64,000 nucleotides of DNA from Reyranella sp. CPCC 100927 (GTDB lineage: Bacteria > Pseudomonadota > Alphaproteobacteria > Reyranellales > Reyranellaceae), in NCBI RefSeq assembly GCF_007859315.1, contig NZ_VOHA01000009.1, positions 124,001-188,000 on the forward strand. Reading direction: 5' to 3'. Within the stretch, counting starts at the first letter, position 1. Every line of letters begins with the position of its first letter. The position numbers were made by a program, and so were the translations under genes. The notes under the pieces are model-generated. The model ran no database searches. It was not told where the DNA came from and saw only the letters and a program-made list of their open reading frames with translations. Below are positions 1-64,000 of this stretch, piece after piece.

Positions 1-115
1 CCTGCACTGCGATCCCATCTCGGTCTGGGGCGACCTGAAGAGCGCGCGGATCCATCACTCCGCCAATGTGGGTGGCATCCCCATCCCGCTGACGCGGGTG
101 GACGACGGTGGATGA
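1..115 (+). CDS. C-terminal fragment of an unrecognised protein (5' end outside the window)
   Basis: An open frame whose codons start at base 2 enters from the left edge and ends at the TGA at 113-115, giving the last 37 residues of a protein (final residues PLTRVDDGG). The third codon positions are GC-rich like the real genes nearby, and the frame stops 16 bases before the convergent M20 hydrolase ends. The tail is too short to assign a family. Confidence 0.45.
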   Translation, partial: LHCDPISVWGDLKSARIHHSANVGGIPIPLTRVDDGG

Positions 116-131
116 AACGCCGTGGTCGCCC

Positions 132-1295
132 TTACGACCGGCGCAGCCCGTTCAGCTGGCCCACGACATCGAGCAGGATATGCGCGGCGTCTTCCATCTG
201 TGCGACCGGGACGGACTCGTTTGCCGCGTGCCCCTGGACGCCGGAGCCGGGCCCGAAATTGATGATCTCGATGCCGTCGTCGGCGAAATAGCGGCCGTCG
301 CTGACGCCGGTGGCGTTGAGGAACCGGGCTTTCCGGCCGGTGCGCGACCTGATGGCGGCTTCGAGAGCGCCGACGCCGGCGCCGTTCTCGGGCGCGAAGA
401 AGCCGTTGGTGCCGGTGAGGAACTCGACCTTGTAGCTGGCGCGCGGTTCGCCGGCGGAATCGGCGACCTTTTTCAGCTCGGCAAAGGCCGTCTTGACCCG
501 CTCGGTCGGCAGCAGGCGGCGATCGATTTCGACAGTGCAGGCACTGGGCACGACATTGGTGTTGTGGCCGCCATGGAACATGCCGACATTGACCGTCGAC
601 TTCATCGCGCCGGACGTTCGCTTGCGCAGCGCGCGGTCGTAGAACGCCTGCAGCGCCCCGACCAGGCGCATCATGCGCAGGATGGCATTGTCGCCGGCGG
701 CGGGATTGCCGGCGTGCGCCGCCTTGCCTGACGTGGTGATGCGGGCCCACATCACGCCGCGCTCGGCGACGATGAGCTGGTTCTCGGTCTGCGCGCCCAG
801 GATCAGCACGTCGGGCTTCACCTTGCGCGCCGCGCGCAGGAATTCCATCCCGTTGGGACCGAGATTTTCCTCGTCGGCGACGAAGGTGAAAACCACCTCG
901 CCCTGCACCGGCCCGCCGCACCGGGCGATCTCCTCGGCCAACCACAGCTGCACGGCCATGCTGCCTTTGCAGTTGCCGGCGCCCAGGCCGTAGACCAGCC
1001 CGCCCTTGTGTACGGCCTTGAACGGATCGGTCTTCCAGTTGCCGCGTTCACCGACGCCCACCGTATCGACATGGGCGTTGAACACGGTGCTCGGGCCCTT
1101 GGTCGAGCCTTTCAGGCGCGCCACGACGTTGTCGACGCCCTTGACCTTGCGCACGACCTCGACCTTGTAGCCCGCCTTCCTCAGGCGCCTGGCCGCATAG
1201 GCGCAGATGTCGACACTCTCGCCGGGCGGGTAGGGGCTGGGGATCGCGACCAGGTCGGACAGGATGCCGACGAGCGGCTTGGCGAGCGCGGGCAT
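132..1295 (-). CDS. M20-family metallohydrolase (ArgE/DapE/CPG2-like)
   Basis: This 387-residue protein has the two-domain M20 layout: a zinc-binding catalytic domain split by a dimerisation domain (about residues 175-290). M20 enzymes cleave amide bonds of peptides, N-acyl or N-carbamoyl amino acids. The first metal motif HVD is at 75-77 and the catalytic/metal pair EE at 142-143 (DEENLG). The position that normally carries the metal-bridging Asp reads Asn 108 (GLGAGNCKGS), which is unusual. The length is typical and the protein is predicted cytosolic. It lies just downstream of a second hydrolase on the same strand, 15 bases away, so the two are probably cotranscribed. The substrate cannot be read from sequence; the neighbours suggest ureide, carbamoyl or amide nitrogen recovery. 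Confidence 0.85.
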   Translation of the reverse strand: MPALAKPLVGILSDLVAIPSPYPPGESVDICAYAARRLRKAGYKVEVVRKVKGVDNVVARLKGSTKGPSTVFNAHVDTVGVGERGNWKTDPFKAVHKGGLVYGLGAGNCKGSMAVQLWLAEEIARCGGPVQGEVVFTFVADEENLGPNGMEFLRAARKVKPDVLILGAQTENQLIVAERGVMWARITTSGKAAHAGNPAAGDNAILRMMRLVGALQAFYDRALRKRTSGAMKSTVNVGMFHGGHNTNVVPSACTVEIDRRLLPTERVKTAFAELKKVADSAGEPRASYKVEFLTGTNGFFAPENGAGVGALEAAIRSRTGRKARFLNATGVSDGRYFADDGIEIINFGPGSGVQGHAANESVPVAQMEDAAHILLDVVGQLNGLRRS

Positions 1296-1310
1296 TCGGA
1301 ATCCTTCGTC

Positions 1311-2567
1311 TCAACGGTTTGCAAGTCGTACCAGCGCCTCGACCAGCACGCGCGTGCCGGCGGCAAGATCGGACGGCGTCGCGTTCTCGATCTCGTTGTG
1401 GCTGACGCCGCGCTCGCAGGGCACGAAGACCATGCCGGCGGGGCACAGCGCCGCGATATGCATGGCGTCGTGGCCGGCGCCCGAGGGCATGTCCATGTTG
1501 CTGAAGCCCTGGCGCTGCGCTGCATCGCGCACCAGGCCGATCACGCCAGGATCGAACACCGTCGGCGCCACCGACGTCAGGCGCTCGATGGTGGCGGTGC
1601 AGGGGGCTGCCTTGCTGGCGACGATCGCGCGCAGTTTGGTTTCGTGCGCCTCCAGCACCTCCATCGACGGATGGCGCATGTCGATGGTGAAGCTCACGCG
1701 GCCGGGCACGGTGTTGGGCGAGCCGGGCAGCACGTCGACACGCCCGATGGTGAACCGCAGCGTATCGTCGGCATCGCGCGTGGCGTCCTGCATGGCGCCG
1801 GCGATGGCGACGGCGGCGACGAAGGCATCCTTGCGTGCGGCGCGCGGCGTGGTGCCGGCATGCGCTTCATCGCCCAGGATCTCGACCATGAAGCGGCGGC
1901 TGCCCTGGATGCCGGTGACGACGCCGATGGTCGTCCTGGCATCTTCCAGCCGTGGGCCCTGCTCGATATGCGCCTCGACATAGCCGTCGAGCGCGAAGCC
2001 CGGCGTATCGCCGCGGCGCGGCGCCGGTGCCGCCGCCAGAGTCTCGGCCAGCGCATCGCGCAACACGACGCCTTTCCAATCCTTGACCGCCAGCATGGCA
2101 TCGAGTGCGTTGTGGCCGGCGAACACGGCCGAACCCATGGCGCCGGGCTGAAACCGGCTGCCTTCCTCGTTGGTCCAGGCGACCGCCTCGACCGGCCGCT
2201 TGGTGCGCACGCCGGCGTCTTCCAGTGCCTCCAGCGCTTCGAATGCCGCCAGCACGCCGTACATGCCGTCGAAACGGCCGCCCGTGGGCTGGCTGTCCAT
2301 GTGCGAGCCGCTGAGGATCGGCTTCGCACCCGCATCGCTGCCTTCGCGGCGCACGAACAGATTGCCGATGACGTCGGTGAAGACCGAGAAGCCGCGCGCC
2401 GCGGCCCAGGACATCAGCAGGTTGCGGGCCGCGGCATCTTCGGCCGACAGCGCCTGGCGGTTGACGCCGCCCCTGGGCGTGCCGCCCAGCTTCGCCATGT
2501 CCATGTGCCGCTGCCACAGCCTGTCCTCGCGAACCGCCTGCGCCGCACGCTCGAAATCGCTCATCAT
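1311..2567 (-). CDS. Zn-dependent hydrolase, carbamoylase / allantoate amidohydrolase family
   Basis: A protein of about 418 residues in the AllC/HyuC branch of M20-like amidases, which hydrolyse N-carbamoyl amino acids or allantoate. Visible motifs are the metal ligands in GSHMDSQPTGG and RFDGMYG, the acidic pair in TNEEGSRF, EAHIEQGP, and SGAGHDAMH near the C-terminus. I start it at one of two adjacent ATGs (2567 or 2564); the upstream open frame has no family-like sequence. It is divergent from a PuuE-type allantoinase 94 bases away, and this pairing favours an allantoate or ureide role. N-carbamoyl-amino-acid hydrolase remains the main alternative. Confidence 0.85.
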   Translation of the reverse strand: MMSDFERAAQAVREDRLWQRHMDMAKLGGTPRGGVNRQALSAEDAAARNLLMSWAAARGFSVFTDVIGNLFVRREGSDAGAKPILSGSHMDSQPTGGRFDGMYGVLAAFEALEALEDAGVRTKRPVEAVAWTNEEGSRFQPGAMGSAVFAGHNALDAMLAVKDWKGVVLRDALAETLAAAPAPRRGDTPGFALDGYVEAHIEQGPRLEDARTTIGVVTGIQGSRRFMVEILGDEAHAGTTPRAARKDAFVAAVAIAGAMQDATRDADDTLRFTIGRVDVLPGSPNTVPGRVSFTIDMRHPSMEVLEAHETKLRAIVASKAAPCTATIERLTSVAPTVFDPGVIGLVRDAAQRQGFSNMDMPSGAGHDAMHIAALCPAGMVFVPCERGVSHNEIENATPSDLAAGTRVLVEALVRLANR

Positions 2568-2661
2568 CCCGACCCGTTCGCATGTGCCGCGCGACGGCGG
2601 CATCGTCCCTGCTATACAAAGGCAGCCACGCATCGGCAATGCCGGGCCGAGGGGAGGATAT

Positions 2662-3570
2662 ATGCTGCGCGATCATCAGACCCGGGACCTTGTCGGCTAC
2701 GGCCCCCATCCGCCCGATCCGCAATGGCCGGGCGGCGCGCGCATCGCCGTCAGCTTCGTGCTGAACTACGAGGAGGGCGGTGAGAACACGGTGCTCAACG
2801 GTGACGCCGGTTCGGAGGTCTATCTCAGCGAGACGCCGGGCGGCCAGCCGTTCGCCGGCGTGCGCGATCTCAGCACCGAGACGGTCTACGAATATGGCAG
2901 CCGCGCCGGTTTCTGGCGCATCCTGCGCCTGTTCGCCGAGCGCGATATCCACTTCACGTCCTGGGCCGTGGGGCGGGCATTGGACCTCAACCCCGCCGCC
3001 GGCCAGGCGATGGTGCAGGCCGGCCACGAGGTCGCCAGCCACGGCTGGCGCTGGATCAACTACAAGGACGTGACCGAGGCCGAGGAGCGCGACCACCTGC
3101 AGCGCGCCGTGCGCGCCATCGAACAGGCCTGTGGCCGCCCGCCCGTGGGCTGGTACACCGGCCGGCTCAGCGCCAACACGCTGCGGCTGGTGGCCGAGCA
3201 CGGCGGCTTTCTCTATTCCAGCGACTCCTATGCCGACGATCTGCCCTACTGGGTGCGGGTGGCCGGCCAGCCGCACCTGATCATCCCCTACACACTTGAC
3301 GTGAACGACATGAAGTTCGCCGTGGCGCCGGGCTTCACGTCGGGCGACGGCTGGTTTGCCTACATGCGCGATGCCTTCGACGTGCTCTATGCCGAGGGCG
3401 CCACGGTGCCCAAGATGATGTCGATCGGATTGCACTGCCGGCTGGCCGGCCGGCCCGGCCGTGCCGCGGCATTGGCCAGGTTCATGGACCACGTGCTGAG
3501 CCACGATCGCGTCTGGGTCGCCCGTCGCGAGGACATCGCGCGCCACTGGATGAAGGTCCATCCGGCGTAA
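2662..3570 (+). CDS. puuE: PuuE-type allantoinase (polysaccharide-deacetylase fold)
   Basis: 302 residues, the usual size for the metal-independent allantoinase PuuE, which opens the hydantoin ring of allantoin to allantoate in purine breakdown. Supporting sequence: the N-terminal LRDHQTRDLVGYGPHPPDP, the VSFVLNYEEGGENTVLNGD region, EVASHGWRWINY, and HPDR-like C-terminal polysaccharide-deacetylase features. The start is set by a strong ribosome-binding site (GGGGAGGA, 2651-2658) four bases before ATG 2662; the longer upstream frame overlaps the divergent hydrolase. It shares a divergent promoter region with the allantoate-amidohydrolase-like gene, so the two probably act in sequence. Other PuuE-like deacetylases exist, so substrate assignment is likely rather than certain. 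Confidence 0.85.
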   Translation: MLRDHQTRDLVGYGPHPPDPQWPGGARIAVSFVLNYEEGGENTVLNGDAGSEVYLSETPGGQPFAGVRDLSTETVYEYGSRAGFWRILRLFAERDIHFTSWAVGRALDLNPAAGQAMVQAGHEVASHGWRWINYKDVTEAEERDHLQRAVRAIEQACGRPPVGWYTGRLSANTLRLVAEHGGFLYSSDSYADDLPYWVRVAGQPHLIIPYTLDVNDMKFAVAPGFTSGDGWFAYMRDAFDVLYAEGATVPKMMSIGLHCRLAGRPGRAAALARFMDHVLSHDRVWVARREDIARHWMKVHPA

Positions 3571-3575
3571 TTCCC

Positions 3576-3730
3576 TTCCCCGCTTGCGGGGAAAGGTGGC
3601 CGAAGGCCGGATGAGGACCCGACGTGGTCTCTGTTATCAAGACCACGTCGGGTCCCCTCCGCCCACCGACGTTTCGACGCCAAGCGTCGAAACGTCGTAT
3701 CGGGGCACCTCCCCAGCAAAGCTGGGGAGG
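3576..3730. repeat. Cluster of four consecutive hairpins (dispersed-repeat-like spacer)
   Basis: The spacer between the allantoinase and the acyl-CoA ligase is almost entirely inverted repeats: 3576-3583/3586-3593 (8 bp), 3615-3630/3640-3655 (16 bp, perfect, 9-nt loop), 3667-3680/3684-3697 (14 bp, perfect, 3-nt loop) and 3708-3717/3721-3730 (10 bp, perfect). None is followed by a T-run, so classical terminator function is not evident. The last hairpin ends 12 bases before the ribosome-binding site of the next gene. Confidence 0.8.
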
Positions 3731-3758
3731 AAAAACATTAACAAAGGAAGGAAACGCC

Positions 3759-5318
3759 ATGACTGCGCTCTACGGCTGCCCGACAGGAGTCGATCTCTCG
3801 CTGCGGGCCTTGCGGCGGCATCCGGATCGTACCGCCTTTGCCTGGGATGGCGGCGCGCTGACCTATGCCGGCGCCTGGTCGTTGATCGGACGCATGCAGG
3901 CGGCGATGGCGGCGGCCGGCCTGACGAAGGGCATGCGCATTGCCCTGCTCAGTGCCAACCGGGCCGATGCGTGGTGCGCCGGCGTGGCGGCCCAGGCGCT
4001 GGGCCTGATCAGCACCTGGCTGCACCCGATCGGGTCGCTCGACGATCACCTCGACGTGCTGGACGACGGCGAGATCGAGGCGCTGGTGATCGATGCGCAG
4101 AACTACCGTGACCGCGGCGGCGAGCTGGCGGCCAGCCGGCCCGGGCTGAAATGCGTCTTCACCATCGGGTCGGCCAACTATGGCCGCGACCTGCTGGCGG
4201 CCGCCGACGCTGCCGGCGAAGCCAGCCCGCGCAGCGCGGCTGGGCCGGATGATCTCTCGAGCCTGGCCTACACCGGCGGCACCACGGGCAAGTCCAAGGG
4301 CGCGATCCGGCGCCACGCATCGTGGACGGCGGTGACCACATCGATCCTCGCCAACTTCGAGCTGCCGCCGCAGCCACGCTATCTCGCGGTAGCGCCGATC
4401 ACCCATGTCGCCGGCACCAAGGTGCTGCCGAGCCTGATGCTGGGCGGCACGGTGCACCTGCTCAAGGGCTTCGATCCCGAGCGTGTGCTGGCCACGATCC
4501 AGCGCGAGCGCATCAACATGACCCTGTTGGTGCCGACCATGATCTACGTGCTGCTCGACCACCCGACGCTGGCGCGCACCGACCTCTCGTCGCTGGAACT
4601 GCTGATGTATGGTGCGTCGCCGATGTCGCCGACCCGGCTGGTCGAAGGGCTCCAGCGCATCGGGCCGGTGTTCTCGCAGCTCTACGGCCAGACCGAGGGC
4701 TATCCGCTGTCGGTACTGCACAAGGCCGACCACGATCCGGCGCGGCCGGAACTGTTCGCCTCCTGCGGTCATCCCGTCGCCGATGTCGAGATCCGGTTGC
4801 TCGACGACGACCTGCGCGAGGTGGCGCCGGGCGCGGCGGGCGAAATCTGCGCCCGCGGGCCGCAGATCATGGAGCAGTACTGGAAGCGGCCGCAGCAGAC
4901 GGACGAGACGCTGAAGGGTGGCTGGCTGCACACCGGCGACATCGCGCGCGCCGACGAGCGCGGCTATCTCTATATCGTCGATCGCAAGAAGGACATGATC
5001 GTCACCGGCGGCTTCAACGTCTTCCCGCGCGAGGTCGAGGACGTGCTGACGTCGCACCCCGATGTGGCGATGGCCGCCGTCATCGGCGTGCCCGATCCGA
5101 AATGGGGCGAGGCGGTGACGGCGCTGGTGGTGCCCAAGCCTGGCGCCTCACCCGACGCGCAGGCGCTGACCCAGCTCGTGAAAGACCGCAAGGGGGCGGC
5201 CCAGGCGCCCAAGCGGGTCGAATTCGTCGACGCCCTGCCGCTCACCGCCGTGGGCAAGGTCGACAAGAAGGTCCTGCGCGCCCGCTTCTGGGCCGGTCAG
5301 GAACGCATGGTGGGGTAA
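3759..5318 (+). CDS. AMP-dependent acyl-CoA synthetase/ligase
   Basis: A 519-residue ANL-superfamily adenylating enzyme that activates a carboxylic acid as acyl-AMP and then acyl-CoA. The phosphate-binding loop YTGGTTGKSKG is at about 171-181, the YGQTEGYPLS motif sits in the core, then GGWLHTGDIA, DRKKDMIVTGGFNVFPREVE (A8 hinge) and the catalytic lysine region PLTAVGKVDKKVLR near the C-terminus. The start ATG follows AAAGGAAGG by 7 bases; the longer upstream frame runs through the hairpin cluster and is rejected. It appears monocistronic. The acid substrate (medium-chain, aromatic or terpenoid) cannot be read out. Confidence 0.9.
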   Translation: MTALYGCPTGVDLSLRALRRHPDRTAFAWDGGALTYAGAWSLIGRMQAAMAAAGLTKGMRIALLSANRADAWCAGVAAQALGLISTWLHPIGSLDDHLDVLDDGEIEALVIDAQNYRDRGGELAASRPGLKCVFTIGSANYGRDLLAAADAAGEASPRSAAGPDDLSSLAYTGGTTGKSKGAIRRHASWTAVTTSILANFELPPQPRYLAVAPITHVAGTKVLPSLMLGGTVHLLKGFDPERVLATIQRERINMTLLVPTMIYVLLDHPTLARTDLSSLELLMYGASPMSPTRLVEGLQRIGPVFSQLYGQTEGYPLSVLHKADHDPARPELFASCGHPVADVEIRLLDDDLREVAPGAAGEICARGPQIMEQYWKRPQQTDETLKGGWLHTGDIARADERGYLYIVDRKKDMIVTGGFNVFPREVEDVLTSHPDVAMAAVIGVPDPKWGEAVTALVVPKPGASPDAQALTQLVKDRKGAAQAPKRVEFVDALPLTAVGKVDKKVLRARFWAGQERMVG

Positions 5319-5409
5319 TTTTTGGACCGCGCGTGTCCACACGCGCATCTTCCCCCGTTCCGCGTCGCTACGCGTGCGTGCAAAGATGCGGGCGGTCCGG
5401 GGAAGCGCT

Positions 5410-5512
5410 CCCTGGGAGCGCGGGCGTCCCGCCCGCTCATGACCGCGTGCCACACGCAGAGGCGACAGCAAGTTTCGCCGAAGATGCGGGCGAGACGCCC
5501 GCGCTCCCAGGG
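5410..5512. repeat. Inverted pair of REP-like GGAGCGCGGGCG elements
   Basis: Two copies of a GC-rich element face each other: 5410-5436 and, on the other strand, 5486-5512. Each contains GGAGCGCGGGCGTC followed by a CGCCCGC arm, so each can fold on itself and the two can also pair. The same core recurs on both sides of the RAYT gene at 55.5 and 56.25 kb. The 217-bp spacer around it (5319-5535) lies between convergent genes and holds no open frame I can support. Confidence 0.75.
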
Positions 5513-5535
5513 CGGGCGTCACTCGCGGGGAAGAC

Positions 5536-6045
5536 TCATCCGCTCCGGCCGCCCGACTTCAGTTCGACGATGGGGGTCGACATCACGGCCTCCTGGTCCC
5601 AGGGGAACAGGATCCAGGTGTCCTGGCTCACCTCGGTGACGAACGTATCGACCATCGGCTTGCCGGCGGGCTTGGCATAGACGGTGGCGAAATGGGCCTT
5701 GGGCATCATCTCGCGCACGCGTTCGGCGGTGATGCCGGTGTCGACCAGGTCATCGACGATCAGCCAGTCCTCGCCCTGGTCTTTCTCGGCCTGGGTGCCC
5801 TTCAGCACCTCGACCTTGCCGCCGCGCTTGGTCTTTTCGTAGGTCGAGCAGCAGACTGTGTCGATCAGACGCACGTTCAGCTCGCGGGCGACGATCGCCG
5901 CCGGCACCAGGCCGCCGCGAGTGATGGCGACCAGACCCCTGAACGGGCCGAGATCGGCCAGCCGCCATGCCAAGGCCTTGGCGTCGCGGTGCAGTTCCGT
6001 CCACGACACGGGAAACATCTTCGTGTAAGTCGACTTGGCCGGCAT
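5536..6045 (-). CDS. gpt: Xanthine(-guanine) phosphoribosyltransferase
   Basis: 169 residues, close to the usual size of Gpt. Type I phosphoribosyltransferase fold with the PRPP-binding motif [14 protein letters not shown] at about 94-107 and the loop ITRGGLVPA at about 41-49. The C-terminal segment [10 protein letters not shown] is characteristic of Gpt. The enzyme salvages xanthine and guanine to nucleotides using PRPP, and acts in the cytosol or at the inner membrane. Transcribed alone and divergent from the TerC-like gene. Together with the ureide genes it gives this end of the window a purine theme. Confidence 0.92.
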
Positions 6046-6197
6046 GCGGCTTTCTCCCCCTGGTCTCGGGTCGGGGATAGCATCCGCTGCCGTCGGAACG
6101 GAAGCAGCACGAACTGCGAATTGCGGGGGTATTTACACCCCGGGAGCGGACGCTATGGTGCCGGCCGTTTCCAGCAATCCGCCGTACAGGGGGGTGT

Positions 6198-6953
6198 ATG
6201 AATTTCGTAATGCCGGATCTCGCCAGCGCCGTCTTCTGGTTGGCGCTCGGTAAGATCATCGTGGCCAATATCATCCTGTCGGGCGACAACGCCGTGGTCA
6301 TTGCCATGGCCTGCCGGAACCTGTCGGACCAGCACCGCAAACCGGCCATCATCGGCGGCAGCCTCGGCGCCATCGTCCTGCGCATCATCTTCGTGTTCAT
6401 GATCACGTGGCTGTTGAGCGTGCCGTACCTGAAGCTGATCGGCGGCGCCCTGCTGATATGGATCGGCGTCAAGCTGCTGAACGAGGATGAGGGGCACGGC
6501 GACGGCGTCAAGGCGAGCGGCAATCTGTGGGGCGCCGTGTGGACCATCATCGTGGCCGACGCGGTCATGAGCCTTGATAACGCCATCGCGATCGCCGCCG
6601 CCGCCAACAACGACGGCGTGCTGATCATGCTCGGGCTGGTCATCAGCATTCCCATCATCATCTTCGGCAGCACGTTGCTGACCAGCATCCTGCAGCGCTA
6701 TCCGGTGCTGGTCGTGATCGGCGGCGCCCTGCTCGGCTGGATCGGCGGCGAGGTGATGGCCACCGACGGCAAGCCCCCCAACGCACTGGTAGCGCCGGAA
6801 GGCACCATCGCTGCCTGGCTCGAGCACAAGATCCCGCACGCCGAGCACGTCTGTGCTCTCGCCGGCGCCGTTTTCGTCGTGGTGCTGGGTCTCTATCTGT
6901 CGCGCCGCCGCAAGCCTGCGGATGTGGTAGACTTGGCTGAAAAGAAGGACTGA
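6198..6953 (+). CDS. TerC-family integral membrane protein (YjbE-like)
   Basis: A 251-residue polytopic membrane protein with about seven hydrophobic segments. It has both TerC signature motifs with acidic residues inside helices: NIILSGDNAVVIAMA (about 24-38) and DAVMSLDNAIAIAAA (about 113-127). TerC/Alx/MntX-type proteins export or flux metals such as Mn(II), or help metallate exoproteins. Start ATG 6198 follows a purine-rich AGGGGGG. The next gene, a universal stress protein, starts 10 bases after its stop, so they are probably cotranscribed. Confidence 0.88.
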   Translation: MNFVMPDLASAVFWLALGKIIVANIILSGDNAVVIAMACRNLSDQHRKPAIIGGSLGAIVLRIIFVFMITWLLSVPYLKLIGGALLIWIGVKLLNEDEGHGDGVKASGNLWGAVWTIIVADAVMSLDNAIAIAAAANNDGVLIMLGLVISIPIIIFGSTLLTSILQRYPVLVVIGGALLGWIGGEVMATDGKPPNALVAPEGTIAAWLEHKIPHAEHVCALAGAVFVVVLGLYLSRRRKPADVVDLAEKKD

Positions 6954-6963
6954 GGGGTACGCC

Positions 6964-7395
6964 ATGGCCGATACGACCGCGATCCTGGTCCCAGTCGACG
7001 GATCGGAGAACTCCGATCGCGCCGTGAAATATGCCGTCGGGCTGGCCAAGGCCGTGCCGGGCACCGTCCTGCACCTGTTGAATGTGCAGGCGTCCGTCGG
7101 CAGCCTGGTGACGATGTTCGTCCCCAAGGCGAACGTCGATGCCCATCATCGCGAAGAGGGTGAGAAGGCGCTGGCCTCGGCCGTGAAGATCTGCGCCGAT
7201 GCCGGCGTCGATACCAAGACCCACATCAGCGTCGGCCGGCCCGGGCCGGTGGTGGCCGAGTTCGCCAGGCGCCTGGGTGCCAAGTCACTGGCCGTCGGCA
7301 CCCGCGGACATACCGGCGTCGGTGGGTCGTTGCTGGGGTCGGTCGCGCAGGACATCGTGGCCAATGTCGATGTACCGGTCTGCCTCGTGAAGTAG
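6964..7395 (+). CDS. Universal stress protein (UspA family)
   Basis: A 143-residue single UspA domain. It begins with the strand [15 protein letters not shown] and carries the ATP-binding type motif [20 protein letters not shown] near the C-terminus (G-x2-G-x9-G-S type), ending DVPVCLVK. Family members bind ATP and support stress survival. It lies 10 bases after the TerC gene and probably shares its transcript; dgt follows 46 bases later. Confidence 0.9.
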
Positions 7396-7441
7396 TCGGG
7401 CGCCGGCGGTCCGCGCACACACCTGCGACGGCGGAGGAACC

Positions 7442-8641
7442 ATGTCGGAGCAGGACAAGGCGATCGGACGCGACGGCCGCGTGCTGGCGCCCTACGCGTC
7501 CAACCCTCATGCGTCGCGGGGGCGCCTGCATGCCGAGGCCGAGTCGGCCACGCGCTCGCCCTATCAGCGCGACCGCGACCGGGTGATCCACTCGACCGCC
7601 TTCCGGCGCCTGAAGCACAAGACGCAGGTCTTCGTCTATCACGAGGGCGATCACTACCGGACGCGACTGACGCACACGCTGGAGGTGGCGCAGATCGCGC
7701 GCTCGATCTGCCGCACCCTGGCACTGGACGAGGATCTCGCCGAAGCGTTGGCGCTGGCGCACGATCTTGGCCATACGCCGTTCGGTCACGCCGGCGAGGA
7801 TGCGCTCGACGCGGCGATGAAGCCGTTCGGCGGCTTCGACCACAACGCCCAGACGTTGCGCATCCTAACCAAGCTGGAACACCGCTACGCTGCGTTCGAC
7901 GGGCTGAACCTGACCTGGGAAGCCCTGGAAGGCGCCGTGAAGCACAACGGTCCGTTGCTGAAGCCCGGCGTGGCGCCGACCGACCTGCCGGCCGCCATCG
8001 TCGAGTTCAGCGGCGACTGGGATCTCGAACTCGACACCTGGGCCGGGCCCGAGGCTCAGGTCGCGGCCATCAGCGACGACATCGCCTACAACAACCACGA
8101 CATCGACGATGGGCTGCGCGCCGGTCTGTTCCACGTCGATGACCTGCTGCCCCTGCCGCTGGTGGGCGATATCATCCGCGCGGTACGCCAGCGCTATCCG
8201 ACGCTCGACCAGGCCCGCCTGATTCACGAGACGGTACGCCGGCTGATCAACGTCATGGTCGAGGACGTGGTGGCCGAGACGACGCGGCGGCTGCAGGCGG
8301 CGGCGCCGGCAAGCGTCGACGACCTACGCCGCCTCGACAGGCCCGTCGTGGCCTTCTCCGACGCGCTGACCCGCGACAACGATGTGCTGAAATCATTCCT
8401 GTTCGATCGCATGTATCGGCACTGGCGCGTGAATCGCATGACATCCAAGGCGCGGCGTGTGGTGGCCGACCTGTTCAGCCTGCTGTTCCGCGAGCCCGAG
8501 TGCCTGCCCGACGAGTGGCGCAGCCGGGCCAAGCCGCAAGATGAACGCGGCCGCGCCCGCGTGGTCGCCGACTACATCGCCGGCATGACCGACAACTTCG
8601 CGCTCGAGGAACACCGGCGGCTGTACGATCTGTACGCCTAG
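7442..8641 (+). CDS. dgt: Deoxyguanosinetriphosphate triphosphohydrolase-like protein
   Basis: A 399-residue HD-superfamily protein of the dGTPase-like class that hydrolyses dNTPs to nucleoside and tripolyphosphate. The HD metal site is seen as H78 ([10 protein letters not shown]) and H107-D108 ([13 protein letters not shown]), with a later Asp in [13 protein letters not shown]. The N-terminal [11 protein letters not shown] stretch is typical. Start ATG 7442 follows GGCGGAGG. In Alphaproteobacteria this gene usually sits directly before argS; here argS begins 9.8 kb away, so the block has been interrupted. Confidence 0.92.
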
Positions 8642-8670
8642 TACCCGGAATCACGCGTCACTGATACGGC

Positions 8671-8759
8671 TGTCATCCCGAGCGGAGCGAGGGATCTTCT
8701 GCAAGTGACGCACGGGGTGCGTCTGCACCGAAAGATCCCTCGCTGCGCTCGGGATGACA
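8671..8759. repeat. Inverted repeat pair A, ATCCCGAGCG...GAGGGATC family
   Basis: Two 28-bp arms, 8671-8698 and 8732-8759, are inverted copies with one mismatch and a 33-nt loop. The core reads TCATCCCGAGCG-GCGAGGGATCTT. Further pairs of the same family lie at 18141-18229, 18249-18332 and 21156-21240. It sits 30 bases after dgt and could form a large hairpin that helps end the transcript. Confidence 0.85.
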
Positions 8760-9662
8760 GTCCCGAGTCACACTCGAGCGATAGTCGGTACCAGCCTGGA
8801 GCGCCGGCGTCTGAAGACTATTGAAGCTGATGTTCGGCGCCATGAGCCGAGCGGCAGATCGGTGGAAGGCGATCTGGATTACTGACTTGGAGCGCCGACA
8901 GATGGCCGCCGTCAGGCTCGAACTCGATCACGAATACGAGGCCGACAACGGCCGCGACAAGCCGTCTTCTACCAAGGCTTTCTCTTCTAGACTTTCCAGC
9001 AATCCCCGGGCTTGACCCGTCGCACGGCTGAATGAGGTTCGTCCGCATTCGAGTCTCAGCCATTTGACGCCAGCTCTGTCCGCACTCTCTCAAAGCACGT
9101 CTTATCGCTCCTATCAGAAAGTCTGATGGGGTGGCACGGCATCGGCCAATGTACTGTGTGTGATCACTTATTTACTTAGGGGAATGCCGTGGTGTCTTGT
9201 CCGTGAACTTCGAATGGTTGTGGAAGCACTATATCAGACGGCGCTTCAGGGCCGTCAGCGGGGACTTCAGCGCTGCCCTGACGGTGGCCGAGATGGGCAA
9301 ATAGCAAATCGGCCAGAAGTAACGAACTGTATCGCTCCGGAGAGGCTTTCAATTACCTACATCGTCGGGCCATTGCCTCGAATGAATCTGCTGTGATTCT
9401 GTCCGTGACGCCGAAGCACGGAGGCGTCACGGATGCGACCGGTAGTGCATAGGAGGGGCCCGCGCGCGTCGCGCAGTGCCCCCAACGCGCGACTTCGAAG
9501 CTGAAGTCCTCGGCGTCCTTGGCCAGCGGCAGCTTGGCACCCGGTGCCCGCATCGCCACGCCGTCTTCGCCGGTCTCGTCTCGTCGTCGAAACTAGCATA
9601 CCCGCGCGTCACTCATTTCAGTCAATGCAGAAGTCCTGCCCCTCTGTTGCAAGAAGAGGAAG
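8760..9662. other. Roughly 900-bp stretch without a credible intact gene
   Basis: Short open frames occur on both strands but none is long or family-like. A 64-codon frame at 8821-9015 (+) encodes a basic peptide containing FERRQMA-like text (LERRQMAAVRLELD) that resembles a piece of a transposase C-terminus, though I cannot confirm this. Base composition is less GC-biased than in the flanking genes, in keeping with decayed or acquired DNA. The segment 9081-9170 is a diverged copy of the region upstream of the gene at 13505. Confidence 0.5.
9081..9170 (+). repeat. First copy of a duplicated ~85-bp 5' element
   Basis: About 85 bp, including GAAAGTCTGATGGGG at 9117-9131 and CACGGCATCGG, resembles 13381-13468 by roughly three quarters of positions by eye. 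The second copy precedes the M91-like gene. No intact homologous gene follows this first copy. Confidence 0.6.
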
Positions 9663-11780
9663 ATGATTCTGGAGTATCCGGACGTGGTCGGCGAAATCAA
9701 ACCCCAGAAACCACCGCAGCATTCCGGTGCGAGCGCCGTTGTCACGCGGTCCGATAACCTGACTGCCCTGGCGCCGGGCACGCGCGTCGGCAAATACGAG
9801 ATCCTTGCCATTCTGGGCCAGGGCGGCTTCGGAATCACCTATCGCGCCGTTGACGTCCAGCTCGACCGTCAAGTCGCGATCAAGGAATATCTCCCGACCA
9901 GCTTCGCGGTACGCCAGTCCGATTTTTCCGTGCTGCCGCGTTCGACGCAGGTCGCCGAGGATTTCCGCTGGGGTCGCGAGCGCTTCCTGGCCGAGGCGCG
10001 GACGCTGGCCCGGCTCGGCGACGCTCCCGGCGTTGTCGATGTGTTCGACTATCTGGAGGCTTACGGCACGGCGTACATGGTGATGGCGCTGGTCCGGGGC
10101 GAGACTCTGGAAGCGCGCCTCAAACGCGAGGGTCGCCTACCGCAGCTGGTCATCGATCAGCTTCTCTATCCGCTGCTCGATGGGCTGGAGCAGGTGCACG
10201 AAGCAGGCTTCCTGCATCGAGATATCAAGCCCGACAACATCGTGATGGACGTATTGGGCGGGCCGACGCTGCTGGATTTCGGCGCATCGCGCATGGCGCT
10301 GCAGGGCCGCTTCAAGGCGCTGACCGCCGTTTACACGCCAGGCTATGCCGCTCTCGAACAGGTGGCTTCCGGCGAGCAGGGTCCATGGACCGACATTTAT
10401 GCGCTAGCGGCAACACTGTACCACTGTATCACCGGTCGGCAGCCACCGAGTGCGATCGAACGCATGGCCGGGGACACCGCCATGCTGCCGGCGGCCGAGG
10501 CGGGCAAGGGTCGCTACGCGACGGGACTGCTGGCGGCCATCGATGCCGGCCTGTCGCTGAAAGCGGCGGACCGCCCGCAATCGATTGACGACTTGCGTCG
10601 CATTATCTTGGACGGCGCGAGACGCCCTGCGCCGCCACGCGCGCCGCTCCGGGAAATGGAATCGACGGTCACAGTCGACGTCCAGCCGCGGAAACGCCGC
10701 AGCCGCGTGTGGCTTGGCGCAGCGGTCGTCGCTGTTTGCCTCGCCGGCGCGGGAGCCTATGTCGTCTTCCAGCCGCCGATCGAAACGCCTGAAGAGGCGG
10801 CGCGCCGTACCGAGCAGCAACGCCAGCGCGCCGAGGAGGAGGCCCGCAAGACGGCCGAAGCAAAAGCCAGGGCAGAGAAGGCAGAGGCCGACCGACGGAT
10901 GGCCGAAGAGGCACGCGCCAAAGCGGCAGAGGATGCCCGGCGGAAGGCCGAGGCGGCGCGTCTGGCCGCCGGGGAAACGCAGCGCAAGGCCGAGCAGCGA
11001 CGCCTGGCAGAGGAAGAAGCCAAGCGGCGCGCCGACGAGGAACGCACGCGCCAGGAGGCGGAGCGGGCGAAGATTGAGGCGGATCGCAAGGCTGCCGAGG
11101 CAGCGCGCACCAAGGCGGCCGAGGAGGCTCGGCGCAAGAGCGAGCAGGAGCGGCAGGCGGCCGAAGCGCAGCAGCGCGCCGAGGAAGAGCGCAAGCGGAT
11201 CGACGCTGAACAGGCGGCGGCCGCCGATGCCAGGCGAAAGGCGGAAGAAGAAGCCAGGGTCCAGGCCGAGCGAGAGCAGGCGGACCGGGAAGCCGGACAA
11301 AGGCGTGAGCAAGAGGCTGCACGGCGTGCGGCGGAAGAACAAGCGCGGGCAGAGGCGGAGGCCAAGGCGAGGGCGGATGCCGAGGCCAGGCAACAGGCCG
11401 AAGCGACAGAAGCCGAACTCAGGCTGTCCGACGTCGACAGACGCCGGGTACAGGTCGCGCTGGTCGCACTGGGGTTCAACACGCAAGGGACTGATGGCGT
11501 GTTCGGGCCGCGCACGCGCCAGATGATCGCGGCATGGCAGAAGGGCCGAGGCTATCCAGAGTCGGGTTACCTGACGGCACCTCAGCTGGCGACGCTGCGG
11601 GAGCAGGCATCGGCGCTTGGCAGGGTCGACGAGAGCCTGAAGCCACGTGAGCCCCAGCCTGCGACGGCTGGAAACACCGTCGCGGCCGCGCGTTGCCGCG
11701 CGATTAACGCACGCGCCCAGATCGGCGAGCCGTTGTCGGATGCCGATCTGGCGTTTCTTCGGAGTAACTGCAGGGGCTGA
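9663..11780 (+). CDS. Membrane-anchored Ser/Thr protein kinase with coiled coil and peptidoglycan-binding domain
   Basis: 705 residues in four parts. (1) An active-looking Hanks-type kinase, about 44-320: glycine loop GQGGFGITY at 52-60, VAIK lysine 74, αC Glu 111, HRDIKPDN with Asp 187, DFG 205-207. (2) One membrane helix at about 349-369. (3) A very charged Ala/Glu/Arg coiled coil, about 375-595, with TolA-like composition. (4) A PG_binding_1-like domain, about 600-665 (VQVALVALGFNTQGTDGVFG). The topology implies a cytosolic kinase that senses the periplasm or wall through its tail. ATG 9663 follows AAGAGGAAG. An OmpA-like lipoprotein gene follows 17 bases later, so they are probably cotranscribed and functionally linked. 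Confidence 0.9.
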   Translation: MILEYPDVVGEIKPQKPPQHSGASAVVTRSDNLTALAPGTRVGKYEILAILGQGGFGITYRAVDVQLDRQVAIKEYLPTSFAVRQSDFSVLPRSTQVAEDFRWGRERFLAEARTLARLGDAPGVVDVFDYLEAYGTAYMVMALVRGETLEARLKREGRLPQLVIDQLLYPLLDGLEQVHEAGFLHRDIKPDNIVMDVLGGPTLLDFGASRMALQGRFKALTAVYTPGYAALEQVASGEQGPWTDIYALAATLYHCITGRQPPSAIERMAGDTAMLPAAEAGKGRYATGLLAAIDAGLSLKAADRPQSIDDLRRIILDGARRPAPPRAPLREMESTVTVDVQPRKRRSRVWLGAAVVAVCLAGAGAYVVFQPPIETPEEAARRTEQQRQRAEEEARKTAEAKARAEKAEADRRMAEEARAKAAEDARRKAEAARLAAGETQRKAEQRRLAEEEAKRRADEERTRQEAERAKIEADRKAAEAARTKAAEEARRKSEQERQAAEAQQRAEEERKRIDAEQAAAADARRKAEEEARVQAEREQADREAGQRREQEAARRAAEEQARAEAEAKARADAEARQQAEATEAELRLSDVDRRRVQVALVALGFNTQGTDGVFGPRTRQMIAAWQKGRGYPESGYLTAPQLATLREQASALGRVDESLKPREPQPATAGNTVAAARCRAINARAQIGEPLSDADLAFLRSNCRG

Positions 11781-11797
11781 TCCACGGAGGGGAGAAA

Positions 11798-13018
11798 ATG
11801 TCGACAATCGTGCGAACTCGATGCTTGGGCATCACAGCGTTGGCGTTCCTGATACCAGTGGTCATGGTCGGCTGCGCGCAGAGTCCGCAGCAAGCCGCCG
11901 CCCCACCTGCGGCACCGGCTACGGCGCCGGCCTTGCCGCCGATCCTTCCTTTCGATCAGGCGGTCGACAACGCCGCCAACGCCGTGCTGGCTGCCAATGC
12001 CGGCAGCCCGCGCGTCGTCGTAATCGATCCGCTGGTCGATGGCGTCACGGGTGATCAGTCCGCCGCCACCCGCCGCATCGGTGCGCGCATATCGACCCTG
12101 ATTCGCGAGCGCTATCCGAGCTATCGCATCGTGCCCTTCACGGCCGACTCGGTGGCGCAGCAACCGCTGGTGATGGTCGGCACGTTCACGCCGGTCAACG
12201 CCACGAACCAGACGACCGGACCACGGGTGGCCTATCGCTTCTGCCTCGTGATAGCCGATCTCAAGAGCGGCCGCACAGTGGCCAAGAGCGTCGCCCGTGC
12301 GCAGCTGGAGAGTGTTGACTCCAGCCCTGCTGCCTTCTTCCAGCAGAGCCCGGTATGGTCGGAGGATTCGGCGATCCGCAGCTACGTGAACACCTGCCAG
12401 GGGACCAAGGTCGGTGACCCGATCCCCGAGCAGTATGTGCGCGGGATCGAAACCGCCGCCCTGGTGCAGGAAGCCATGACGCTCTACGAGGCCGGCCGTC
12501 TGCAGCAGGCGCTTGCGAAATTCGAGACCGCGCGCGCCGCGGCTGCCGGCGATCAACTGCGCGTCTTCAACGGACTGTACCTGGTGAACCACCGCTTAGG
12601 TCGTGAGGCGGCGGCGTCGGCGCAGTTCGGCCAGCTCGTGGACTACGGCCTCGTGCATCAGCGGCTGGCCGTCAAGCTGCTGTTCCAGCCCGGATCGACG
12701 GCGTTCGTCGCCGGGGAGGGTGGCGGCCAATACCCGATGTGGCTGGGCCAGATTGCCGATCGCGCGAGTCAGCGCCGGACCTGCCTCGAGATCCGCGGAC
12801 ATACGAGCACGTCGGGCGCTACCGACGTCAACGAGCGGTTGTCGGTGCAGCGCGCTCAAGCCGTGCAGGGGCGCCTGACCGTGCTGGCACCGGCGCTGTC
12901 GGGCCGCATGACCGCAACCGGCGCCGGCCCGCGCGAGGCCATGGTCGGCACGGGACGCGATGATGCCAGCGACGCGCTTGACCGCCGGGTGGAGTTCCGC
13001 GTCAAACCGCAGTGCTGA
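11798..13018 (+). CDS. OmpA-family lipoprotein with N-terminal FlgO/CsgG-like region
   Basis: 406 residues. An N-terminal signal ends in a plausible lipobox (VMVGC, lipidated Cys 26). A Pro/Ala-rich linker precedes a domain beginning RVVVIDPLVDG and containing PLVMVGTFTPVN, which looks FlgO/CsgG-like. A short TPR-like stretch (MTLYEAGRLQQALAKFETA) follows, then a C-terminal OmpA-like domain with CLEIRGHTSTSG and the arginine-rich NERLSVQRAQAV motif that contacts peptidoglycan. It is expected to be anchored in the outer membrane facing the periplasm. It follows the kinase gene closely, and both proteins end in peptidoglycan-binding modules, suggesting one envelope-sensing unit. Confidence 0.82.
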   Translation: MSTIVRTRCLGITALAFLIPVVMVGCAQSPQQAAAPPAAPATAPALPPILPFDQAVDNAANAVLAANAGSPRVVVIDPLVDGVTGDQSAATRRIGARISTLIRERYPSYRIVPFTADSVAQQPLVMVGTFTPVNATNQTTGPRVAYRFCLVIADLKSGRTVAKSVARAQLESVDSSPAAFFQQSPVWSEDSAIRSYVNTCQGTKVGDPIPEQYVRGIETAALVQEAMTLYEAGRLQQALAKFETARAAAAGDQLRVFNGLYLVNHRLGREAAASAQFGQLVDYGLVHQRLAVKLLFQPGSTAFVAGEGGGQYPMWLGQIADRASQRRTCLEIRGHTSTSGATDVNERLSVQRAQAVQGRLTVLAPALSGRMTATGAGPREAMVGTGRDDASDALDRRVEFRVKPQC

Positions 13019-13089
13019 AGCGGTGGGGCGTTCCAGGATCAAGTCGGCCGCTGGTTCCGATCGAAGTCGACCGGCGGTCCGATTGATGC

Positions 13090-13330
13090 CGGCCAGGCTG
13101 GTCTTCGCCGTACGCCTGCGGCGTAGGCCGCCTTGCGATGAGGGAGGTGCGTAGCACCGGCTCAACCGCTGTCGTGCGTCTCGCCATTCCTGGGCACTCT
13201 GGCCATGGATGGCGCGCTCGATCTCGAACAGCGCACCATCTCGATGGCGATCGGCGACAGCGGGATTTCTTTCTTGCCGGCTTTGCGCCGCGCATTCTCC
13301 TCGATATCGGTCGGCGTCTCCAGGTCAGAA
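13090..13330 (-). pseudogene. Decayed IS66-family transposase (TnpC) fragment
   Basis: Reading the minus strand, 13330 to about 13231 encodes DIEENARRKAGKKEIPLSPI then AIEMV. After a frame change the same strand continues ALFEIERAIHGQSAQEW and DARQRLS. This order matches the IS66 TnpC region that reads roughly ARR-K-ISPIALEAV-RIDALFDIERAINGLS-ERL-RQ. No flanking ISs or full-length frame remain, so this is a frameshifted remnant. It lies in the 487-bp gap between the OmpA-like and M91-like genes, which holds no other supported gene. Confidence 0.6.
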
Positions 13331-13380
13331 GACTGGGCGCTTTCAATTCGGGAAACCTGGGCGACTTCGTCGGAATCAGC

Positions 13381-13468
13381 ATTCTCCTAAAAGCGCGCCT
13401 TATCATTCCTATTTGGAAGTCTGATGGGGGACACGGTATCGGCTCGTATATAATGTGAATGCTCACTC
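13381..13468 (+). promoter_or_regulatory. Second copy of the duplicated 5' element, with a TATAAT box
   Basis: Diverged duplicate of 9081-9170. It contains GAAGTCTGATGGGG and, at 13449-13454, a perfect TATAAT hexamer about 50 bases before the start of the next gene. No good -35 box lies at the usual spacing, so an activator or another sigma factor is possible. Confidence 0.45.
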
Positions 13469-13504
13469 TATTCGGGGCGTGGAATGAAATAGGGGTGCGG
13501 GGTA

Positions 13505-14155
13505 ATGACGATCGAATACAAGTACGAGCACTTCCTGGTCCGCGCGATCGGCTTGGAGGGCGTCGAAGCCAAACGCTACGTCGCACAGGTGGTCGGAATG
13601 CTGCGCGCGCTCGACAGCCTCCGCACTGGCAGAGCGGTACAGACCTTCATCCGCGCCGCTTCGCAATGGACCAGGGTGCAGCCCTATGACGGCCGGGGTG
13701 GCCCCTGCAATGCATGGGGCGGCGGCAACAACGACGGCGGTTCGATTTTTTTCACGCCCCTCACCTTCGCCAAGGCACCGTGCGCTTCCTCTGGTGCGGC
13801 CGGCAACACGCCGATGGAAATCCTGATGCACGAGCTTGTGCATGTGGTGCGCGTCATCAGCGGAAACTGGCTAAAGGGGAGTGTCACGAAAGGCGACGAA
13901 GAACTGATTGCCGTGATGATCACGAACATTCTCTCGTCGGAATTGAACCGGTGCCTGCGCGGCGGCTATGGCAGCTTCCCGTGTGTCAACAGCCCTATTG
14001 GCGAGTACCAGACAAGCTACTACAAGGCGTACCTGCCGCTGATCGAAACGGTCCACAAGCAGAACCAGAGCCTAGCCCGCGTGCTCGCGCGCATCGACGT
14101 ACCGTTCAATCCGATCCGCATGTACTACCAGCGCACACAGCCCGGCGTCTGGTAG
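13505..14155 (+). CDS. Putative zinc metallopeptidase, M91 (NleD-like) type
   Basis: 216 residues with no signal peptide or membrane segment. The centre has an HExxH zinc motif, HELVH at 109-113, preceded by NTPMEILM and followed by GDEELIAVMITN (Glu 132/133 as possible third ligand) and NRCLRGGYG. This spacing resembles the M91 family (type III effectors NleD/HopAP1 and relatives), but the overall match is by pattern only. Codon use is less GC-biased than in the flanking genes, suggesting acquisition. No secretion machinery or immunity-like partner is visible next to it. Alternatives are another minimal zincin or a toxin domain without its delivery module. Confidence 0.6.
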   Translation: MTIEYKYEHFLVRAIGLEGVEAKRYVAQVVGMLRALDSLRTGRAVQTFIRAASQWTRVQPYDGRGGPCNAWGGGNNDGGSIFFTPLTFAKAPCASSGAAGNTPMEILMHELVHVVRVISGNWLKGSVTKGDEELIAVMITNILSSELNRCLRGGYGSFPCVNSPIGEYQTSYYKAYLPLIETVHKQNQSLARVLARIDVPFNPIRMYYQRTQPGVW

Positions 14156-14222
14156 ATCATCGGAAAACTCACGCCGTTTCGTTGGACAAGCTCACTATGA
14201 AGACGTAGCGACGCGCTACGCC

Positions 14223-15023
14223 TCAGATCAGCTGCTCCTTCAGCCGCGCCGCCTCGCGGCGCAGCACCGGCAGGTAGTCGTTGCGCATGGTGTCGAGCGA
14301 GACACGCTCGATCTGCGTACCCAGGTTCATCGCCGCGACCGGCACGCCGTCGTAGCGGACCAGCGGGACGGCGAGTGAGCGGAAGCCGACCTCCGCTTCC
14401 TGGTCGACCAGCGCGAAGCCATTGGCCCTGACGTCGAGGATCGCCTGCCGTACCCGTGCCTTGTCGGTGACCGTTTGCGCCGTCGCCGGGGCCGGCTCCA
14501 GACGCTCGAGAAAGGCATCGAGACGATCATCCGGCAGGGTGCTCAGCATCGCGCGGCCCAGCGCGCTGCAGAACGCGGGCAGCCGGTAGCCGACACCCAG
14601 GCCGACCGAGATCGGCCGGACCGGGGAAGCGCGCGCCACCATGACGACTTCCGCGCCGTCCAGCACAGCGACGGAGCATGTCGCGTCAACCTGTTCGCAG
14701 ATCCGCTCGCAGGCCGGCTGCAGAACGCGCGACACCAAATTCGACGTCAGGTACGCCGATGCCAGCCGGAGGATCTTGGGCGCCAGCCGGAACAGGCGGC
14801 CCTCCATTTCGACGTAGCCCAGGCGGGTCAGCGTGTAGAGCGCGCGCCGGGTGGTGGCGCGCGGCAGGTCGATGGCGCGCGCCACGTCGCTCAGGGTCAA
14901 CTGGCGGTGGTCGGCATCGAAAGCGGTAATGACGGTCAGACCGCGCGCCAGCGCTTCGGAGAAGTCCGGCCCGTGGTCGCGCTCGGCGCGTTTGTCGGCG
15001 TCCTGTTGTCGAAGTCGTCCCAT
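14223..15023 (-). CDS. IclR-family transcriptional regulator (PcaR/PobR branch)
   Basis: 266 residues: an N-terminal winged helix-turn-helix (about 25-85, LSDVARAIDLPRATTRRAL) and a C-terminal IclR effector domain. The segment ASPVRPISVGLGVGYRLPAF with CSALGRAMLS is typical of the PcaR/PcaU/PobR subgroup, which responds to aromatic acids. It is divergent from the Rieske oxygenase and almost certainly controls it and itself. Its 99-bp promoter region holds a palindrome matching this subgroup's operators. Confidence 0.9.
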   Translation of the reverse strand: MGRLRQQDADKRAERDHGPDFSEALARGLTVITAFDADHRQLTLSDVARAIDLPRATTRRALYTLTRLGYVEMEGRLFRLAPKILRLASAYLTSNLVSRVLQPACERICEQVDATCSVAVLDGAEVVMVARASPVRPISVGLGVGYRLPAFCSALGRAMLSTLPDDRLDAFLERLEPAPATAQTVTDKARVRQAILDVRANGFALVDQEAEVGFRSLAVPLVRYDGVPVAAMNLGTQIERVSLDTMRNDYLPVLRREAARLKEQLI

Positions 15024-15050
15024 GACCGCAGAGTTGCTGGAGGATCGTGG

Positions 15051-15086
15051 TTGGTATATTATAGAACATACGTTCGATAATCGAAC
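15051..15086. promoter_or_regulatory. Divergent promoter with PcaR/PobR-like operator
   Basis: GTTCGATAATCGAAC at 15072-15086 is a perfect 7+7 palindrome around one central base, and is close to the published PcaR-type site GTTCGATAATCGCAC (cited from memory). For the regulator gene, a -10 (TATAAT on the minus strand, 15058-15063) lies beside the operator, which then covers its -35. For the oxygenase, TTGGTA (15051-15056) and GATAAT (15076-15081) form a weak promoter with 19-bp spacing, overlapped by the operator. Confidence 0.6.
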
Positions 15087-15121
15087 AAATTCGAACGGGC
15101 GCGGTCGGGAGGAAGCACAGC

Positions 15122-16438
15122 ATGATCAGCCGTGAAGAAAACGCGCGCATGACGCTGACCGGTGCGGCGGCCCCGGCCGGCAAGCTGATGCGTCTGTACT
15201 GGCAGCCCGTGGCGTTGACCGAGGAACTGGCCGGTCCGCGGCCGGTCAAGGCCGTGCGGCTGATGGGCCAGGACCTGGTGCTGTTCCGCGACGAGCAGGG
15301 ACGGCTGGGCCTGCTCGACCGCGACTGCCCGCACCGTGGTGCCGACCTCTCCTACGGCCGGCGCGAGCATGGCGGCTTGCGCTGTCCGTTCCACGGCTGG
15401 CTGTTCGACGTCGAGGGCAAGTGCCTGCAGATGCCGGCCGAGCCCGAGGGCAGCCGTTACTGCGACCGCATCCGCCAGGGCGCCTATCCCGCGCGCGAGC
15501 GCAACGGCATCATCTTCGCCTATCTCGGCGCCGGCGAACCGCCGGCCTTTCCCGACCTCGACTGCTTCATCGCGCCCGACAGCCACAGCTTCGCCTTCAA
15601 GGGCCATATGGAATGCAACTGGCTGCAGGCGCTGGAGGTGGGCATCGATCCGGCGCACGCCTCGTTCCTGCACCGCTTCGAGGAGGACGAGAGCACCGAG
15701 ACCGGCTACGGCAAGCAGTTCCGCGCAGCCTCGATCGACTCCAACATTCCGATGACGACGCTGATGCGCGAGTATCCGCGGCCTATCATCGAGGTCGAGC
15801 CGTCGCCGTTCGGCCTGCGCCTGCTGACGCGCCGCCCGCTCAACGAGCGGCAGACGCATCTGCGGGTCACCAACCTGCTGTTTCCCAATGCCTTCGTCAT
15901 CCCGATGAGCGCCGAGATGACGATCGTGCAGTGGCACGTGCCGGTCGACGATACGACCAACTACTGGTACGCGATGTTCACCAGCTTCGGCCGTGCCGTC
16001 GACAAGGACGAGATGCGCCGCCAGCGTCTGGAGCTCTACCAACTGCCCGACTACACGCCGCGGCTCAACCGCAGCAACAACTGGGGCTACGATCCCGAGG
16101 AACAGCGCACCAAGACCTATACGGGCATGGGCTTCGACATCAACGTGCACGACCAGTGGGCCTGCGAATCGCTGGGGCCGATCGCCGACCGCACGCGCGA
16201 GCACCTGGGCACGTCGGACAAGGCGATCATCGCCTATCGCCGCCTGCTGCTGCGCTCGATCGAGCAGATGGAGAAGGGCGAGACGCCGATCATGGTGCTC
16301 GATCGCGCCGCGGCGGCGGGTATCACCGGCCCGGCGTCGATGGACGCGATCGGCCCGGCCGAAGGCTGGGAAGCCTATTGGAAGGACGTCGACCGCAAAC
16401 GCCGCGGCAATGCCAGCTGGGCGAAGTCGGCAGCGTGA
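15122..16438 (+). CDS. Rieske-type aromatic ring-hydroxylating oxygenase, large subunit
   Basis: 438 residues. The Rieske [2Fe-2S] site is C69-x-H71 and C88-x2-H91 (CPHRGADLS and CPFHGW). The catalytic domain carries the mononuclear iron motif around IDPAHASFLH. The phthalate-dioxygenase-like (one-component oxygenase) subclass fits the length and the lack of a small-subunit gene. Such enzymes add oxygen to aromatic rings or demethylate, using electrons from a separate reductase, and no reductase or ferredoxin gene is adjacent. The ATG at 15122 follows GGAGGAAG. It is divergent from the IclR regulator, and the glutamine-synthetase-like gene follows 222 bases later. Confidence 0.88.
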   Translation: MISREENARMTLTGAAAPAGKLMRLYWQPVALTEELAGPRPVKAVRLMGQDLVLFRDEQGRLGLLDRDCPHRGADLSYGRREHGGLRCPFHGWLFDVEGKCLQMPAEPEGSRYCDRIRQGAYPARERNGIIFAYLGAGEPPAFPDLDCFIAPDSHSFAFKGHMECNWLQALEVGIDPAHASFLHRFEEDESTETGYGKQFRAASIDSNIPMTTLMREYPRPIIEVEPSPFGLRLLTRRPLNERQTHLRVTNLLFPNAFVIPMSAEMTIVQWHVPVDDTTNYWYAMFTSFGRAVDKDEMRRQRLELYQLPDYTPRLNRSNNWGYDPEEQRTKTYTGMGFDINVHDQWACESLGPIADRTREHLGTSDKAIIAYRRLLLRSIEQMEKGETPIMVLDRAAAAGITGPASMDAIGPAEGWEAYWKDVDRKRRGNASWAKSAA

Positions 16439-16490
16439 TCGTGGCATCGATCGCGCGTGGTGCCGGCGGGCAGAACGGCCAGAAGATTAA

Positions 16491-16592
16491 CCACAGAGGC
16501 ACAGAGGTGACACAGAGGAAGACGCCATCGCGCGCCAAGGGCGCGCAACCCTTCTTTCTCTGTGCCGCCTTTGTGCCTCTGTGTCTCTGTGG
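16491..16592. repeat. Imperfect inverted repeat of the CCACAGAGGCACAGAGG type
   Basis: Arms at 16491-16521 and 16551-16592 are built from CACAGAGG units on opposite strands and can form a long stem. It occupies most of the 222-bp spacer between the Rieske and glutamine-synthetase-like genes. This sequence style is common as a dispersed repeat in many bacterial genomes. Confidence 0.7.
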
Positions 16593-16660
16593 TGACCTTT
16601 CATGGTGTCATGCGGCAGCTCTGCCCTTCGGGGGAGGGATGAGAGTGGGCGGAGAGGGGC

Positions 16661-18097
16661 ATGAGCTTGGTTGATCGTCACGGGCTATGGAACGCCGCGC
16701 AGGTCGAGGCGGCGATCGAGGTCGAGCGGCAGATCCGGGCCGAGGAGCTGGAGGTCGTGCGGCTGTCGTTCGCCGACCAGCACGGCATCCTGCGCGGCAA
16801 GTCGGTGATCGGCGCCGACGCCGTGGGCGTGATGCGCGATGGCTGTGCCGTCACGTCGACCCTGTTGGCGAAGGATACCGCGCACCGCACGGTGTTCCCG
16901 GTGTTCACGGCGGGCGGCGGCTTCGGCATGCGTGAGATGGAGGGCGCCGCCGACGTGGTGATGGTGGCCGATCCGACGACGTTTCGCGTACTGCCCTGGG
17001 CACCCAAGACCGGCTGGGTCCTGTGCGATCTCTACTTTGCCGATGGCCGCCCGGTGCCGTTCTCGACCCGGCATCTCTATCGTTCCGTGCTCGACCGCCT
17101 CACCGCCGCCGGCTACGACTTCATGGCCGGACTGGAAGTCGAGTTCCACGTCTTCAAACTGCTCGACCCGCGTTTGCGGCCCACCGACTCCGGACAGCCG
17201 GGTGAGCCGCCCGAAGTGGCGCTGCTGACGCAGGGCTACCAGTATCTCACCGAGCTGCGCTACGACCAGTTCGACCCGGTGTTCGACATCCTGCGGCGCG
17301 ACGTGATGGCGCTGGGCCTGAAGCTGCGCAGCATCGAGCTGGAGTACGGCCCCAGCCAGTGCGAGTTCACCTTCCATCCCGGCATCGGGCTGGAGCCGGC
17401 CGACACGATGGTGCTGTTGCGCAACGCGGTGAAGCAGATCGCGCGACGCCATGGCTATCACGCCAGCTTCATGTGCCGGCCGCGCATTCCCAATGTGATG
17501 TCAAGCGGCTGGCACCTGCACCAGTCCTTGCGCGATCGCCAGAGCGGCGCCAACGCGTTCGTCTCGCACGACGAACGGAGTGACCTGTCGCCGACGGCCC
17601 GGCACTGGCTCGGCGGGCTTCTCGCGCATGCCCGCGCGGCGGCGGCCTTCGCAACGCCGACATTGAACGGCTACAAGCGCTTCCGGCCCTATTCGCTGGC
17701 GCCCGATCGCGCCATCTGGGGGCGCGACAACCGCGGCGTCATGGTGCGCACCCTGGGCATGGCCGGCGATCCGGCGACCCGGCTCGAGAACCGCGTCGGC
17801 GAGCCGGCGGCCAATCCCTATCTCTACATGGCATCGCAGGTGCTGGCCGGCCTCGACGGGCTGAAACGCAAGCTCGACCCGGGGCCGTCGGCTGACACGC
17901 CGTATGAGGCCGACGCCGAACTGCTGCCAAAATCGCTGGGCGAGGCGGTCGCCGCGTTGCGCGCCGACGCCTGCTTCCGCGAAGGGCTGGGTGCGGGATT
18001 CATCGACTATTACGCGCGCATCAAGGAGGCCGAGGTCGCCCGCTTCCAGGCCGAGGTCACGGAGTGGGAGCAGCGCGAGTATTTCGAGCTGTTCTGA
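16661..18097 (+). CDS. Glutamine-synthetase-family ligase (gamma-glutamyl ligase type)
   Basis: 478 residues with the GS N-terminal beta-grasp domain and catalytic domain. Visible landmarks are GLEVEFHVFKL (metal Glu), ELEYGPSQCEFTF, SGWHLHQSL (the His/ATP region), NGYKRFRPYSLAPDRA and RLENRVGEPAANPYLYMA (substrate Arg and metal Glu). It lacks the NNRS-type features of a dedicated GlnA and resembles PuuA/GlnT/AtdA1-like enzymes that join glutamate to amines. Its place next to a Rieske oxygenase and a PobR-type regulator recalls aniline-type pathways, in which an amine is first gamma-glutamylated. True glutamine synthesis is not excluded. Confidence 0.8.
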   Translation: MSLVDRHGLWNAAQVEAAIEVERQIRAEELEVVRLSFADQHGILRGKSVIGADAVGVMRDGCAVTSTLLAKDTAHRTVFPVFTAGGGFGMREMEGAADVVMVADPTTFRVLPWAPKTGWVLCDLYFADGRPVPFSTRHLYRSVLDRLTAAGYDFMAGLEVEFHVFKLLDPRLRPTDSGQPGEPPEVALLTQGYQYLTELRYDQFDPVFDILRRDVMALGLKLRSIELEYGPSQCEFTFHPGIGLEPADTMVLLRNAVKQIARRHGYHASFMCRPRIPNVMSSGWHLHQSLRDRQSGANAFVSHDERSDLSPTARHWLGGLLAHARAAAAFATPTLNGYKRFRPYSLAPDRAIWGRDNRGVMVRTLGMAGDPATRLENRVGEPAANPYLYMASQVLAGLDGLKRKLDPGPSADTPYEADAELLPKSLGEAVAALRADACFREGLGAGFIDYYARIKEAEVARFQAEVTEWEQREYFELF

Positions 18098-18140
18098 GGG
18101 GTCCTGTCATCCCGACAGCCTGTGATGTTATGGGCCCACG

Positions 18141-18332
18141 CTGTCATCCCGAGCGTAGCGAGGGATCTTTTTCGGCCGCGAACGGCCCAGAAACTGCCGA
18201 AAGATTCCTCGCTACGCTCGGAATGACAGCGCGAAGCGATAAAGATCACATCCTCCGAGCGCAGCGAGGGATCTCCTGAGAAAATGCACGTGCGCCTGGC
18301 CGCAGGAGATCCCTCGCTGCGCTCGGGATGAC
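18141..18332. repeat. Inverted repeat pairs B and C, ATCCCGAGCG...GAGGGATC family
   Basis: Two further pairs stand in tandem in the 326-bp spacer between the GS-like gene and argS. Pair B is 18141-18176 with 18196-18229; pair C is 18249-18278 with 18303-18332. All arms share the GAGCG(C/T)AGCGAGGGATC core seen at 8.67 and 21.16 kb. No separate gene is supported here; a longer argS reading frame runs through pair C but is artefactual. Confidence 0.85.
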
Positions 18333-18423
18333 GCCGTGTCATACGTGCGGCGCCACAGTGGTTGCCAGAACACCGCCGGCCGCGCTAAGGCCGGGGCGTG
18401 TGCGCCTTTTGCCCTGGGACGTC

Positions 18424-20175
18424 ATGAACCTGTTCCGCCATATCGCCGACGAAATCACTGCCGCGCTGCGGGCCATGGAGGCTGCCGGCGAGCTGCCATC
18501 AGGGCTCGATTTCTCCGCCATCACGGCCGAGCCGCCGCGCGATGCCAGCCACGGCGACATCGCGACCAACGCGGCCATGGTGCTGGCCAAGGGCGCCAGG
18601 AAGAAGCCGCGCGAGATCGCCGATGCGCTGGTGGCCCGCCTGCGTCAGGTCGCCCATGTGACCGAGGCGTCGGTCGCCGGACCTGGCTTCATCAACCTGC
18701 GCCTGGCTGATGATTTCTGGCGCGCCCGCCTGGCCGATGTGCTCAAGGCCGGCGCCGCCTATGGCGACAGCACGCTGGGCAAGGGCACGCCGGTGAATGT
18801 TGAATATGTGTCGGCCAACCCGACCGGGCCGCTGCATGTCGCGCATGCGCGCGGTGCCGTCGTCGGCGATGCGCTGTCCAACCTGCTGGGCAAGGCGGGC
18901 TACGCCGTCACCAAGGAATACTACATCAACGACGCCGGCGCGCAGGTCGACACCCTGGGACGCTCGACCTACCTGCGCTACCAGGAGGCGCTCGGCCTGC
19001 CCATCGGCGCGATCCCCGAAGGCCTGTATCCGGGCGAGTACCTCAAGGACGTCGGCCGCAAGCTGGCGGCGCGCGACGGCCAGAAATGGCTGAACCAGCC
19101 GGAAGATGTCTGGCTGCCGGCCGCGCGATCCTTCGCCATCGACGAGCTGATGGACTCGATCCGCGCCGATCTCGATGCCATGGGCGTGCACATGGACGTC
19201 TTCACGTCCGAACGGGCGCTGGTGGAAAGCGGTGCGGTCGATGCGGCGTTCAAGGCGCTGTCGGATGCGGGGTTGATCTACCAGGGCAGGCTCGAGCCAC
19301 CCAAAGGCCAGAAACCCGACGACTGGGAAGATCGCGAACAGACACTCTTCCGCTCGACGCAGTTCGGCGACGATGTCGATCGGCCGCTGAAGAAGTCGGA
19401 CGGGTCGTGGACCTACTTCGCCAACGACATCGCCAATCACTACGACAAGTTCCGTCGCGGCTCCGCCGAGATGATCGATGTCTGGGGCGCCGACCACGGC
19501 GGCTACGTCAAGCGCCAGCAGGCGGCGGTGAAGGCCATCACCGCCGGCAAGGGCGCGCTCGACGTCAAGCTCTGCCAGCTGGTGCGCATCCTGAAGGGCG
19601 GCGAACTGGTGCGCATGTCCAAGCGCGCCGGCACGTTCGTCACCCTGCGCGACCTGCTCGACGAGGTCGGGCCCGATGTCGTGCGCTTCACCATGCTGAC
19701 GCGCAAGAACGACGCACCGTTCGACTTCGACCTCGAGAAGGCGACCGAGCAGTCGCGCGACAACCCGGTCTGGTACGTGCAGTACGCCCATGCGCGCACG
19801 CGCTCGGTGCTGCGCCAGGCCGCCGCAGCCGGTTTCGATCAGCTCGATGCAGCAACCCTGGCGGTCGCGCCGCACGGCCGGCTGGTCGATGCCGGCGAAC
19901 TGGCGCTGATCAAGCTGCTGGCCCAGTGGCCGCGACAGGTCGAGGCGGCGGCCCAGGCGCATGAGCCGCACCGCATCGCCTTCTATCTCTACGAGCTTGC
20001 CTCGCAGTTCCATGCCCACTGGAACCGCGGCAAGGAGGACAGCAGCCTGCGGTTCGTGGTCGAGGCTGACCGCGACCTCACATTGTCACGCATCGCATTG
20101 GTGCAAGCTGTTGGTTTTGTGATACAATCTGGACTTGGAATCTTCGGCGTCCCCCCTGCCGAGGAAATGAGATAA
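18424..20175 (+). CDS. argS: Arginyl-tRNA synthetase
   Basis: 583 residues, class I aminoacyl-tRNA synthetase. It has the N-terminal additional domain, the first signature as HVAH in [16 protein letters not shown], and a KMSK-like [14 protein letters not shown]. The C-terminal DALR anticodon-binding region ends with [19 protein letters not shown] start it at ATG 18424 ([15 protein letters not shown]); upstream in-frame codons fall within repeat pair C. The SPOR gene begins 6 bases after its stop, so the argS-SPOR-nagZ-scpAB order of Alphaproteobacteria resumes here. Confidence 0.95.
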
Positions 20176-20181
20176 GAAACC

Positions 20182-21141
20182 ATGTTCCAGCGTACCCCGC
20201 TGCCGGCTGGCGGGCCTGTTGTGTACCACCCCGGACAAGCCGAGCCGGCGTGGCAGCCCGAACCGGCGGTTCGCACCCTCTCGCTCGATGACATCGCGGC
20301 CCAGCAGACCGGCGAGGAATCGCCGTCGCTGCTGTACCGCGTCAACCAGCGCCGCGGCACCATCGTGACCGTCATGGTGACGATCGCGGCCCTGTCCAGC
20401 TTCGGCGGCACGGTCTACTGGGCGCACAAGCAGGATATCGAGCGCGGCGGGCCGGGATTGCCGATCCCGACGGTCAGGCCGGCGGACGGGCCGGCCAAGG
20501 TCAAGCCGGACGATCCCAAGGGGCAACAGATTCCGAACCAGGACGTGGACGCCTATCGGCGTGTCGATCCCAATGCGGTGCCGTTGCCGCCGGAACGGCT
20601 GATGCCGCCGCCGGCGACGCCGCGGATGCCGACGACGGCCGCGCCGACGCCGCCGTCGGAGCCGAGCCCGCCCGCGTCGACGCCGCCCTCGACCGCAACG
20701 CCGCCCAGCACGACGGCGGGCACGCAACCCACCCCGACCCCGATACCGACTCCGGCAGCCACGCCGCCGGCGCCGCCGCCCACGGCCAGCACCGCGCCGG
20801 ATCCGGCCGTACAGCAGCCCAAGATCAGCGACACCGGCGGTGGCCCGTCGATCGGCTCCATCGTGGATGGCCTCAACGGTCCGGCGGCCGGTGGTGGTTA
20901 TCGCATCCAGGTCGCCTCCGAGCGGTCGGAGGACACGGCCAAGGCCACCTGGGCGCGGCTGCAAAAGGCCAACGGCGATGTGCTGGGCAGCCTGCGCATG
21001 CAGTCGGCACGGGCCGACCTCGGCGACAAGGGGATCTGGTATCGCGTGCAGGCCGGTCCGCTGGAAGAGAGGCAGGCCAAGGACACCTGCGCCAAGCTCA
21101 AGAACCGCAACGTCGGCTGCGTGCTGCTGCCGCCGCGATAG
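20182..21141 (+). CDS. SPOR-domain envelope protein
   Basis: 319 residues. A cytosolic N-terminus of about 55 residues, one membrane helix at about 60-80 (GTIVTVMVTIAALSSFGGTV), a long Pro/Thr/Ala-rich linker (about 110-215) and a C-terminal SPOR domain (GGGYRIQVASERSEDTAKAT to CAKLKNRNVGCVLLPP). SPOR domains bind denuded glycan strands at division sites. The position between argS and nagZ is the conserved alphaproteobacterial one. Confidence 0.88.
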   Translation: MFQRTPLPAGGPVVYHPGQAEPAWQPEPAVRTLSLDDIAAQQTGEESPSLLYRVNQRRGTIVTVMVTIAALSSFGGTVYWAHKQDIERGGPGLPIPTVRPADGPAKVKPDDPKGQQIPNQDVDAYRRVDPNAVPLPPERLMPPPATPRMPTTAAPTPPSEPSPPASTPPSTATPPSTTAGTQPTPTPIPTPAATPPAPPPTASTAPDPAVQQPKISDTGGGPSIGSIVDGLNGPAAGGGYRIQVASERSEDTAKATWARLQKANGDVLGSLRMQSARADLGDKGIWYRVQAGPLEERQAKDTCAKLKNRNVGCVLLPPR

Positions 21142-21155
21142 GCGAGGCCATGCAT

Positions 21156-21240
21156 GTCATCCCGAGCGCAGCGAGGGATCTCCCGCGAATGGCGTAACGT
21201 GCGTCCCACGCAGGAGATCCCTCGCTGCGCTCGGGATGAC
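21156..21240. repeat. Inverted repeat pair D, ATCCCGAGCG...GAGGGATC family
   Basis: Perfect 27-bp inverted arms at 21156-21182 and 21214-21240 with a 31-nt loop, in the spacer between the SPOR gene and nagZ. It is the fourth pair of this family within 12.6 kb and the only one inside the argS-scpB block. Confidence 0.9.
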
Positions 21241-21262
21241 GGTGATTGCGGATAGGGCTGTC

Positions 21263-22294
21263 ATGACGACGACTGCGGTGATTTTTGGCTGTGAAGGCCA
21301 GCGCCTGTCGGCTGCGGAGCGCGCTTTTTTCCGCGATGCCGATCCGCTGGGCTTCATCCTGTTCAAGCGCAACGTTGCCGCGCCCGACCAGGTGCGCGCG
21401 CTGACACGCGACCTGCGCGATTGTGTCGGTCGGGCCGATGCGCCCGTGCTGATCGATCAGGAGGGTGGCCGTGTCGCACGTCTGAAGCCGCCATACTGGC
21501 GGGTCGCGCCGCCGGCGGCGCTGTTCGGCGAACTCCACGCGCGCGATCCCGAGGCGGCGATCGAGGCGTCGCGCCTGAACGGCCGGCTCCTGGCGGCGGA
21601 CCTGACGCCGCTCGGCATCGATGTCGACTGCGCGCCGGTGCTCGACGTCCCGACCGCCGGTGCACACTCCGTCATCGGCGATCGCGCCTTCGCCACCACG
21701 CCGGCCACCGTTGCCGCCCTGGGGCGTGCCCAGGCCGACGGCCTGTTGGCCGGTGGCGTGATCCCCGTGATGAAGCATGTGCCGGGGCATGGCCGGGCGC
21801 ACGCCGACAGTCATTTCGAGCTTCCGGTCGTCGATGCCGGACGGGCCGAACTCGAGGCTTGCGACTTCGCGCCGTTCCGGGCGCTGGCCGACCTGCCGTG
21901 GGCGATGACGGCGCACGTGCTCTATCGCGCCCTCAACAGCAACCAGCCGGCGACGACGGCCGAGAGCGTGGTGCGCGAGGTCATCCGCGGCCATATCGGC
22001 TTCGACGGCCTGCTGGTCACCGACGACCTGTCGATGCAGGCGCTGGACGGCACCCACGCCGAGCGCACACGGGCCGGGCTCGCCGCCGGTTGTGATGTCG
22101 CGCTGCACTGCAACGGCGACATGGCGCAGATGCAGGAGATCGCGGCGGTCGTTCCGGCGCTCACGCCGGCGGCGCAGGCGCGCGTGGCGCGCGCCGACCG
22201 GCAGCGCCAGGCCGCGGCCGACGGTGCCGACGCCGACACCCTGGAGCGCATGCGCCGCCGCCTGGCGGCGCTGCTGGATCGTCCGGTGGCATAG
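21263..22294 (+). CDS. nagZ: Beta-N-acetylhexosaminidase
   Basis: 343 residues, glycoside hydrolase family 3, cytosolic. The GH3 NagZ signature is seen as KHVPGHGRAHADSH with the mobile catalytic His/Asp loop, and the nucleophile Asp lies in LLVTDDLSMQAL. DQEGGRVARLKPP is also typical. NagZ removes GlcNAc from anhydromuropeptides in wall recycling. ATG 21263 lies 22 bases after repeat pair D; the longer frame overlaps SPOR and the repeat and is rejected. Confidence 0.93.
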   Translation: MTTTAVIFGCEGQRLSAAERAFFRDADPLGFILFKRNVAAPDQVRALTRDLRDCVGRADAPVLIDQEGGRVARLKPPYWRVAPPAALFGELHARDPEAAIEASRLNGRLLAADLTPLGIDVDCAPVLDVPTAGAHSVIGDRAFATTPATVAALGRAQADGLLAGGVIPVMKHVPGHGRAHADSHFELPVVDAGRAELEACDFAPFRALADLPWAMTAHVLYRALNSNQPATTAESVVREVIRGHIGFDGLLVTDDLSMQALDGTHAERTRAGLAAGCDVALHCNGDMAQMQEIAAVVPALTPAAQARVARADRQRQAAADGADADTLERMRRRLAALLDRPVA

Positions 22295-22437
22295 GCGCCG
22301 CCTGGCCGAATCACCCAACACATTGTAACGACTGGCCTTTTACGTTAGGGGATTGGGGATAAGGCTGTCGCGAATCTGGTGGCGGTCCAGGGTTTCGATA
22401 GACTACATCTAGTAGTCATGACACGCGACGCGCCCTC

Positions 22438-23340
22438 ATGACCGACGCTGACGCTCCGCTGCCAACCGATCCTCCGGCCGACGCCGCGCCGGTCGCGGCC
22501 GAGTCGGCTCCGGCGGCTGGCGATACCAGCTTCGACAGCGGCCAGCCGGAGGTCATCGCACCGGGCGAAGGCGAGCTGATCCTCGACCTGGAAGGCTACG
22601 AGGGTCCGCTCGACATCCTGCTGGTCCTGGCACGCGAGCAGAAGGTCGACCTGCGGCGCATCTCGATGCTGGCGCTGGTCGACCAGTACCTGGCGTTCAT
22701 CGCCAGCGCCCGGCGCCTGCGGCTGGAGATCGCGGCCGATTACCTCGTGATGGCGGCATGGCTTGCCTACCTCAAGTCGCGCCTGCTGCTGCCGGAGCCG
22801 CCCAAGGACGAGGAGCCGAGCGGCGAGCAGATGGCGGAGGCGCTGCAGCGCCAGTTGCGCCTGCTCGAGGCCATGCAGGAGGCCGGGACGCGGCTGATGG
22901 CGCGGCCGCGCCTGGGTGTCGACACGTTCAACCGGGGCCAGCCCGAGGGCGTGCTGGTGGTGCGCAAGTCGCAGTGGCAGTTGCAGCTCTACGAGGTGCT
23001 CAAGGCCTACGGCGAGATCCACAAGCCCAAGAAGCCTGATTCCTATCACATCGCGGCGATGCAGTTCTTCTCGCCCGAGGAGGCGACCGAGCGGCTGTCG
23101 CGCATGCTGGGCATTGCCATCGACTGGGCATCGATCGCCACCTTCCTGCCGCCCGGACTCACCGATCCCATGAAGGTGCGGTCCGCCATCGCGGCCACTT
23201 TCGTGGCGTCGCTGCAGCTCACCAAGGATGGTCTCGTGCAGCTGCGCCAGACCGAGACCTTCGGCCCGATTTTCCTGCGCAAGCGCACCGAGGCGCGTGT
23301 CGATGACGATGACCGGCCGCAGCCGGCACCGGCGCCGTAA
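22438..23340 (+). CDS. scpA: Segregation and condensation protein A
   Basis: 300 residues. After a 40-residue Pro/Ala-rich acidic leader comes the ScpA/kleisin N-terminal motif LDLEGYEGPLDILLVLAREQ, then DLRRISMLALVDQYL and a C-terminal winged helix (SLQLTKDGLVQLRQ). ScpA bridges SMC heads with ScpB for chromosome segregation. scpB starts 12 bases downstream. A small palindrome (GACTAC-GTAGTC, 22401-22417) lies just upstream of the start. Confidence 0.95.
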   Translation: MTDADAPLPTDPPADAAPVAAESAPAAGDTSFDSGQPEVIAPGEGELILDLEGYEGPLDILLVLAREQKVDLRRISMLALVDQYLAFIASARRLRLEIAADYLVMAAWLAYLKSRLLLPEPPKDEEPSGEQMAEALQRQLRLLEAMQEAGTRLMARPRLGVDTFNRGQPEGVLVVRKSQWQLQLYEVLKAYGEIHKPKKPDSYHIAAMQFFSPEEATERLSRMLGIAIDWASIATFLPPGLTDPMKVRSAIAATFVASLQLTKDGLVQLRQTETFGPIFLRKRTEARVDDDDRPQPAPAP

Positions 23341-23352
23341 GGGAATGGACGC

Positions 23353-24225
23353 ATGACGGACACCATCGACGACAACAACAATGCCCTCCAGGCCCCGGCG
23401 GCCGAGGACGAGGCGGCCCAGGCAGCGGCATCCGAGGCCGCGGAAGACGAGGTGACGGAGACCCCGGCGCCCGACGCTGCCGAGGATGAGGGCACGGAGA
23501 CTCCGGACCACGACCCCGCCGAGGATGAGGTGGTGGAGTCCGCGGCGCCTGAAGCCGTGGAGCCATCGCCCGAGGATCGCCATGCGCACAACCTGCGGCT
23601 GGTCGAGGCGCTGATCTTTGCGTCGGCCAACACGCTGAGCCTCGATGCGCTGGCCGATCGCCTGCCGCCCGACACCGACGTCGAAGCGCTGCTGGCCGAA
23701 CTCGCCGAGCATTACGCCGCGCGCGGCGTCAACCTGGTGAAGGTGGCGGGCGGCTACGGCTTCCGGACGGCACCCGATCTGGCGCAGCGGCTGAAGATCG
23801 AGCAGCCGATCAATCGCAAGCTCTCGCGCGCCGCGGTGGAGACGCTCGCCATCGTGGCCTACCACCAGCCGGTGACGCGGGCCGAGATCGAGCAGATCCG
23901 CGGCGTGGGCCTGAGCAAGGGAACGCTGGATTTCCTGTTCGAGCAGAACTGGATCCTGCCCATGGGACGCCGGCGGGCGCCCGGCAAGCCGGTGACGTGG
24001 GGCACCACGCCGTTTTTCCTGGAGCATTTCGGGCTGAGCGCGCTGGAGGACCTGCCGGGCCACGACGAACTGAAAGCCGCTGGCCTGCTCGACGCCCGGG
24101 CCGAGGTCTCGATCTATCGGCCCGAGGAAGCGGACCTGCCGCTGGAAGACGACGAGGACACGACGGAGCCGCTTGACACCGGCGCCGACGAGAGCCCGCC
24201 CAAGGAGACGCAGGCGGCGGAGTAG
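23353..24225 (+). CDS. scpB: Segregation and condensation protein B with acidic repeat leader
   Basis: 290 residues. The ScpB core (about 78-235) has two winged helices with AHNLRLVEALIFASA, LSRAAVETLAIVAYHQPVTR and EIEQIRGVGLSKGTLDFL. Unusually, about 75 N-terminal residues are an acidic low-complexity leader built from repeats of the type AEDEVTETPAPDA / AEDEGTETPDHDP / AEDEVVESAAPEA, and the C-terminus is again acidic. ScpB dimers regulate SMC-kleisin. In many Alphaproteobacteria tatA follows directly; here it is 23 kb away. Confidence 0.95.
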   Translation: MTDTIDDNNNALQAPAAEDEAAQAAASEAAEDEVTETPAPDAAEDEGTETPDHDPAEDEVVESAAPEAVEPSPEDRHAHNLRLVEALIFASANTLSLDALADRLPPDTDVEALLAELAEHYAARGVNLVKVAGGYGFRTAPDLAQRLKIEQPINRKLSRAAVETLAIVAYHQPVTRAEIEQIRGVGLSKGTLDFLFEQNWILPMGRRRAPGKPVTWGTTPFFLEHFGLSALEDLPGHDELKAAGLLDARAEVSIYRPEEADLPLEDDEDTTEPLDTGADESPPKETQAAE

Positions 24226-24234
24226 TCCTGGCCA

Positions 24235-24945
24235 CTACAGGGCGCGGACATCGATATTCAGCAATTTGCGCAAGCCGCGGTCTCCGGCATCGGTGACGCG
24301 CATCACGCGGTTCTGGCGGTCTCTGGATAGCCACGCCATCTCCACCAGTCGCTGCATCAGGCGCACGCCCAACAGGCCGCCGACGTGGTGTCGGCGTTCC
24401 GTCCAGTCGAGGCAACGCCGCGCCAGCCCCCGCCGCGTCGGCTTGATGGCCGCGACGTCCAGGCCAAGGGCTGTGAACCACCCCGCGCCGTGCTTGCTGA
24501 TGTCGTACAGCTTCAGCGCGGCCGGCTGATCGGGCGCCGTGATGAGGATTTGGCGGGTCTCGAGTTCCTGCGCCAGTGTGACACCCAGGCGGCCGGCGAG
24601 ATGATCATAGCAGCGGCGCGCCAGGCAGAACGCATGCTGCTGCGGCAGTCGTGGTTGGCGCAGCGGGCGCGGCGGTCCGCCCAATGCCGCGAGCGCCTCC
24701 AGGACGGTGGCGACTTGCACATCCGCCAGCCGGTAGTAGCGGTGCCGGCCTTCGCGCTCGACCGCCAGCAGGCCACCCTCGATCAGCTGCACCAGGTGAT
24801 TGCTGGCGGCCTGTGCCGTCAGGCCGGCGATGTACGCCAGCTCGCCGGCCGGCAGCGCGCGCCCATCGATGAGCGCCATCAGCATGGCGGCACGCCCCGG
24901 CTCTCCGATCAGGGCGGCGGCCTGTGCGATTCCCGAGTCCAACAT
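24235..24945 (-). CDS. ArsR-family transcriptional regulator
   Basis: 236 residues: an N-terminal ArsR winged helix (MLMALIDGRALPAGELAYIA, LTAQAASNHLVQLIEGGLL, GRHRYYRLA wing) and a C-terminal region with CYDHLAGRLG, typical of longer ArsR relatives. Start ATG 24945 follows GGAGG by 6 bases; the longer frame would run through the operator. It is divergent from an MFS exporter, and the intergenic palindrome at 24994-25021 is its likely binding site. The inducer is unknown. Confidence 0.88.
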   Translation of the reverse strand: MLDSGIAQAAALIGEPGRAAMLMALIDGRALPAGELAYIAGLTAQAASNHLVQLIEGGLLAVEREGRHRYYRLADVQVATVLEALAALGGPPRPLRQPRLPQQHAFCLARRCYDHLAGRLGVTLAQELETRQILITAPDQPAALKLYDISKHGAGWFTALGLDVAAIKPTRRGLARRCLDWTERRHHVGGLLGVRLMQRLVEMAWLSRDRQNRVMRVTDAGDRGLRKLLNIDVRAL

Positions 24946-24993
24946 GGTGCCTCCATTGGCGTGCGTACCGTGAAGGTAACGCCATTCCGCGGT

Positions 24994-25021
24994 CGATGTT
25001 TCAGTCGATACTGAAACATCG
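24994..25021. promoter_or_regulatory. 28-bp operator palindrome between ArsR regulator and MFS exporter
   Basis: Perfect 12-bp arms (24994-25005 and 25010-25021, half site CGATGTTTCAGT) around a 4-nt centre. It lies 48 bases before the regulator start and 28 bases before the exporter start, a natural position for repressing both divergent promoters. Confidence 0.8.
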
Positions 25022-25049
25022 GCCAGGCGCGGCTCCGTATCTTGGAGGC

Positions 25050-26420
25050 ATGAAACGCCAACAACCACTCGCCATGATCCTGACGCTGAGCTTCGGCTTT
25101 GTGCTGGTGCAGCTCGACGTCTCGATCGTCAATGTAGCGGTCGCGCGCATCGGCACTGCCTTGGGCACGGCAATGACCGGCCTGCAATGGATCGTCGATG
25201 CCTATTCCGTCGCTTTCGCAGCGCTCCTGATGAGCGGCGGTGCCTTGTGCGATCGGCTGGGCGCGCGCCGTGTTTTCCTGTCCGGGTTCGTCCTGTTCGC
25301 GCTCGCGTCCGCCGCGTGCGGGGCGGCGTCGGGTATCGCTTCCCTGATCGTCGCGCGTGCGGTGCAGGGTGTGGCGGCAGCCATGCTGGTGCCGGCCTCG
25401 CTGAGTCTTTTGGCGCAGGCTTGCGATGACGCGCGCGACCGTGCACGCGCGATCGGTATCTGGACCGCAGCCGGTGCGTTCGCTGTCGCGGCCGGTCCCA
25501 TCGTCGGCGGCGTCCTGGTCGACACCCTCGGCTGGCGCTCGATCTTCCTGGTCAACATCCCCATCGCGGCGCTGGCCATTGCGTTGACCCGCCGTCAGGT
25601 GCCGGTGGTCGCGAACCCGAAGGATGGCCCGCGGTTGGACTTCACAGGCGTCGTGCTGGCGGTCATCGCGCTGTTTGCGCTGATGGCGGCCATCATCGAA
25701 GCGCCCGTCCTGGGCCTGCGCCATCCGGTGCTGCTGGTAGCGGCTGCGTTGGCCGTGGTGGCGGCCGTCGCTTTCATATGGGTCGAAGCCCGCGGCGGTG
25801 ATGCTGCCATGCTGCCGCTGCGCCTGTTTCGGCGCGCGGCGTTCTCAGCCGCCCTCACGGTGGGGTTGATGGTCAACCTCACGATGTATGGCTTCCTGTT
25901 CGTGATGGCGCTCTATTTCCAGCACGTCGCGCACCTGTCGCCGTTGTGGACGGGCCTGGCGTTCCTGCCGGTGGCGGCCTTGGTGGGCGGCGCCAATCTC
26001 TTGGCCGGGCGTTTGACAAGCCGCTTCGGTGCCCGCCTGCCGATGCTGATGGGCCTGGTGGCTGGGGCGACAGGCTATGTCCTGCTGATCGGCATCGATG
26101 CCCAGACGCCTTACACCGCGTTGCTGCCGGGATTGTGCCTGGTCTCCTGCGGGCCCGGTCTGGCGGTACCGGCGATGACGAGCGCCGTGCTGGCATCTGT
26201 TGAGCAGCGGCGCGCCGGCATCGCATCGGGCGCCCTCAACACCGTGCGGCAGGCCGGCGGCGCTGCCGGGGTGGCCCTGTTCGGTGCGCTGATCCATGGC
26301 GATGCGGATGCGTTGATCGGCGGGTTGCATATCGTCTTCGCGATCGCCGCAGGCCTGCTCGTGGTTGCGGCAGTAGCGGCGTTTTTTCTGGGCGCTATGA
26401 TCCCCCAATGCCGGCAATGA
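25050..26420 (+). CDS. MFS exporter, DHA2 (14-helix) drug-efflux type
   Basis: 456 residues with about 14 hydrophobic helices. Motif A appears as GGALCDRLGARRVF; LDVSIVNVAVARIG in helix 1 and GLQWIVDAYSVAFAALL are DHA2 hallmarks, and VPASLSLL sits in motif C. It exports small molecules by proton antiport across the inner membrane. ATG 25050 follows TTGGAGG. Controlled by the adjacent ArsR regulator. The P1-type aminopeptidase gene begins 12 bases after its stop, suggesting cotranscription. Confidence 0.92.
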   Translation: MKRQQPLAMILTLSFGFVLVQLDVSIVNVAVARIGTALGTAMTGLQWIVDAYSVAFAALLMSGGALCDRLGARRVFLSGFVLFALASAACGAASGIASLIVARAVQGVAAAMLVPASLSLLAQACDDARDRARAIGIWTAAGAFAVAAGPIVGGVLVDTLGWRSIFLVNIPIAALAIALTRRQVPVVANPKDGPRLDFTGVVLAVIALFALMAAIIEAPVLGLRHPVLLVAAALAVVAAVAFIWVEARGGDAAMLPLRLFRRAAFSAALTVGLMVNLTMYGFLFVMALYFQHVAHLSPLWTGLAFLPVAALVGGANLLAGRLTSRFGARLPMLMGLVAGATGYVLLIGIDAQTPYTALLPGLCLVSCGPGLAVPAMTSAVLASVEQRRAGIASGALNTVRQAGGAAGVALFGALIHGDADALIGGLHIVFAIAAGLLVVAAVAAFFLGAMIPQCRQ

Positions 26421-26432
26421 AACGAGAGGGAC

Positions 26433-28811
<2,379 letters not shown>

Positions 28812-28913
28812 AGACGTCGCGCCCAAATCATCGTCTCGACCGCGTTTTGCCCGGTTTGCGCCATGCTTGTTCACGACCTGCAAGCCAGTCATCCAACCCA
28901 TGGAGGTCTTACC

Positions 28914-29309
28914 ATGCCGCGCCACATGCGGATGTTTGCTTTTGCCGCTGCCATGGTCATGGGCGGCGCGACCGCCCAGGCGGCCGATCCGACGCGCATT
29001 CCCGATGCCAATCCAGCGCTGATGCGCGACCTCAACGGCGACGTCACCCCGGTACGCGACATGCGTCCCGCGCCCGCCACGCCCGGCCGTGAGATGAAAG
29101 GCGTCGCGCCTGACAGCAAGATGATGCCCATTCATCCCAGCGACGCGGATCGCAAGGCCGGTGGCGCTTCCAGAACATCAGGGAAGGCCGGCGGCACCAT
29201 GACGCCGATCGGCACGCTCAACATCGTGCGCGGCGAACAGGCGCGCGAGCCGGTGGTGAGCCCGCCGGTTGCCGAGCGGCCGGGCCAACGCACGGATGGC
29301 ACCTTCTAG
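28914..29309 (+). CDS. Small exported protein of unknown function
   Basis: 131 residues starting at ATG 28914 after GGAGG. A signal peptide (about 1-24: FAFAAAMVMGGATAQA, cleavage after AQA) precedes a Pro/Arg/Met-rich, probably disordered periplasmic chain with no recognisable domain. A strong hairpin follows the gene at 29334-29364, supporting a real single-gene transcript. I do not recognise a family. Confidence 0.65.
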   Translation: MPRHMRMFAFAAAMVMGGATAQAADPTRIPDANPALMRDLNGDVTPVRDMRPAPATPGREMKGVAPDSKMMPIHPSDADRKAGGASRTSGKAGGTMTPIGTLNIVRGEQAREPVVSPPVAERPGQRTDGTF

Positions 29310-29333
29310 CTCAACGCGCAGCCGTCATGTCGA

Positions 29334-29364
29334 CAGAAGAGGTGCCCGTCGGGCACCTCTTCTG
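29334..29364 (+). terminator. Strong hairpin after the small exported protein gene
   Basis: Perfect 14-bp arms (29334-29347 and 29351-29364) with a 3-nt loop, followed by GCGTTTGG with only a short T run. It lies 25 bases after the stop. The rest of the 295-bp spacer to 29604 shows no supported gene. Confidence 0.7.
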
Positions 29365-29604
29365 CGTTTGGACAATCGCGCTGCAGCAGGTCGCGAGCTT
29401 GCCGCACTAGATCATCGCATTGCCGCATTGGCGCCGCGCTTCCTCCATGTCGATCGCCGACGTTTGCTGCTGCGGACGGGTGGCCATGATCGTGGTGAAG
29501 GACCTCATGTCTCCCTCTGTCGCATGCGACCCGGATGTCCCCGGCCATCCCGTGCGATCGTTCCTCCCATGGGGTCCTTCTCCTCGATCGCGGCGCTCAC
29601 GCGC

Positions 29605-31212
29605 TTACATGCGGAACACGCCGTAGCGCGGATCGCCCCAGGGCGCGTTGAGCGCGCACGACAGCGCGATGCCCAGCGCGTTGCGCGTATCGACCGGATC
29701 GAGCATGCCGTCGTCCCACATCTGGGACGTCGAGTACCAGGCACTCGATTCGCGGCGGTAATCCTCCAGCACGGGATCGCGGATGGCGGCGATCTGCTCG
29801 GCCGACAGGGTGCCGCCGTGTCGCGCCAGCTGGCGGACCTTCACGTCGGTCAGCACGTTGGCAGCCTGTTCGGCGCCCATCACCGAGATCTGGCCGTGCG
29901 GCCAGAAGAACAGGAAGCGCGGATCGTAGGCGCGCCCGGCCATGCCATAGTTGCCGGCCCCGAACGAGCCGCTGACGATCACGGTGAACTTCGGCACCTC
30001 GGCGCCGGCCTGCGCCATGATCATCTTGGCGCCGTCCTTGGTGATGCCGCGCCGCTCGTACTCGCGGCCGACCATGAAGCCGGTGATGTTCTGCAGGAAT
30101 AGAAGCGGCGTGCGGTTCTTGTCGCAGAGCTGGATGAAGTGCGCCGCCTTCAGCGAGCTGTCGTTGAACAGCACGCCGTTGTTGGCCAGGATGCCGATGC
30201 GATAGCCCCACAGGTGCGCGTAGCCGCACACCAGCGTCGTGCCGTAGGTCGGCTGGTATTCATGGAAGCGGCTGCCGTCGACCAGGCGCGCGATCACCTC
30301 GCGCATGTCGAACTGCACCTTGGTATCGGGCGGCACGATGCCGTAGAGCTCGGCCGGATCGTAGTAGGGCGCCTCGGGCGCCTGCTGCTCGATGATCATC
30401 TTCTGCGGCCGGCGCAGGTTGGCGACGATGTCGCGCGCCATCGCCAGCGCTTCCTGCTCGCTGCTCGCCGCATAGTCGGCGGTACCGCTCACCTGGGTGT
30501 GCATGTCGGCGCCGCCCAGTTCGTCGACCGACACGTCCTCGCCGGTGGCGGCCTTCACCAGCGGCGGGCCGCCCAGGAAGATCGCGCCGGTGCCGCGCAC
30601 GATCACCGAATAGTCGCTGAGCGCCGGTACGTAGGCGCCACCCGCCGTGCAATGACCCAGCACGACGGACACCTGCGGGACGCCGAGCTTGCTCAGGATC
30701 GCCTGGTTGCGGAAGATGCGGCCGGCATAGTAGCGGTCGGCGAAGAATTCCGACTGCAGCGGCAGGAAGCCGCCGGCGCTGTCGCACAGGTGGATCACCG
30801 GCAGGCGGTTCTCGATGGCGATGTCGAGCGTGCGCACGATCTTCTTGACCGACAGCGGATACCAGGCGCCGCCTTTGACGCTGGCATCGTCGGCATGGAT
30901 GATCACCTCGCGGCCGGCGACGATACCGATGCCGCTGACGATGCCGGCGCCCGGCACTTCGCCGTCATAAGCGCGGTTGGCGGCCAAGGTCGACAGTTCC
31001 AGGAACGGCGTGCCGGGATCGAGCAGCAGTTCCAGCCGCTCGCGGATGAAGAGCTTGTTCTGCCGGCGCAGGCGGTCCATGTCGCGCTGCGGCCGTTCGA
31101 AGCGTGCCCGCCGCTGCGCCTCGCGCAGTTCGCCGGCCAGCGCCAGGTTGCGCTCGCGGTTGGCGAGGAAGGCCTCGGAGCGTACGTCGATGCGGGTCTC
31201 AATGCGGCGCAT
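29605..31212 (-). CDS. Acyl-CoA carboxylase, carboxyltransferase subunit (methylcrotonyl/geranyl-CoA type)
   Basis: 535 residues. Carboxyltransferase fold with KGGAWYPLSVKKIVRTLDIA, HLCDSAGGFLPLQ, GHCTAGGAYVPALSDY, FLGGPPLVKAATGE and ELGGADMHTQVSGTADY, all hallmarks of the methylcrotonyl-CoA/geranyl-CoA carboxylase beta family. It transfers carboxyl from carboxybiotin to an acyl-CoA. It is the last gene of the TetR-BC-BCCP-CT operon, 12 bases after the BCCP gene. Leucine breakdown (LiuB) or acyclic terpene breakdown (AtuC) are the likeliest roles; sequence alone does not decide. Confidence 0.9.
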   Translation of the reverse strand: MRRIETRIDVRSEAFLANRERNLALAGELREAQRRARFERPQRDMDRLRRQNKLFIRERLELLLDPGTPFLELSTLAANRAYDGEVPGAGIVSGIGIVAGREVIIHADDASVKGGAWYPLSVKKIVRTLDIAIENRLPVIHLCDSAGGFLPLQSEFFADRYYAGRIFRNQAILSKLGVPQVSVVLGHCTAGGAYVPALSDYSVIVRGTGAIFLGGPPLVKAATGEDVSVDELGGADMHTQVSGTADYAASSEQEALAMARDIVANLRRPQKMIIEQQAPEAPYYDPAELYGIVPPDTKVQFDMREVIARLVDGSRFHEYQPTYGTTLVCGYAHLWGYRIGILANNGVLFNDSSLKAAHFIQLCDKNRTPLLFLQNITGFMVGREYERRGITKDGAKMIMAQAGAEVPKFTVIVSGSFGAGNYGMAGRAYDPRFLFFWPHGQISVMGAEQAANVLTDVKVRQLARHGGTLSAEQIAAIRDPVLEDYRRESSAWYSTSQMWDDGMLDPVDTRNALGIALSCALNAPWGDPRYGVFRM

Positions 31213-31224
31213 GATCTCGTCCCT

Positions 31225-31731
31225 TCATTCCGCCGTCTCGGCCAGCAGCGAGACCAGGGGCGCGTCGCGATCGAAGGTCTGACCAACGGCGAGGTGGAAG
31301 GCGTCCACGGTTCCGTCGCGCCAGGCCGCGATCGCCGTCTCCAGCTTCATGCTTTCGATCACCATCAAGGTCTCGCCTTTGGCGATCCGTGCGCCGGGTT
31401 GAGCCCGGATGGAAACGACGGTGCCGGGCATGGGCGCGCGTGCCGTCAGGTCGGCGTTGGCGGCGCCGGCATGGGCAAACACGGTCAACGGCTCGATCGT
31501 GCGGATCGCGAAGGATCGGCCGGCGACCTGCACGAAGGTGGCATCGCCGTCGCGCGCGACATGGACGCGATAGCGGCGATCGCCGACGCGCAATGTCCTG
31601 GCGCCATCGGCTGCCGGCGGCGACAGGTCGATCGCCTGACGCTCGCCGCCGACCTCGAGCGCATAGCCGTCGCCATGGCGCATCAGCGCGGCGTCGATGG
31701 CGGTGTCGTCGATCTCGAAGTGCCGGCGCAT
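31225..31731 (-). CDS. Free-standing biotin carboxyl carrier protein
   Basis: 168 residues. The C-terminal biotinyl domain begins RAPMPGTVVSI and has the biotinylation site VIESMKLETAI with Lys 129. The N-terminal 95 residues look like the BT linker domain usually fused to biotin carboxylase. In most methylcrotonyl-CoA carboxylases BC, BT and BCCP form one alpha chain; here the chain is split, with this ATG one base after the BC stop codon and GGAGG inside the BC gene's end. A split architecture, rather than a frameshift, is supported by that ribosome-binding site. Confidence 0.85.
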   Translation of the reverse strand: MRRHFEIDDTAIDAALMRHGDGYALEVGGERQAIDLSPPAADGARTLRVGDRRYRVHVARDGDATFVQVAGRSFAIRTIEPLTVFAHAGAANADLTARAPMPGTVVSIRAQPGARIAKGETLMVIESMKLETAIAAWRDGTVDAFHLAVGQTFDRDAPLVSLLAETAE

Positions 31732-31732
31732 G

Positions 31733-33204
<1,472 letters not shown>

Positions 33205-33208
<4 letters not shown>

Positions 33209-33858
33209 GTGACCCTCGTGATGGGGCTGCGTGGCGCGCCGGTGCGCGGTACGATTCCGTCCAGCACGATGCCCAGCAGCTGATCGGTGGTCTGCTCGAT
33301 GCGCAGGCGGCCGCCCCGGCTGACGGCTTTCCAGGCAATATGCTCGATCGCGCCATAGAGCATGTCGCGCACCAGCCGCGGCTTGAGGTCGGCCCGCACC
33401 TCGCCGGCCGCGATACCGGTCTCCAGGATGCGCACCACGATCGACGTGTAGCGCCGGTTCAGGTCGTGCAGCGGCGAATCAGGATAGTCGTCGGCGGTGC
33501 GCACCTCGCGGATGAACAGCCGGCAAAGGTCCTCGTCCTCGACGAAGGCCTCGATCTGGCGGCGCACCAGCAAGCGCAGCCGCGCGGCCAGCGTCGATTG
33601 CTGCGCCACGCCGGCCTCCACGTCGGCGATCAGTCCCTCGTAGAACTGCCGCATGACGTTGAACAGCAGGTCCTGCTTGCTGGCGAAGTACTTGTAGATC
33701 GTGCCGTCGGCGATATCGCAGGCACGCGCGATCTCGATGATCGAGGCGCCGGCGAAGCCCTTCTGGGCAAAGGCGGTGCGGGCGGCGGCGAGGATTGCGG
33801 CCCGCCGATCCAGCTTGCGCTGCTCGCGCGTGCGGCGCTGCGGCGTGGCTATCGGCAT
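33205..33858 (-). CDS. TetR-family repressor of the acyl-CoA catabolism genes
   Basis: 217 residues. N-terminal TetR helix-turn-helix (RRAAILAAARTAFAQKGFAG, IIEIARACDIADGTIYKYF), then an all-helical ligand domain. I start at ATG 33858 because the earlier ATG at 33909 lies inside the operator palindrome and would add a poorly conserved tail. It is the first gene of an operon with biotin carboxylase, BCCP and carboxyltransferase, divergent from the acyl-CoA dehydrogenase. LiuR/AtuR-type regulators have the same arrangement; the ligand is probably a CoA thioester. Confidence 0.88.
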
Positions 33859-33892
33859 GACTCGGCGGCGTCGTTTCGGCCTTGTATCATGA

Positions 33893-33919
33893 CGAAAAGT
33901 GAATACCATTCACTTTTCG
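33893..33919. promoter_or_regulatory. TetR operator palindrome, site 1
   Basis: Perfect 12-bp arms (33893-33904 and 33908-33919, half site CGAAAAGTGAAT) around ACC. It lies between the divergent TetR and acyl-CoA dehydrogenase genes, 28 bases before the latter's ATG. A near copy occurs at 43136-43158. Confidence 0.85.
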
Positions 33920-33946
33920 AAGTCAACGAGGCAAACGGAGGAAATC

Positions 33947-35158
33947 ATGCCGTCGCCATCCGCCGCCGATCTGGTGAACCGGCCGTCGCCGTCCTCCTTC
34001 GATCTGACCGCCGACCAGCAGGCCGTGCTCGACCAGGCCGACCGTTTTGCGCGCGCCGAAATGGCGCCGCTGCAGCAGCGCATGGACGACGAGGAGTGGT
34101 GGCCGCCGCAGGTGATGCCGGCCCTGGCCCGCATGGGCTATCTCGGCGTCACGGCGCCATCCGAGCTGGGCGGCGCCGATGGTGACTTCTTCACCTCGGG
34201 CCTGATCGCCCAGGCGCTGGGGCGGGCCAACCCGGCCGTGTCGCTGAGCTACATCGCGCACGAAAACCTGTGCCTCAACAACATCCTGCGCAACGCCGAC
34301 GATTCCATCCGCCGCCGCTACGTGCCGCGGCTGTGCGACGGAACGGCGATCGGCTGCCTGGCGCTGACCGAGCCGGGCGCCGGTTCGGACGCCCTGGGGG
34401 CGATGGCCACGACGGCACGGCGCGACGGCGATCACTACGTGCTCAACGGCACCAAGCTCTACATCACCAACGGGCCGGTGGCCGATGTGATCCTGGTCTA
34501 TGCCAAGACCGATCGCGAGGCCGGCGCCAAGGGTATTTCGGCGTTCGTCGTCGAGAAGGGCTTTCCCGGCTTCAAGGTGGCGCAGAAGCTCGACAAGATG
34601 GGCTTCCGCGGCAGCGTTACCGCCGAACTCGTGTTCGACGATTGCCGCGTGCCGGCGGCCAACCGGGTCGGGGCCGAGAACAAGGGTGTCGCCGTGGTCA
34701 TGAGCGGGCTCGACCTGGAGCGCGCCATCGTGGCCATGATCAATCTCGGCATGGCCGAACGGGCTTTCGATCTGGCGCTGGACTATGCCCGCACGCGCCG
34801 CCAGTTCGGCAAACCGATCGGCGAGTTCCAGATGGTGCAGGCCAAGCTCGCCGACATGTATGTGCTGGTCGAGACCATCCGTACGTTCTGCTATCGCACC
34901 ATGGCGGCGGCCAACGAGCTGGAGGTTGGCGGCGGCGGGCGCGGCGACATCCACAAGCTGACCGCGGCCTGCATTCTCTATGCGGCCGAAGGTTGCACCA
35001 AGGTGGTGACCGAGGCCGTGCAGATCTTCGGCGGTGCCGGCTACATGCGCGAGACCGAGATCAACCGGCTGTACCGTGCCACCAAGCTGCTGGAGATCGG
35101 CGCCGGCACCAGCGAGATCCGCCGCCTGATCATCGCCGGCGAGCTGATGAAGGGGTGA
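33947..35158 (+). CDS. Acyl-CoA dehydrogenase (isovaleryl/citronellyl-CoA type)
   Basis: 403 residues, flavin-dependent. Landmarks: IGCLALTEPGAGSDALGAM (FAD/substrate), YVLNGTKLYITNGPVADV, YARTRRQFGKPIGEFQMVQ, and the C-terminal FGGAGYMRETEINRLYR followed by EIGAGTSEIRRLIIAGEL. It oxidises an acyl-CoA to the 2-enoyl-CoA, passing electrons to ETF. ATG 33947 follows ACGGAGGA. With the adjacent carboxylase it matches the first two CoA steps of leucine/isovalerate or citronellate breakdown. Confidence 0.92.
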   Translation: MPSPSAADLVNRPSPSSFDLTADQQAVLDQADRFARAEMAPLQQRMDDEEWWPPQVMPALARMGYLGVTAPSELGGADGDFFTSGLIAQALGRANPAVSLSYIAHENLCLNNILRNADDSIRRRYVPRLCDGTAIGCLALTEPGAGSDALGAMATTARRDGDHYVLNGTKLYITNGPVADVILVYAKTDREAGAKGISAFVVEKGFPGFKVAQKLDKMGFRGSVTAELVFDDCRVPAANRVGAENKGVAVVMSGLDLERAIVAMINLGMAERAFDLALDYARTRRQFGKPIGEFQMVQAKLADMYVLVETIRTFCYRTMAAANELEVGGGGRGDIHKLTAACILYAAEGCTKVVTEAVQIFGGAGYMRETEINRLYRATKLLEIGAGTSEIRRLIIAGELMKG

Positions 35159-35199
35159 GGCAGCGGGCGCGCCATTGGAGTGGCGCTCTTCTGCGAACC

Positions 35200-36111
35200 C
35201 TAGTGTCGTCCGCGCACGGTCTGCAGCAGGGCCTTCTCGAAGGCCGCGGCGCTGCGCGTGGTGGCGCGCGACCGCCGCTTCACGATCGAGAACGGCGCCG
35301 ACGCCTCGCCCACGTTCACGGCCAGGATCCGGATCGCATCCTGGCTGGCGAAGTGACGGGCGACCTCGTGCGGCACCATCATCAGGCAGTCCGACGTCCG
35401 CAGAATGGCGATGCAGGAGTAGAACGAGGCCGAGCGGTAGATCGGCTGCGGCGGCCGCAAGCCCCGGCGCAGGAAAGCCTCGACGAAGAAGTTGTGCAAC
35501 GCAGTGTTGTGTGGCGCCTCGATCCAAGGCGCCGCCTGCAACGCCGGCCAGGAGATTCGCCGCCGCCCGGCCAGGCGATGGTGCCGGCCGGCGATGATGT
35601 GGAACGACTCGGCAAACAGGAATACGGAGTCGAGGTCATGGCTATCGGTGAATTCCGGCAGCATGCGACCGACCACCATGTCGAGGGCGCCTTCCGAGAG
35701 CGCGGCCAGCAGTTCCGACGCGGCGCCTTCGCGGAACTCGACCTGCACGCCGGGCACGGCGTGGCGCAACTGCACCAGGGCCTGGGGCACCACCTCCAGC
35801 ATCACCAGTGGCAGGACACCAATGCGCAGCAGCGATCGGCCTTCGCGCGTCGAAGCGAATTCGTCCTGCACCCGTCGGAGGTCGGCCAGGATCAGGCGGG
35901 CCTGGCGGATCAGGTACGCTCCCATTTCGGTTGGCACCAGGCCGCGGCGCGTGCGCTCGAAGAGCTTGCCGCCCAGGGTGCGCTCGACCTCCTGCAGCAT
36001 GACCGACAGCGCCGGCTGGGACGTGTTCATGCGCCGGGCCGCCTGGTGCAGCGAGCCGGTGTCGGCGAGCGTCTCCACCAGGGTCAAGGCGCGCAGGCGA
36101 AGGTGATCCAC
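35200..36111 (-). CDS. LysR-family transcriptional regulator (GTG start)
   Basis: 303 residues. N-terminal LysR helix-turn-helix (GSLHQAARRMNTSQPALSVM, QEVERTLGGKLFERTRRG) and a periplasmic-binding-like effector domain. No ATG fits; the GTG at 36111 (VDHLRLRALTLVETLA) gives the normal family length. It is divergent from the CoA-transferase/ABC operon by 75 bases, so it probably controls that operon. TGATAAG (36113-36119) and CTTATCA (36157-36163) form an inverted pair in the spacer. Confidence 0.9.
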   Translation of the reverse strand: MDHLRLRALTLVETLADTGSLHQAARRMNTSQPALSVMLQEVERTLGGKLFERTRRGLVPTEMGAYLIRQARLILADLRRVQDEFASTREGRSLLRIGVLPLVMLEVVPQALVQLRHAVPGVQVEFREGAASELLAALSEGALDMVVGRMLPEFTDSHDLDSVFLFAESFHIIAGRHHRLAGRRRISWPALQAAPWIEAPHNTALHNFFVEAFLRRGLRPPQPIYRSASFYSCIAILRTSDCLMMVPHEVARHFASQDAIRILAVNVGEASAPFSIVKRRSRATTRSAAAFEKALLQTVRGRH

Positions 36112-36186
36112 CTGATAAGGCTTCTCTATCGGTACATCAGAAACCGCTATTACCAGCTTATCATCAGCGCGGATAGCGTATGGTCC

Positions 36187-37425
36187 ATGGAAACCGAGCA
36201 AATGCCGCCGCCATGCCTGTCCGACGTGCGGGTCATCGACCTGTCGCACGTCATCGCCGGGCCGGCGGCATCGATGTACCTGGCTGCCCTGGGCGCCGAC
36301 GTGCTCAAGATCGAGAACCCACGGGCACCCGACGTCATGCGGTTCGTCGAGGGTGAGGCCGAGGGCGCCATGTCGAGCACCTTCGCGACGCTGAACGCCG
36401 GCAAGAAGTCGCTGGCGATCGACCTCAAGAACCCGCGGCTGCGCGACGTGCTGTTCGGCCTGCTGCGTGATGCGGACGTGCTGATCGAGAATTTCCGGCC
36501 TGGCGTGGCTGAGCGGCTGGGCATCGGATACGAGGCGGTCCGGGCCATCAACCCGCGGATCATCTATCTGTCTATTTCCGGCTACGGCCAGACCGGTGCC
36601 TGGAGCCGCTTCGGGGCCTATGACCAGGTGGTGCAGGCATTGACCGGCATGATGATGGCCAGCGGCGAGGAGGGCGGCCCGCCGACCAAGGTCGGCTTTC
36701 CCGTCGTCGACATCGCCACCGGGATGCTGGGTGCGATGTCGGTGCTGGCGGCACTGCATCGGCGCGGGGCGACCGATGCTGGCAGCCGCATCGACACCTC
36801 ATTGGCGCAGGGCGCGCTGCAGCTTATGCGGCCGATGGCGGTCCGTGTGCTGGCGACCGCGCAGGACGGCCCGCGGCCCGGCAATCGCGGCTTCAGCGGC
36901 TCGCCCGGCGCGGCCACTTTCCGCTGCGCCGATGGCTGGCTTGCCGTCGCAGCCAACACGAGGCGTCAGTTTGGCGTGCTGTGCGACCAGCTCGGACTGC
37001 CGGGCATGGCTGACGATCCGGCGTTGGTCCGGCAGGTGGGCGAGGGCGGCGCCACCAACGTCCTGCCGGTCGATGCCGCCGAACTGCGGCGGCGCCTCGA
37101 AGGCGCGTTCGCGCGCCACGATGGGGCGGCTCTGGAAGTCAGCCTGAATGCGGCAGGCGTACCGGCGGCGCGGGTCCGGCGCATGGGCGAGTTCCTGTGC
37201 GAGGCTCGGCATGGCCAGCATGTCGATCCCGGCCTGCAACGCCTGCAAGGGGACACGGGCGAGTTCCTGCAGCTGGGCCCCGGCGTGGCCGGCCTGGGTG
37301 TGGCCAGCGCGACATCGGCGCCGATGCTGGGCGCCGGCACAGCGGACATTTTGCGTCGGGCCGGGCTCAGTCCCGAGGAGATTGGTGCCTTGGCGCAGGA
37401 CGGCGCCATTCGCGTATCGGGGTGA
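36187..37425 (+). CDS. Class III CoA-transferase (CaiB/BaiF family)
   Basis: 412 residues. Family signatures: VIDLSHVIAGPAASMYLAALGADVLKIE, the CoA/catalytic region LNAGKKSLAIDLKNPR, ENFRPGVAERLGI, YLSISGYGQTGAWSRFGAYD (with the catalytic Asp region) and GFPVVDIATGMLGAM. It moves CoA between acyl-CoA and a free acid. ATG 36187; the very long upstream frame crosses two other genes and is not real. First gene of a five-gene operon with an ABC importer and a flavin monooxygenase, so it probably activates the imported acid. Confidence 0.9.
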   Translation: METEQMPPPCLSDVRVIDLSHVIAGPAASMYLAALGADVLKIENPRAPDVMRFVEGEAEGAMSSTFATLNAGKKSLAIDLKNPRLRDVLFGLLRDADVLIENFRPGVAERLGIGYEAVRAINPRIIYLSISGYGQTGAWSRFGAYDQVVQALTGMMMASGEEGGPPTKVGFPVVDIATGMLGAMSVLAALHRRGATDAGSRIDTSLAQGALQLMRPMAVRVLATAQDGPRPGNRGFSGSPGAATFRCADGWLAVAANTRRQFGVLCDQLGLPGMADDPALVRQVGEGGATNVLPVDAAELRRRLEGAFARHDGAALEVSLNAAGVPAARVRRMGEFLCEARHGQHVDPGLQRLQGDTGEFLQLGPGVAGLGVASATSAPMLGAGTADILRRAGLSPEEIGALAQDGAIRVSG

Positions 37426-37462
37426 TGTTGCGCAACGACCAGATAACGGGGGAGGAGAGACG

Positions 37463-38473
37463 ATGAAAAGAAGGCAGGTGGTGGGGGCCGCGATTGCGGC
37501 GGCGCTGGGCCTGGCGCCCGATATGGCGGCGGCGCAGGCGATCAAGGCGCGTGTTGCGGTCTACACGGGCGCGCTTGTGGCGGTGCCAGCCTATGTCGCC
37601 AAGGACCTGGGTCTCTATGCGAAGCACGGGCTGGACGTGACCCTGATGGACTTCCGCGCCGCGCCGGACGCCACCGCGGCGCTGTTCAGCGGCGCCGTCG
37701 ACCTGATGAGCAACAGTCCCGGCAACATGATGCTGGTGAACAGCCGTGGCCGCGATCTGGTGACGATTGTCGATAATTTTCCGGCGCCGGTCTGGAGCAT
37801 CGTGGTCTCCGCCGGCATGGCCACGCCGAGCAAGGCGGCGGGTTACCCCGCCCTGGTTCGCGACCTGCGAGGCAAGAAGATCGGCGTGCCGGCCATCGGC
37901 TCGGACGGCCACAACTTCGCGCGCCGCTTCTTCCGCGACGCTGGTCTCGACCCTGAGAAGGACGCCACCTTCCTGGCCGTTGGACTCGGGCCGGACGCGG
38001 TGGCAGCGTTCAAGGCGGGACAGCTCGACGCGGTCATGGCCATAGAGCCGGTGCAGACCGTGCTCGAAAGCATCGGGGGCAGGGTGCTGCTCGACCTGCA
38101 GGCCGACAAGACCATTCCCGAGTTCGCGTCGTGGACGTCGAGCGTCTATCATTCGACCAAGGCGCATGCCGACAAGAACGGCGAGATGATGCGGCGCTTC
38201 CAGTCCGCGCAGGAAGCGGCCATCGCCGTGGTGCGCGATCCGGCCAATGCCGCGCAGGTTGCGGCCGTGTGGTCGAAGTACAACAAGGCGCTGCAGGCCG
38301 AGCAGATGAAGGGTGTGTTGCTGCGCCTCGGCAAAGCCTTCGATGTGCGGTTCAATTGCACCGGCACCGAAAATGTCGGCAAGTTTCAGGTCGACAACGG
38401 GCTGATCAAGGCCAACCAGATGCAGGACTGCCGGCAGCTCGCCTGGTCGGGCGCCGGCAAGTATCTGCCGTGA
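37463..38473 (+). CDS. ABC transporter substrate-binding protein (NMT1/SsuA-like)
   Basis: 336 residues with an N-terminal signal (MKRRQVVGAAIAAALGLAPD, cleavage near MAAAQA). It has the bilobal NMT1/TauA-like fold used for sulfonates, nitrate, pyrimidine precursors and aromatic acids: VYTGALVAVPAYVAKDLGLY, KHGLDVTLMDF, RDLRGKKIGVPAIGSDG. ATG 37463 follows GGGGGAGGAGA. The ATPase and permease lie downstream with one enzyme gene between, so the importer is complete. The ligand is unknown. Confidence 0.88.
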   Translation: MKRRQVVGAAIAAALGLAPDMAAAQAIKARVAVYTGALVAVPAYVAKDLGLYAKHGLDVTLMDFRAAPDATAALFSGAVDLMSNSPGNMMLVNSRGRDLVTIVDNFPAPVWSIVVSAGMATPSKAAGYPALVRDLRGKKIGVPAIGSDGHNFARRFFRDAGLDPEKDATFLAVGLGPDAVAAFKAGQLDAVMAIEPVQTVLESIGGRVLLDLQADKTIPEFASWTSSVYHSTKAHADKNGEMMRRFQSAQEAAIAVVRDPANAAQVAAVWSKYNKALQAEQMKGVLLRLGKAFDVRFNCTGTENVGKFQVDNGLIKANQMQDCRQLAWSGAGKYLP

Positions 38474-38496
38474 CAACCCCGGAAAGGATGGACCAG

Positions 38497-39699
38497 ATGA
38501 CGCTCGACAGCGCCATGAAGTTCGGGATTTTCCTGGGGCCCTTCCATCGTCTCGGCGAGAACCCGACGCTGGCGCTGGAGCGCGACCTCGAGTTGATCGA
38601 ATGGCTCGACCGGCTGGGCTACGACGAAGTCTGGATCGGCGAGCACCATTCCGCCGGCTGGGAGCTGGTCTCCTCGCCCGAGTTGATGATTGCCGCGGCC
38701 GCCGGACGCACGCGGCGCATCATGCTGGGCTCGGGCGTCACCAGCCTGCCGTATCACAACCCTTTGATGGTCGCGAACCGCTTCGTGCAGCTCGACCACA
38801 TGACTCGCGGCCGCGCAATGCTGGGCTGCGGTCCCGGCGCGCTGACCTCCGACGCCTATATGCTGAACATCCCGCCGGCGGCGCAGCGATCGCGCATGGA
38901 GGAGGCGCTGGACGTCATCATGCGCCTGCTGATCGGCGGCGAGCCGGTGACGGCTGCGACCGACTGGTTCGAGTTGCGCGATGCCCGTCTGCATCTGGCG
39001 CCCTACACACGGCCGCACTTCCCGATCGCCGTAGCCAGCACCATCACGCCGTTCGGCATGACGGCAGCCGGCAAGCATGGCCTTGGCGTGTTGTCGATCG
39101 GCGCCGGGTTGCCGGGTGGCCCCGAGGCCCTGGCCCGGCAATGGCAGATCGCAGAGGACACGGCCGCCCGGCACGGCAAGACGGTGAGCCGTGCCAAGTG
39201 GCGCATCGTGGTCAACGTCCACGTCGCCCAGGACGATGAAGAAGCCTTGGCGCAGGTGCGGCGTGGCGAGCGCGCCGAAACGGTCGAATATTTCGACCGC
39301 ACGCTCGGCCGGCCGGCTGGCCGGTCCGATGACCCGCTGCGCGACGGCGTAAAGATGGGAACGACCCTTGTGGGCTCGCCGGAACTCGTTGCGCACGGCA
39401 TCCGTCGACTCTACGACGCGAGCGGCGGCGGCTTCGGCGGCGTGCTCTTCCGTGCCCATGAATGGGCCAGCCGCGAGGACACGATGCGCAGCTACGAGCT
39501 ATTCGCCCGTTACGTGATGCCGCAATTCCAGGACGTGCTGACGTCCCTGCACGCCTCCAACGCCTGGGCGCGCGAGAACCGCAAGGCCATCTTCACGCCG
39601 AGCGTCGAAGCCGTGAAGCGCGCGTTCACCGATGTCGGCCGCGAGGTGCCGGCGGACCTTGCCGACCGGGCGCTTGGCGGCAGGGACGTGCAATCCTGA
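38497..39699 (+). CDS. Luciferase-like flavin-dependent monooxygenase (LLM class)
   Basis: About 400 residues, bacterial luciferase (TIM-barrel) fold: GIFLGPFHRLGENPTLAL, GYDEVWIGEHHSAGWE, GSGVTSLPYHNPLMVA, RFVQLDHMTRGRAMLGCGPG and a C-terminal SGGGFGGVLF. It resembles limonene/alkane-type two-component monooxygenases that use FMNH2 from a separate reductase (none is adjacent). Two in-frame ATGs exist; I prefer 38497 because GGAAAGG is 9 bases away, but only 0 bases from the ATG at 38488. It is embedded between the importer's binding protein and its ATPase, so its substrate is probably what is imported. Confidence 0.88.
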   Translation: MTLDSAMKFGIFLGPFHRLGENPTLALERDLELIEWLDRLGYDEVWIGEHHSAGWELVSSPELMIAAAAGRTRRIMLGSGVTSLPYHNPLMVANRFVQLDHMTRGRAMLGCGPGALTSDAYMLNIPPAAQRSRMEEALDVIMRLLIGGEPVTAATDWFELRDARLHLAPYTRPHFPIAVASTITPFGMTAAGKHGLGVLSIGAGLPGGPEALARQWQIAEDTAARHGKTVSRAKWRIVVNVHVAQDDEEALAQVRRGERAETVEYFDRTLGRPAGRSDDPLRDGVKMGTTLVGSPELVAHGIRRLYDASGGGFGGVLFRAHEWASREDTMRSYELFARYVMPQFQDVLTSLHASNAWARENRKAIFTPSVEAVKRAFTDVGREVPADLADRALGGRDVQS

Positions 39700-39704
39700 T
39701 CACG

Positions 39705-40520
39705 ATGGACGCCATCCTCTCCGAGGCTGCGTCCCGTGCCGATCTGGATCTCGCGATCCATGTCGAGCGCGTTTCGCACGCTTTCCAGACACCGGCCGGA
39801 ACGCCCGTCCTGGCGCTCGACGACGTGTCGTTCGCTGTGCCGCGCGGTCAGTTCCTGGCACTGGTCGGCGCCAGCGGCTGCGGCAAGACCACGATCCTCA
39901 ACATGGCTGCCGGGCTGGTGCAGCCGGTGGCCGGCTCCGTTGTCGTGAACGGCGCGCGCGTGACGCGCCCCTCGCGGCGCACCGGCTACATGTTCGCACG
40001 CGATGGCCTGCTGCCGTGGCGGTCGGCGCGGCGCAACATCGAGGTGGGGCTGGAACTGCGCGGCGTGCCGGCAGCAGAGCGGCGCGCAGCCGGCAGTCGG
40101 CTGCTCGACCTTGTCGGCCTGAAGGCGTTCGGCAGCTCCTATCCCTGGCAGCTCTCGCAGGGCATGCGCCAGCGTGTGGCCCTGGCGCGGACGCTGGCCA
40201 TCGACCCCGACACGCTGCTGATGGATGAGCCGTTCGCGGCGCTCGACGCGCAGACCAAACTGATGCTGCAGACCGAGTTCCTGCGCATCTGGGAGCGCGA
40301 CCGTAAGACGGTTCTGTTCGTCACCCATGATCTGGCCGAGGCGGTGGCACTCGCCGATCGCGTGATCGTGCTGACGCGCCGCCCTGGCCGCATCCAGGCC
40401 GACATCGCCATCGACCTGCCGCGGCCACGCGATCCCGAGCGCATCCGCTTCGACCACCACTATCTCAGGCTCAGCGAGCGGGTGTGGCAGGCATTGAAGG
40501 CAGGGGAGGCGGCGTCGTGA
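39705..40520 (+). CDS. ABC transporter ATP-binding protein (SsuB/TauB-like)
   Basis: 271 residues. Walker A LVGASGCGKTTILNMAAG, signature LSQGMRQRVALAR, Walker B TLLMDEPFAALD and switch His in LFVTHDLAEAVALADR. It powers the SsuA/NMT1-type importer encoded on either side. ATG 39705, 5 bases after the preceding stop. Its stop overlaps the permease GTG by four bases. Confidence 0.92.
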   Translation: MDAILSEAASRADLDLAIHVERVSHAFQTPAGTPVLALDDVSFAVPRGQFLALVGASGCGKTTILNMAAGLVQPVAGSVVVNGARVTRPSRRTGYMFARDGLLPWRSARRNIEVGLELRGVPAAERRAAGSRLLDLVGLKAFGSSYPWQLSQGMRQRVALARTLAIDPDTLLMDEPFAALDAQTKLMLQTEFLRIWERDRKTVLFVTHDLAEAVALADRVIVLTRRPGRIQADIAIDLPRPRDPERIRFDHHYLRLSERVWQALKAGEAAS

Positions 40521-41365
40521 CGACCGCCGCCCCGCCGGCCGGCGAGGGCCGCGTGCTCGACACGCTGGCGCGCAGCGAAGCCGACCGCCGTGCCCGCCGC
40601 CGCTGGCGTACCGCCTGGGTATGGGCCGCCCGCGCGATCGTGCTGGGGCTGTTCGTCGGGCTGTGGCAATGGACCGTCGACATCGGCGCCATCGATCCCT
40701 TTTTCTTCTCCCAGCCCAGCGCCATCGTCGGCTTCCTCGTCGAGGAGGTCCGTGACGGCAGCATCTGGCCGCACGTCCTGGTTACCTTGCGCGAGACTCT
40801 GGCGGGATTTGCCATCGGCGCCGGGACGGGGGTCGCGGCCGGGATCGTGCGCATGCAATTCCCGTTCGTGGCCGATGTCAGCAATCCCTTCCTGACCATT
40901 CTCAACGTTCTGCCGCGCGTCGCGCTGGCGCCCATGTTCATCATCTGGTTCGGCGTCGGCGAAGGCTCGAAAGTGGCGCTGGCTGTCAGCCTCGTGTTCT
41001 TCATCCTCATGCTGAACACTGAGGCCGGCATCCGTTCCCTCGATCGCGAGTTGGTGCTGACCATGCGGGCGCTGGGTGCGACCGACCGGCAGCTTTTCTG
41101 GAAGGTGTTGCTGCCCGGCGCCGTGCCGGCAATCTTCGGCGGGCTGCGGCTGGGCGTAGTCTATGCCCTGCTGGCGGTGGTGGTGGGCGAGATGATCTCG
41201 GCCCATATGGGGCTGGGCCAGCGCATCGCCTTCCATGCGGCGAGCTTTCGCGCCGAAGGGGTGCTGGGCACGATCTTGGTGCTGGCTGTGATCGGGCTGG
41301 GGCTCAACCTCACCGTGGTGCGGGTCGAGCAGGTGTTGCTGCGCTGGCGCGGTGACGCACCGTAG
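40517..41365 (+). CDS. ABC transporter permease (SsuC/TauC-like, GTG start)
   Basis: About 282 residues with six predicted membrane helices and the EAA-loop motif DRELVLTMRALGATDRQLFW then KVLLPGAVPAIFGGLRLG, the site that contacts the ATPase. I use the GTG at 40517 (GTGA overlap with the ATPase stop, GGGGAGG upstream) rather than the ATG at 40484 inside the ATPase gene. Last gene of the operon. Confidence 0.9.
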   Translation: MTTAAPPAGEGRVLDTLARSEADRRARRRWRTAWVWAARAIVLGLFVGLWQWTVDIGAIDPFFFSQPSAIVGFLVEEVRDGSIWPHVLVTLRETLAGFAIGAGTGVAAGIVRMQFPFVADVSNPFLTILNVLPRVALAPMFIIWFGVGEGSKVALAVSLVFFILMLNTEAGIRSLDRELVLTMRALGATDRQLFWKVLLPGAVPAIFGGLRLGVVYALLAVVVGEMISAHMGLGQRIAFHAASFRAEGVLGTILVLAVIGLGLNLTVVRVEQVLLRWRGDAP

Positions 41366-41370
41366 GCGGA

Positions 41371-41413
41371 GCGCCGGCGTCAAGCCGGCGCATGATCGGG
41401 TGCCGGCAGGAAG
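41371..41413. terminator. Convergent-gene hairpins
   Basis: GCGCCGGC/GCCGGCGC arms at 41371-41378 and 41384-41391, followed by a GCCGGC pair up to about 41420, sit in the 60-bp gap between the convergent permease and SDR genes. There is no T-run; possible two-way terminator. Confidence 0.5.
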
Positions 41414-41425
41414 CCGGCCTCCCAC

Positions 41426-42280
41426 TCACACCCGGAAATACTCCGGCCGGCCCGCGGTCCACTGCTCGCCCCAGAGCTGGTTGCCGCCGTCGACGGTGAT
41501 CACCTCGCCGGTGACGAACTTCCCCGACGGGCCGGCGAGGTAGCAGCAGGCGTCGGTGACATCCTGCACGTCGCCGAAGCGCTTCATCGGGTTGGAGCGG
41601 TCGAATTCGGCACGCGCTTCGTCGGGATAGACGTTCATGCCTTCGGTGGCGATCACGCCCGGCGCCACGCAGTTGACGCGCACGCGCAGCGGCGCCCATT
41701 CCACGGCCAGCGTCTTGCTGAGATAGATCACGCCGGCGCGCGCCGCGCAGGTGTGCGCCACGCCCGGCATGCCGCGCCACACCACGGCGACGACGTTGAC
41801 GATGCTGCCGGTGGTGCCGGTATCGCGCCAACGCTTGGCCGCCTGCTGCATCATGTACCAGGGGCCGTTGAGGTTGGTGTCGATGACCGCGTTCCACCCC
41901 TTGGTCGAATAGTCGATGGCGGGCTGTGGAAACTGGCCGCCGGCATTGTTGATTTGCACATCGAGCCGGCCATGTTCCGTCCACACCGTGTCGATCAGCT
42001 GCTCGACCTGCGCCGGATCGCGGATCGTCATGGGATGAACCGAGCAGGTGCCGCCCACCTCGCGGATGGTGGCTGCGGTCGCCTCCAGGCGCTCGACGCG
42101 CCGGCCGCAGATCGCCAGCCGCGCGCCCAGGCGCGCGAACTGGATGGCGATCGCCTTGCCCAGCCCGCTGCCAGCGCCCGACACCAGCACCACCTGGCCG
42201 GCGAACAGGTCCGGACGGAAATGAAGCGGCAATTTCAGCAGGTCTTCGTCACTCAGTCCGAAGGAAACGGGCGTGCTCAT
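41426..42280 (-). CDS. SDR-family oxidoreductase lacking the usual catalytic Tyr/Lys
   Basis: 284 residues, Rossmann fold with the NAD(P) motif VLVSGAGSGLGKAIAIQF and INNAGGQFPQPAIDYSTKG. The place normally occupied by YxxxK reads HTCAARAGVIYLSKTLAVEW, so Tyr and Lys are not at standard positions. This resembles the 2,4-dienoyl-CoA reductase-like subgroup and SDRs of terpene pathways. It follows the enoyl-CoA hydratase gene by 12 bases on the same strand, forming a two-gene operon. The likely substrate is a CoA ester; true activity needs testing. Confidence 0.85.
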   Translation of the reverse strand: MSTPVSFGLSDEDLLKLPLHFRPDLFAGQVVLVSGAGSGLGKAIAIQFARLGARLAICGRRVERLEATAATIREVGGTCSVHPMTIRDPAQVEQLIDTVWTEHGRLDVQINNAGGQFPQPAIDYSTKGWNAVIDTNLNGPWYMMQQAAKRWRDTGTTGSIVNVVAVVWRGMPGVAHTCAARAGVIYLSKTLAVEWAPLRVRVNCVAPGVIATEGMNVYPDEARAEFDRSNPMKRFGDVQDVTDACCYLAGPSGKFVTGEVITVDGGNQLWGEQWTAGRPEYFRV

Positions 42281-42292
42281 CGGATCGGCTCC

Positions 42293-43072
42293 TCACCGGC
42301 CTGGCCAGTTGGGACGCCGGCGTTCGTTGAACGCGCGGAAGCCCTCGCGGGCATCCTCGGTGCGGGCCATCTGAACCAGGAAGTTCTGTGCGAAGTCGAG
42401 GCTCTGCGGCAGGGTCATGTCCTGGATGGCATGCAGGGCGTGCTTGCCCAACCGGACCGCGGTCGGTGAGTTGTCGGTGAAGCGGGCCAGGAACCAGTCG
42501 AGCTTGTCGTCGAGTTCGGCCGCCGGTGCGACGTGGTTGACGATGCCCAGCGCCTTGGCTTCGGCCGCCGTCCATGGCTCGCCGGTGACGCACATTTCCA
42601 GCAGGGCGCGGCGCGGCACGACACGCAGCATGTAGGGCAGGATCATCATGGGGAACAGGCCGATGCGCGCTTCGGGCGTGCCCAGTTTGGCCTCCTCGGC
42701 CGCCACCGCCATGTCGCAGGCGCACATCAGGCCGAAACCGCCGCCGAAGGCATGGCCGTTGACGCGCGCCACGATCGGCACGTCGCAGCGCTCCATCTCC
42801 TTGAACAGCTCGACGATCGGGTTGCGCGGCTGTGCCGGGTCGGCATCGAACGGATTGCCCTCGGCATCCGGCTTCACGTCGCCGCCGGCGCAGAATACGC
42901 GATCGCCGGCGCCCGTCAGCACCACGGCACGGATCGAGCGATCGTCCTGGGCCAGCCGGATGCCGTCGGAGATACCGCGCGCGACGTCCTCGTTCAGCGC
43001 GTTACGCCGCTCCTCGCGATCGATGATGATCCACAACGCGGCGCCGCGCCGCTCGCACGTGACTTCCAACAT
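42293..43072 (-). CDS. Enoyl-CoA hydratase/isomerase family protein
   Basis: 259 residues, crotonase fold. REERRNALNEDVARG, the oxyanion-hole strands AGDRVFCAGGDVK and VNGHAFGGGFGLMCACDMAVAAE, then ARIGLFPMMILPYML. In the context of the carboxylase genes it could hydrate a methylglutaconyl- or isohexenylglutaconyl-CoA-like product. First gene of the hydratase-SDR pair; the TetR-type operator at 43136-43158 lies about 65 bases upstream of its start. Confidence 0.88.
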   Translation of the reverse strand: MLEVTCERRGAALWIIIDREERRNALNEDVARGISDGIRLAQDDRSIRAVVLTGAGDRVFCAGGDVKPDAEGNPFDADPAQPRNPIVELFKEMERCDVPIVARVNGHAFGGGFGLMCACDMAVAAEEAKLGTPEARIGLFPMMILPYMLRVVPRRALLEMCVTGEPWTAAEAKALGIVNHVAPAAELDDKLDWFLARFTDNSPTAVRLGKHALHAIQDMTLPQSLDFAQNFLVQMARTEDAREGFRAFNERRRPNWPGR

Positions 43073-43135
43073 GGTGCAACTCCGCGCAGGACGATCCAGT
43101 CACCATAGTAGGAAGGGTCACTGACCGCCGGCAAT

Positions 43136-43158
43136 AAAAATGAATGCCATTCACTTTC
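43136..43158. promoter_or_regulatory. TetR operator-like palindrome, site 2
   Basis: AAAAATGAATGCCATTCACTTTCC-type sequence with TGAAT/ATTCA arms at 43141-43145 and 43149-43153 around GCC. It matches site 1 (33893-33919) through the arms and most of the flanking A/T tracts. It lies between the hydratase gene (minus) and the TctC-like gene (plus). Confidence 0.7.
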
Positions 43159-43265
43159 CGGGGTCCGGGTTGCGGTGACGTCATGGATGGCCGGCGCTGC
43201 CACGCATTGACCACGGACCACGGCCCGTGCAGATCGGGCTGGCGCATCAGGGAGACGCAAAGACG

Positions 43266-44240
43266 ATGATCAGACGCAGACAGGTCATGCAGGCGGGTAT
43301 GGCGATTGCCGCGACGGCGTCGGCGGGGCCTGTCGTCGGTCAAACGGGCGGGCAGCCCATCCGGCTGGTGGTACCCTATGGTCCCGGCGGGTCGACCGAT
43401 ACGGCGGGGCGGTTACTGGCCGAGCGCATGGCGGCCGATCTCGGCCGGTCGGTGATCGTCGACAACAAGCCGGGCGGCGGCACCATGGTCGGCATGCAGT
43501 CCGTCGCCCACAGCAAGCCCGACGGAACGACATTGCTGCTGACGACGACGACCGCGGCGCTGCTGCCGGCGTTCGACATTCCGCTGCCGATCGACCCGCA
43601 GAAGAGCCTGACGGCGGTCGCCCAGTTCGCCGACATCCCGGTTTTTCTCGGCGTACGGGCCAGCCATCCCGCCAAGACCCTGGCGGATTTCACCGCGTGG
43701 CTGAAGGAGCAGCCCGGCACGGTGCCCTACGGGACCTCAAGCACCGGCGGCCTGCCGCACCTGTGGGGCGAGCTTCTGAACCTGAAAGTCGGCCGCAAGC
43801 TGGAGCACATCCCCTACAAGGCGGCCGCCGAGGCGTTGCGCGACGTCGTCGCCGGCCACGTGCCGGCGTTCGTCGACGTCACCACGCCGGTCGACCAGCA
43901 GGTCCGTTCGGGCACGATGCGCGGGCTGATCGTCGGCGCGCCCAAGCGCGTTGCTGCCGTCCCGGACGTGCCGACGGCGCAGGAACTGGGCCTGCCGGAT
44001 CTCGAGGCTGCCGTCTATTTCGGTGTCACGGCGCCGGCCGGAACGCCAGCGGACGTCATCGCGACCTACAACGCCGCCATCAACAAGGCGCTCGGCGTCG
44101 AGGCGGTGCGCGAGCGGCTGATGTCGCTGGGCTACATTCCCACGGGTGGTCCGGCACAGGCCTACACCGAGCGCCTGGCCAGCGAGACCGTGCGGTGGCG
44201 CAAGGTCATCAAGGAAGCCGGTATCAAGCCGCCGGCGTGA
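43266..44240 (+). CDS. Tripartite tricarboxylate transporter-type binding protein (TctC/Bug family)
   Basis: 324 residues. N-terminal signal (MIRRRQVMQAGMAIAATASA), then the Bug hallmarks QPIRLVVPYGPGGSTDTAGR, VIVDNKPGGGTMVGMQSVA and VPYGTSSTGGLPHLWGELL. These periplasmic proteins bind carboxylates, amino acids or aromatic acids. No TctA/TctB membrane genes are nearby, which is common for this family. ATG 43266. It may share the site-2 operator with the divergent hydratase operon. Confidence 0.9.
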   Translation: MIRRRQVMQAGMAIAATASAGPVVGQTGGQPIRLVVPYGPGGSTDTAGRLLAERMAADLGRSVIVDNKPGGGTMVGMQSVAHSKPDGTTLLLTTTTAALLPAFDIPLPIDPQKSLTAVAQFADIPVFLGVRASHPAKTLADFTAWLKEQPGTVPYGTSSTGGLPHLWGELLNLKVGRKLEHIPYKAAAEALRDVVAGHVPAFVDVTTPVDQQVRSGTMRGLIVGAPKRVAAVPDVPTAQELGLPDLEAAVYFGVTAPAGTPADVIATYNAAINKALGVEAVRERLMSLGYIPTGGPAQAYTERLASETVRWRKVIKEAGIKPPA

Positions 44241-44338
44241 TCGTCGTTCTTGCCTGCCGGGCATGCGTTTTCACGGCCGTCGGACGGGCAGAAAGTCGCG
44301 TAGGGTTCGGAACGTAACCAAGAGCGGCAGGGGAAACG

Positions 44339-45511
44339 ATGGACGGCATAGTCAACGTCGACGATCTGCGGCGCGCGGCCAAGCGGCGGCTGCCCAAGAT
44401 TGCGTTCGACTTCATCGAGGGCGGCGTCGAGGACGAGGATGGCCTGAATGTCAACGAACAGGCCTTCCGCCAGCACCGCCTGGTGCCGCGTTACCTGGTC
44501 GATGTCTCGACGCGCGATCAGTCGGCGCCCCTCTTCGGGCGAACCTACGCCAGTCCGTTCGGCATAGCGCCGACCGGCCTCGCCAGTCTGTTCCGGCCGG
44601 GTGCCGACCTGATGCTGGCCGCGGCGGCGCGCGAGGCCAACGTTCCCTTCATCATGTCGGGCAGCAGCACGGCCTCGATCGAGGATCTCGCCAAGGTCGC
44701 GCCCGACCATGGCTGGTACCAACTCTACGCCGCGCGCGACAAAAAGATCTCCGAGGACATGATCCGGCGCGCCGAAGCGGCTGGCTTGTCGACCCTGGTG
44801 CTCACGGTCGACGTGCCGGTGCATTCCAACCGCGAACGCAACCAGCGCAATGGCTTCACGCGGCCGCTGAAACTGTCCTGGGGCACCAAGCTCGAGGCAC
44901 TGCGCCATCCGGGCTGGCTGGCGGGATACCTGAAACAGGGCACACCCATGTTTTCCAACTGGGCGCCCTATGTCGAGAAGGGTGCCAGCGCCGATGCCGT
45001 CGCTGCCTTTGTCGCCAGCCAGACGGCCGCGCCACTCACCTGGCGCGACGTCGAGTCGTTTCGACGCCTGTGGCCGCGAAAATTCGTGATCAAAGGAATC
45101 ATGCACAGCGATGACGCCGTCCGGGCCGCGTCGCTGGGCGTCGACGGGATCATGGTGTCCAACCATGGCGCGCGACAGCTGGACCGGGCGCCGTCGCCGG
45201 TGGACGTGCTTCCGGCCATCCGCGACGCCGTCGGCGATCGTCTCACCCTGATGCTGGATAGTGGCGTGCGCCGTGGCGTCGATGCGCTGACCGCCCTGTG
45301 CCTGGGCGCCAAGTTCGTCTTTGTCGGCCGTGCCACCCTCTACGGGGCCACCGTGGGCGGTCAGGCCGGCGTCACCAAGGCAATCAATATTCTGCGTCGC
45401 GAAATTGATCTGACCATGGGCCAGATCGGCTGTCCGAGCCTTGACCACCTGGGACCCGACTTTTTGCTACGGGAGCGCGAAGAGGATTGGCGCCGCAACC
45501 AGCGGTCCTAG
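44339..45511 (+). CDS. FMN-dependent 2-hydroxyacid dehydrogenase (lactate/mandelate type)
   Basis: 390 residues, (S)-2-hydroxyacid oxidase/dehydrogenase TIM barrel. FDFIEGGVEDEDGLN near the N-terminus, FGIAPTGLASLFRPGADL, MSGSSTASIEDLA, FVIKGIMHSDDAVRA (FMN Lys), the catalytic SNHGARQLDRAPSPVDVL (His, Arg) and GAKFVFVGRATLYG. It oxidises a 2-hydroxyacid to a 2-oxoacid. Start ATG 44339 after AGGGGAAACG. Probably monocistronic or cotranscribed with the TctC gene 98 bases upstream. Confidence 0.92.
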   Translation: MDGIVNVDDLRRAAKRRLPKIAFDFIEGGVEDEDGLNVNEQAFRQHRLVPRYLVDVSTRDQSAPLFGRTYASPFGIAPTGLASLFRPGADLMLAAAAREANVPFIMSGSSTASIEDLAKVAPDHGWYQLYAARDKKISEDMIRRAEAAGLSTLVLTVDVPVHSNRERNQRNGFTRPLKLSWGTKLEALRHPGWLAGYLKQGTPMFSNWAPYVEKGASADAVAAFVASQTAAPLTWRDVESFRRLWPRKFVIKGIMHSDDAVRAASLGVDGIMVSNHGARQLDRAPSPVDVLPAIRDAVGDRLTLMLDSGVRRGVDALTALCLGAKFVFVGRATLYGATVGGQAGVTKAINILRREIDLTMGQIGCPSLDHLGPDFLLREREEDWRRNQRS

Positions 45512-45684
45512 CGGCTGCGACAGAGGCCGTCGTCTGGCAGGCGTGAAATCACCATGACCGGCGGCGGCCACCAAACGCGACGATTTCACGTCCTGACCGT
45601 TGCTGTTTTGCCAGTCGGCTGCGCGCGGTGTTCTACTTTCCCGTGCGTGGGACCGTGTTAGCAAAACACCAAGGTCATTTCATC

Positions 45685-45936
45685 ATGTGCAAGACATTCT
45701 TCGTTGCGCCAGGATTTGAAGCCGTCAATCGGGGCGTTTGGCACGGAGCCGGGCTGTTGCTGGCCATCGAGGAAGGGGAGAGCGTCGCGGTCTACGCCAA
45801 TTCCAGCGGTGCGTCGAAGACGTGCGTGGGAACCTATCTGTACGCCCAGCTCGATGCCTCGGTACCCCCCGACGGTCTCATGCGCGACCATCGAAACGAT
45901 CTGCCGGCCAGTCTCGGGTTATCGAGCGCGGCCTGA
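45685..45936 (+). CDS. Small hypothetical protein
   Basis: 83 residues if started at ATG 45685 (MCKTFFVAPGFEAVNRGVW); an earlier in-frame ATG at 45628 would give 102. No domain, signal or membrane segment is evident. Codon use is moderately GC-biased. A 9-bp hairpin follows at 45958-45977. It may be real but nothing around it suggests a role. Confidence 0.4.
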   Translation: MCKTFFVAPGFEAVNRGVWHGAGLLLAIEEGESVAVYANSSGASKTCVGTYLYAQLDASVPPDGLMRDHRNDLPASLGLSSAA

Positions 45937-46032
45937 AGGGGCGGCGCAGCATTCTCCCGCGGCGGCAGGCCGCCGCGCTGGAGGTTCAACGCGGTACTGG
46001 AGTAGCGTCACGCCAGCGGCTATGAACCGGGA

Positions 46033-47154
46033 ATGACCGGACCCGCCGGCCTCGATCTCACCGACATTCACCACGCTTACGACGGCAACCCCGTGGTGCG
46101 TGACTTTGCGCTGGCCGTGGCGCCGGGCGAACTGGTGTGCCTGCTGGGCCCGTCAGGTTGCGGCAAGACCACGGTGCTGCGCCTGGTCGCCGGCCTGGAA
46201 CCGCTGCAGCGCGGGCGCATCACCGTCGCCGGCCGCGTGGTCGGCGAGCCTGGGCGCGACCTGCCCCCCGAGGCGCGGGGCGTGGGTTTCGTGTTCCAGG
46301 ACATGGCCCTGTTCCCCCATCTCGACATCGCCGGCAACGTCGGTTACGGGCTGCGCAAAATGGCGACGGCCGCCAAGCGGTCCCGTATCGAGGGCATGCT
46401 GAGCCGCGTGCACCTGGACGGCTACACCCGCGCCTGGCCGCATCAGCTTTCCGGTGGTCAGCAGCAGCGCGTCGCCCTGGCGCGCGCCTTGGCGCCGGCG
46501 CCGCGCGTCATCCTGCTCGACGAGCCGTTCTCGGGGCTGGATACGCGTCTGCGGTCGGCCGTGCGCGACGAGGCCCTGCACCTGCTGAAGTCGGACCAAG
46601 TCACGGCAATGGTCGTCACGCACGACCCGGAAGAAGCGATGTTCATGGCCGACCGCATCGCCGTCATGCGCGAGGGACGCCTGGAGCAGATCGGGTCGCC
46701 GTCAGAAATCTACACGCAGCCGGCCAGCGAATTCGTGGCTGAGTTCATGGGCGAGGTGAACCGTATCGATGGCGTGGTACAGGGCGGCGCCGTGCGCACG
46801 CCCTTCGGCATGCTGCCGGTGAACGGCCACGCTGACGGTTTGGCTGTCCACGTACTGATCCGGCCGGAGGCGCTGAAGGTGAACGGTGCCGAGCAGGGCA
46901 TTGTCAGCGAACCGCCCATCGGTGTCCTGTCGGCCCGGGTGCTGGCGGCGCGGTTGTTGGGCCGTACCAGCTGGGTGCATGTCTGCCTGCAGACTGACCC
47001 GACGCATCGCCACGATGGCCCCGGCGGTCCTGAAACGCACAGCCACTGGCATGTGCGGGTCCCCGGCCAGTTTCTGCCGGCCGAAGGCAGTGACCTGCAG
47101 ATCGCGCTGGATCCGCGGCAGGCCTTCGTTTTTCCGGCACCAGTCCCCACATGA
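46033..47154 (+). CDS. Orphan ABC ATPase of the FbpC/PotA type with TOBE domain
   Basis: 373 residues. Walker A LLGPSGCGKTTVLRLVAGLE, Q-loop GFVFQDMALFPHLDIAGNV, signature LSGGQQQRVALARALA, Walker B VILLDEPFSGLD, H-loop VVTHDPEEAMFMADR, then a C-terminal TOBE region (VLIRPEALKV). The C-terminus contains a His-rich insert (DPTHRHDGPGGPETHSHWH). The fold matches Fe(III)- or polyamine-type importers, but no permease or binding-protein gene is adjacent. Its partners are presumably elsewhere. Confidence 0.88.
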   Translation: MTGPAGLDLTDIHHAYDGNPVVRDFALAVAPGELVCLLGPSGCGKTTVLRLVAGLEPLQRGRITVAGRVVGEPGRDLPPEARGVGFVFQDMALFPHLDIAGNVGYGLRKMATAAKRSRIEGMLSRVHLDGYTRAWPHQLSGGQQQRVALARALAPAPRVILLDEPFSGLDTRLRSAVRDEALHLLKSDQVTAMVVTHDPEEAMFMADRIAVMREGRLEQIGSPSEIYTQPASEFVAEFMGEVNRIDGVVQGGAVRTPFGMLPVNGHADGLAVHVLIRPEALKVNGAEQGIVSEPPIGVLSARVLAARLLGRTSWVHVCLQTDPTHRHDGPGGPETHSHWHVRVPGQFLPAEGSDLQIALDPRQAFVFPAPVPT

Positions 47155-47272
47155 CAGGTGGCGCCCGGTGCAACTCTGCGCGAGGCTGAGTTGCGGCCCG
47201 GCGGGCGGTAGGCCATAAAACAGTTAAGGTTTCCGGGCACAGGTCCGGCCATCGACAGGCAGGAGGCGGGCT

Positions 47273-47533
47273 ATGGGTAGTTTCAGCATTTGGCATTGGT
47301 TGATCGTGCTGGCGGTCGTACTGCTGCTGTTCGGCGGTCGCGGCAAGATCTCACAGCTGATGGGCGATTTCGGCAAAGGCCTGAGCGCCTTCAAGAAGGG
47401 CGTGTCTAGTGACGGCCAGCAGGACCAGGCAGCCAGGAGCAGCACGGCGCCCGGTGATGATGCCAAGCCGATCGGTCAGGGCTCGACCCACGATCCGGCT
47501 GCGACCGGGTCCAAGGAACACGCCAAGACCTGA
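47273..47533 (+). CDS. tatA: Sec-independent translocase protein TatA
   Basis: 86 residues: [27 protein letters not shown] membrane helix, the FG hinge, then the amphipathic helix [16 protein letters not shown] and a polar tail. TatA forms the pore for folded proteins. tatB begins 23 bases later. Its usual neighbour scpB is 23 kb upstream. Confidence 0.95.
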
Positions 47534-47556
47534 GCTAAGTCCGGGCCGCGTACACC

Positions 47557-48108
47557 ATGTTCGGCATCGACGCTCCCGAACTGCTGGTCATTGCCGCCAT
47601 AGCGCTTGTCGTGATCGGCCCGAAGGAATTGCCGGGCATGTTGCGCACGGTCGGCCGCTGGATGGCGACGGCGCGCAACATGGCGGGCGAATTCCGCGGC
47701 CATGTCGACGACATGATGCGGCAGGCTGACCTGGATGAGCTGAAGAAGCAGGTCGAGGCCGGCACCAAGGATGCGGTGCTCGATCTGCAAGGGCTCGACC
47801 CGACGCGCGAGATCAAGGCGGCCATCGCCGAAGGCGCCAGCGACGTGGAAAAGGAAATGGCGGCCGCGCGCGCTTCGATCGACTCGGCGACTGCCGATGC
47901 CCAGGTGCCGCCGCCCGTCGCCACGGCGGAGCTCGCGGCTCCCGTCGAACCCGACGCGACGATATCGCCGGTGGAGGCGGAGGTGGCCGCCGTACCGCCG
48001 GTCAGCGACAACGTTGCTTCGGTTCCGGCCGAAACGTCCCCGAGCGAACCCGTCGTACCAACGCCTGCCAACCAGCCGGCGGCGCCGCCCAAGGTCGCCG
48101 TCGGTTGA
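47557..48108 (+). CDS. tatB: Sec-independent translocase protein TatB
   Basis: 183 residues. MFGIDAPELLVIAAIALVVIGPKELPGMLRTVGRW is the TatB N-terminal helix and hinge (Glu 8, GPKELP). A long amphipathic helix and a Pro/Ala/Val-rich disordered tail follow. TatB with TatC binds twin-arginine signal peptides. tatC is not next to it, contrary to the common tatABC order; a zinc-ribbon gene follows instead. Confidence 0.93.
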   Translation: MFGIDAPELLVIAAIALVVIGPKELPGMLRTVGRWMATARNMAGEFRGHVDDMMRQADLDELKKQVEAGTKDAVLDLQGLDPTREIKAAIAEGASDVEKEMAAARASIDSATADAQVPPPVATAELAAPVEPDATISPVEAEVAAVPPVSDNVASVPAETSPSEPVVPTPANQPAAPPKVAVG

Positions 48109-48167
48109 CGATCGGACATGTCCTCGCCCCGTCTGTGGGGCGAGAGTTCAAAGAACGGAGTGCTCCG

Positions 48168-48422
48168 GTGCTTGACCTGCGCCCCAATTGCGAATGTTGC
48201 GACAAGGACCTGCCCAACGGCGCCTCCGATGCGCTGATCTGCACGTTCGAGTGTACTTTCTGCGCGACGTGTGCGCAGACCCGCTTCGGCGGCCGCTGCC
48301 CTAACTGCGGCGGCGACTTGGTCCAGCGGCCGACCCGGCCGGAGCGGCTGCTGGCCAAATTCCCGCCCTCGACCAAGCGGGTGAACAAAGAGCATGCACC
48401 CTGCGTCCAGGCTGCCGAATAA
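48168..48422 (+). CDS. Small zinc-ribbon protein, DUF1272 type (GTG start)
   Basis: 84 residues with Cys-rich zinc-binding pairs: LRPNCECCDKDLP, CTFECTFCATCAQ and GGRCPNCGGDL. DUF1272 proteins are small, uncharacterised and begin close to LRPNCE, so I start at GTG 48168, which follows ACGGAG by 7 bases; the longer frame overlaps the tatB end. A 9-bp hairpin follows the stop at 48446-48467. Confidence 0.85.
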   Translation: MLDLRPNCECCDKDLPNGASDALICTFECTFCATCAQTRFGGRCPNCGGDLVQRPTRPERLLAKFPPSTKRVNKEHAPCVQAAE

Positions 48423-48445
48423 AGATTCAGAATAACTGAGAATAC

Positions 48446-48467
48446 CGGGTGCCGGGAACGGCACCCG
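48446..48467 (+). terminator. Hairpin between zinc-ribbon gene and thrC
   Basis: Perfect 9-bp arms CGGGTGCCG/CGGCACCCG (48446-48454 and 48459-48467) with a GGAA loop. No T-run follows. It lies 24 bases after the stop and 67 bases before thrC. Confidence 0.55.
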
Positions 48468-48534
48468 CGACCGCACTGCCGTTGCGCCGGGTGACCCCCA
48501 CGGCTATGGTCCGCGCCCTATCGCCCCCCGGACC

Positions 48535-49956
48535 ATGTCAGACCTTCGTTACATCAGTACCCGCCAGGGTTCGCGCACTCCTTTGGAACGGCTCACCTTC
48601 GAACAGGTGATGCTGGCTGGCCTCGCTCGTGATGGCGGCCTTTACGTGCCGGAACGGTGGCCTGTCCTGTCGCCCGCCGACATCGCGGCGCTGCGCGGCC
48701 TGCCGTATGCCGAGCTGGCGACCCGCATCATGGCGCCGTTCGTGGGCGATACCGTCGATGCCGCGACCTTCAGCCGGCTGGTGCGCGAGGCCTACGCCTC
48801 GTTCGATGACGCCGAGGTCGTGCGCCTCAAGGCGCTGCCGGTTGACGGGCTGCACCTGCTCGAGCTGTTCCACGGCCCGACGTTCGCTTTCAAGGATGTG
48901 GCGCTGCAACTGCTGGGGCGCCTGCTGGACGCGCTGCTGACCCGCTCGGGACACCGCGCCCGCATCGTGGGCGCCACGTCGGGCGATACCGGCTCGGCCG
49001 CCATCGAGGCCGTTCGTGACCGCAAGGCCATCGACATCTTCATGCTCCACCCGCAAGGGCGCGTCAGCGAGGTGCAGCGGCGGCAGATGACGACCGTGCT
49101 GTCGCCCAACGTGCACAACATCGCGATCGAGGGCACGTTCGACGACTGCCAGGACCTGGCCAAGGCCTGCTTCAACGATCTGGCGTTCCGCGACCGCCAC
49201 CACCTGACGGCGGTGAACTCGATCAACTTCGCGCGCGTCATGGCGCAGATCGTCTACTACTTCCATGCCGCCCTGCAGCTCGGCGCGCCCGACCGGCCGG
49301 TGTCGTTCTGCGTGCCGACGGGCAATTTCGGCAACATCTATGCCGGCTACGCCGCGCGTGCGATGGGATTGCCGATCGAGCGGCTGCTGATTGCGTCCAA
49401 CAGCAACGACATCCTGACGCGCTTCATCGAAAGCGGCGAGCAGCGCATCACCGGCGTCACGCCGACCTTCTCGCCCAGCATGGACATCCAGGTCTCGAGC
49501 AACTTCGAGCGCTACCTGTTCGACCTGTTCGACCGCGACGGCAAGGCACTGGCAGCGGCCATGGAGAGCTTCCGCGCGAGCGGCAACATGAATGTCAGTG
49601 CCGCGCAGCTCGCCCGTGCCCGGGCCACGTTCGATGCCGGCCGGCTGGATGACGGTGACACCCTGCGGGCCATCGCCGATGCCCAACGCGAGACCGGCGA
49701 ACTGCTCGATCCGCATACTGCCGTCGGCTACGCCGTGGCGCGCCAGAAGCGCGGCGATCGCGCGGTGCCGATGGTCGTGTTGAGCACGGCGCATCCGGCC
49801 AAATTCCCCGACGCGGTCAAGCAGGCGACCGGCGAGGCGCCGCCGATGCCGGCCCGCCTGGCGGCCCTGGCGGCCAAGCCGGAGCGCTACCAGACTTTGC
49901 CCAATGACATCGGCGCACTGAAGCGCCTGATGGATGACGCCGCGGTGTTCGCATGA
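48535..49956 (+). CDS. thrC: Threonine synthase
   Basis: 473 residues, PLP fold type II, converts O-phosphohomoserine to threonine. The Schiff-base Lys is Lys 120 in HGPTFAFKDVALQLLG, with the phosphate/PLP loop GATSGDTGSAAIEA and VPTGNFGNIYAGYAARAMG. Length and the N-terminal MSDLRYISTRQG match the bacterial (subfamily 1) enzyme. Its stop overlaps the ATG of the M16 peptidase gene by four bases, so the two are translationally coupled, as is common in Alphaproteobacteria. Confidence 0.95.
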   Translation: MSDLRYISTRQGSRTPLERLTFEQVMLAGLARDGGLYVPERWPVLSPADIAALRGLPYAELATRIMAPFVGDTVDAATFSRLVREAYASFDDAEVVRLKALPVDGLHLLELFHGPTFAFKDVALQLLGRLLDALLTRSGHRARIVGATSGDTGSAAIEAVRDRKAIDIFMLHPQGRVSEVQRRQMTTVLSPNVHNIAIEGTFDDCQDLAKACFNDLAFRDRHHLTAVNSINFARVMAQIVYYFHAALQLGAPDRPVSFCVPTGNFGNIYAGYAARAMGLPIERLLIASNSNDILTRFIESGEQRITGVTPTFSPSMDIQVSSNFERYLFDLFDRDGKALAAAMESFRASGNMNVSAAQLARARATFDAGRLDDGDTLRAIADAQRETGELLDPHTAVGYAVARQKRGDRAVPMVVLSTAHPAKFPDAVKQATGEAPPMPARLAALAAKPERYQTLPNDIGALKRLMDDAAVFA

Positions 49957-51215
49957 CCATACGCATCACGACTCTGGACAATGGCCTGCGCGTCGTCACC
50001 GACACAATGGACCATGTCGAGACCGTGGCGCTGGGCATGTGGGTGGCGGCGGGCGCCCGGCACGAGCCGGCGCCGCGCAACGGCATCGCGCACCTGCTCG
50101 AGCATATGGCCTTCAAGGGCACCAAGCGGCGCACCGCGCGGGGCATTGCCGAAGAGATCGAGAATGTCGGCGGCAGCCTCAATGCCTTCACCGGCCGGGA
50201 GCTCACCGCCTACCACGCCGCCGTCCTGAAGGACGACGTCGCGCTGGCCGTCGACCTGGTGGCCGACATCCTGCTCGACTCGACCTTCGTCGAGGAAGAG
50301 CTGCAGCGCGAGCGCGGTGTCGTGCTGCAGGAGATCGGCCAGGCCAACGACACGCCCGACGACGTGATCTTCGACAACTTCCAGGCCGTGGCCTTTCCGG
50401 AACAAGCGCTGGGCCGGCCGGTGCTGGGGACCGAGGCGACGGTCAACGCGATTGCCCGCGACGACCTCTTCGACTGGCTGCGCAACCGCTACGTCGCCGA
50501 GCGCATGGTGCTGTCGGCGGGCGGTGCGATCGAGCACGACCGCTTTGTCGACCTGGCGAACAAGGCGTTCGGACGGCTGCCGCGTGCCACCGGTGACGTC
50601 GCTGTAACGGCCCCGGTCTTCGCCGGCGGCGATCGGCGTGACAGCGACGACCTCGAGCAGGCCCACCTGGTGATCGGCGGCGAGGCGTTCAGCTATCTCG
50701 ACCCCGATCATCATGCGCTGGCCGTGTTTTCGACCCTGTTCGGCGGCGGCATGTCCTCTCGCCTGTTCCAGCGCATTCGCGAGGACAGGGGCCTGGTCTA
50801 TTCGATCTATTCGTTCAACGCCGCCTATCGCGACGGCGGCCTGTTCGGGATCTACGCCGGCACCGCCGGCGACAGCCTGCCCGAGCTGGTGCCGATCGTG
50901 TGCGAGGAATTCCGCAAGGTGGCTGACGACGTCGATGACGCCGAGGTTGCCCGCGCCCGGGCCCAGCTCAAGGCCGGCACCCTGATGGCACTGGAATCGA
51001 GCCATTCACGATGCGAGCAGGCGGCGCGGCAACTGCTGATCTACGGGCGGCCGATCCCCTACACGGAGACCGTCGACCGTATCGAGGCGGTCGACACCGA
51101 TGCCGTGCGCCGGGTGGCACGCCGGCTGCTGGCTTCACCGCCCGCCGTCTGCGCCCTGGGGCCGATCGACAAGCTGGAAAGCTACGACGCCATCGCGCGG
51201 CGCCTGAAGGCCTGA
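49953..51215 (+). CDS. M16-family zinc peptidase (processing-peptidase-like)
   Basis: 420 residues, pitrilysin/MPP-beta family. The inverted zinc motif HLLEH is at 47-51 and the third ligand Glu 127 lies 76 residues on (VVLQEIGQ), the canonical HxxEH-x76-E spacing. Further MPP-like sequence: NVGGSLNAFTGRE, LGTEATVNAI and FGGGMSSRLFQRIREDRGLVYS. Alphaproteobacterial members are the relatives of mitochondrial MPP. Coupled to thrC through an ATGA overlap. Confidence 0.93.
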   Translation: MTIRITTLDNGLRVVTDTMDHVETVALGMWVAAGARHEPAPRNGIAHLLEHMAFKGTKRRTARGIAEEIENVGGSLNAFTGRELTAYHAAVLKDDVALAVDLVADILLDSTFVEEELQRERGVVLQEIGQANDTPDDVIFDNFQAVAFPEQALGRPVLGTEATVNAIARDDLFDWLRNRYVAERMVLSAGGAIEHDRFVDLANKAFGRLPRATGDVAVTAPVFAGGDRRDSDDLEQAHLVIGGEAFSYLDPDHHALAVFSTLFGGGMSSRLFQRIREDRGLVYSIYSFNAAYRDGGLFGIYAGTAGDSLPELVPIVCEEFRKVADDVDDAEVARARAQLKAGTLMALESSHSRCEQAARQLLIYGRPIPYTETVDRIEAVDTDAVRRVARRLLASPPAVCALGPIDKLESYDAIARRLKA

Positions 51216-51319
51216 AGGCCGTGCCCCGGATTGTGGGGGCCAGACATCCGATCCTCGGGCGTGAGAAATTCGCCGGGCTGGTGTATGGTGAGCGAAATCC
51301 TGGCGGGGTCCGCCCATCG

Positions 51320-51922
51320 ATGTTCCGGTTCTCTGATGTGCCCCTGGCGTTGATGTCGACGCCGCGCCTGCAGGGGGAGCGTGTCTTTCTGCGCGCGCCT
51401 GCCGCCGACGACTGGCGTGAATGGGCCGAATTGCGCGCTGCCAGCCGGGCCTACCTGACGCCGTGGGAGCCGACCTGGGGCGAGGACGCCCTGACCCGCG
51501 ACGCCTATCGCCGCCGCCTGCGGCACTACATGCAGGAGTGGCGGGCCGGCGAGGGCTACACGTTCTTCATCTTCCGCAGCAACCCGCGCCAGCTGGTGGG
51601 CGGTATCTCGGTATCCAACGTGCGCCGCGGCGTGGCCCAGAGCGCCAATGTCGGCTACTGGATGGGCCAGGCCCATGCCGGCCAGGGCCTGATGACCGAG
51701 GCGCTGCGCGCCATGTTGCCCTTCATCTTCGACGAGATCCGGCTGAACCGCCTGGAGGCGGCCTGCCTGCCGTCCAATGGGCCCAGCCGCGCCGTGCTGC
51801 ACAAAGTCGGCTTCCGCGAGGAAGGCATCGCGCGGCACTACCTCAAGATCAACGGCAAGTGGCATGACCACCTGCTGTTCGGCCTGCTGGTCGGGGACTA
51901 CCGAACGTTGTACGGCCGCTGA
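51320..51922 (+). CDS. GNAT-family N-acetyltransferase (RimJ/RimL-like)
   Basis: 200 residues. Begins TPRLQGERVFLRAPAADDW, then the acetyl-CoA-binding strand-loop YWMGQAHAGQGLMTEALRAM and LNRLEAACLPSNGPSRAVLH with KVGFREEGIARHYLKING. This order is typical of RimJ/RimL-type acetyltransferases that modify N-terminal amines of ribosomal proteins. ATG 51320; a second ATG 33 bases in is also possible. It is 104 bases after the M16 gene and convergent with cobD. Confidence 0.85.
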   Translation: MFRFSDVPLALMSTPRLQGERVFLRAPAADDWREWAELRAASRAYLTPWEPTWGEDALTRDAYRRRLRHYMQEWRAGEGYTFFIFRSNPRQLVGGISVSNVRRGVAQSANVGYWMGQAHAGQGLMTEALRAMLPFIFDEIRLNRLEAACLPSNGPSRAVLHKVGFREEGIARHYLKINGKWHDHLLFGLLVGDYRTLYGR

Positions 51923-51932
51923 CGCCGCCGTT

Positions 51933-52928
51933 TTACGACAGGCTGAAACCCACGGTGCAGGCGAGGGCCAGCAGCGCTGCCAGGACGAGCAGCATCATGG
52001 CTGCACAGGCCCGGCCATAGAGCCGCAGCGCCGCGTCGATATCGTCCGGTCTCACGTCGGCGCGGCCGTCGCCCATCCAGGCATCCTCGACACGCGTGCC
52101 ATCGTAGACACGCGGCCCGGCCAGCCGCAGGTCCAGCGCGCCGGCCAGGGCGGCTTCGGGCCAACCGGCATTGGGTGAGCGGTGGTGCCGGGCGTCGCGG
52201 CGGATCGCGCGGTATGCGCTTCCGACACTGCCGCCTGCCATAGCCGCCAGGACGATCAGCAATGCCGACAGCCGTGATGCCGGCAGGTTGACCAGGTCGT
52301 CCAGACGCGCCGCGGCCCAGCCGAAAGACTCGTGTCGCGGGCTGCGGTGGCCGATCATGCTGTCGGCCGTGTTGATCGCCTTGTAAAGCACCATGCCGGG
52401 CAGGCCGAGCAGCGCGAACCAGAGCGCCGGTGCCACGATGCCGTCGGAGAAGTTCTCGGCCAGGCTTTCGATCGCGGCGCGGCCGATGCCGGCTTCATCG
52501 AGCGCTTCGGGATCGCGGCCGACGATATGCGACACGGCGATCCTGCCGGGGGCGAGCCCGCCGGACCGAAGCGCGCTGCTGACCGCCGCCACGTGTGTGT
52601 AGAGACTGCGCTGCGCCAGAAGGCTGCCCGCCAGCAGCGCCTCGGCGGCCCAGCCGAACGGTATCGAGCGCAGAACATGGCTTATTGCCATCGCGGCAGT
52701 GGCCATGACCACCAGAAGGATGACCAGCGCGAGGACACCGCACAGGCGTCGCCGTCGTGCGGTGTCGTCATCCCGGTTGAGCGCGCCATCGAGCTCGCTG
52801 ATCAGGCGGCCGATCCAGACGACGGGATGCGCTACCCGTGCGTACAGCCAGGCCGGATAGCCGCACAGTGCCTCCAGCGCCAAGGCCAGGGCCAGTACGG
52901 CGAACTGGTGCTGATCCGGTCCGCTCAT
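51933..52928 (-). CDS. cobD: Adenosylcobinamide-phosphate synthase (CobD/CbiB)
   Basis: 331 residues, membrane protein. WLYARVAHPVVWIGRLIS, AIESLAENFSDGIVAPALWF and YKAINTADSMIGHRSPRHE then FGWAAARLDDLVNLPASRLSA are family signatures. It joins the aminopropanol side chain to cobyric acid in vitamin B12 synthesis. Its ATG overlaps the stop of the upstream MFS gene (ATGA). No other cobalamin genes are in the window, so the operon partner is unexpected. Confidence 0.93.
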   Translation of the reverse strand: MSGPDQHQFAVLALALALEALCGYPAWLYARVAHPVVWIGRLISELDGALNRDDDTARRRRLCGVLALVILLVVMATAAMAISHVLRSIPFGWAAEALLAGSLLAQRSLYTHVAAVSSALRSGGLAPGRIAVSHIVGRDPEALDEAGIGRAAIESLAENFSDGIVAPALWFALLGLPGMVLYKAINTADSMIGHRSPRHESFGWAAARLDDLVNLPASRLSALLIVLAAMAGGSVGSAYRAIRRDARHHRSPNAGWPEAALAGALDLRLAGPRVYDGTRVEDAWMGDGRADVRPDDIDAALRLYGRACAAMMLLVLAALLALACTVGFSLS

Positions 52929-54148
52929 GGCCGTTCGTGGCGCAGCAACGGCAGCAGGATCAGGCAGCAGGCGCCGCTGACCCCCGCCAGCAGGGCGAAA
53001 TTCAGCGCGTAGGAATCGAACAGCGCCAGCAGCACGCTGAACAGCGGCGGCACCAGCAGGGCGCCGGAGAAGGTGAAGACCTGCGTGCCGCCGGTCACCG
53101 TGCCGACCATGCCGGGCGGGGCCCGGCGCGCCAGCTCGGCGAAGAAGACGCCGCCCCAGCCGATGGCCGTCGTGCCGTACAGCACCGATGCCATCGCAAG
53201 GCCGGTGAACGACCAGCGCGCATCGACGGCGGCCAGCGTCGCCGATCCTGCCGCCATGCCCAGGGTGAGGATGGCCAGGACCAGGACCGGCCGGCGGGTG
53301 GCGTCGGCGATAACGCCCCAGACGACGCGCGCCGCGGCGCCCGCGAACTGGCCGATCGACAAGATCAAGCCGGCGATCGCGAGGTCGAGCCCGATGCGCT
53401 CCACCAGGTAGACGACAAGGAAGGCGCCGAAGGTGACCTGCATGGCGGTGAAGACCAGCGACACCAGCGCCAGCCGACGCCAATGGTGATGGCGCCAGAC
53501 CAGGCGCACCGGGGCCGGCAGCTCGCGCAACGCCGCGACGATGCCTCGCGCGTTGCCGCCGCGCGCGACGTCGAGCAGCGGGCGCAATGGCTCGATCGCG
53601 GCGGCCAGCGCCAAGCAGCAGAGCGCGACAGCCCACGCCGCCTGGTGCCAGCCGGCAAGCACGATCAACGCCGGGATGGCGAGGCCCGCCACCATGTTGC
53701 CCAGCGGGACGCCGGTCTGCTTGATCGAGAACGTCATGCTGGTCAGGTGCACGGGTGTCACGCGCGCCAGCACCTGCGAGCTGGAGGGCGTCGGCGGTCC
53801 CATGCCCATCCCCATGGCCAGCGCGGCGGGGATCAGCAGCCACACCGAGCCGAGGCCAAAGACCAGCAATGCCGCGGCACAGCACGCCAGCGCGACCTGG
53901 CTGACCCGCACGGCGCCATACCGCGCCGCCATCAACCCGCCGGCTGACGACGACAGGACGGCGGCGATGTAGACAAAGGCCATGAAATAGCCGACGTCGT
54001 TGCGCGAGACGCCCAGCGCCGGCGCCGCGACGGGCGCCATCACCGGTATCGACTGCACGGCGAACGAGCTCATCACCTGGATGGCCAGCATCGAGACCAC
54101 GGCCAACAGGTAGATGCGTGTGCCGGCCGGCGTCGTGGCGTCGGTCAT
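52925..54148 (-). CDS. MFS transporter, copy 2
   Basis: 407 residues with about 12 membrane helices. The motif SSQVLARVTPVHLTSMTFSI then KQTGVPLG and RRPVLVLAILTLG place it in the same MFS subfamily as the upstream neighbour. It starts 4 bases after that gene's stop and is coupled downstream to cobD. The substrate is unknown. Because it is coupled to cobD, a corrinoid-related role is possible but speculative. Confidence 0.88.
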   Translation of the reverse strand: MTDATTPAGTRIYLLAVVSMLAIQVMSSFAVQSIPVMAPVAAPALGVSRNDVGYFMAFVYIAAVLSSSAGGLMAARYGAVRVSQVALACCAAALLVFGLGSVWLLIPAALAMGMGMGPPTPSSSQVLARVTPVHLTSMTFSIKQTGVPLGNMVAGLAIPALIVLAGWHQAAWAVALCCLALAAAIEPLRPLLDVARGGNARGIVAALRELPAPVRLVWRHHHWRRLALVSLVFTAMQVTFGAFLVVYLVERIGLDLAIAGLILSIGQFAGAAARVVWGVIADATRRPVLVLAILTLGMAAGSATLAAVDARWSFTGLAMASVLYGTTAIGWGGVFFAELARRAPPGMVGTVTGGTQVFTFSGALLVPPLFSVLLALFDSYALNFALLAGVSGACCLILLPLLRHERP

Positions 54149-54152
54149 CGCG

Positions 54153-55379
54153 CTAGCGCTCGCCGCGGCGCAGCAGCCACGTGATGCTGATGGCGCTCAG
54201 CCCGGTGGCCACGGCCATGATCGCGAAACCGGCGGCGTAGGAGTGCGTCGCGTAGAGGATGCCGCGGAACAGCACCGGCCAGATGACCGGGCCGAGGAAG
54301 ACGAAGAACGATGTGGCGCCGACAAACTCGCCGGCGCGTCCAGGCGGTGCCCGCCGGGCGCATTCCGAGATGAACACACCATTCCAGCCGATCGCCGTGC
54401 CACCCAGCACGACGGCCACGCCATGCAGCAGCCAGGACGGCCAGCCAACCTGCGCCGCGGCCATGGCGAACCCACCCAGGGCCATGATGCCGCCCAGCAC
54501 CACCAGCATGGCCAGCGGCCGGCGCGTCGCGTCGGCCAGCGCGCCCCAGAAGACGCGGCCGACCATGCCGGCCGCGGTGGCGAAGGACAGCAGGATGCCG
54601 GCCGCGACATAGTCCAGAAGCAGTCCGTTCACGCCGTAGAGGACCGTGAAGTTCACGATCGTCGCCTGCATGGCGGAGAAGAACATCGCCGCCAGGCACA
54701 GGCGGCGCAGCACCGGATCGGCCCACGCCAGCTTCAGCGGATCGACGATCTGCTGGAACGTCGGCAGCAGCCGGCCAGTCGTCGCGCCGGCGGTGTCATA
54801 GAGCGGACGCAACGGCTGCAGCGCCAACGCGGTGATCACGCAGATGCCGGCGATCGCGGCAGCAACGGCCTGCCACCCATGCAGCTCGACACTGATGGGG
54901 ATCAGCGCGCCGGCCAGGGCGTAGCCCAACGGCACGCCGCTCTGCTTGATGGAGAAGGTGAGGTTCGACAGGCGTGCCGGCGTGACGCGCGAGAGGATCT
55001 GGGAACTGGCCGCCGTCAGCGGGCCGCCGCCCAGTCCCAGGATGATCGCCGACAACGCCGCCAGGCCAATATGTCCCGACGCCAACGAGAGGCACGCAAT
55101 CGCGGAAACGGTGAGCCCGCATTGGGTCAGCCGGATCGGGCCCAGCCGCAGCGCCATCGGCCCGCCCGCCATCGCGGCGTAGATCGAGACCAGATAGACG
55201 ATCGAGACATAGTAGGCGACGTCGTCGGCGGCGACACCCAGCGCCGGCGCCGCGGCCGGCGCCAGAATGGCCGCGATGTTGAACGCCGTTGTCGACAGCA
55301 TCTGCACTGCCGTCAGCGACAGCACGGCGATGATGTAGAGACGCGTATCGGTGGTGGCGGGCGCGGCGGTCGTTGTCAT
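54153..55379 (-). CDS. MFS transporter, copy 1 (paralogue of copy 2)
   Basis: 408 residues, about 12 membrane helices. It shares SSQILSRVTPARLSNLTFSI and KQSGVPLG with copy 2 and has the same layout and length, so the pair looks like a tandem duplication. The order copy 1 - copy 2 - cobD is tightly spaced (4-base gap, then 4-base overlap), indicating one operon. Initiation at ATG 55379 lies about 90 bases from the left RAYT repeat. Confidence 0.88.
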   Translation of the reverse strand: MTTTAAPATTDTRLYIIAVLSLTAVQMLSTTAFNIAAILAPAAAPALGVAADDVAYYVSIVYLVSIYAAMAGGPMALRLGPIRLTQCGLTVSAIACLSLASGHIGLAALSAIILGLGGGPLTAASSQILSRVTPARLSNLTFSIKQSGVPLGYALAGALIPISVELHGWQAVAAAIAGICVITALALQPLRPLYDTAGATTGRLLPTFQQIVDPLKLAWADPVLRRLCLAAMFFSAMQATIVNFTVLYGVNGLLLDYVAAGILLSFATAAGMVGRVFWGALADATRRPLAMLVVLGGIMALGGFAMAAAQVGWPSWLLHGVAVVLGGTAIGWNGVFISECARRAPPGRAGEFVGATSFFVFLGPVIWPVLFRGILYATHSYAAGFAIMAVATGLSAISITWLLRRGER

Positions 55380-55470
55380 GCAACAGGTGAAAAGCGACGG
55401 ATCGCGACCCTACTGATGGCGCCACGGCGATGCAGCCCTGACACACGCAACGCTGCCGTGCGCGCTTGAT

Positions 55471-55537
55471 CTTGCGCGTAGCGCCCGGAGCGCGGGCGTC
55501 TCGCCCGCATTTGCCCGTAGCGTAAGCGAAGGGCAAA
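55471..55537 (+). repeat. Left REP-like inverted repeat of the RAYT unit
   Basis: 67 bp that match the reverse complement of 56232-56299 at 61 of 67 aligned positions without gaps, all six differences being transitions. The core GGAGCGCGGGCGTCTCGCCCGC starts with a GGAG tetranucleotide before the palindrome, the layout of REP elements served by RAYT proteins. Confidence 0.85.
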
Positions 55538-55602
55538 GCTTCCCTGAGTCGTCCTTCGATGTATGGGGATCCCTTCCTCCAGACGCCGTGAACGCGCCAA
55601 AA

Positions 55603-56154
55603 TCAGGCGCGGCGGGGCGCGCTGCTCCATCGCCAATCTTGCGGACGTTCGACGAGCCTGGCCTTGACGGGATTGTTCTCGACGTACGCGATTATCGTAG
55701 CGAGATGACCTTCATCGCGCACATAGCGGTCGAAGTAATCGGCGGCCCACAAGCCGCCATTCCTGCTTAGAATGGTGTTGATCGCCTTGGCGGTGAACGA
55801 CTTCCACGAGTGAACGATTCCTGGGAGCGAGTGCCGTCCGTCGGATTCGATCAGGGCATGCACGTGATTGGGCATGATGCGCCAAGCCAGCAGTCGATAT
55901 CGGTCGCCATCGAGATGCAGCAGGGCATTTTCGACAACAGAGGCGCAATCGTCCTGTCGAAGGCAGCAATCACCGTAGCTGCCGTCAAGAAGCTGGTCGA
56001 TCCGCCGTCGCCGCGCCACGTCTGCTACTGGAGTTTGGGCAAGCGAGGCAGGTAGACTGTCGCCCAGCCGGAAAGTGACGGACTGGACGAGGTCAGGATC
56101 ATCCAGATGGGGCAGATAGCCCCTCGAATGCCAGCCTTTCGGTTCAGCAGACAT
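55603..56154 (-). CDS. REP-associated tyrosine transposase (RAYT, Y1_Tnp/IS200-like)
   Basis: 183 residues. The HUH-type metal motif lies in WRIMPNHVHALIES (His 97 and His 99), the catalytic Tyr is probably 140 in WAADYFDRYVRDEGH, and YVENNPVKARLV and PQDWRWSSA are RAYT/TnpA-REP signatures. RAYTs bind and nick single-stranded REP elements and are thought to spread them. ATG 56154; a TTG start at 56205 is possible. It is flanked by the inverted repeats at 55471-55537 and 56232-56299, forming a REP-RAYT-REP unit. Confidence 0.9.
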   Translation of the reverse strand: MSAEPKGWHSRGYLPHLDDPDLVQSVTFRLGDSLPASLAQTPVADVARRRRIDQLLDGSYGDCCLRQDDCASVVENALLHLDGDRYRLLAWRIMPNHVHALIESDGRHSLPGIVHSWKSFTAKAINTILSRNGGLWAADYFDRYVRDEGHLATIIAYVENNPVKARLVERPQDWRWSSAPRRA

Positions 56155-56231
56155 GCCGCAACCCTTCGCCACAAGGCTACATGAAGGGCGAGAGGCTTGC
56201 AGCAAGTGCGCTCAGCGCTCACGGCCGCAAA

Positions 56232-56299
56232 TTTCGCCCTCCGCTTGCGCTGCGGGCGAATGCGGGCGGGACGCCCGCGCTCCGGGCGCTACGCGCAAG
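56232..56299 (-). repeat. Right REP-like inverted repeat of the RAYT unit
   Basis: Inverted partner of 55471-55537, ending 14 bases before the stop codon of uvrB. The GCCCGCGCTCC core is shared with the element pair at 5410-5512. Confidence 0.85.
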
Positions 56300-56313
56300 A
56301 CCCTCGCCGGACC

Positions 56314-58521
56314 TCAGCGCCGTCCGCTGCGTCGCGCCGGTTTGCCGCGGGAGCCCGACCCGGTCTTCACGCCGCGGAAGGTGCGCGAGTTCTGCATCTT
56401 GCCGTATGGAGTCGGCGCGGTGCCGCCGGCGGCTCCCGCCGTCGAGCGCGGCGCGACGGCGCCGGGCGGCAGGCCGAGGTCGTTCTCCTCCAGGCGGCGG
56501 ATCTCGTCGCGCAGGCGCGCGGCCTCCTCGAACTCGAGGTTGCCGGCTGCCTCGCGCATGCGCTTCTCCAGCTCGGCAATGTGAGTTTGCAGGTTGTGGC
56601 CGATCAGCTGCACGTCGCCCGAGACGCCGGTGTCCACCGTGTAGTGGTCGCGCTCGGCGACCGACTGCAGCACCTCGTTGATGTTCTTGCGGATCGAAGC
56701 CGGTGTGATGCCGTGCTCTTCGTTGTAGGCCTGCTGCTTGGCGCGCCGCCGCTCGGTCTCGCCGATGGCGTATTTCAGCGCGTCGGTCATGCGGTCGGCG
56801 TACAGCAGCACGCGGCCGTCGACGTTGCGGGCGGCGCGGCCGATGGTTTGCACCAGCGACGTGGGCGAGCGCAGGAAGCCTTCCTTGTCGGCGTCGAGGA
56901 TGGCGACCAGGGCGCATTCCGGGATGTCCAGGCCCTCGCGCAGCAGGTTGATGCCGATCAGCACGTCGAAAGCACCCAGCCGCAGGTCGCGGATGATCTC
57001 GATGCGCTCCAAGGTGTCGATGTCCGAATGCAGGTAGCGGCAGCGGATGCCGGCCTCGTGCATGTATTCGGTGAGGTCTTCGGCCATGCGCTTGGTCAGC
57101 ACCGTGACCAGCACGCGCTCGCCGCGCTTGGCGCACTCGCGGCACTCGGCCAGCAGGTCGTCGACCTGCTTCTCGACCGGCCGGATGATGGTGACCGGAT
57201 CGATCAGGCCGGTGGGGCGGATCACCTGCTCGACGAAGACGCCGCCGGTGCGCTCCATTTCCCACGGCCCCGGCGTTGCCGACACGAACATCGACAGCGG
57301 CCGCATCGCGTCCCACTCCTCGAACTTCAGCGGCCGGTTGTCGATGCACGAGGGCAGGCGGAAGCCGTACTCGGCCAGCACGCTCTTGCGGTTGAAGTCG
57401 CCGCGGAACATGCCGCCGATCTGCGGCACGGTGACGTGGCTTTCGTCGGCGATCAGCAGCGAGCCCTCGGGGAAGTACTCGAACAGCGACGGCGGCGGCT
57501 CGCCCGGCTTGCGGCCGGTGAGGTAGCGCGAATAGTTCTCGATGCCGGCGCACGAGCCCGTGGTCTCCAGCATCTCGATGTCGAACTGCGTGCGCTGCGC
57601 CAGCCGCTCGGCTTCCAGCAGCCGGCCGGCGCGGGTGTATTCGTCCAGGCGCTTCTTCAGGTCCTCGCGGATCTTCTGGATGGCGCCGGTCATCGTCGGC
57701 TTGGGCGTGACGTAGTGACTGTTGGCGTAGACCACGATGTCCTGCAGGCTGGTGGTCTTCTCGCCGGTCAGCGGATCGAACTCGGCGATGGCGTCGATCT
57801 CGTCGTCGAACAGCGAGATGCGCCAGGCGCGGTCCTCGTAGTGGGCCGGGAAGATCTCGATCGTGTCGCCGCGGGCGCGGAAGGTGCCGCGGCTGAAGGC
57901 CTGGTCGTTGCGCTTGTACTGGATCTCGACCAGGCGGCGCAGCAGCTCGGCGCGGTCGACCTTGTCGCCGACGCTGAGCCGGAACGTCATCGCCTGATAG
58001 TTCTCCAGCGGCCCGATGCCGTAGATGCACGACACCGAGGCCACGATCACCACGTCGTTGCGTTCCATCAGGGCGCGCGTGGCGGCGTGGCGCAGCCGGT
58101 CGATCTGTTCGTTGATCGACGAATCCTTCTCGATATACGTATCGCTGCGCGGCACGTACGCCTCGGGCTGGTAGTAGTCGTAGTAGGAGACGAAGTACTC
58201 GACGGCGTTCTCGGGGAAGAAGCTCTTCATCTCGCCGTAGAGCTGGGCTGCCAGCGTCTTGTTGGGCGCCATGATCAGGGTCGGGCGGTTCACCGACGCG
58301 ATCACGTTGGCCATGGTGAAGGTCTTGCCCGAGCCGGTGACGCCCAGCAGCACCTGGTCGGTCTCGCCCTGCTGGACGCCGGCGATGAGTTGTCGGATCG
58401 CCTCGGGCTGGTCGCCGGCCGGCTTGTAGTCGGACACGACCTTGAACGGCATACCACCGTCGATGGGCGGCCGCCGCTGCAGCCAGGGCATGGAAAGGCG
58501 TGCAACGTGGGTATCGGGCAT
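56314..58521 (-). CDS. uvrB: Excinuclease ABC subunit B
   Basis: 735 residues. Walker [20 protein letters not shown], the beta-hairpin region [21 protein letters not shown], helicase motifs ([43 protein letters not shown]) and a C-terminal UVR motif ([19 protein letters not shown]). It loads UvrA/UvrC at DNA lesions. ATG 58521 (MPDTHVARL); earlier in-frame codons extend into the divergent promoter. An antisense frame of 811 codons is a GC artefact. Confidence 0.95.
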
Positions 58522-58640
58522 GGACGCTATATGGCGCCAGCCCCGCGACGGCGCCAACCCGATTCGATTTCGTCGGTTCGACAAGCCTGGGGGAATCATA
58601 TAAAAGTGAGTGGTCGCCGCAAAAATTATTGACATCGCGC

Positions 58641-58677
58641 TTGAAAAGTATAAAAGCCTTACTTTATGATCTTCATG
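58641..58677 (+). promoter_or_regulatory. Sigma-70-like promoter of the TnpB-like/pspA operon
   Basis: TTGAAA (58641-58646) and TATGAT (58665-58670) with an 18-bp spacer, in the only AT-rich stretch nearby. The expected start of transcription coincides with the in-frame GTG at 58677, so a leaderless message is possible. TATAAAAG occurs twice 50 bases apart (58599 and 58649). Confidence 0.45.
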
Positions 58678-59834
58678 TGGTCAGACGACGAAAGACAGCA
58701 CCTGGCGGTTTCATCCGCCTGCGACTGGAGCCCGATGCAGCAGCCATCGCGGCGCTGGGGCAGCTCGTCGATGCCTACGCGGGGCTGGCCCAGTGGCTGG
58801 ACGTCACCATCCCGGCCGACCACTCAGCCGATCACGTCGTCCTGCACCGGAACTTCTACGAGCGGGCGCGGCAGCAAAGCGGTTTGCCGGCGCAGCTCAC
58901 GACCCTGGCGCTGCGCGATTGGGCCGCGCGCCGCCGCGGGTTGGCGGTCGAAGGGGTCCCGCTCGACGAGCGGCTCTATTCGGTTCGCGGCATTGCGACT
59001 GTGTCGATTGCGACGCTCGACGGGCGGGTTGGTGTGCCCTTCGCCGTCGCAGGTTACGGGCCGGTCTGGCCCGGCGGCGCGCCAGCGCGTCTGGTGCGCC
59101 AGCCCAGTGGTTGGGAGTTGAGGATCGAGTCGGATCGCGACATCGCCCGCTTGGGGCAGGAGGAACGGACCATGGCTACCGAGACTGTTGTGACCCGTAT
59201 TGGCCGCGTCATCGCCGGCATGACCCACGCCGCCATCAGCGCCGCCGAGGACGTCAATCCTGAAGCCGTCATGGAGCAGGCGATCCGCGAGATCGACGGC
59301 GCCGCCGACGAGGTGCGCGGCGAGATGGGCAAGGCGATGGCCGAGAAGGCCCGGCTGGACCTGCGCCGCAAGGAGCTGGAGCGCGAGCGCGGCGAGCTCG
59401 ACGAGAACGTGAAGCTTGCCGTCGGCAAGGGCCGCGATGATCTCGCCGAGGCCGGCATCGATCGCCAGCTCGATATCGAGGCGCAGCTGGGCGTGCTCGC
59501 CCGCCTGGCCGTCGACGCCGACGAGAAGATCGGCCAGCTCAACCAGACGCTGGATGCCGTACGCGCCAGCCGGCGCGAGGCCGAGACGCGGCTGGCCGAT
59601 CTCAAGCGCACGCGCCAGACGTCGGTCAGCGGTGCCGGTGCGCCCGAGGGCGAGACGCGGGTGTCGAAGGCGACTGGCAAGGTCGAGCGGGCGCAGGCCG
59701 CGATCGAACGCCTGACCGGCGTTCCGTCGGGCACGCCGGCCGGCGACCAGAAGTCGCTGGACGATCTCAACGAACTGGCCCGCAAGCATGCCGTGGCCGA
59801 ACGGCTGGCGCGCTTGAAAGCGGGACAGGGCTGA
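58677..59834 (+). CDS. In-frame read-through ORF: TnpB-like N-terminal domain joined to PspA
   Basis: From GTG 58677 an open frame runs about 165 codons and continues without a stop into pspA. The first part resembles the N-terminal region of TnpB/IS605 OrfB-type proteins: [20 protein letters not shown], then [33 protein letters not shown] and [20 protein letters not shown]. The RuvC nuclease part that should follow is absent. Third positions are GC-rich, so the region is coding. It may make a fusion of about 385 residues, or a 5' coding region followed by independent internal initiation of PspA. The TnpB link is by pattern only. Confidence 0.5.
59172..59834 (+). CDS. pspA: Phage shock protein A (PspA/IM30 family)
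   Basis: 220 residues starting at ATG 59172, eight bases after a perfect AGGAGG (59158-59163). Almost entirely coiled coil, with [16 protein letters not shown] and [20 protein letters not shown] at the N-terminus. PspA binds and protects stressed inner membranes and forms ESCRT-III-like assemblies. It is followed by YqiJ- and YqiK-like genes, a known PspA-flotillin association. It is also the C-terminal part of the longer open frame described separately. Confidence 0.88.
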   Translation: MATETVVTRIGRVIAGMTHAAISAAEDVNPEAVMEQAIREIDGAADEVRGEMGKAMAEKARLDLRRKELERERGELDENVKLAVGKGRDDLAEAGIDRQLDIEAQLGVLARLAVDADEKIGQLNQTLDAVRASRREAETRLADLKRTRQTSVSGAGAPEGETRVSKATGKVERAQAAIERLTGVPSGTPAGDQKSLDDLNELARKHAVAERLARLKAGQG

Positions 59835-59853
59835 TGTCATCCTGGGTGCGTCG

Positions 59854-60600
59854 ATGCTGGACTTCTTCACCCACCCGGACGTCGCACCGTTCTCGATCGC
59901 GGCACTGGCCCTGTTCGGCCTGCTGCTGATCGAACTGGTGACCCTGCTGGCCGGCAAGCCGCTGTCGGCGTTGCTGGACCACGCGGTCGGACACGACGGC
60001 GTCCACCTTGACCACGGGCACGTCGAGATCCATGGCGGGACGGCGCTGGACCATGCGGTCGATCACGGCGCGCAGGTCGCCAAGCCGGACGGCCAGCAAC
60101 AAGGCATGTTCGGGACGGCACTCGACTGGCTGAACGCCGGTCGCGTGCCGCTGCTGGTCTTGATCATCGCGCTGCTGGCCGCCTTCGCCGGCCTGGGCAT
60201 GGTGCTGCAGACGGTGATCAGCATCGCCGGCTTCTACATTCCGGGCTGGCTGGCGGTCCTCATCGTGATCGTGCCGGCGTTCTGGTGCACACGCCACCTG
60301 TCGCGTCTGGTGGCCTACGTCGTGCCGCGCGACGAGAGCTACGCCACCAGCGGCACCGATTTCATCGGCCTGGTGGGCGAGGTCACCGTCGGGCCCGTGA
60401 AGCGCGGCGTCGTCGCCCGCGCCCGCATCCGCGATCGTCACGGCAACACCCACTTTCCGCGGGTCGAGCCGGCCGATCCGGAACAGGTCATTCCAGCCGG
60501 GACATCGGTCCTGGTGATCGAGGTTCGGGCCGGCGGCGCGCTTGCCGTCACGACCGCCGACTCGCGGCTGACGGACGGTCTTGAGCCCAAGACCGGCTGA
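59854..60600 (+). CDS. yqiJ: YqiJ-like membrane protein with OB-fold (DUF1449)
   Basis: 248 residues: an N-terminal helix (about 10-32), a His/Gly-rich linker, two central helices (about 97-145) and a soluble C-terminal OB-fold (GLVGEVTVGPVKRGVVARAR). This is the layout of YqiJ, the membrane partner of the flotillin YqiK. It starts 19 bases after pspA and precedes the flotillin gene. Confidence 0.8.
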   Translation: MLDFFTHPDVAPFSIAALALFGLLLIELVTLLAGKPLSALLDHAVGHDGVHLDHGHVEIHGGTALDHAVDHGAQVAKPDGQQQGMFGTALDWLNAGRVPLLVLIIALLAAFAGLGMVLQTVISIAGFYIPGWLAVLIVIVPAFWCTRHLSRLVAYVVPRDESYATSGTDFIGLVGEVTVGPVKRGVVARARIRDRHGNTHFPRVEPADPEQVIPAGTSVLVIEVRAGGALAVTTADSRLTDGLEPKTG

Positions 60601-60771
60601 CTGGCTGAGGCGGGTCAGTGCGGATCAGGTGTAAAGCGCAGTGAGGGTCGGCGGCAGCCGTGACGGCTGGCGCCAGGCGTTGATCCTTCGCTCGGGGTAG
60701 TGGGGCGTCATCGCGGTCGTCAGGAACTCACGCCGGTGCGCACCGCGCGCCGGTCACAGGAGGGGTGGGAC

Positions 60772-62517
60772 ATGGAGAAGCTGTTGCAATTGGCCGTACC
60801 GGCCATCATTGGCCTGGTCGCGCTGTTGGCCATCGGCCTGGTGATCGCCCGGCTCTATATTCGCGCCGAAAAGGACCGCTCCTATGTCCGCACCGGCCTG
60901 GGCGGCCAGAAGGTCGTGCTCGACGGCGGCTCCATCGTGCTACCGGTGTTCCAGAGCATCGCCTGGGTCAACCTGCAGACCCTGCGCCTGGAGGTGCGCC
61001 GCGACAACGCCGACGCCATGATCACGCGCGATCGCATGCGCGCCGATATCGGCGTCGAATTCTATGTCCGCGTCAAACCCGACGCCTCGTCGATCGCGCT
61101 GGCGGCCCAGACGCTGGGCGACCGCACCAACGATGCCGAACAGCTGCGCGCCCTGGTCGAGGCGAAATTCGTCGACGCCCTGCGCAGCGTCGCCGCCACC
61201 ATGGCGCTGGCCGAGCTGCAGGAGCAGCGCGCCACGTTCGTGCAGTCGGTGCAGACCGCCGTGGCCCGCGACCTGGAGCTGAACGGCCTGGAGCTGGAGA
61301 GCGCCTCGCTCACCAAGCTCGACCAGACCGATACCAAGTACTTCAACCCCAACAACGCCTTCGACGCCGAGGGCTTGACGGCGCTGACCAAGATCACCGA
61401 GTCGCGCCGCCAGGAGCGCAACCTCACGGTGCGCAACACCGAGGTGACCATCGCCCAGCAGGATCTCGAGGCGCGCCAGCGCACGCTTGAGATCGACCGG
61501 CAGAAGAAGGAAGCCGAGCTCTCGCAGCAGCGCGACATCGTCAACAAGACGGCCGAAACGCGTGCCGCCGCGGCGCAGAAGGAAGCCGAGGCGCGTCAGG
61601 CCGAGGAGCAGGCCCGCATCGCCGCCGAGCAGGCGATCGCCCAGCGCACCGCGACCGCCAAGCAGGCACAGGAAACCGCCGGCATCGAAGCCGACCTCGC
61701 CATCCGCCAGCGCCAGATCGAGAGCGAGCGCACGGCCGAGACCCTGGCGATCGCCAAGAAGCGCGACGTCGAGATCGCCGACCAGGATCGTGCCATCGCG
61801 GTGGCCGACAAGAGCCGGGCCGAGAGCGAGGCCCGCGCCAAGGCCGAAGAGGCCCGGGCGCTGGCCACGTCGGCGACGGAAAGCGTCGAGACCGCCAAGC
61901 AGGTCGCCATCGCCGAACGTCAGCGGCAGACGGCCGTCATCAGCGCCCGCCAGTCGGCCGAGCAGGACGCCGCCAAGGTGACCATCGCGGCCCAGGCCGA
62001 GAAGCAGGCCGCCGACGACAAGGCCACCGCGATCCGAACCGAAGCACAGGCCGAAGCCGACGCCGCCAAGATCAAGGCCGAGGCGCAGGCCAAGACCTAC
62101 GAGGTCGAGGCCGAAGGTCAGCGCAGGATCAACGAGGCGCGCAACGCCATGTCGACCGCCGTCATCGAGCTGGAGGTCACCAAGGAGCGGTTGCGCATCC
62201 TGCCGCTGGCGCTGGCCGAGGCGGTCAAGCCGCTGGAGAAGATCGGCGATGTGCGGATCATCGATATGGGCGGCGGAATGCCAGGCCACGCTGTAGGCAA
62301 CGGCGTCAACGGCACCGGTGGCAACGCCGACTCGCTGTTGAACACGCTGCTGGCTTATCGCGCCAACGCGCCGGTGATCGACAAGCTGCTGGTCGAGGCT
62401 GGCTTCGCCGGCGGCGCCAACCCAGTGCAGTCGCTGATGGCGGCGACCACGGCGACCAAGGACCAGCCCGCGGGCGCGGGCACGCCGCCGGCACCGAAAG
62501 CACCGGACAACGACTGA
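60772..62517 (+). CDS. yqiK: Flotillin-family protein (YqiK-like)
   Basis: 581 residues. One N-terminal membrane helix ([20 protein letters not shown]), a PHB/SPFH domain (about 60-210, [20 protein letters not shown]), a very long Ala/Glu/Gln coiled coil (about 230-490) and a Gly/Ala-rich tail. Flotillins scaffold membrane microdomains and work with PspA/YqiJ-type proteins. ATG 60772 follows AGGAGGGG. It is 171 bases after yqiJ and probably in the same operon. Confidence 0.88.
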
Positions 62518-62526
62518 TACGCCAGA

Positions 62527-62560
62527 GCCGGGAGCGCGCCATGCCTGGCGCGCTCCCGGC
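62527..62560 (+). terminator. 15-bp hairpin after the flotillin gene
   Basis: Perfect 15-bp arms (62527-62541 and 62546-62560) with a TGCC loop, 9 bases after the flotillin stop. No T-run follows, so it may be a processing or partial-termination site before the next gene. Confidence 0.6.
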
Positions 62561-62584
62561 CATTCCGGTTAGCGGGCAGTCGCC

Positions 62585-63433
62585 ATGGCACTGATGCTGG
62601 CAAGCGTGTTCGTCGGGTTCCTGTGGGCCATCGGCCTGCTGGCCGTGTTCGGCCGCCTGGTGGCATGGCGATGGCCACAGAAGAAGGACGACAACAAGAA
62701 GAAGGGCAAGCCGTCGGCAGGTCAGCGGGTATCCCCGGGCGCCTTCCTCGCCGCGGCCGGCGCCAGCATCGTGGGCTCGCTGCTGGTCGCCAATGTGGCG
62801 CTCGACTTCGTCGCGGTCGTCATCAACGCGCGTGCGAACCAGCCGATGTTCGTGCCCTTTGTCGTCGGTGCCGTGGGTGCGTTGGTGCTGCGTCGCGATC
62901 GCCTGCCGCCGGTCATGTACGCCGTCGGCGTGGCCGTGCGTGAGTTCCTGGCCGAGCGGGCCAAAGCCCAGGATCAGGCTGCGGCGAGACAAGATCCAAC
63001 GCCGATCGAGCGGCGGTTCCGGGAGCCTGTCTCGACCGTGATCGACGCACCGGTGACCCCCATCATCCGGACCATGCCATCGGTTCCGCCATCGCGGCCG
63101 GACCTGCCACCTGTCATGGTGGTGAGCGTGACGCCGCGTCGGGGTGAACCGACACTATCGCAGCGGCGCCGGGAAATTGTGGGCCACCTCAAGGCGCGGT
63201 CGGCTGATCTGGCGGCAAAGGTGCCGGCGCCGGCGATTGTGCCCGACATCGAGCCCACCGCCGCTGCGCTGGCGTCACAAGCCGCCGCGACCGTCGCCGA
63301 AACCAGGGCCATGCATGATGTCTGGCGGGCGGAAGCGGAAGCTTTGCGCGAGCAATGGCGCAAGGACGGCGAGGCGCTGCGCGACCAATGGCGCCGCGAT
63401 ACCCGGGTGAAGGTCGAGGACGCCAAGCAGTAG
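62585..63433 (+). CDS. Membrane protein of unknown function, last gene of the PspA-flotillin group
   Basis: 282 residues. Three hydrophobic segments (about 1-22, 48-75, 80-100), then a long polar region rich in Pro, Arg and Ala. A short tandem repeat lies near the C-terminus ([20 protein letters not shown], residues about 257-276). I do not recognise a family. It follows the flotillin gene by 67 bases with a hairpin between, so it may belong to the same stress operon. Confidence 0.7.
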
Positions 63434-63518
63434 CCACGGGTGCCGTCACGAACGGCCTCGATCATGTCACACCCAGGCTCTACTATCGCAGCCGTCCCCT
63501 CATCGGATGGATGCGCCC

Positions 63519-64000
63519 ATGACCAAAGACCGCAGCCACGAAGACCAGATCGGCAACCACCGCTTGCATCCGGAAACGCTGATGCTGGGTTACGGGTATG
63601 ACCCGACGTTGTCGGAGGGCTCGGTCAAGCCACCCGTGTTCCTGACCTCCACCTTCGTCTTCCGTTCGGCCGAGGAAGGGCGCGATTTCTTCGACTACGT
63701 CTCCGGCCGCAAGGAGCCTCCGACCCGAGGCGAGGCGGGGTTGGTCTATTCGCGCTTCAACCACCCCAACAGCGAGATCGTCGAAGACCGTTTGGCGATC
63801 TACGAGGGCGGCGAGCGCGCACTGGTCTTCTCCTCGGGCATGTCGGCGATCGCCACGACCATCCTGGCCTATGCCCGGCCGGGCGATGCCATCGTGCACA
63901 GCCAGCCCCTCTATGGCGGCACCGAAACCTTGTTGGCGCGCACCTTCGCGTCCTTCGGCATCGCCGCCGAAGGGTTCTCCGAGGGCACCGACTCTGCCGA
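63519..64000 (+). CDS. Cys/Met-metabolism PLP enzyme (cystathionine synthase/lyase-like), 3' end outside
   Basis: The first 160 residues of a fold-type-I PLP enzyme of the cystathionine gamma-synthase/methionine gamma-lyase family. Visible: [32 protein letters not shown], and [20 protein letters not shown] with the PLP-stacking loop, then [11 protein letters not shown]. Two in-frame ATGs, 63507 and 63519, are possible; neither has a clear ribosome-binding site. The catalytic Lys lies beyond the window. Confidence 0.85.

Follow-up and report, generated by a model that had tools for sequence, protein, structure and literature searches.

Why does an open frame that ends in a PspA/IM30 protein begin like a transposon nuclease, and what could such a beginning do in front of PspA? 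The window analysed here is the whole 64,000-nt stretch from Reyranella sp. CPCC 100927, and the frame occupies positions 58677–59834 of its forward strand. ORF reading agrees with the preliminary description that this frame runs open from GTG 58677 to 59834; its stop codon is 59832–59834, there is no internal stop, and upstream of the GTG the frame remains open as far back as 58500. The first 165 residues (58677–59171, forward strand) correspond to the recognition lobe of TnpB, which consists of the wedge and REC domains, without the RuvC nuclease or the zinc finger. The following 220 residues (59172–59834, forward strand) are PspA/IM30 (Pfam PF04012, E = 5.1e-12, 46.3 bits against a cut-off of 33.9). 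The PspA ATG at 59172 shares its frame with GTG 58677 and is preceded by AGGAGG.

The fusion is the head of a PspA-YqiJ-flotillin operon. The second gene (59854–60600, forward strand) encodes a YqiJ-like membrane protein with an OB fold (PF21001, E = 8.6e-19; PF07290, E = 2.1e-15), and the third (60772–62517, forward strand) a YqiK-like flotillin (PF15975, E = 5.8e-34; PF01145, E = 1.4e-7). This gene order bears out the promoter-proximal place in a membrane-stress operon that had been proposed. No IS200/IS605 or IS607 element surrounds the fusion in the window or in the four plasmid loci that were opened (L016–L019); the yqiJ and flotillin genes follow it instead. Divergent from the operon lies a gene on the minus strand (56314–58635), which we take to be UvrB-like. 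By eye, its true start is probably closer to 58521 or 58452 than to the 58635 of the ORF.

The assignment to TnpB is shown by fold and profile comparison. The lobe has a wedge OB barrel with inserted REC helices, as does TnpB of IS200/IS605 (NF040570; ISDra2 structures 8ex9, 8exa, 8bf8, and 8h1j). In both, REC is inserted after strand 1 and the domain order is identical, although three REC helices are predicted in the lobe and four are present in ISDra2. The lobe profile is significantly similar to four TnpBs (L020, L021, L023, and L155). All four were retrieved with the lobe as query, and only L020 (4e-7) and L155 (3e-11) were significant when first retrieved. Three of the four were scanned against guided_TnpB of NCBI, and all three exceed its cut-off. 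Seven alphaproteobacterial TnpBs, four of them ISDra2-like, were found without the lobe as query. Against these the lobe profile is collinear over the lobe and not significant, with E = 0.043 for the seven and E = 0.056 for the ISDra2-like four. Scans of Pfam, NCBIfam, and PHROGs with the single lobe sequence give no significant match to any curated family, and HTH_OrfB_IS605 of Pfam is touched by three of 38 members (best E = 0.11). When the PDB is searched by sequence with the lobe and with profiles A2 and A3, no TnpB is retrieved, and a search of viral contigs gives no relative. Fold and profile match together support the TnpB-like N-terminal region that the preliminary description had read.

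The loss of the nuclease, also claimed there, is seen where the alignment ends. The aligned part stops at residue 162 of L020, RuvC-I of L020 starts at residue 170, and in the fusion PspA follows in frame. The zinc finger PF07282 is found in neither the lobe nor the PspA part, nor elsewhere in the own genome at E ≤ 0.001. Unlike TnpB, the fusion has no RuvC, no zinc finger, no visible transposon neighbours, and no detected guide RNA, and continues into PspA.

The fusion is not a peculiarity of one genome. In a protein search of the own genome and its relatives, strong relatives (E ≤ 6.5e-47) are seen in nine of 101 genomes, the own one counted, and in each of the nine the lobe lies within a single open frame of 388–462 codons. 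Five more matches in this search (E > 0.001) were dismissed as noise. A genome scan, with 80 pattern matches listed, confirms at least 67 loci in named genomes. The two samples overlap, since L024 of the larger set is L002 of the 101-genome set and possibly six more are shared. Among the matches listed, the lobe passes into PspA in frame and without a stop at all 67 confirmed loci. The same region is therefore present in front of pspA in other Alphaproteobacteria, the group in which it had been proposed to look for it. Going by name, the carriers among these matches belong to the Alphaproteobacteria, apart from one given only as Proteobacteria; they include Rhizobium, Shinella, Bosea, Microvirga, Methylobacterium, Labrys, Bradyrhizobium, Dongia, and Vineibacter, among others. 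Plasmid records contain the fusion in 11 of the 20 listed (29 matched). Of these 11 copies, 10 are annotated as "PspA/IM30 family protein" and one as hypothetical. Genes for the YqiJ-type OB fold and flotillin lie downstream of the fusion in the four plasmid loci that were opened. Among 385 evenly drawn Alphaproteobacteria, YqiJ is seen in 25 and the lobe in six, all within the 25.

Chance is excluded as the origin of the open fused frame. Only the lack of a known function speaks for an inert remnant that is read through into PspA. Against it, 19 lobe columns are invariant across 38 diverse members, the frame is kept at 67 of 67 loci among the matches listed, and the median dN/dS of the lobe is 0.20 (range 0.04–0.99, 319 pairs; 0.11 for the PspA part of the same number of pairs). 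Conservation makes such a remnant very unlikely, to the point of being negligible, and the same dN/dS and frame retention rule out that the region is non-coding. Distances of lobe and PspA correlate with r = 0.94, a value reached by none of 2000 permutations (38 rows), which indicates that the two parts have been inherited together. The alignment used here (A3) holds 37 of the 67 loci, at less than 85% identity, and the window; row L039 starts one codon upstream of its ATG in A3 and A4.

Operons without the lobe show what stands in its place. The comparison set consists of 20 YqiJ loci without the lobe, 19 from the class draw and one from the family, and the lobe profile matches none of the 20. 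PspA adjoins YqiJ in 11 of them (L124–L127, L129–L131, L133, L134, L136, and L143), in the same order as in the fusion operon. Each of the 11 has a separate gene, about 170 codons long, in front of pspA, where the fusion operon has the lobe; L133:2195–2710 is an example, and the standalone protein of about 170 aa belongs to an unnamed family. A profile of this protein (A6) matches none of the 67 fusion loci among the matches listed. A6 was built from nine of the 11 proteins it finds, so those matches are partly circular, whereas the absence from the fusion loci is not. By eye, the N-terminus of the first-gene protein looks like a ribbon-helix-helix, and searches of Pfam and the PDB give no confirmation of this fold.

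The promoter of the fusion gene bears a candidate operator. A consensus scan predicts TTGAAA (58641–58646) and, after 18 nt, TATGAT (58665–58670) on the forward strand, with 10 of 12 positions matching. The predicted promoter (58641–58670) ends 7 nt before the GTG start codon. The lobe start has no Shine-Dalgarno sequence at −6 kcal/mol or better at any of the 67 loci among the matches listed, and two reach −5. These two observations make a leaderless mRNA probable. The operator-like palindrome AAAGTA-N9-TACTTT (58645–58665) is located between the predicted −35 and −10 and is single-copy in the own genome even with up to three mismatches. At least seven of eight arm bases are paired in 57 of 66 promoters of loci among the matches listed, against 7% of shuffles, and fewer in the other nine. 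L030 was left out of this count because its site is closer to the start, and for L056 and L076 the best palindrome in the count differs from the operator. The arms covary between clades (AAAGCAC, AAAGGAT, AAAGTA, AAGTGAC, and AAAACACC), and in nearly all loci they end about 8–12 nt upstream of the start codon. In L030, inspection by eye upstream of 3992 finds three alternating half-sites, GGTGCTTT, AAAGCACC, and GGTGCTTT, nearly touching the start codon; this array differs from the single palindrome of other loci. The sequence TTGA at the palindrome was considered as a TAM and rejected, as it belongs to the −35 box.

The palindrome is confined to the fusion gene in genome-wide searches. With up to one mismatch, AAAGCAC-N7-GTGCTTT has one site in six of seven genomes confirmed to carry the fusion, each directly upstream of the fusion, and none in three genomes without the fusion. 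The exception is G570, which is presumed to have changed arms as L089 does. The motif of the own genus (Vineibacter type), with up to three mismatches, has one site per genome in four of four, at the fusion, and is absent from three other genomes. With 0–2 sites per genome, a reversed control pattern is of similar rarity to the AAAGCAC motif, so rarity alone is weak proof and the location of the site is what counts. The fusion gene thus has a dedicated palindromic site at its own promoter, as an autoregulator would. In the 11 comparison promoters, no AAAG...CTTT palindrome with the spacing of the fusion operator is seen. Several of them carry TGNATAC repeats, which are suggestive and barely above shuffles.

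Which part of TnpB reads DNA bears on the function of the lobe. According to the accessible part of a report on TnpB (PMC10097598), the cleft between wedge and REC holds and reads the TAM duplex, and recognition of the omega-RNA scaffold falls mainly to wedge and RuvC. The half retained in the fusion is therefore the DNA reader. A single, local, clade-specific palindrome, together with another first gene where the lobe is missing, makes autoregulation by the lobe the simplest account. Judged from sequence comparison, the lobe is rather probably a guide-free DNA-binding domain through which PspA controls its own operon. It would bind the candidate palindrome between −35 and −10 and repress the promoter. 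Oligomerisation of PspA could bring about the pairing of lobes that the palindrome needs. Recruitment of PspA to a damaged membrane might then take the lobe off the operator, which would induce the operon.

The charge of the lobe speaks against DNA binding. Its median net charge is −1 (range −6 to +4, 38 rows), whereas 13 TnpB ORFs, whose starts are not curated, carry +3 to +23 in their first 175 residues. General nucleic-acid affinity is thus probably much reduced, although all 38 rows have a basic residue at lobe positions 65, 80, 99, 104, and 117. Such loss of positive charge would suit a lobe with another job, such as mediating protein interaction or assembly, where it might cap PspA oligomers or target them, while the palindrome serves an unrelated regulator encoded elsewhere. 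A helix bundle with an OB barrel could bind proteins. Distant regulators, however, often have multiple sites, while here there is a single site, at the fusion gene, in each of the 10 genomes that gave a match. The changes of the arms from clade to clade are also expected of a local, co-inherited binder, and operons without the lobe carry a separate first gene instead. This alternative is conceivable and on the whole doubtful.

Covarying arms would be expected of an RNA stem no less than of a DNA palindrome. It can be imagined that the palindrome is an RNA hairpin in a longer leader, bound by the wedge for translation control, all the more since the wedge touches omega-RNA in TnpB and the lobe start has no Shine-Dalgarno sequence. 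The arms, however, lie between the predicted −35 and −10 and in nearly all loci end about 8–12 nt before the start codon; they would therefore be upstream of the transcript. A hairpin is unlikely for this reason.

TldR proteins are nuclease-dead TnpB repressors that arose through inactivation of RuvC and kept guide RNA and DNA binding, as far as the accessible text of PMC13418256 goes. The fusion resembles them as a domesticated TnpB that is presumed to act on transcription. It differs from TldR as described there in having no RuvC, not even an inactivated one, in that no guide was found, and in the joining of the lobe to PspA. A fusion still guided by RNA, with the guide supplied in trans, would be in line with the wedge being part of the omega-RNA contact surface of TnpB (PMC10097598, accessible part). 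This is decidedly improbable. The RuvC domain is missing, and with it the part of TnpB that grips much of the omega-RNA and that holds the heteroduplex together with WED and REC. An Rfam scan of 57500–63500 (E ≤ 1) gives no relevant match around the operon; Rfam does not contain all TnpB guide RNAs. A search of the own genome for the TnpB zinc-finger family gives no match, so no resident element that could supply a guide was found.

The PspA part has a start of its own. It lies behind the Shine-Dalgarno sequence AGGAGG (59158–59163, forward strand), and a Shine-Dalgarno sequence is conserved there in the 67 other loci among the matches listed: all 67 reach at least −5 kcal/mol, and 65 of them at least −6. 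The median for this start is −9.5 kcal/mol, against −2.1 for 276 other in-frame ATGs of these loci. Two products are therefore likely, and PspA from 59172 is probably also made separately; lobe-free PspA may act as the effector. Between the fusion and the coupled small protein that had been put forward, the fusion is upheld by 67 of 67 loci among the matches listed, and the internal start that a separate product would use is conserved as well.

In the accessible part of a survey of Psp systems (PMC11237479), PspA likewise occurs within larger proteins. The partners named there are NlpC/P60 and PspAA, and that part names no TnpB-like or DNA-binding domain fused to PspA. No literature linking PspA to TnpB was found, in a search that covered few subscription journals, and within that literature the earlier claim that a TnpB-derived domain on PspA is new holds.

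TnpB acts as one molecule on a short asymmetric TAM, and the reading of a palindrome by its lobe would be new. The TnpB offshoots known to us (Cas12, Fanzor, and TldR) retain both a RuvC half and a guide RNA. In the fusion only the recognition lobe remains, attached to a membrane-stress protein. The chances seem about even that a TnpB lobe alone, without nuclease or guide RNA, is a sequence-specific protein-only binder, and that the PspA fusion combines the sensing and the regulation of membrane stress in one protein. If the lobe binds DNA unaided, TAM/PAM reading is separable from RNA guidance, and the control of this Psp operon could be explained. In that case, the Cas12 ancestor's TAM-reading part would amount to a transcription-factor fold that can be reused, and it may have been recruited on more than one occasion. 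With operators that covary across many species, the code by which the DNA is read is open to direct testing.

Lobe-only proteins are also seen elsewhere. Plasmids of Thermobacillus composti (L022:2501–3031) and Paenibacillus rhizovicinus (L186:2501–3043) encode standalone proteins of 176 and 180 aa, which are 53% identical to each other and have different neighbouring genes. No RuvC-I or zinc-finger motif is seen in the stretch downstream of either. They are possibly a second, separate recruitment of the TnpB lobe. In Allomeiothermus silvanus (L187:2001–3026), a TnpB is apparently broken: the first RuvC motif marks the end of its recognition lobe, and a piece of the zinc-finger part is found in a fragment further on.
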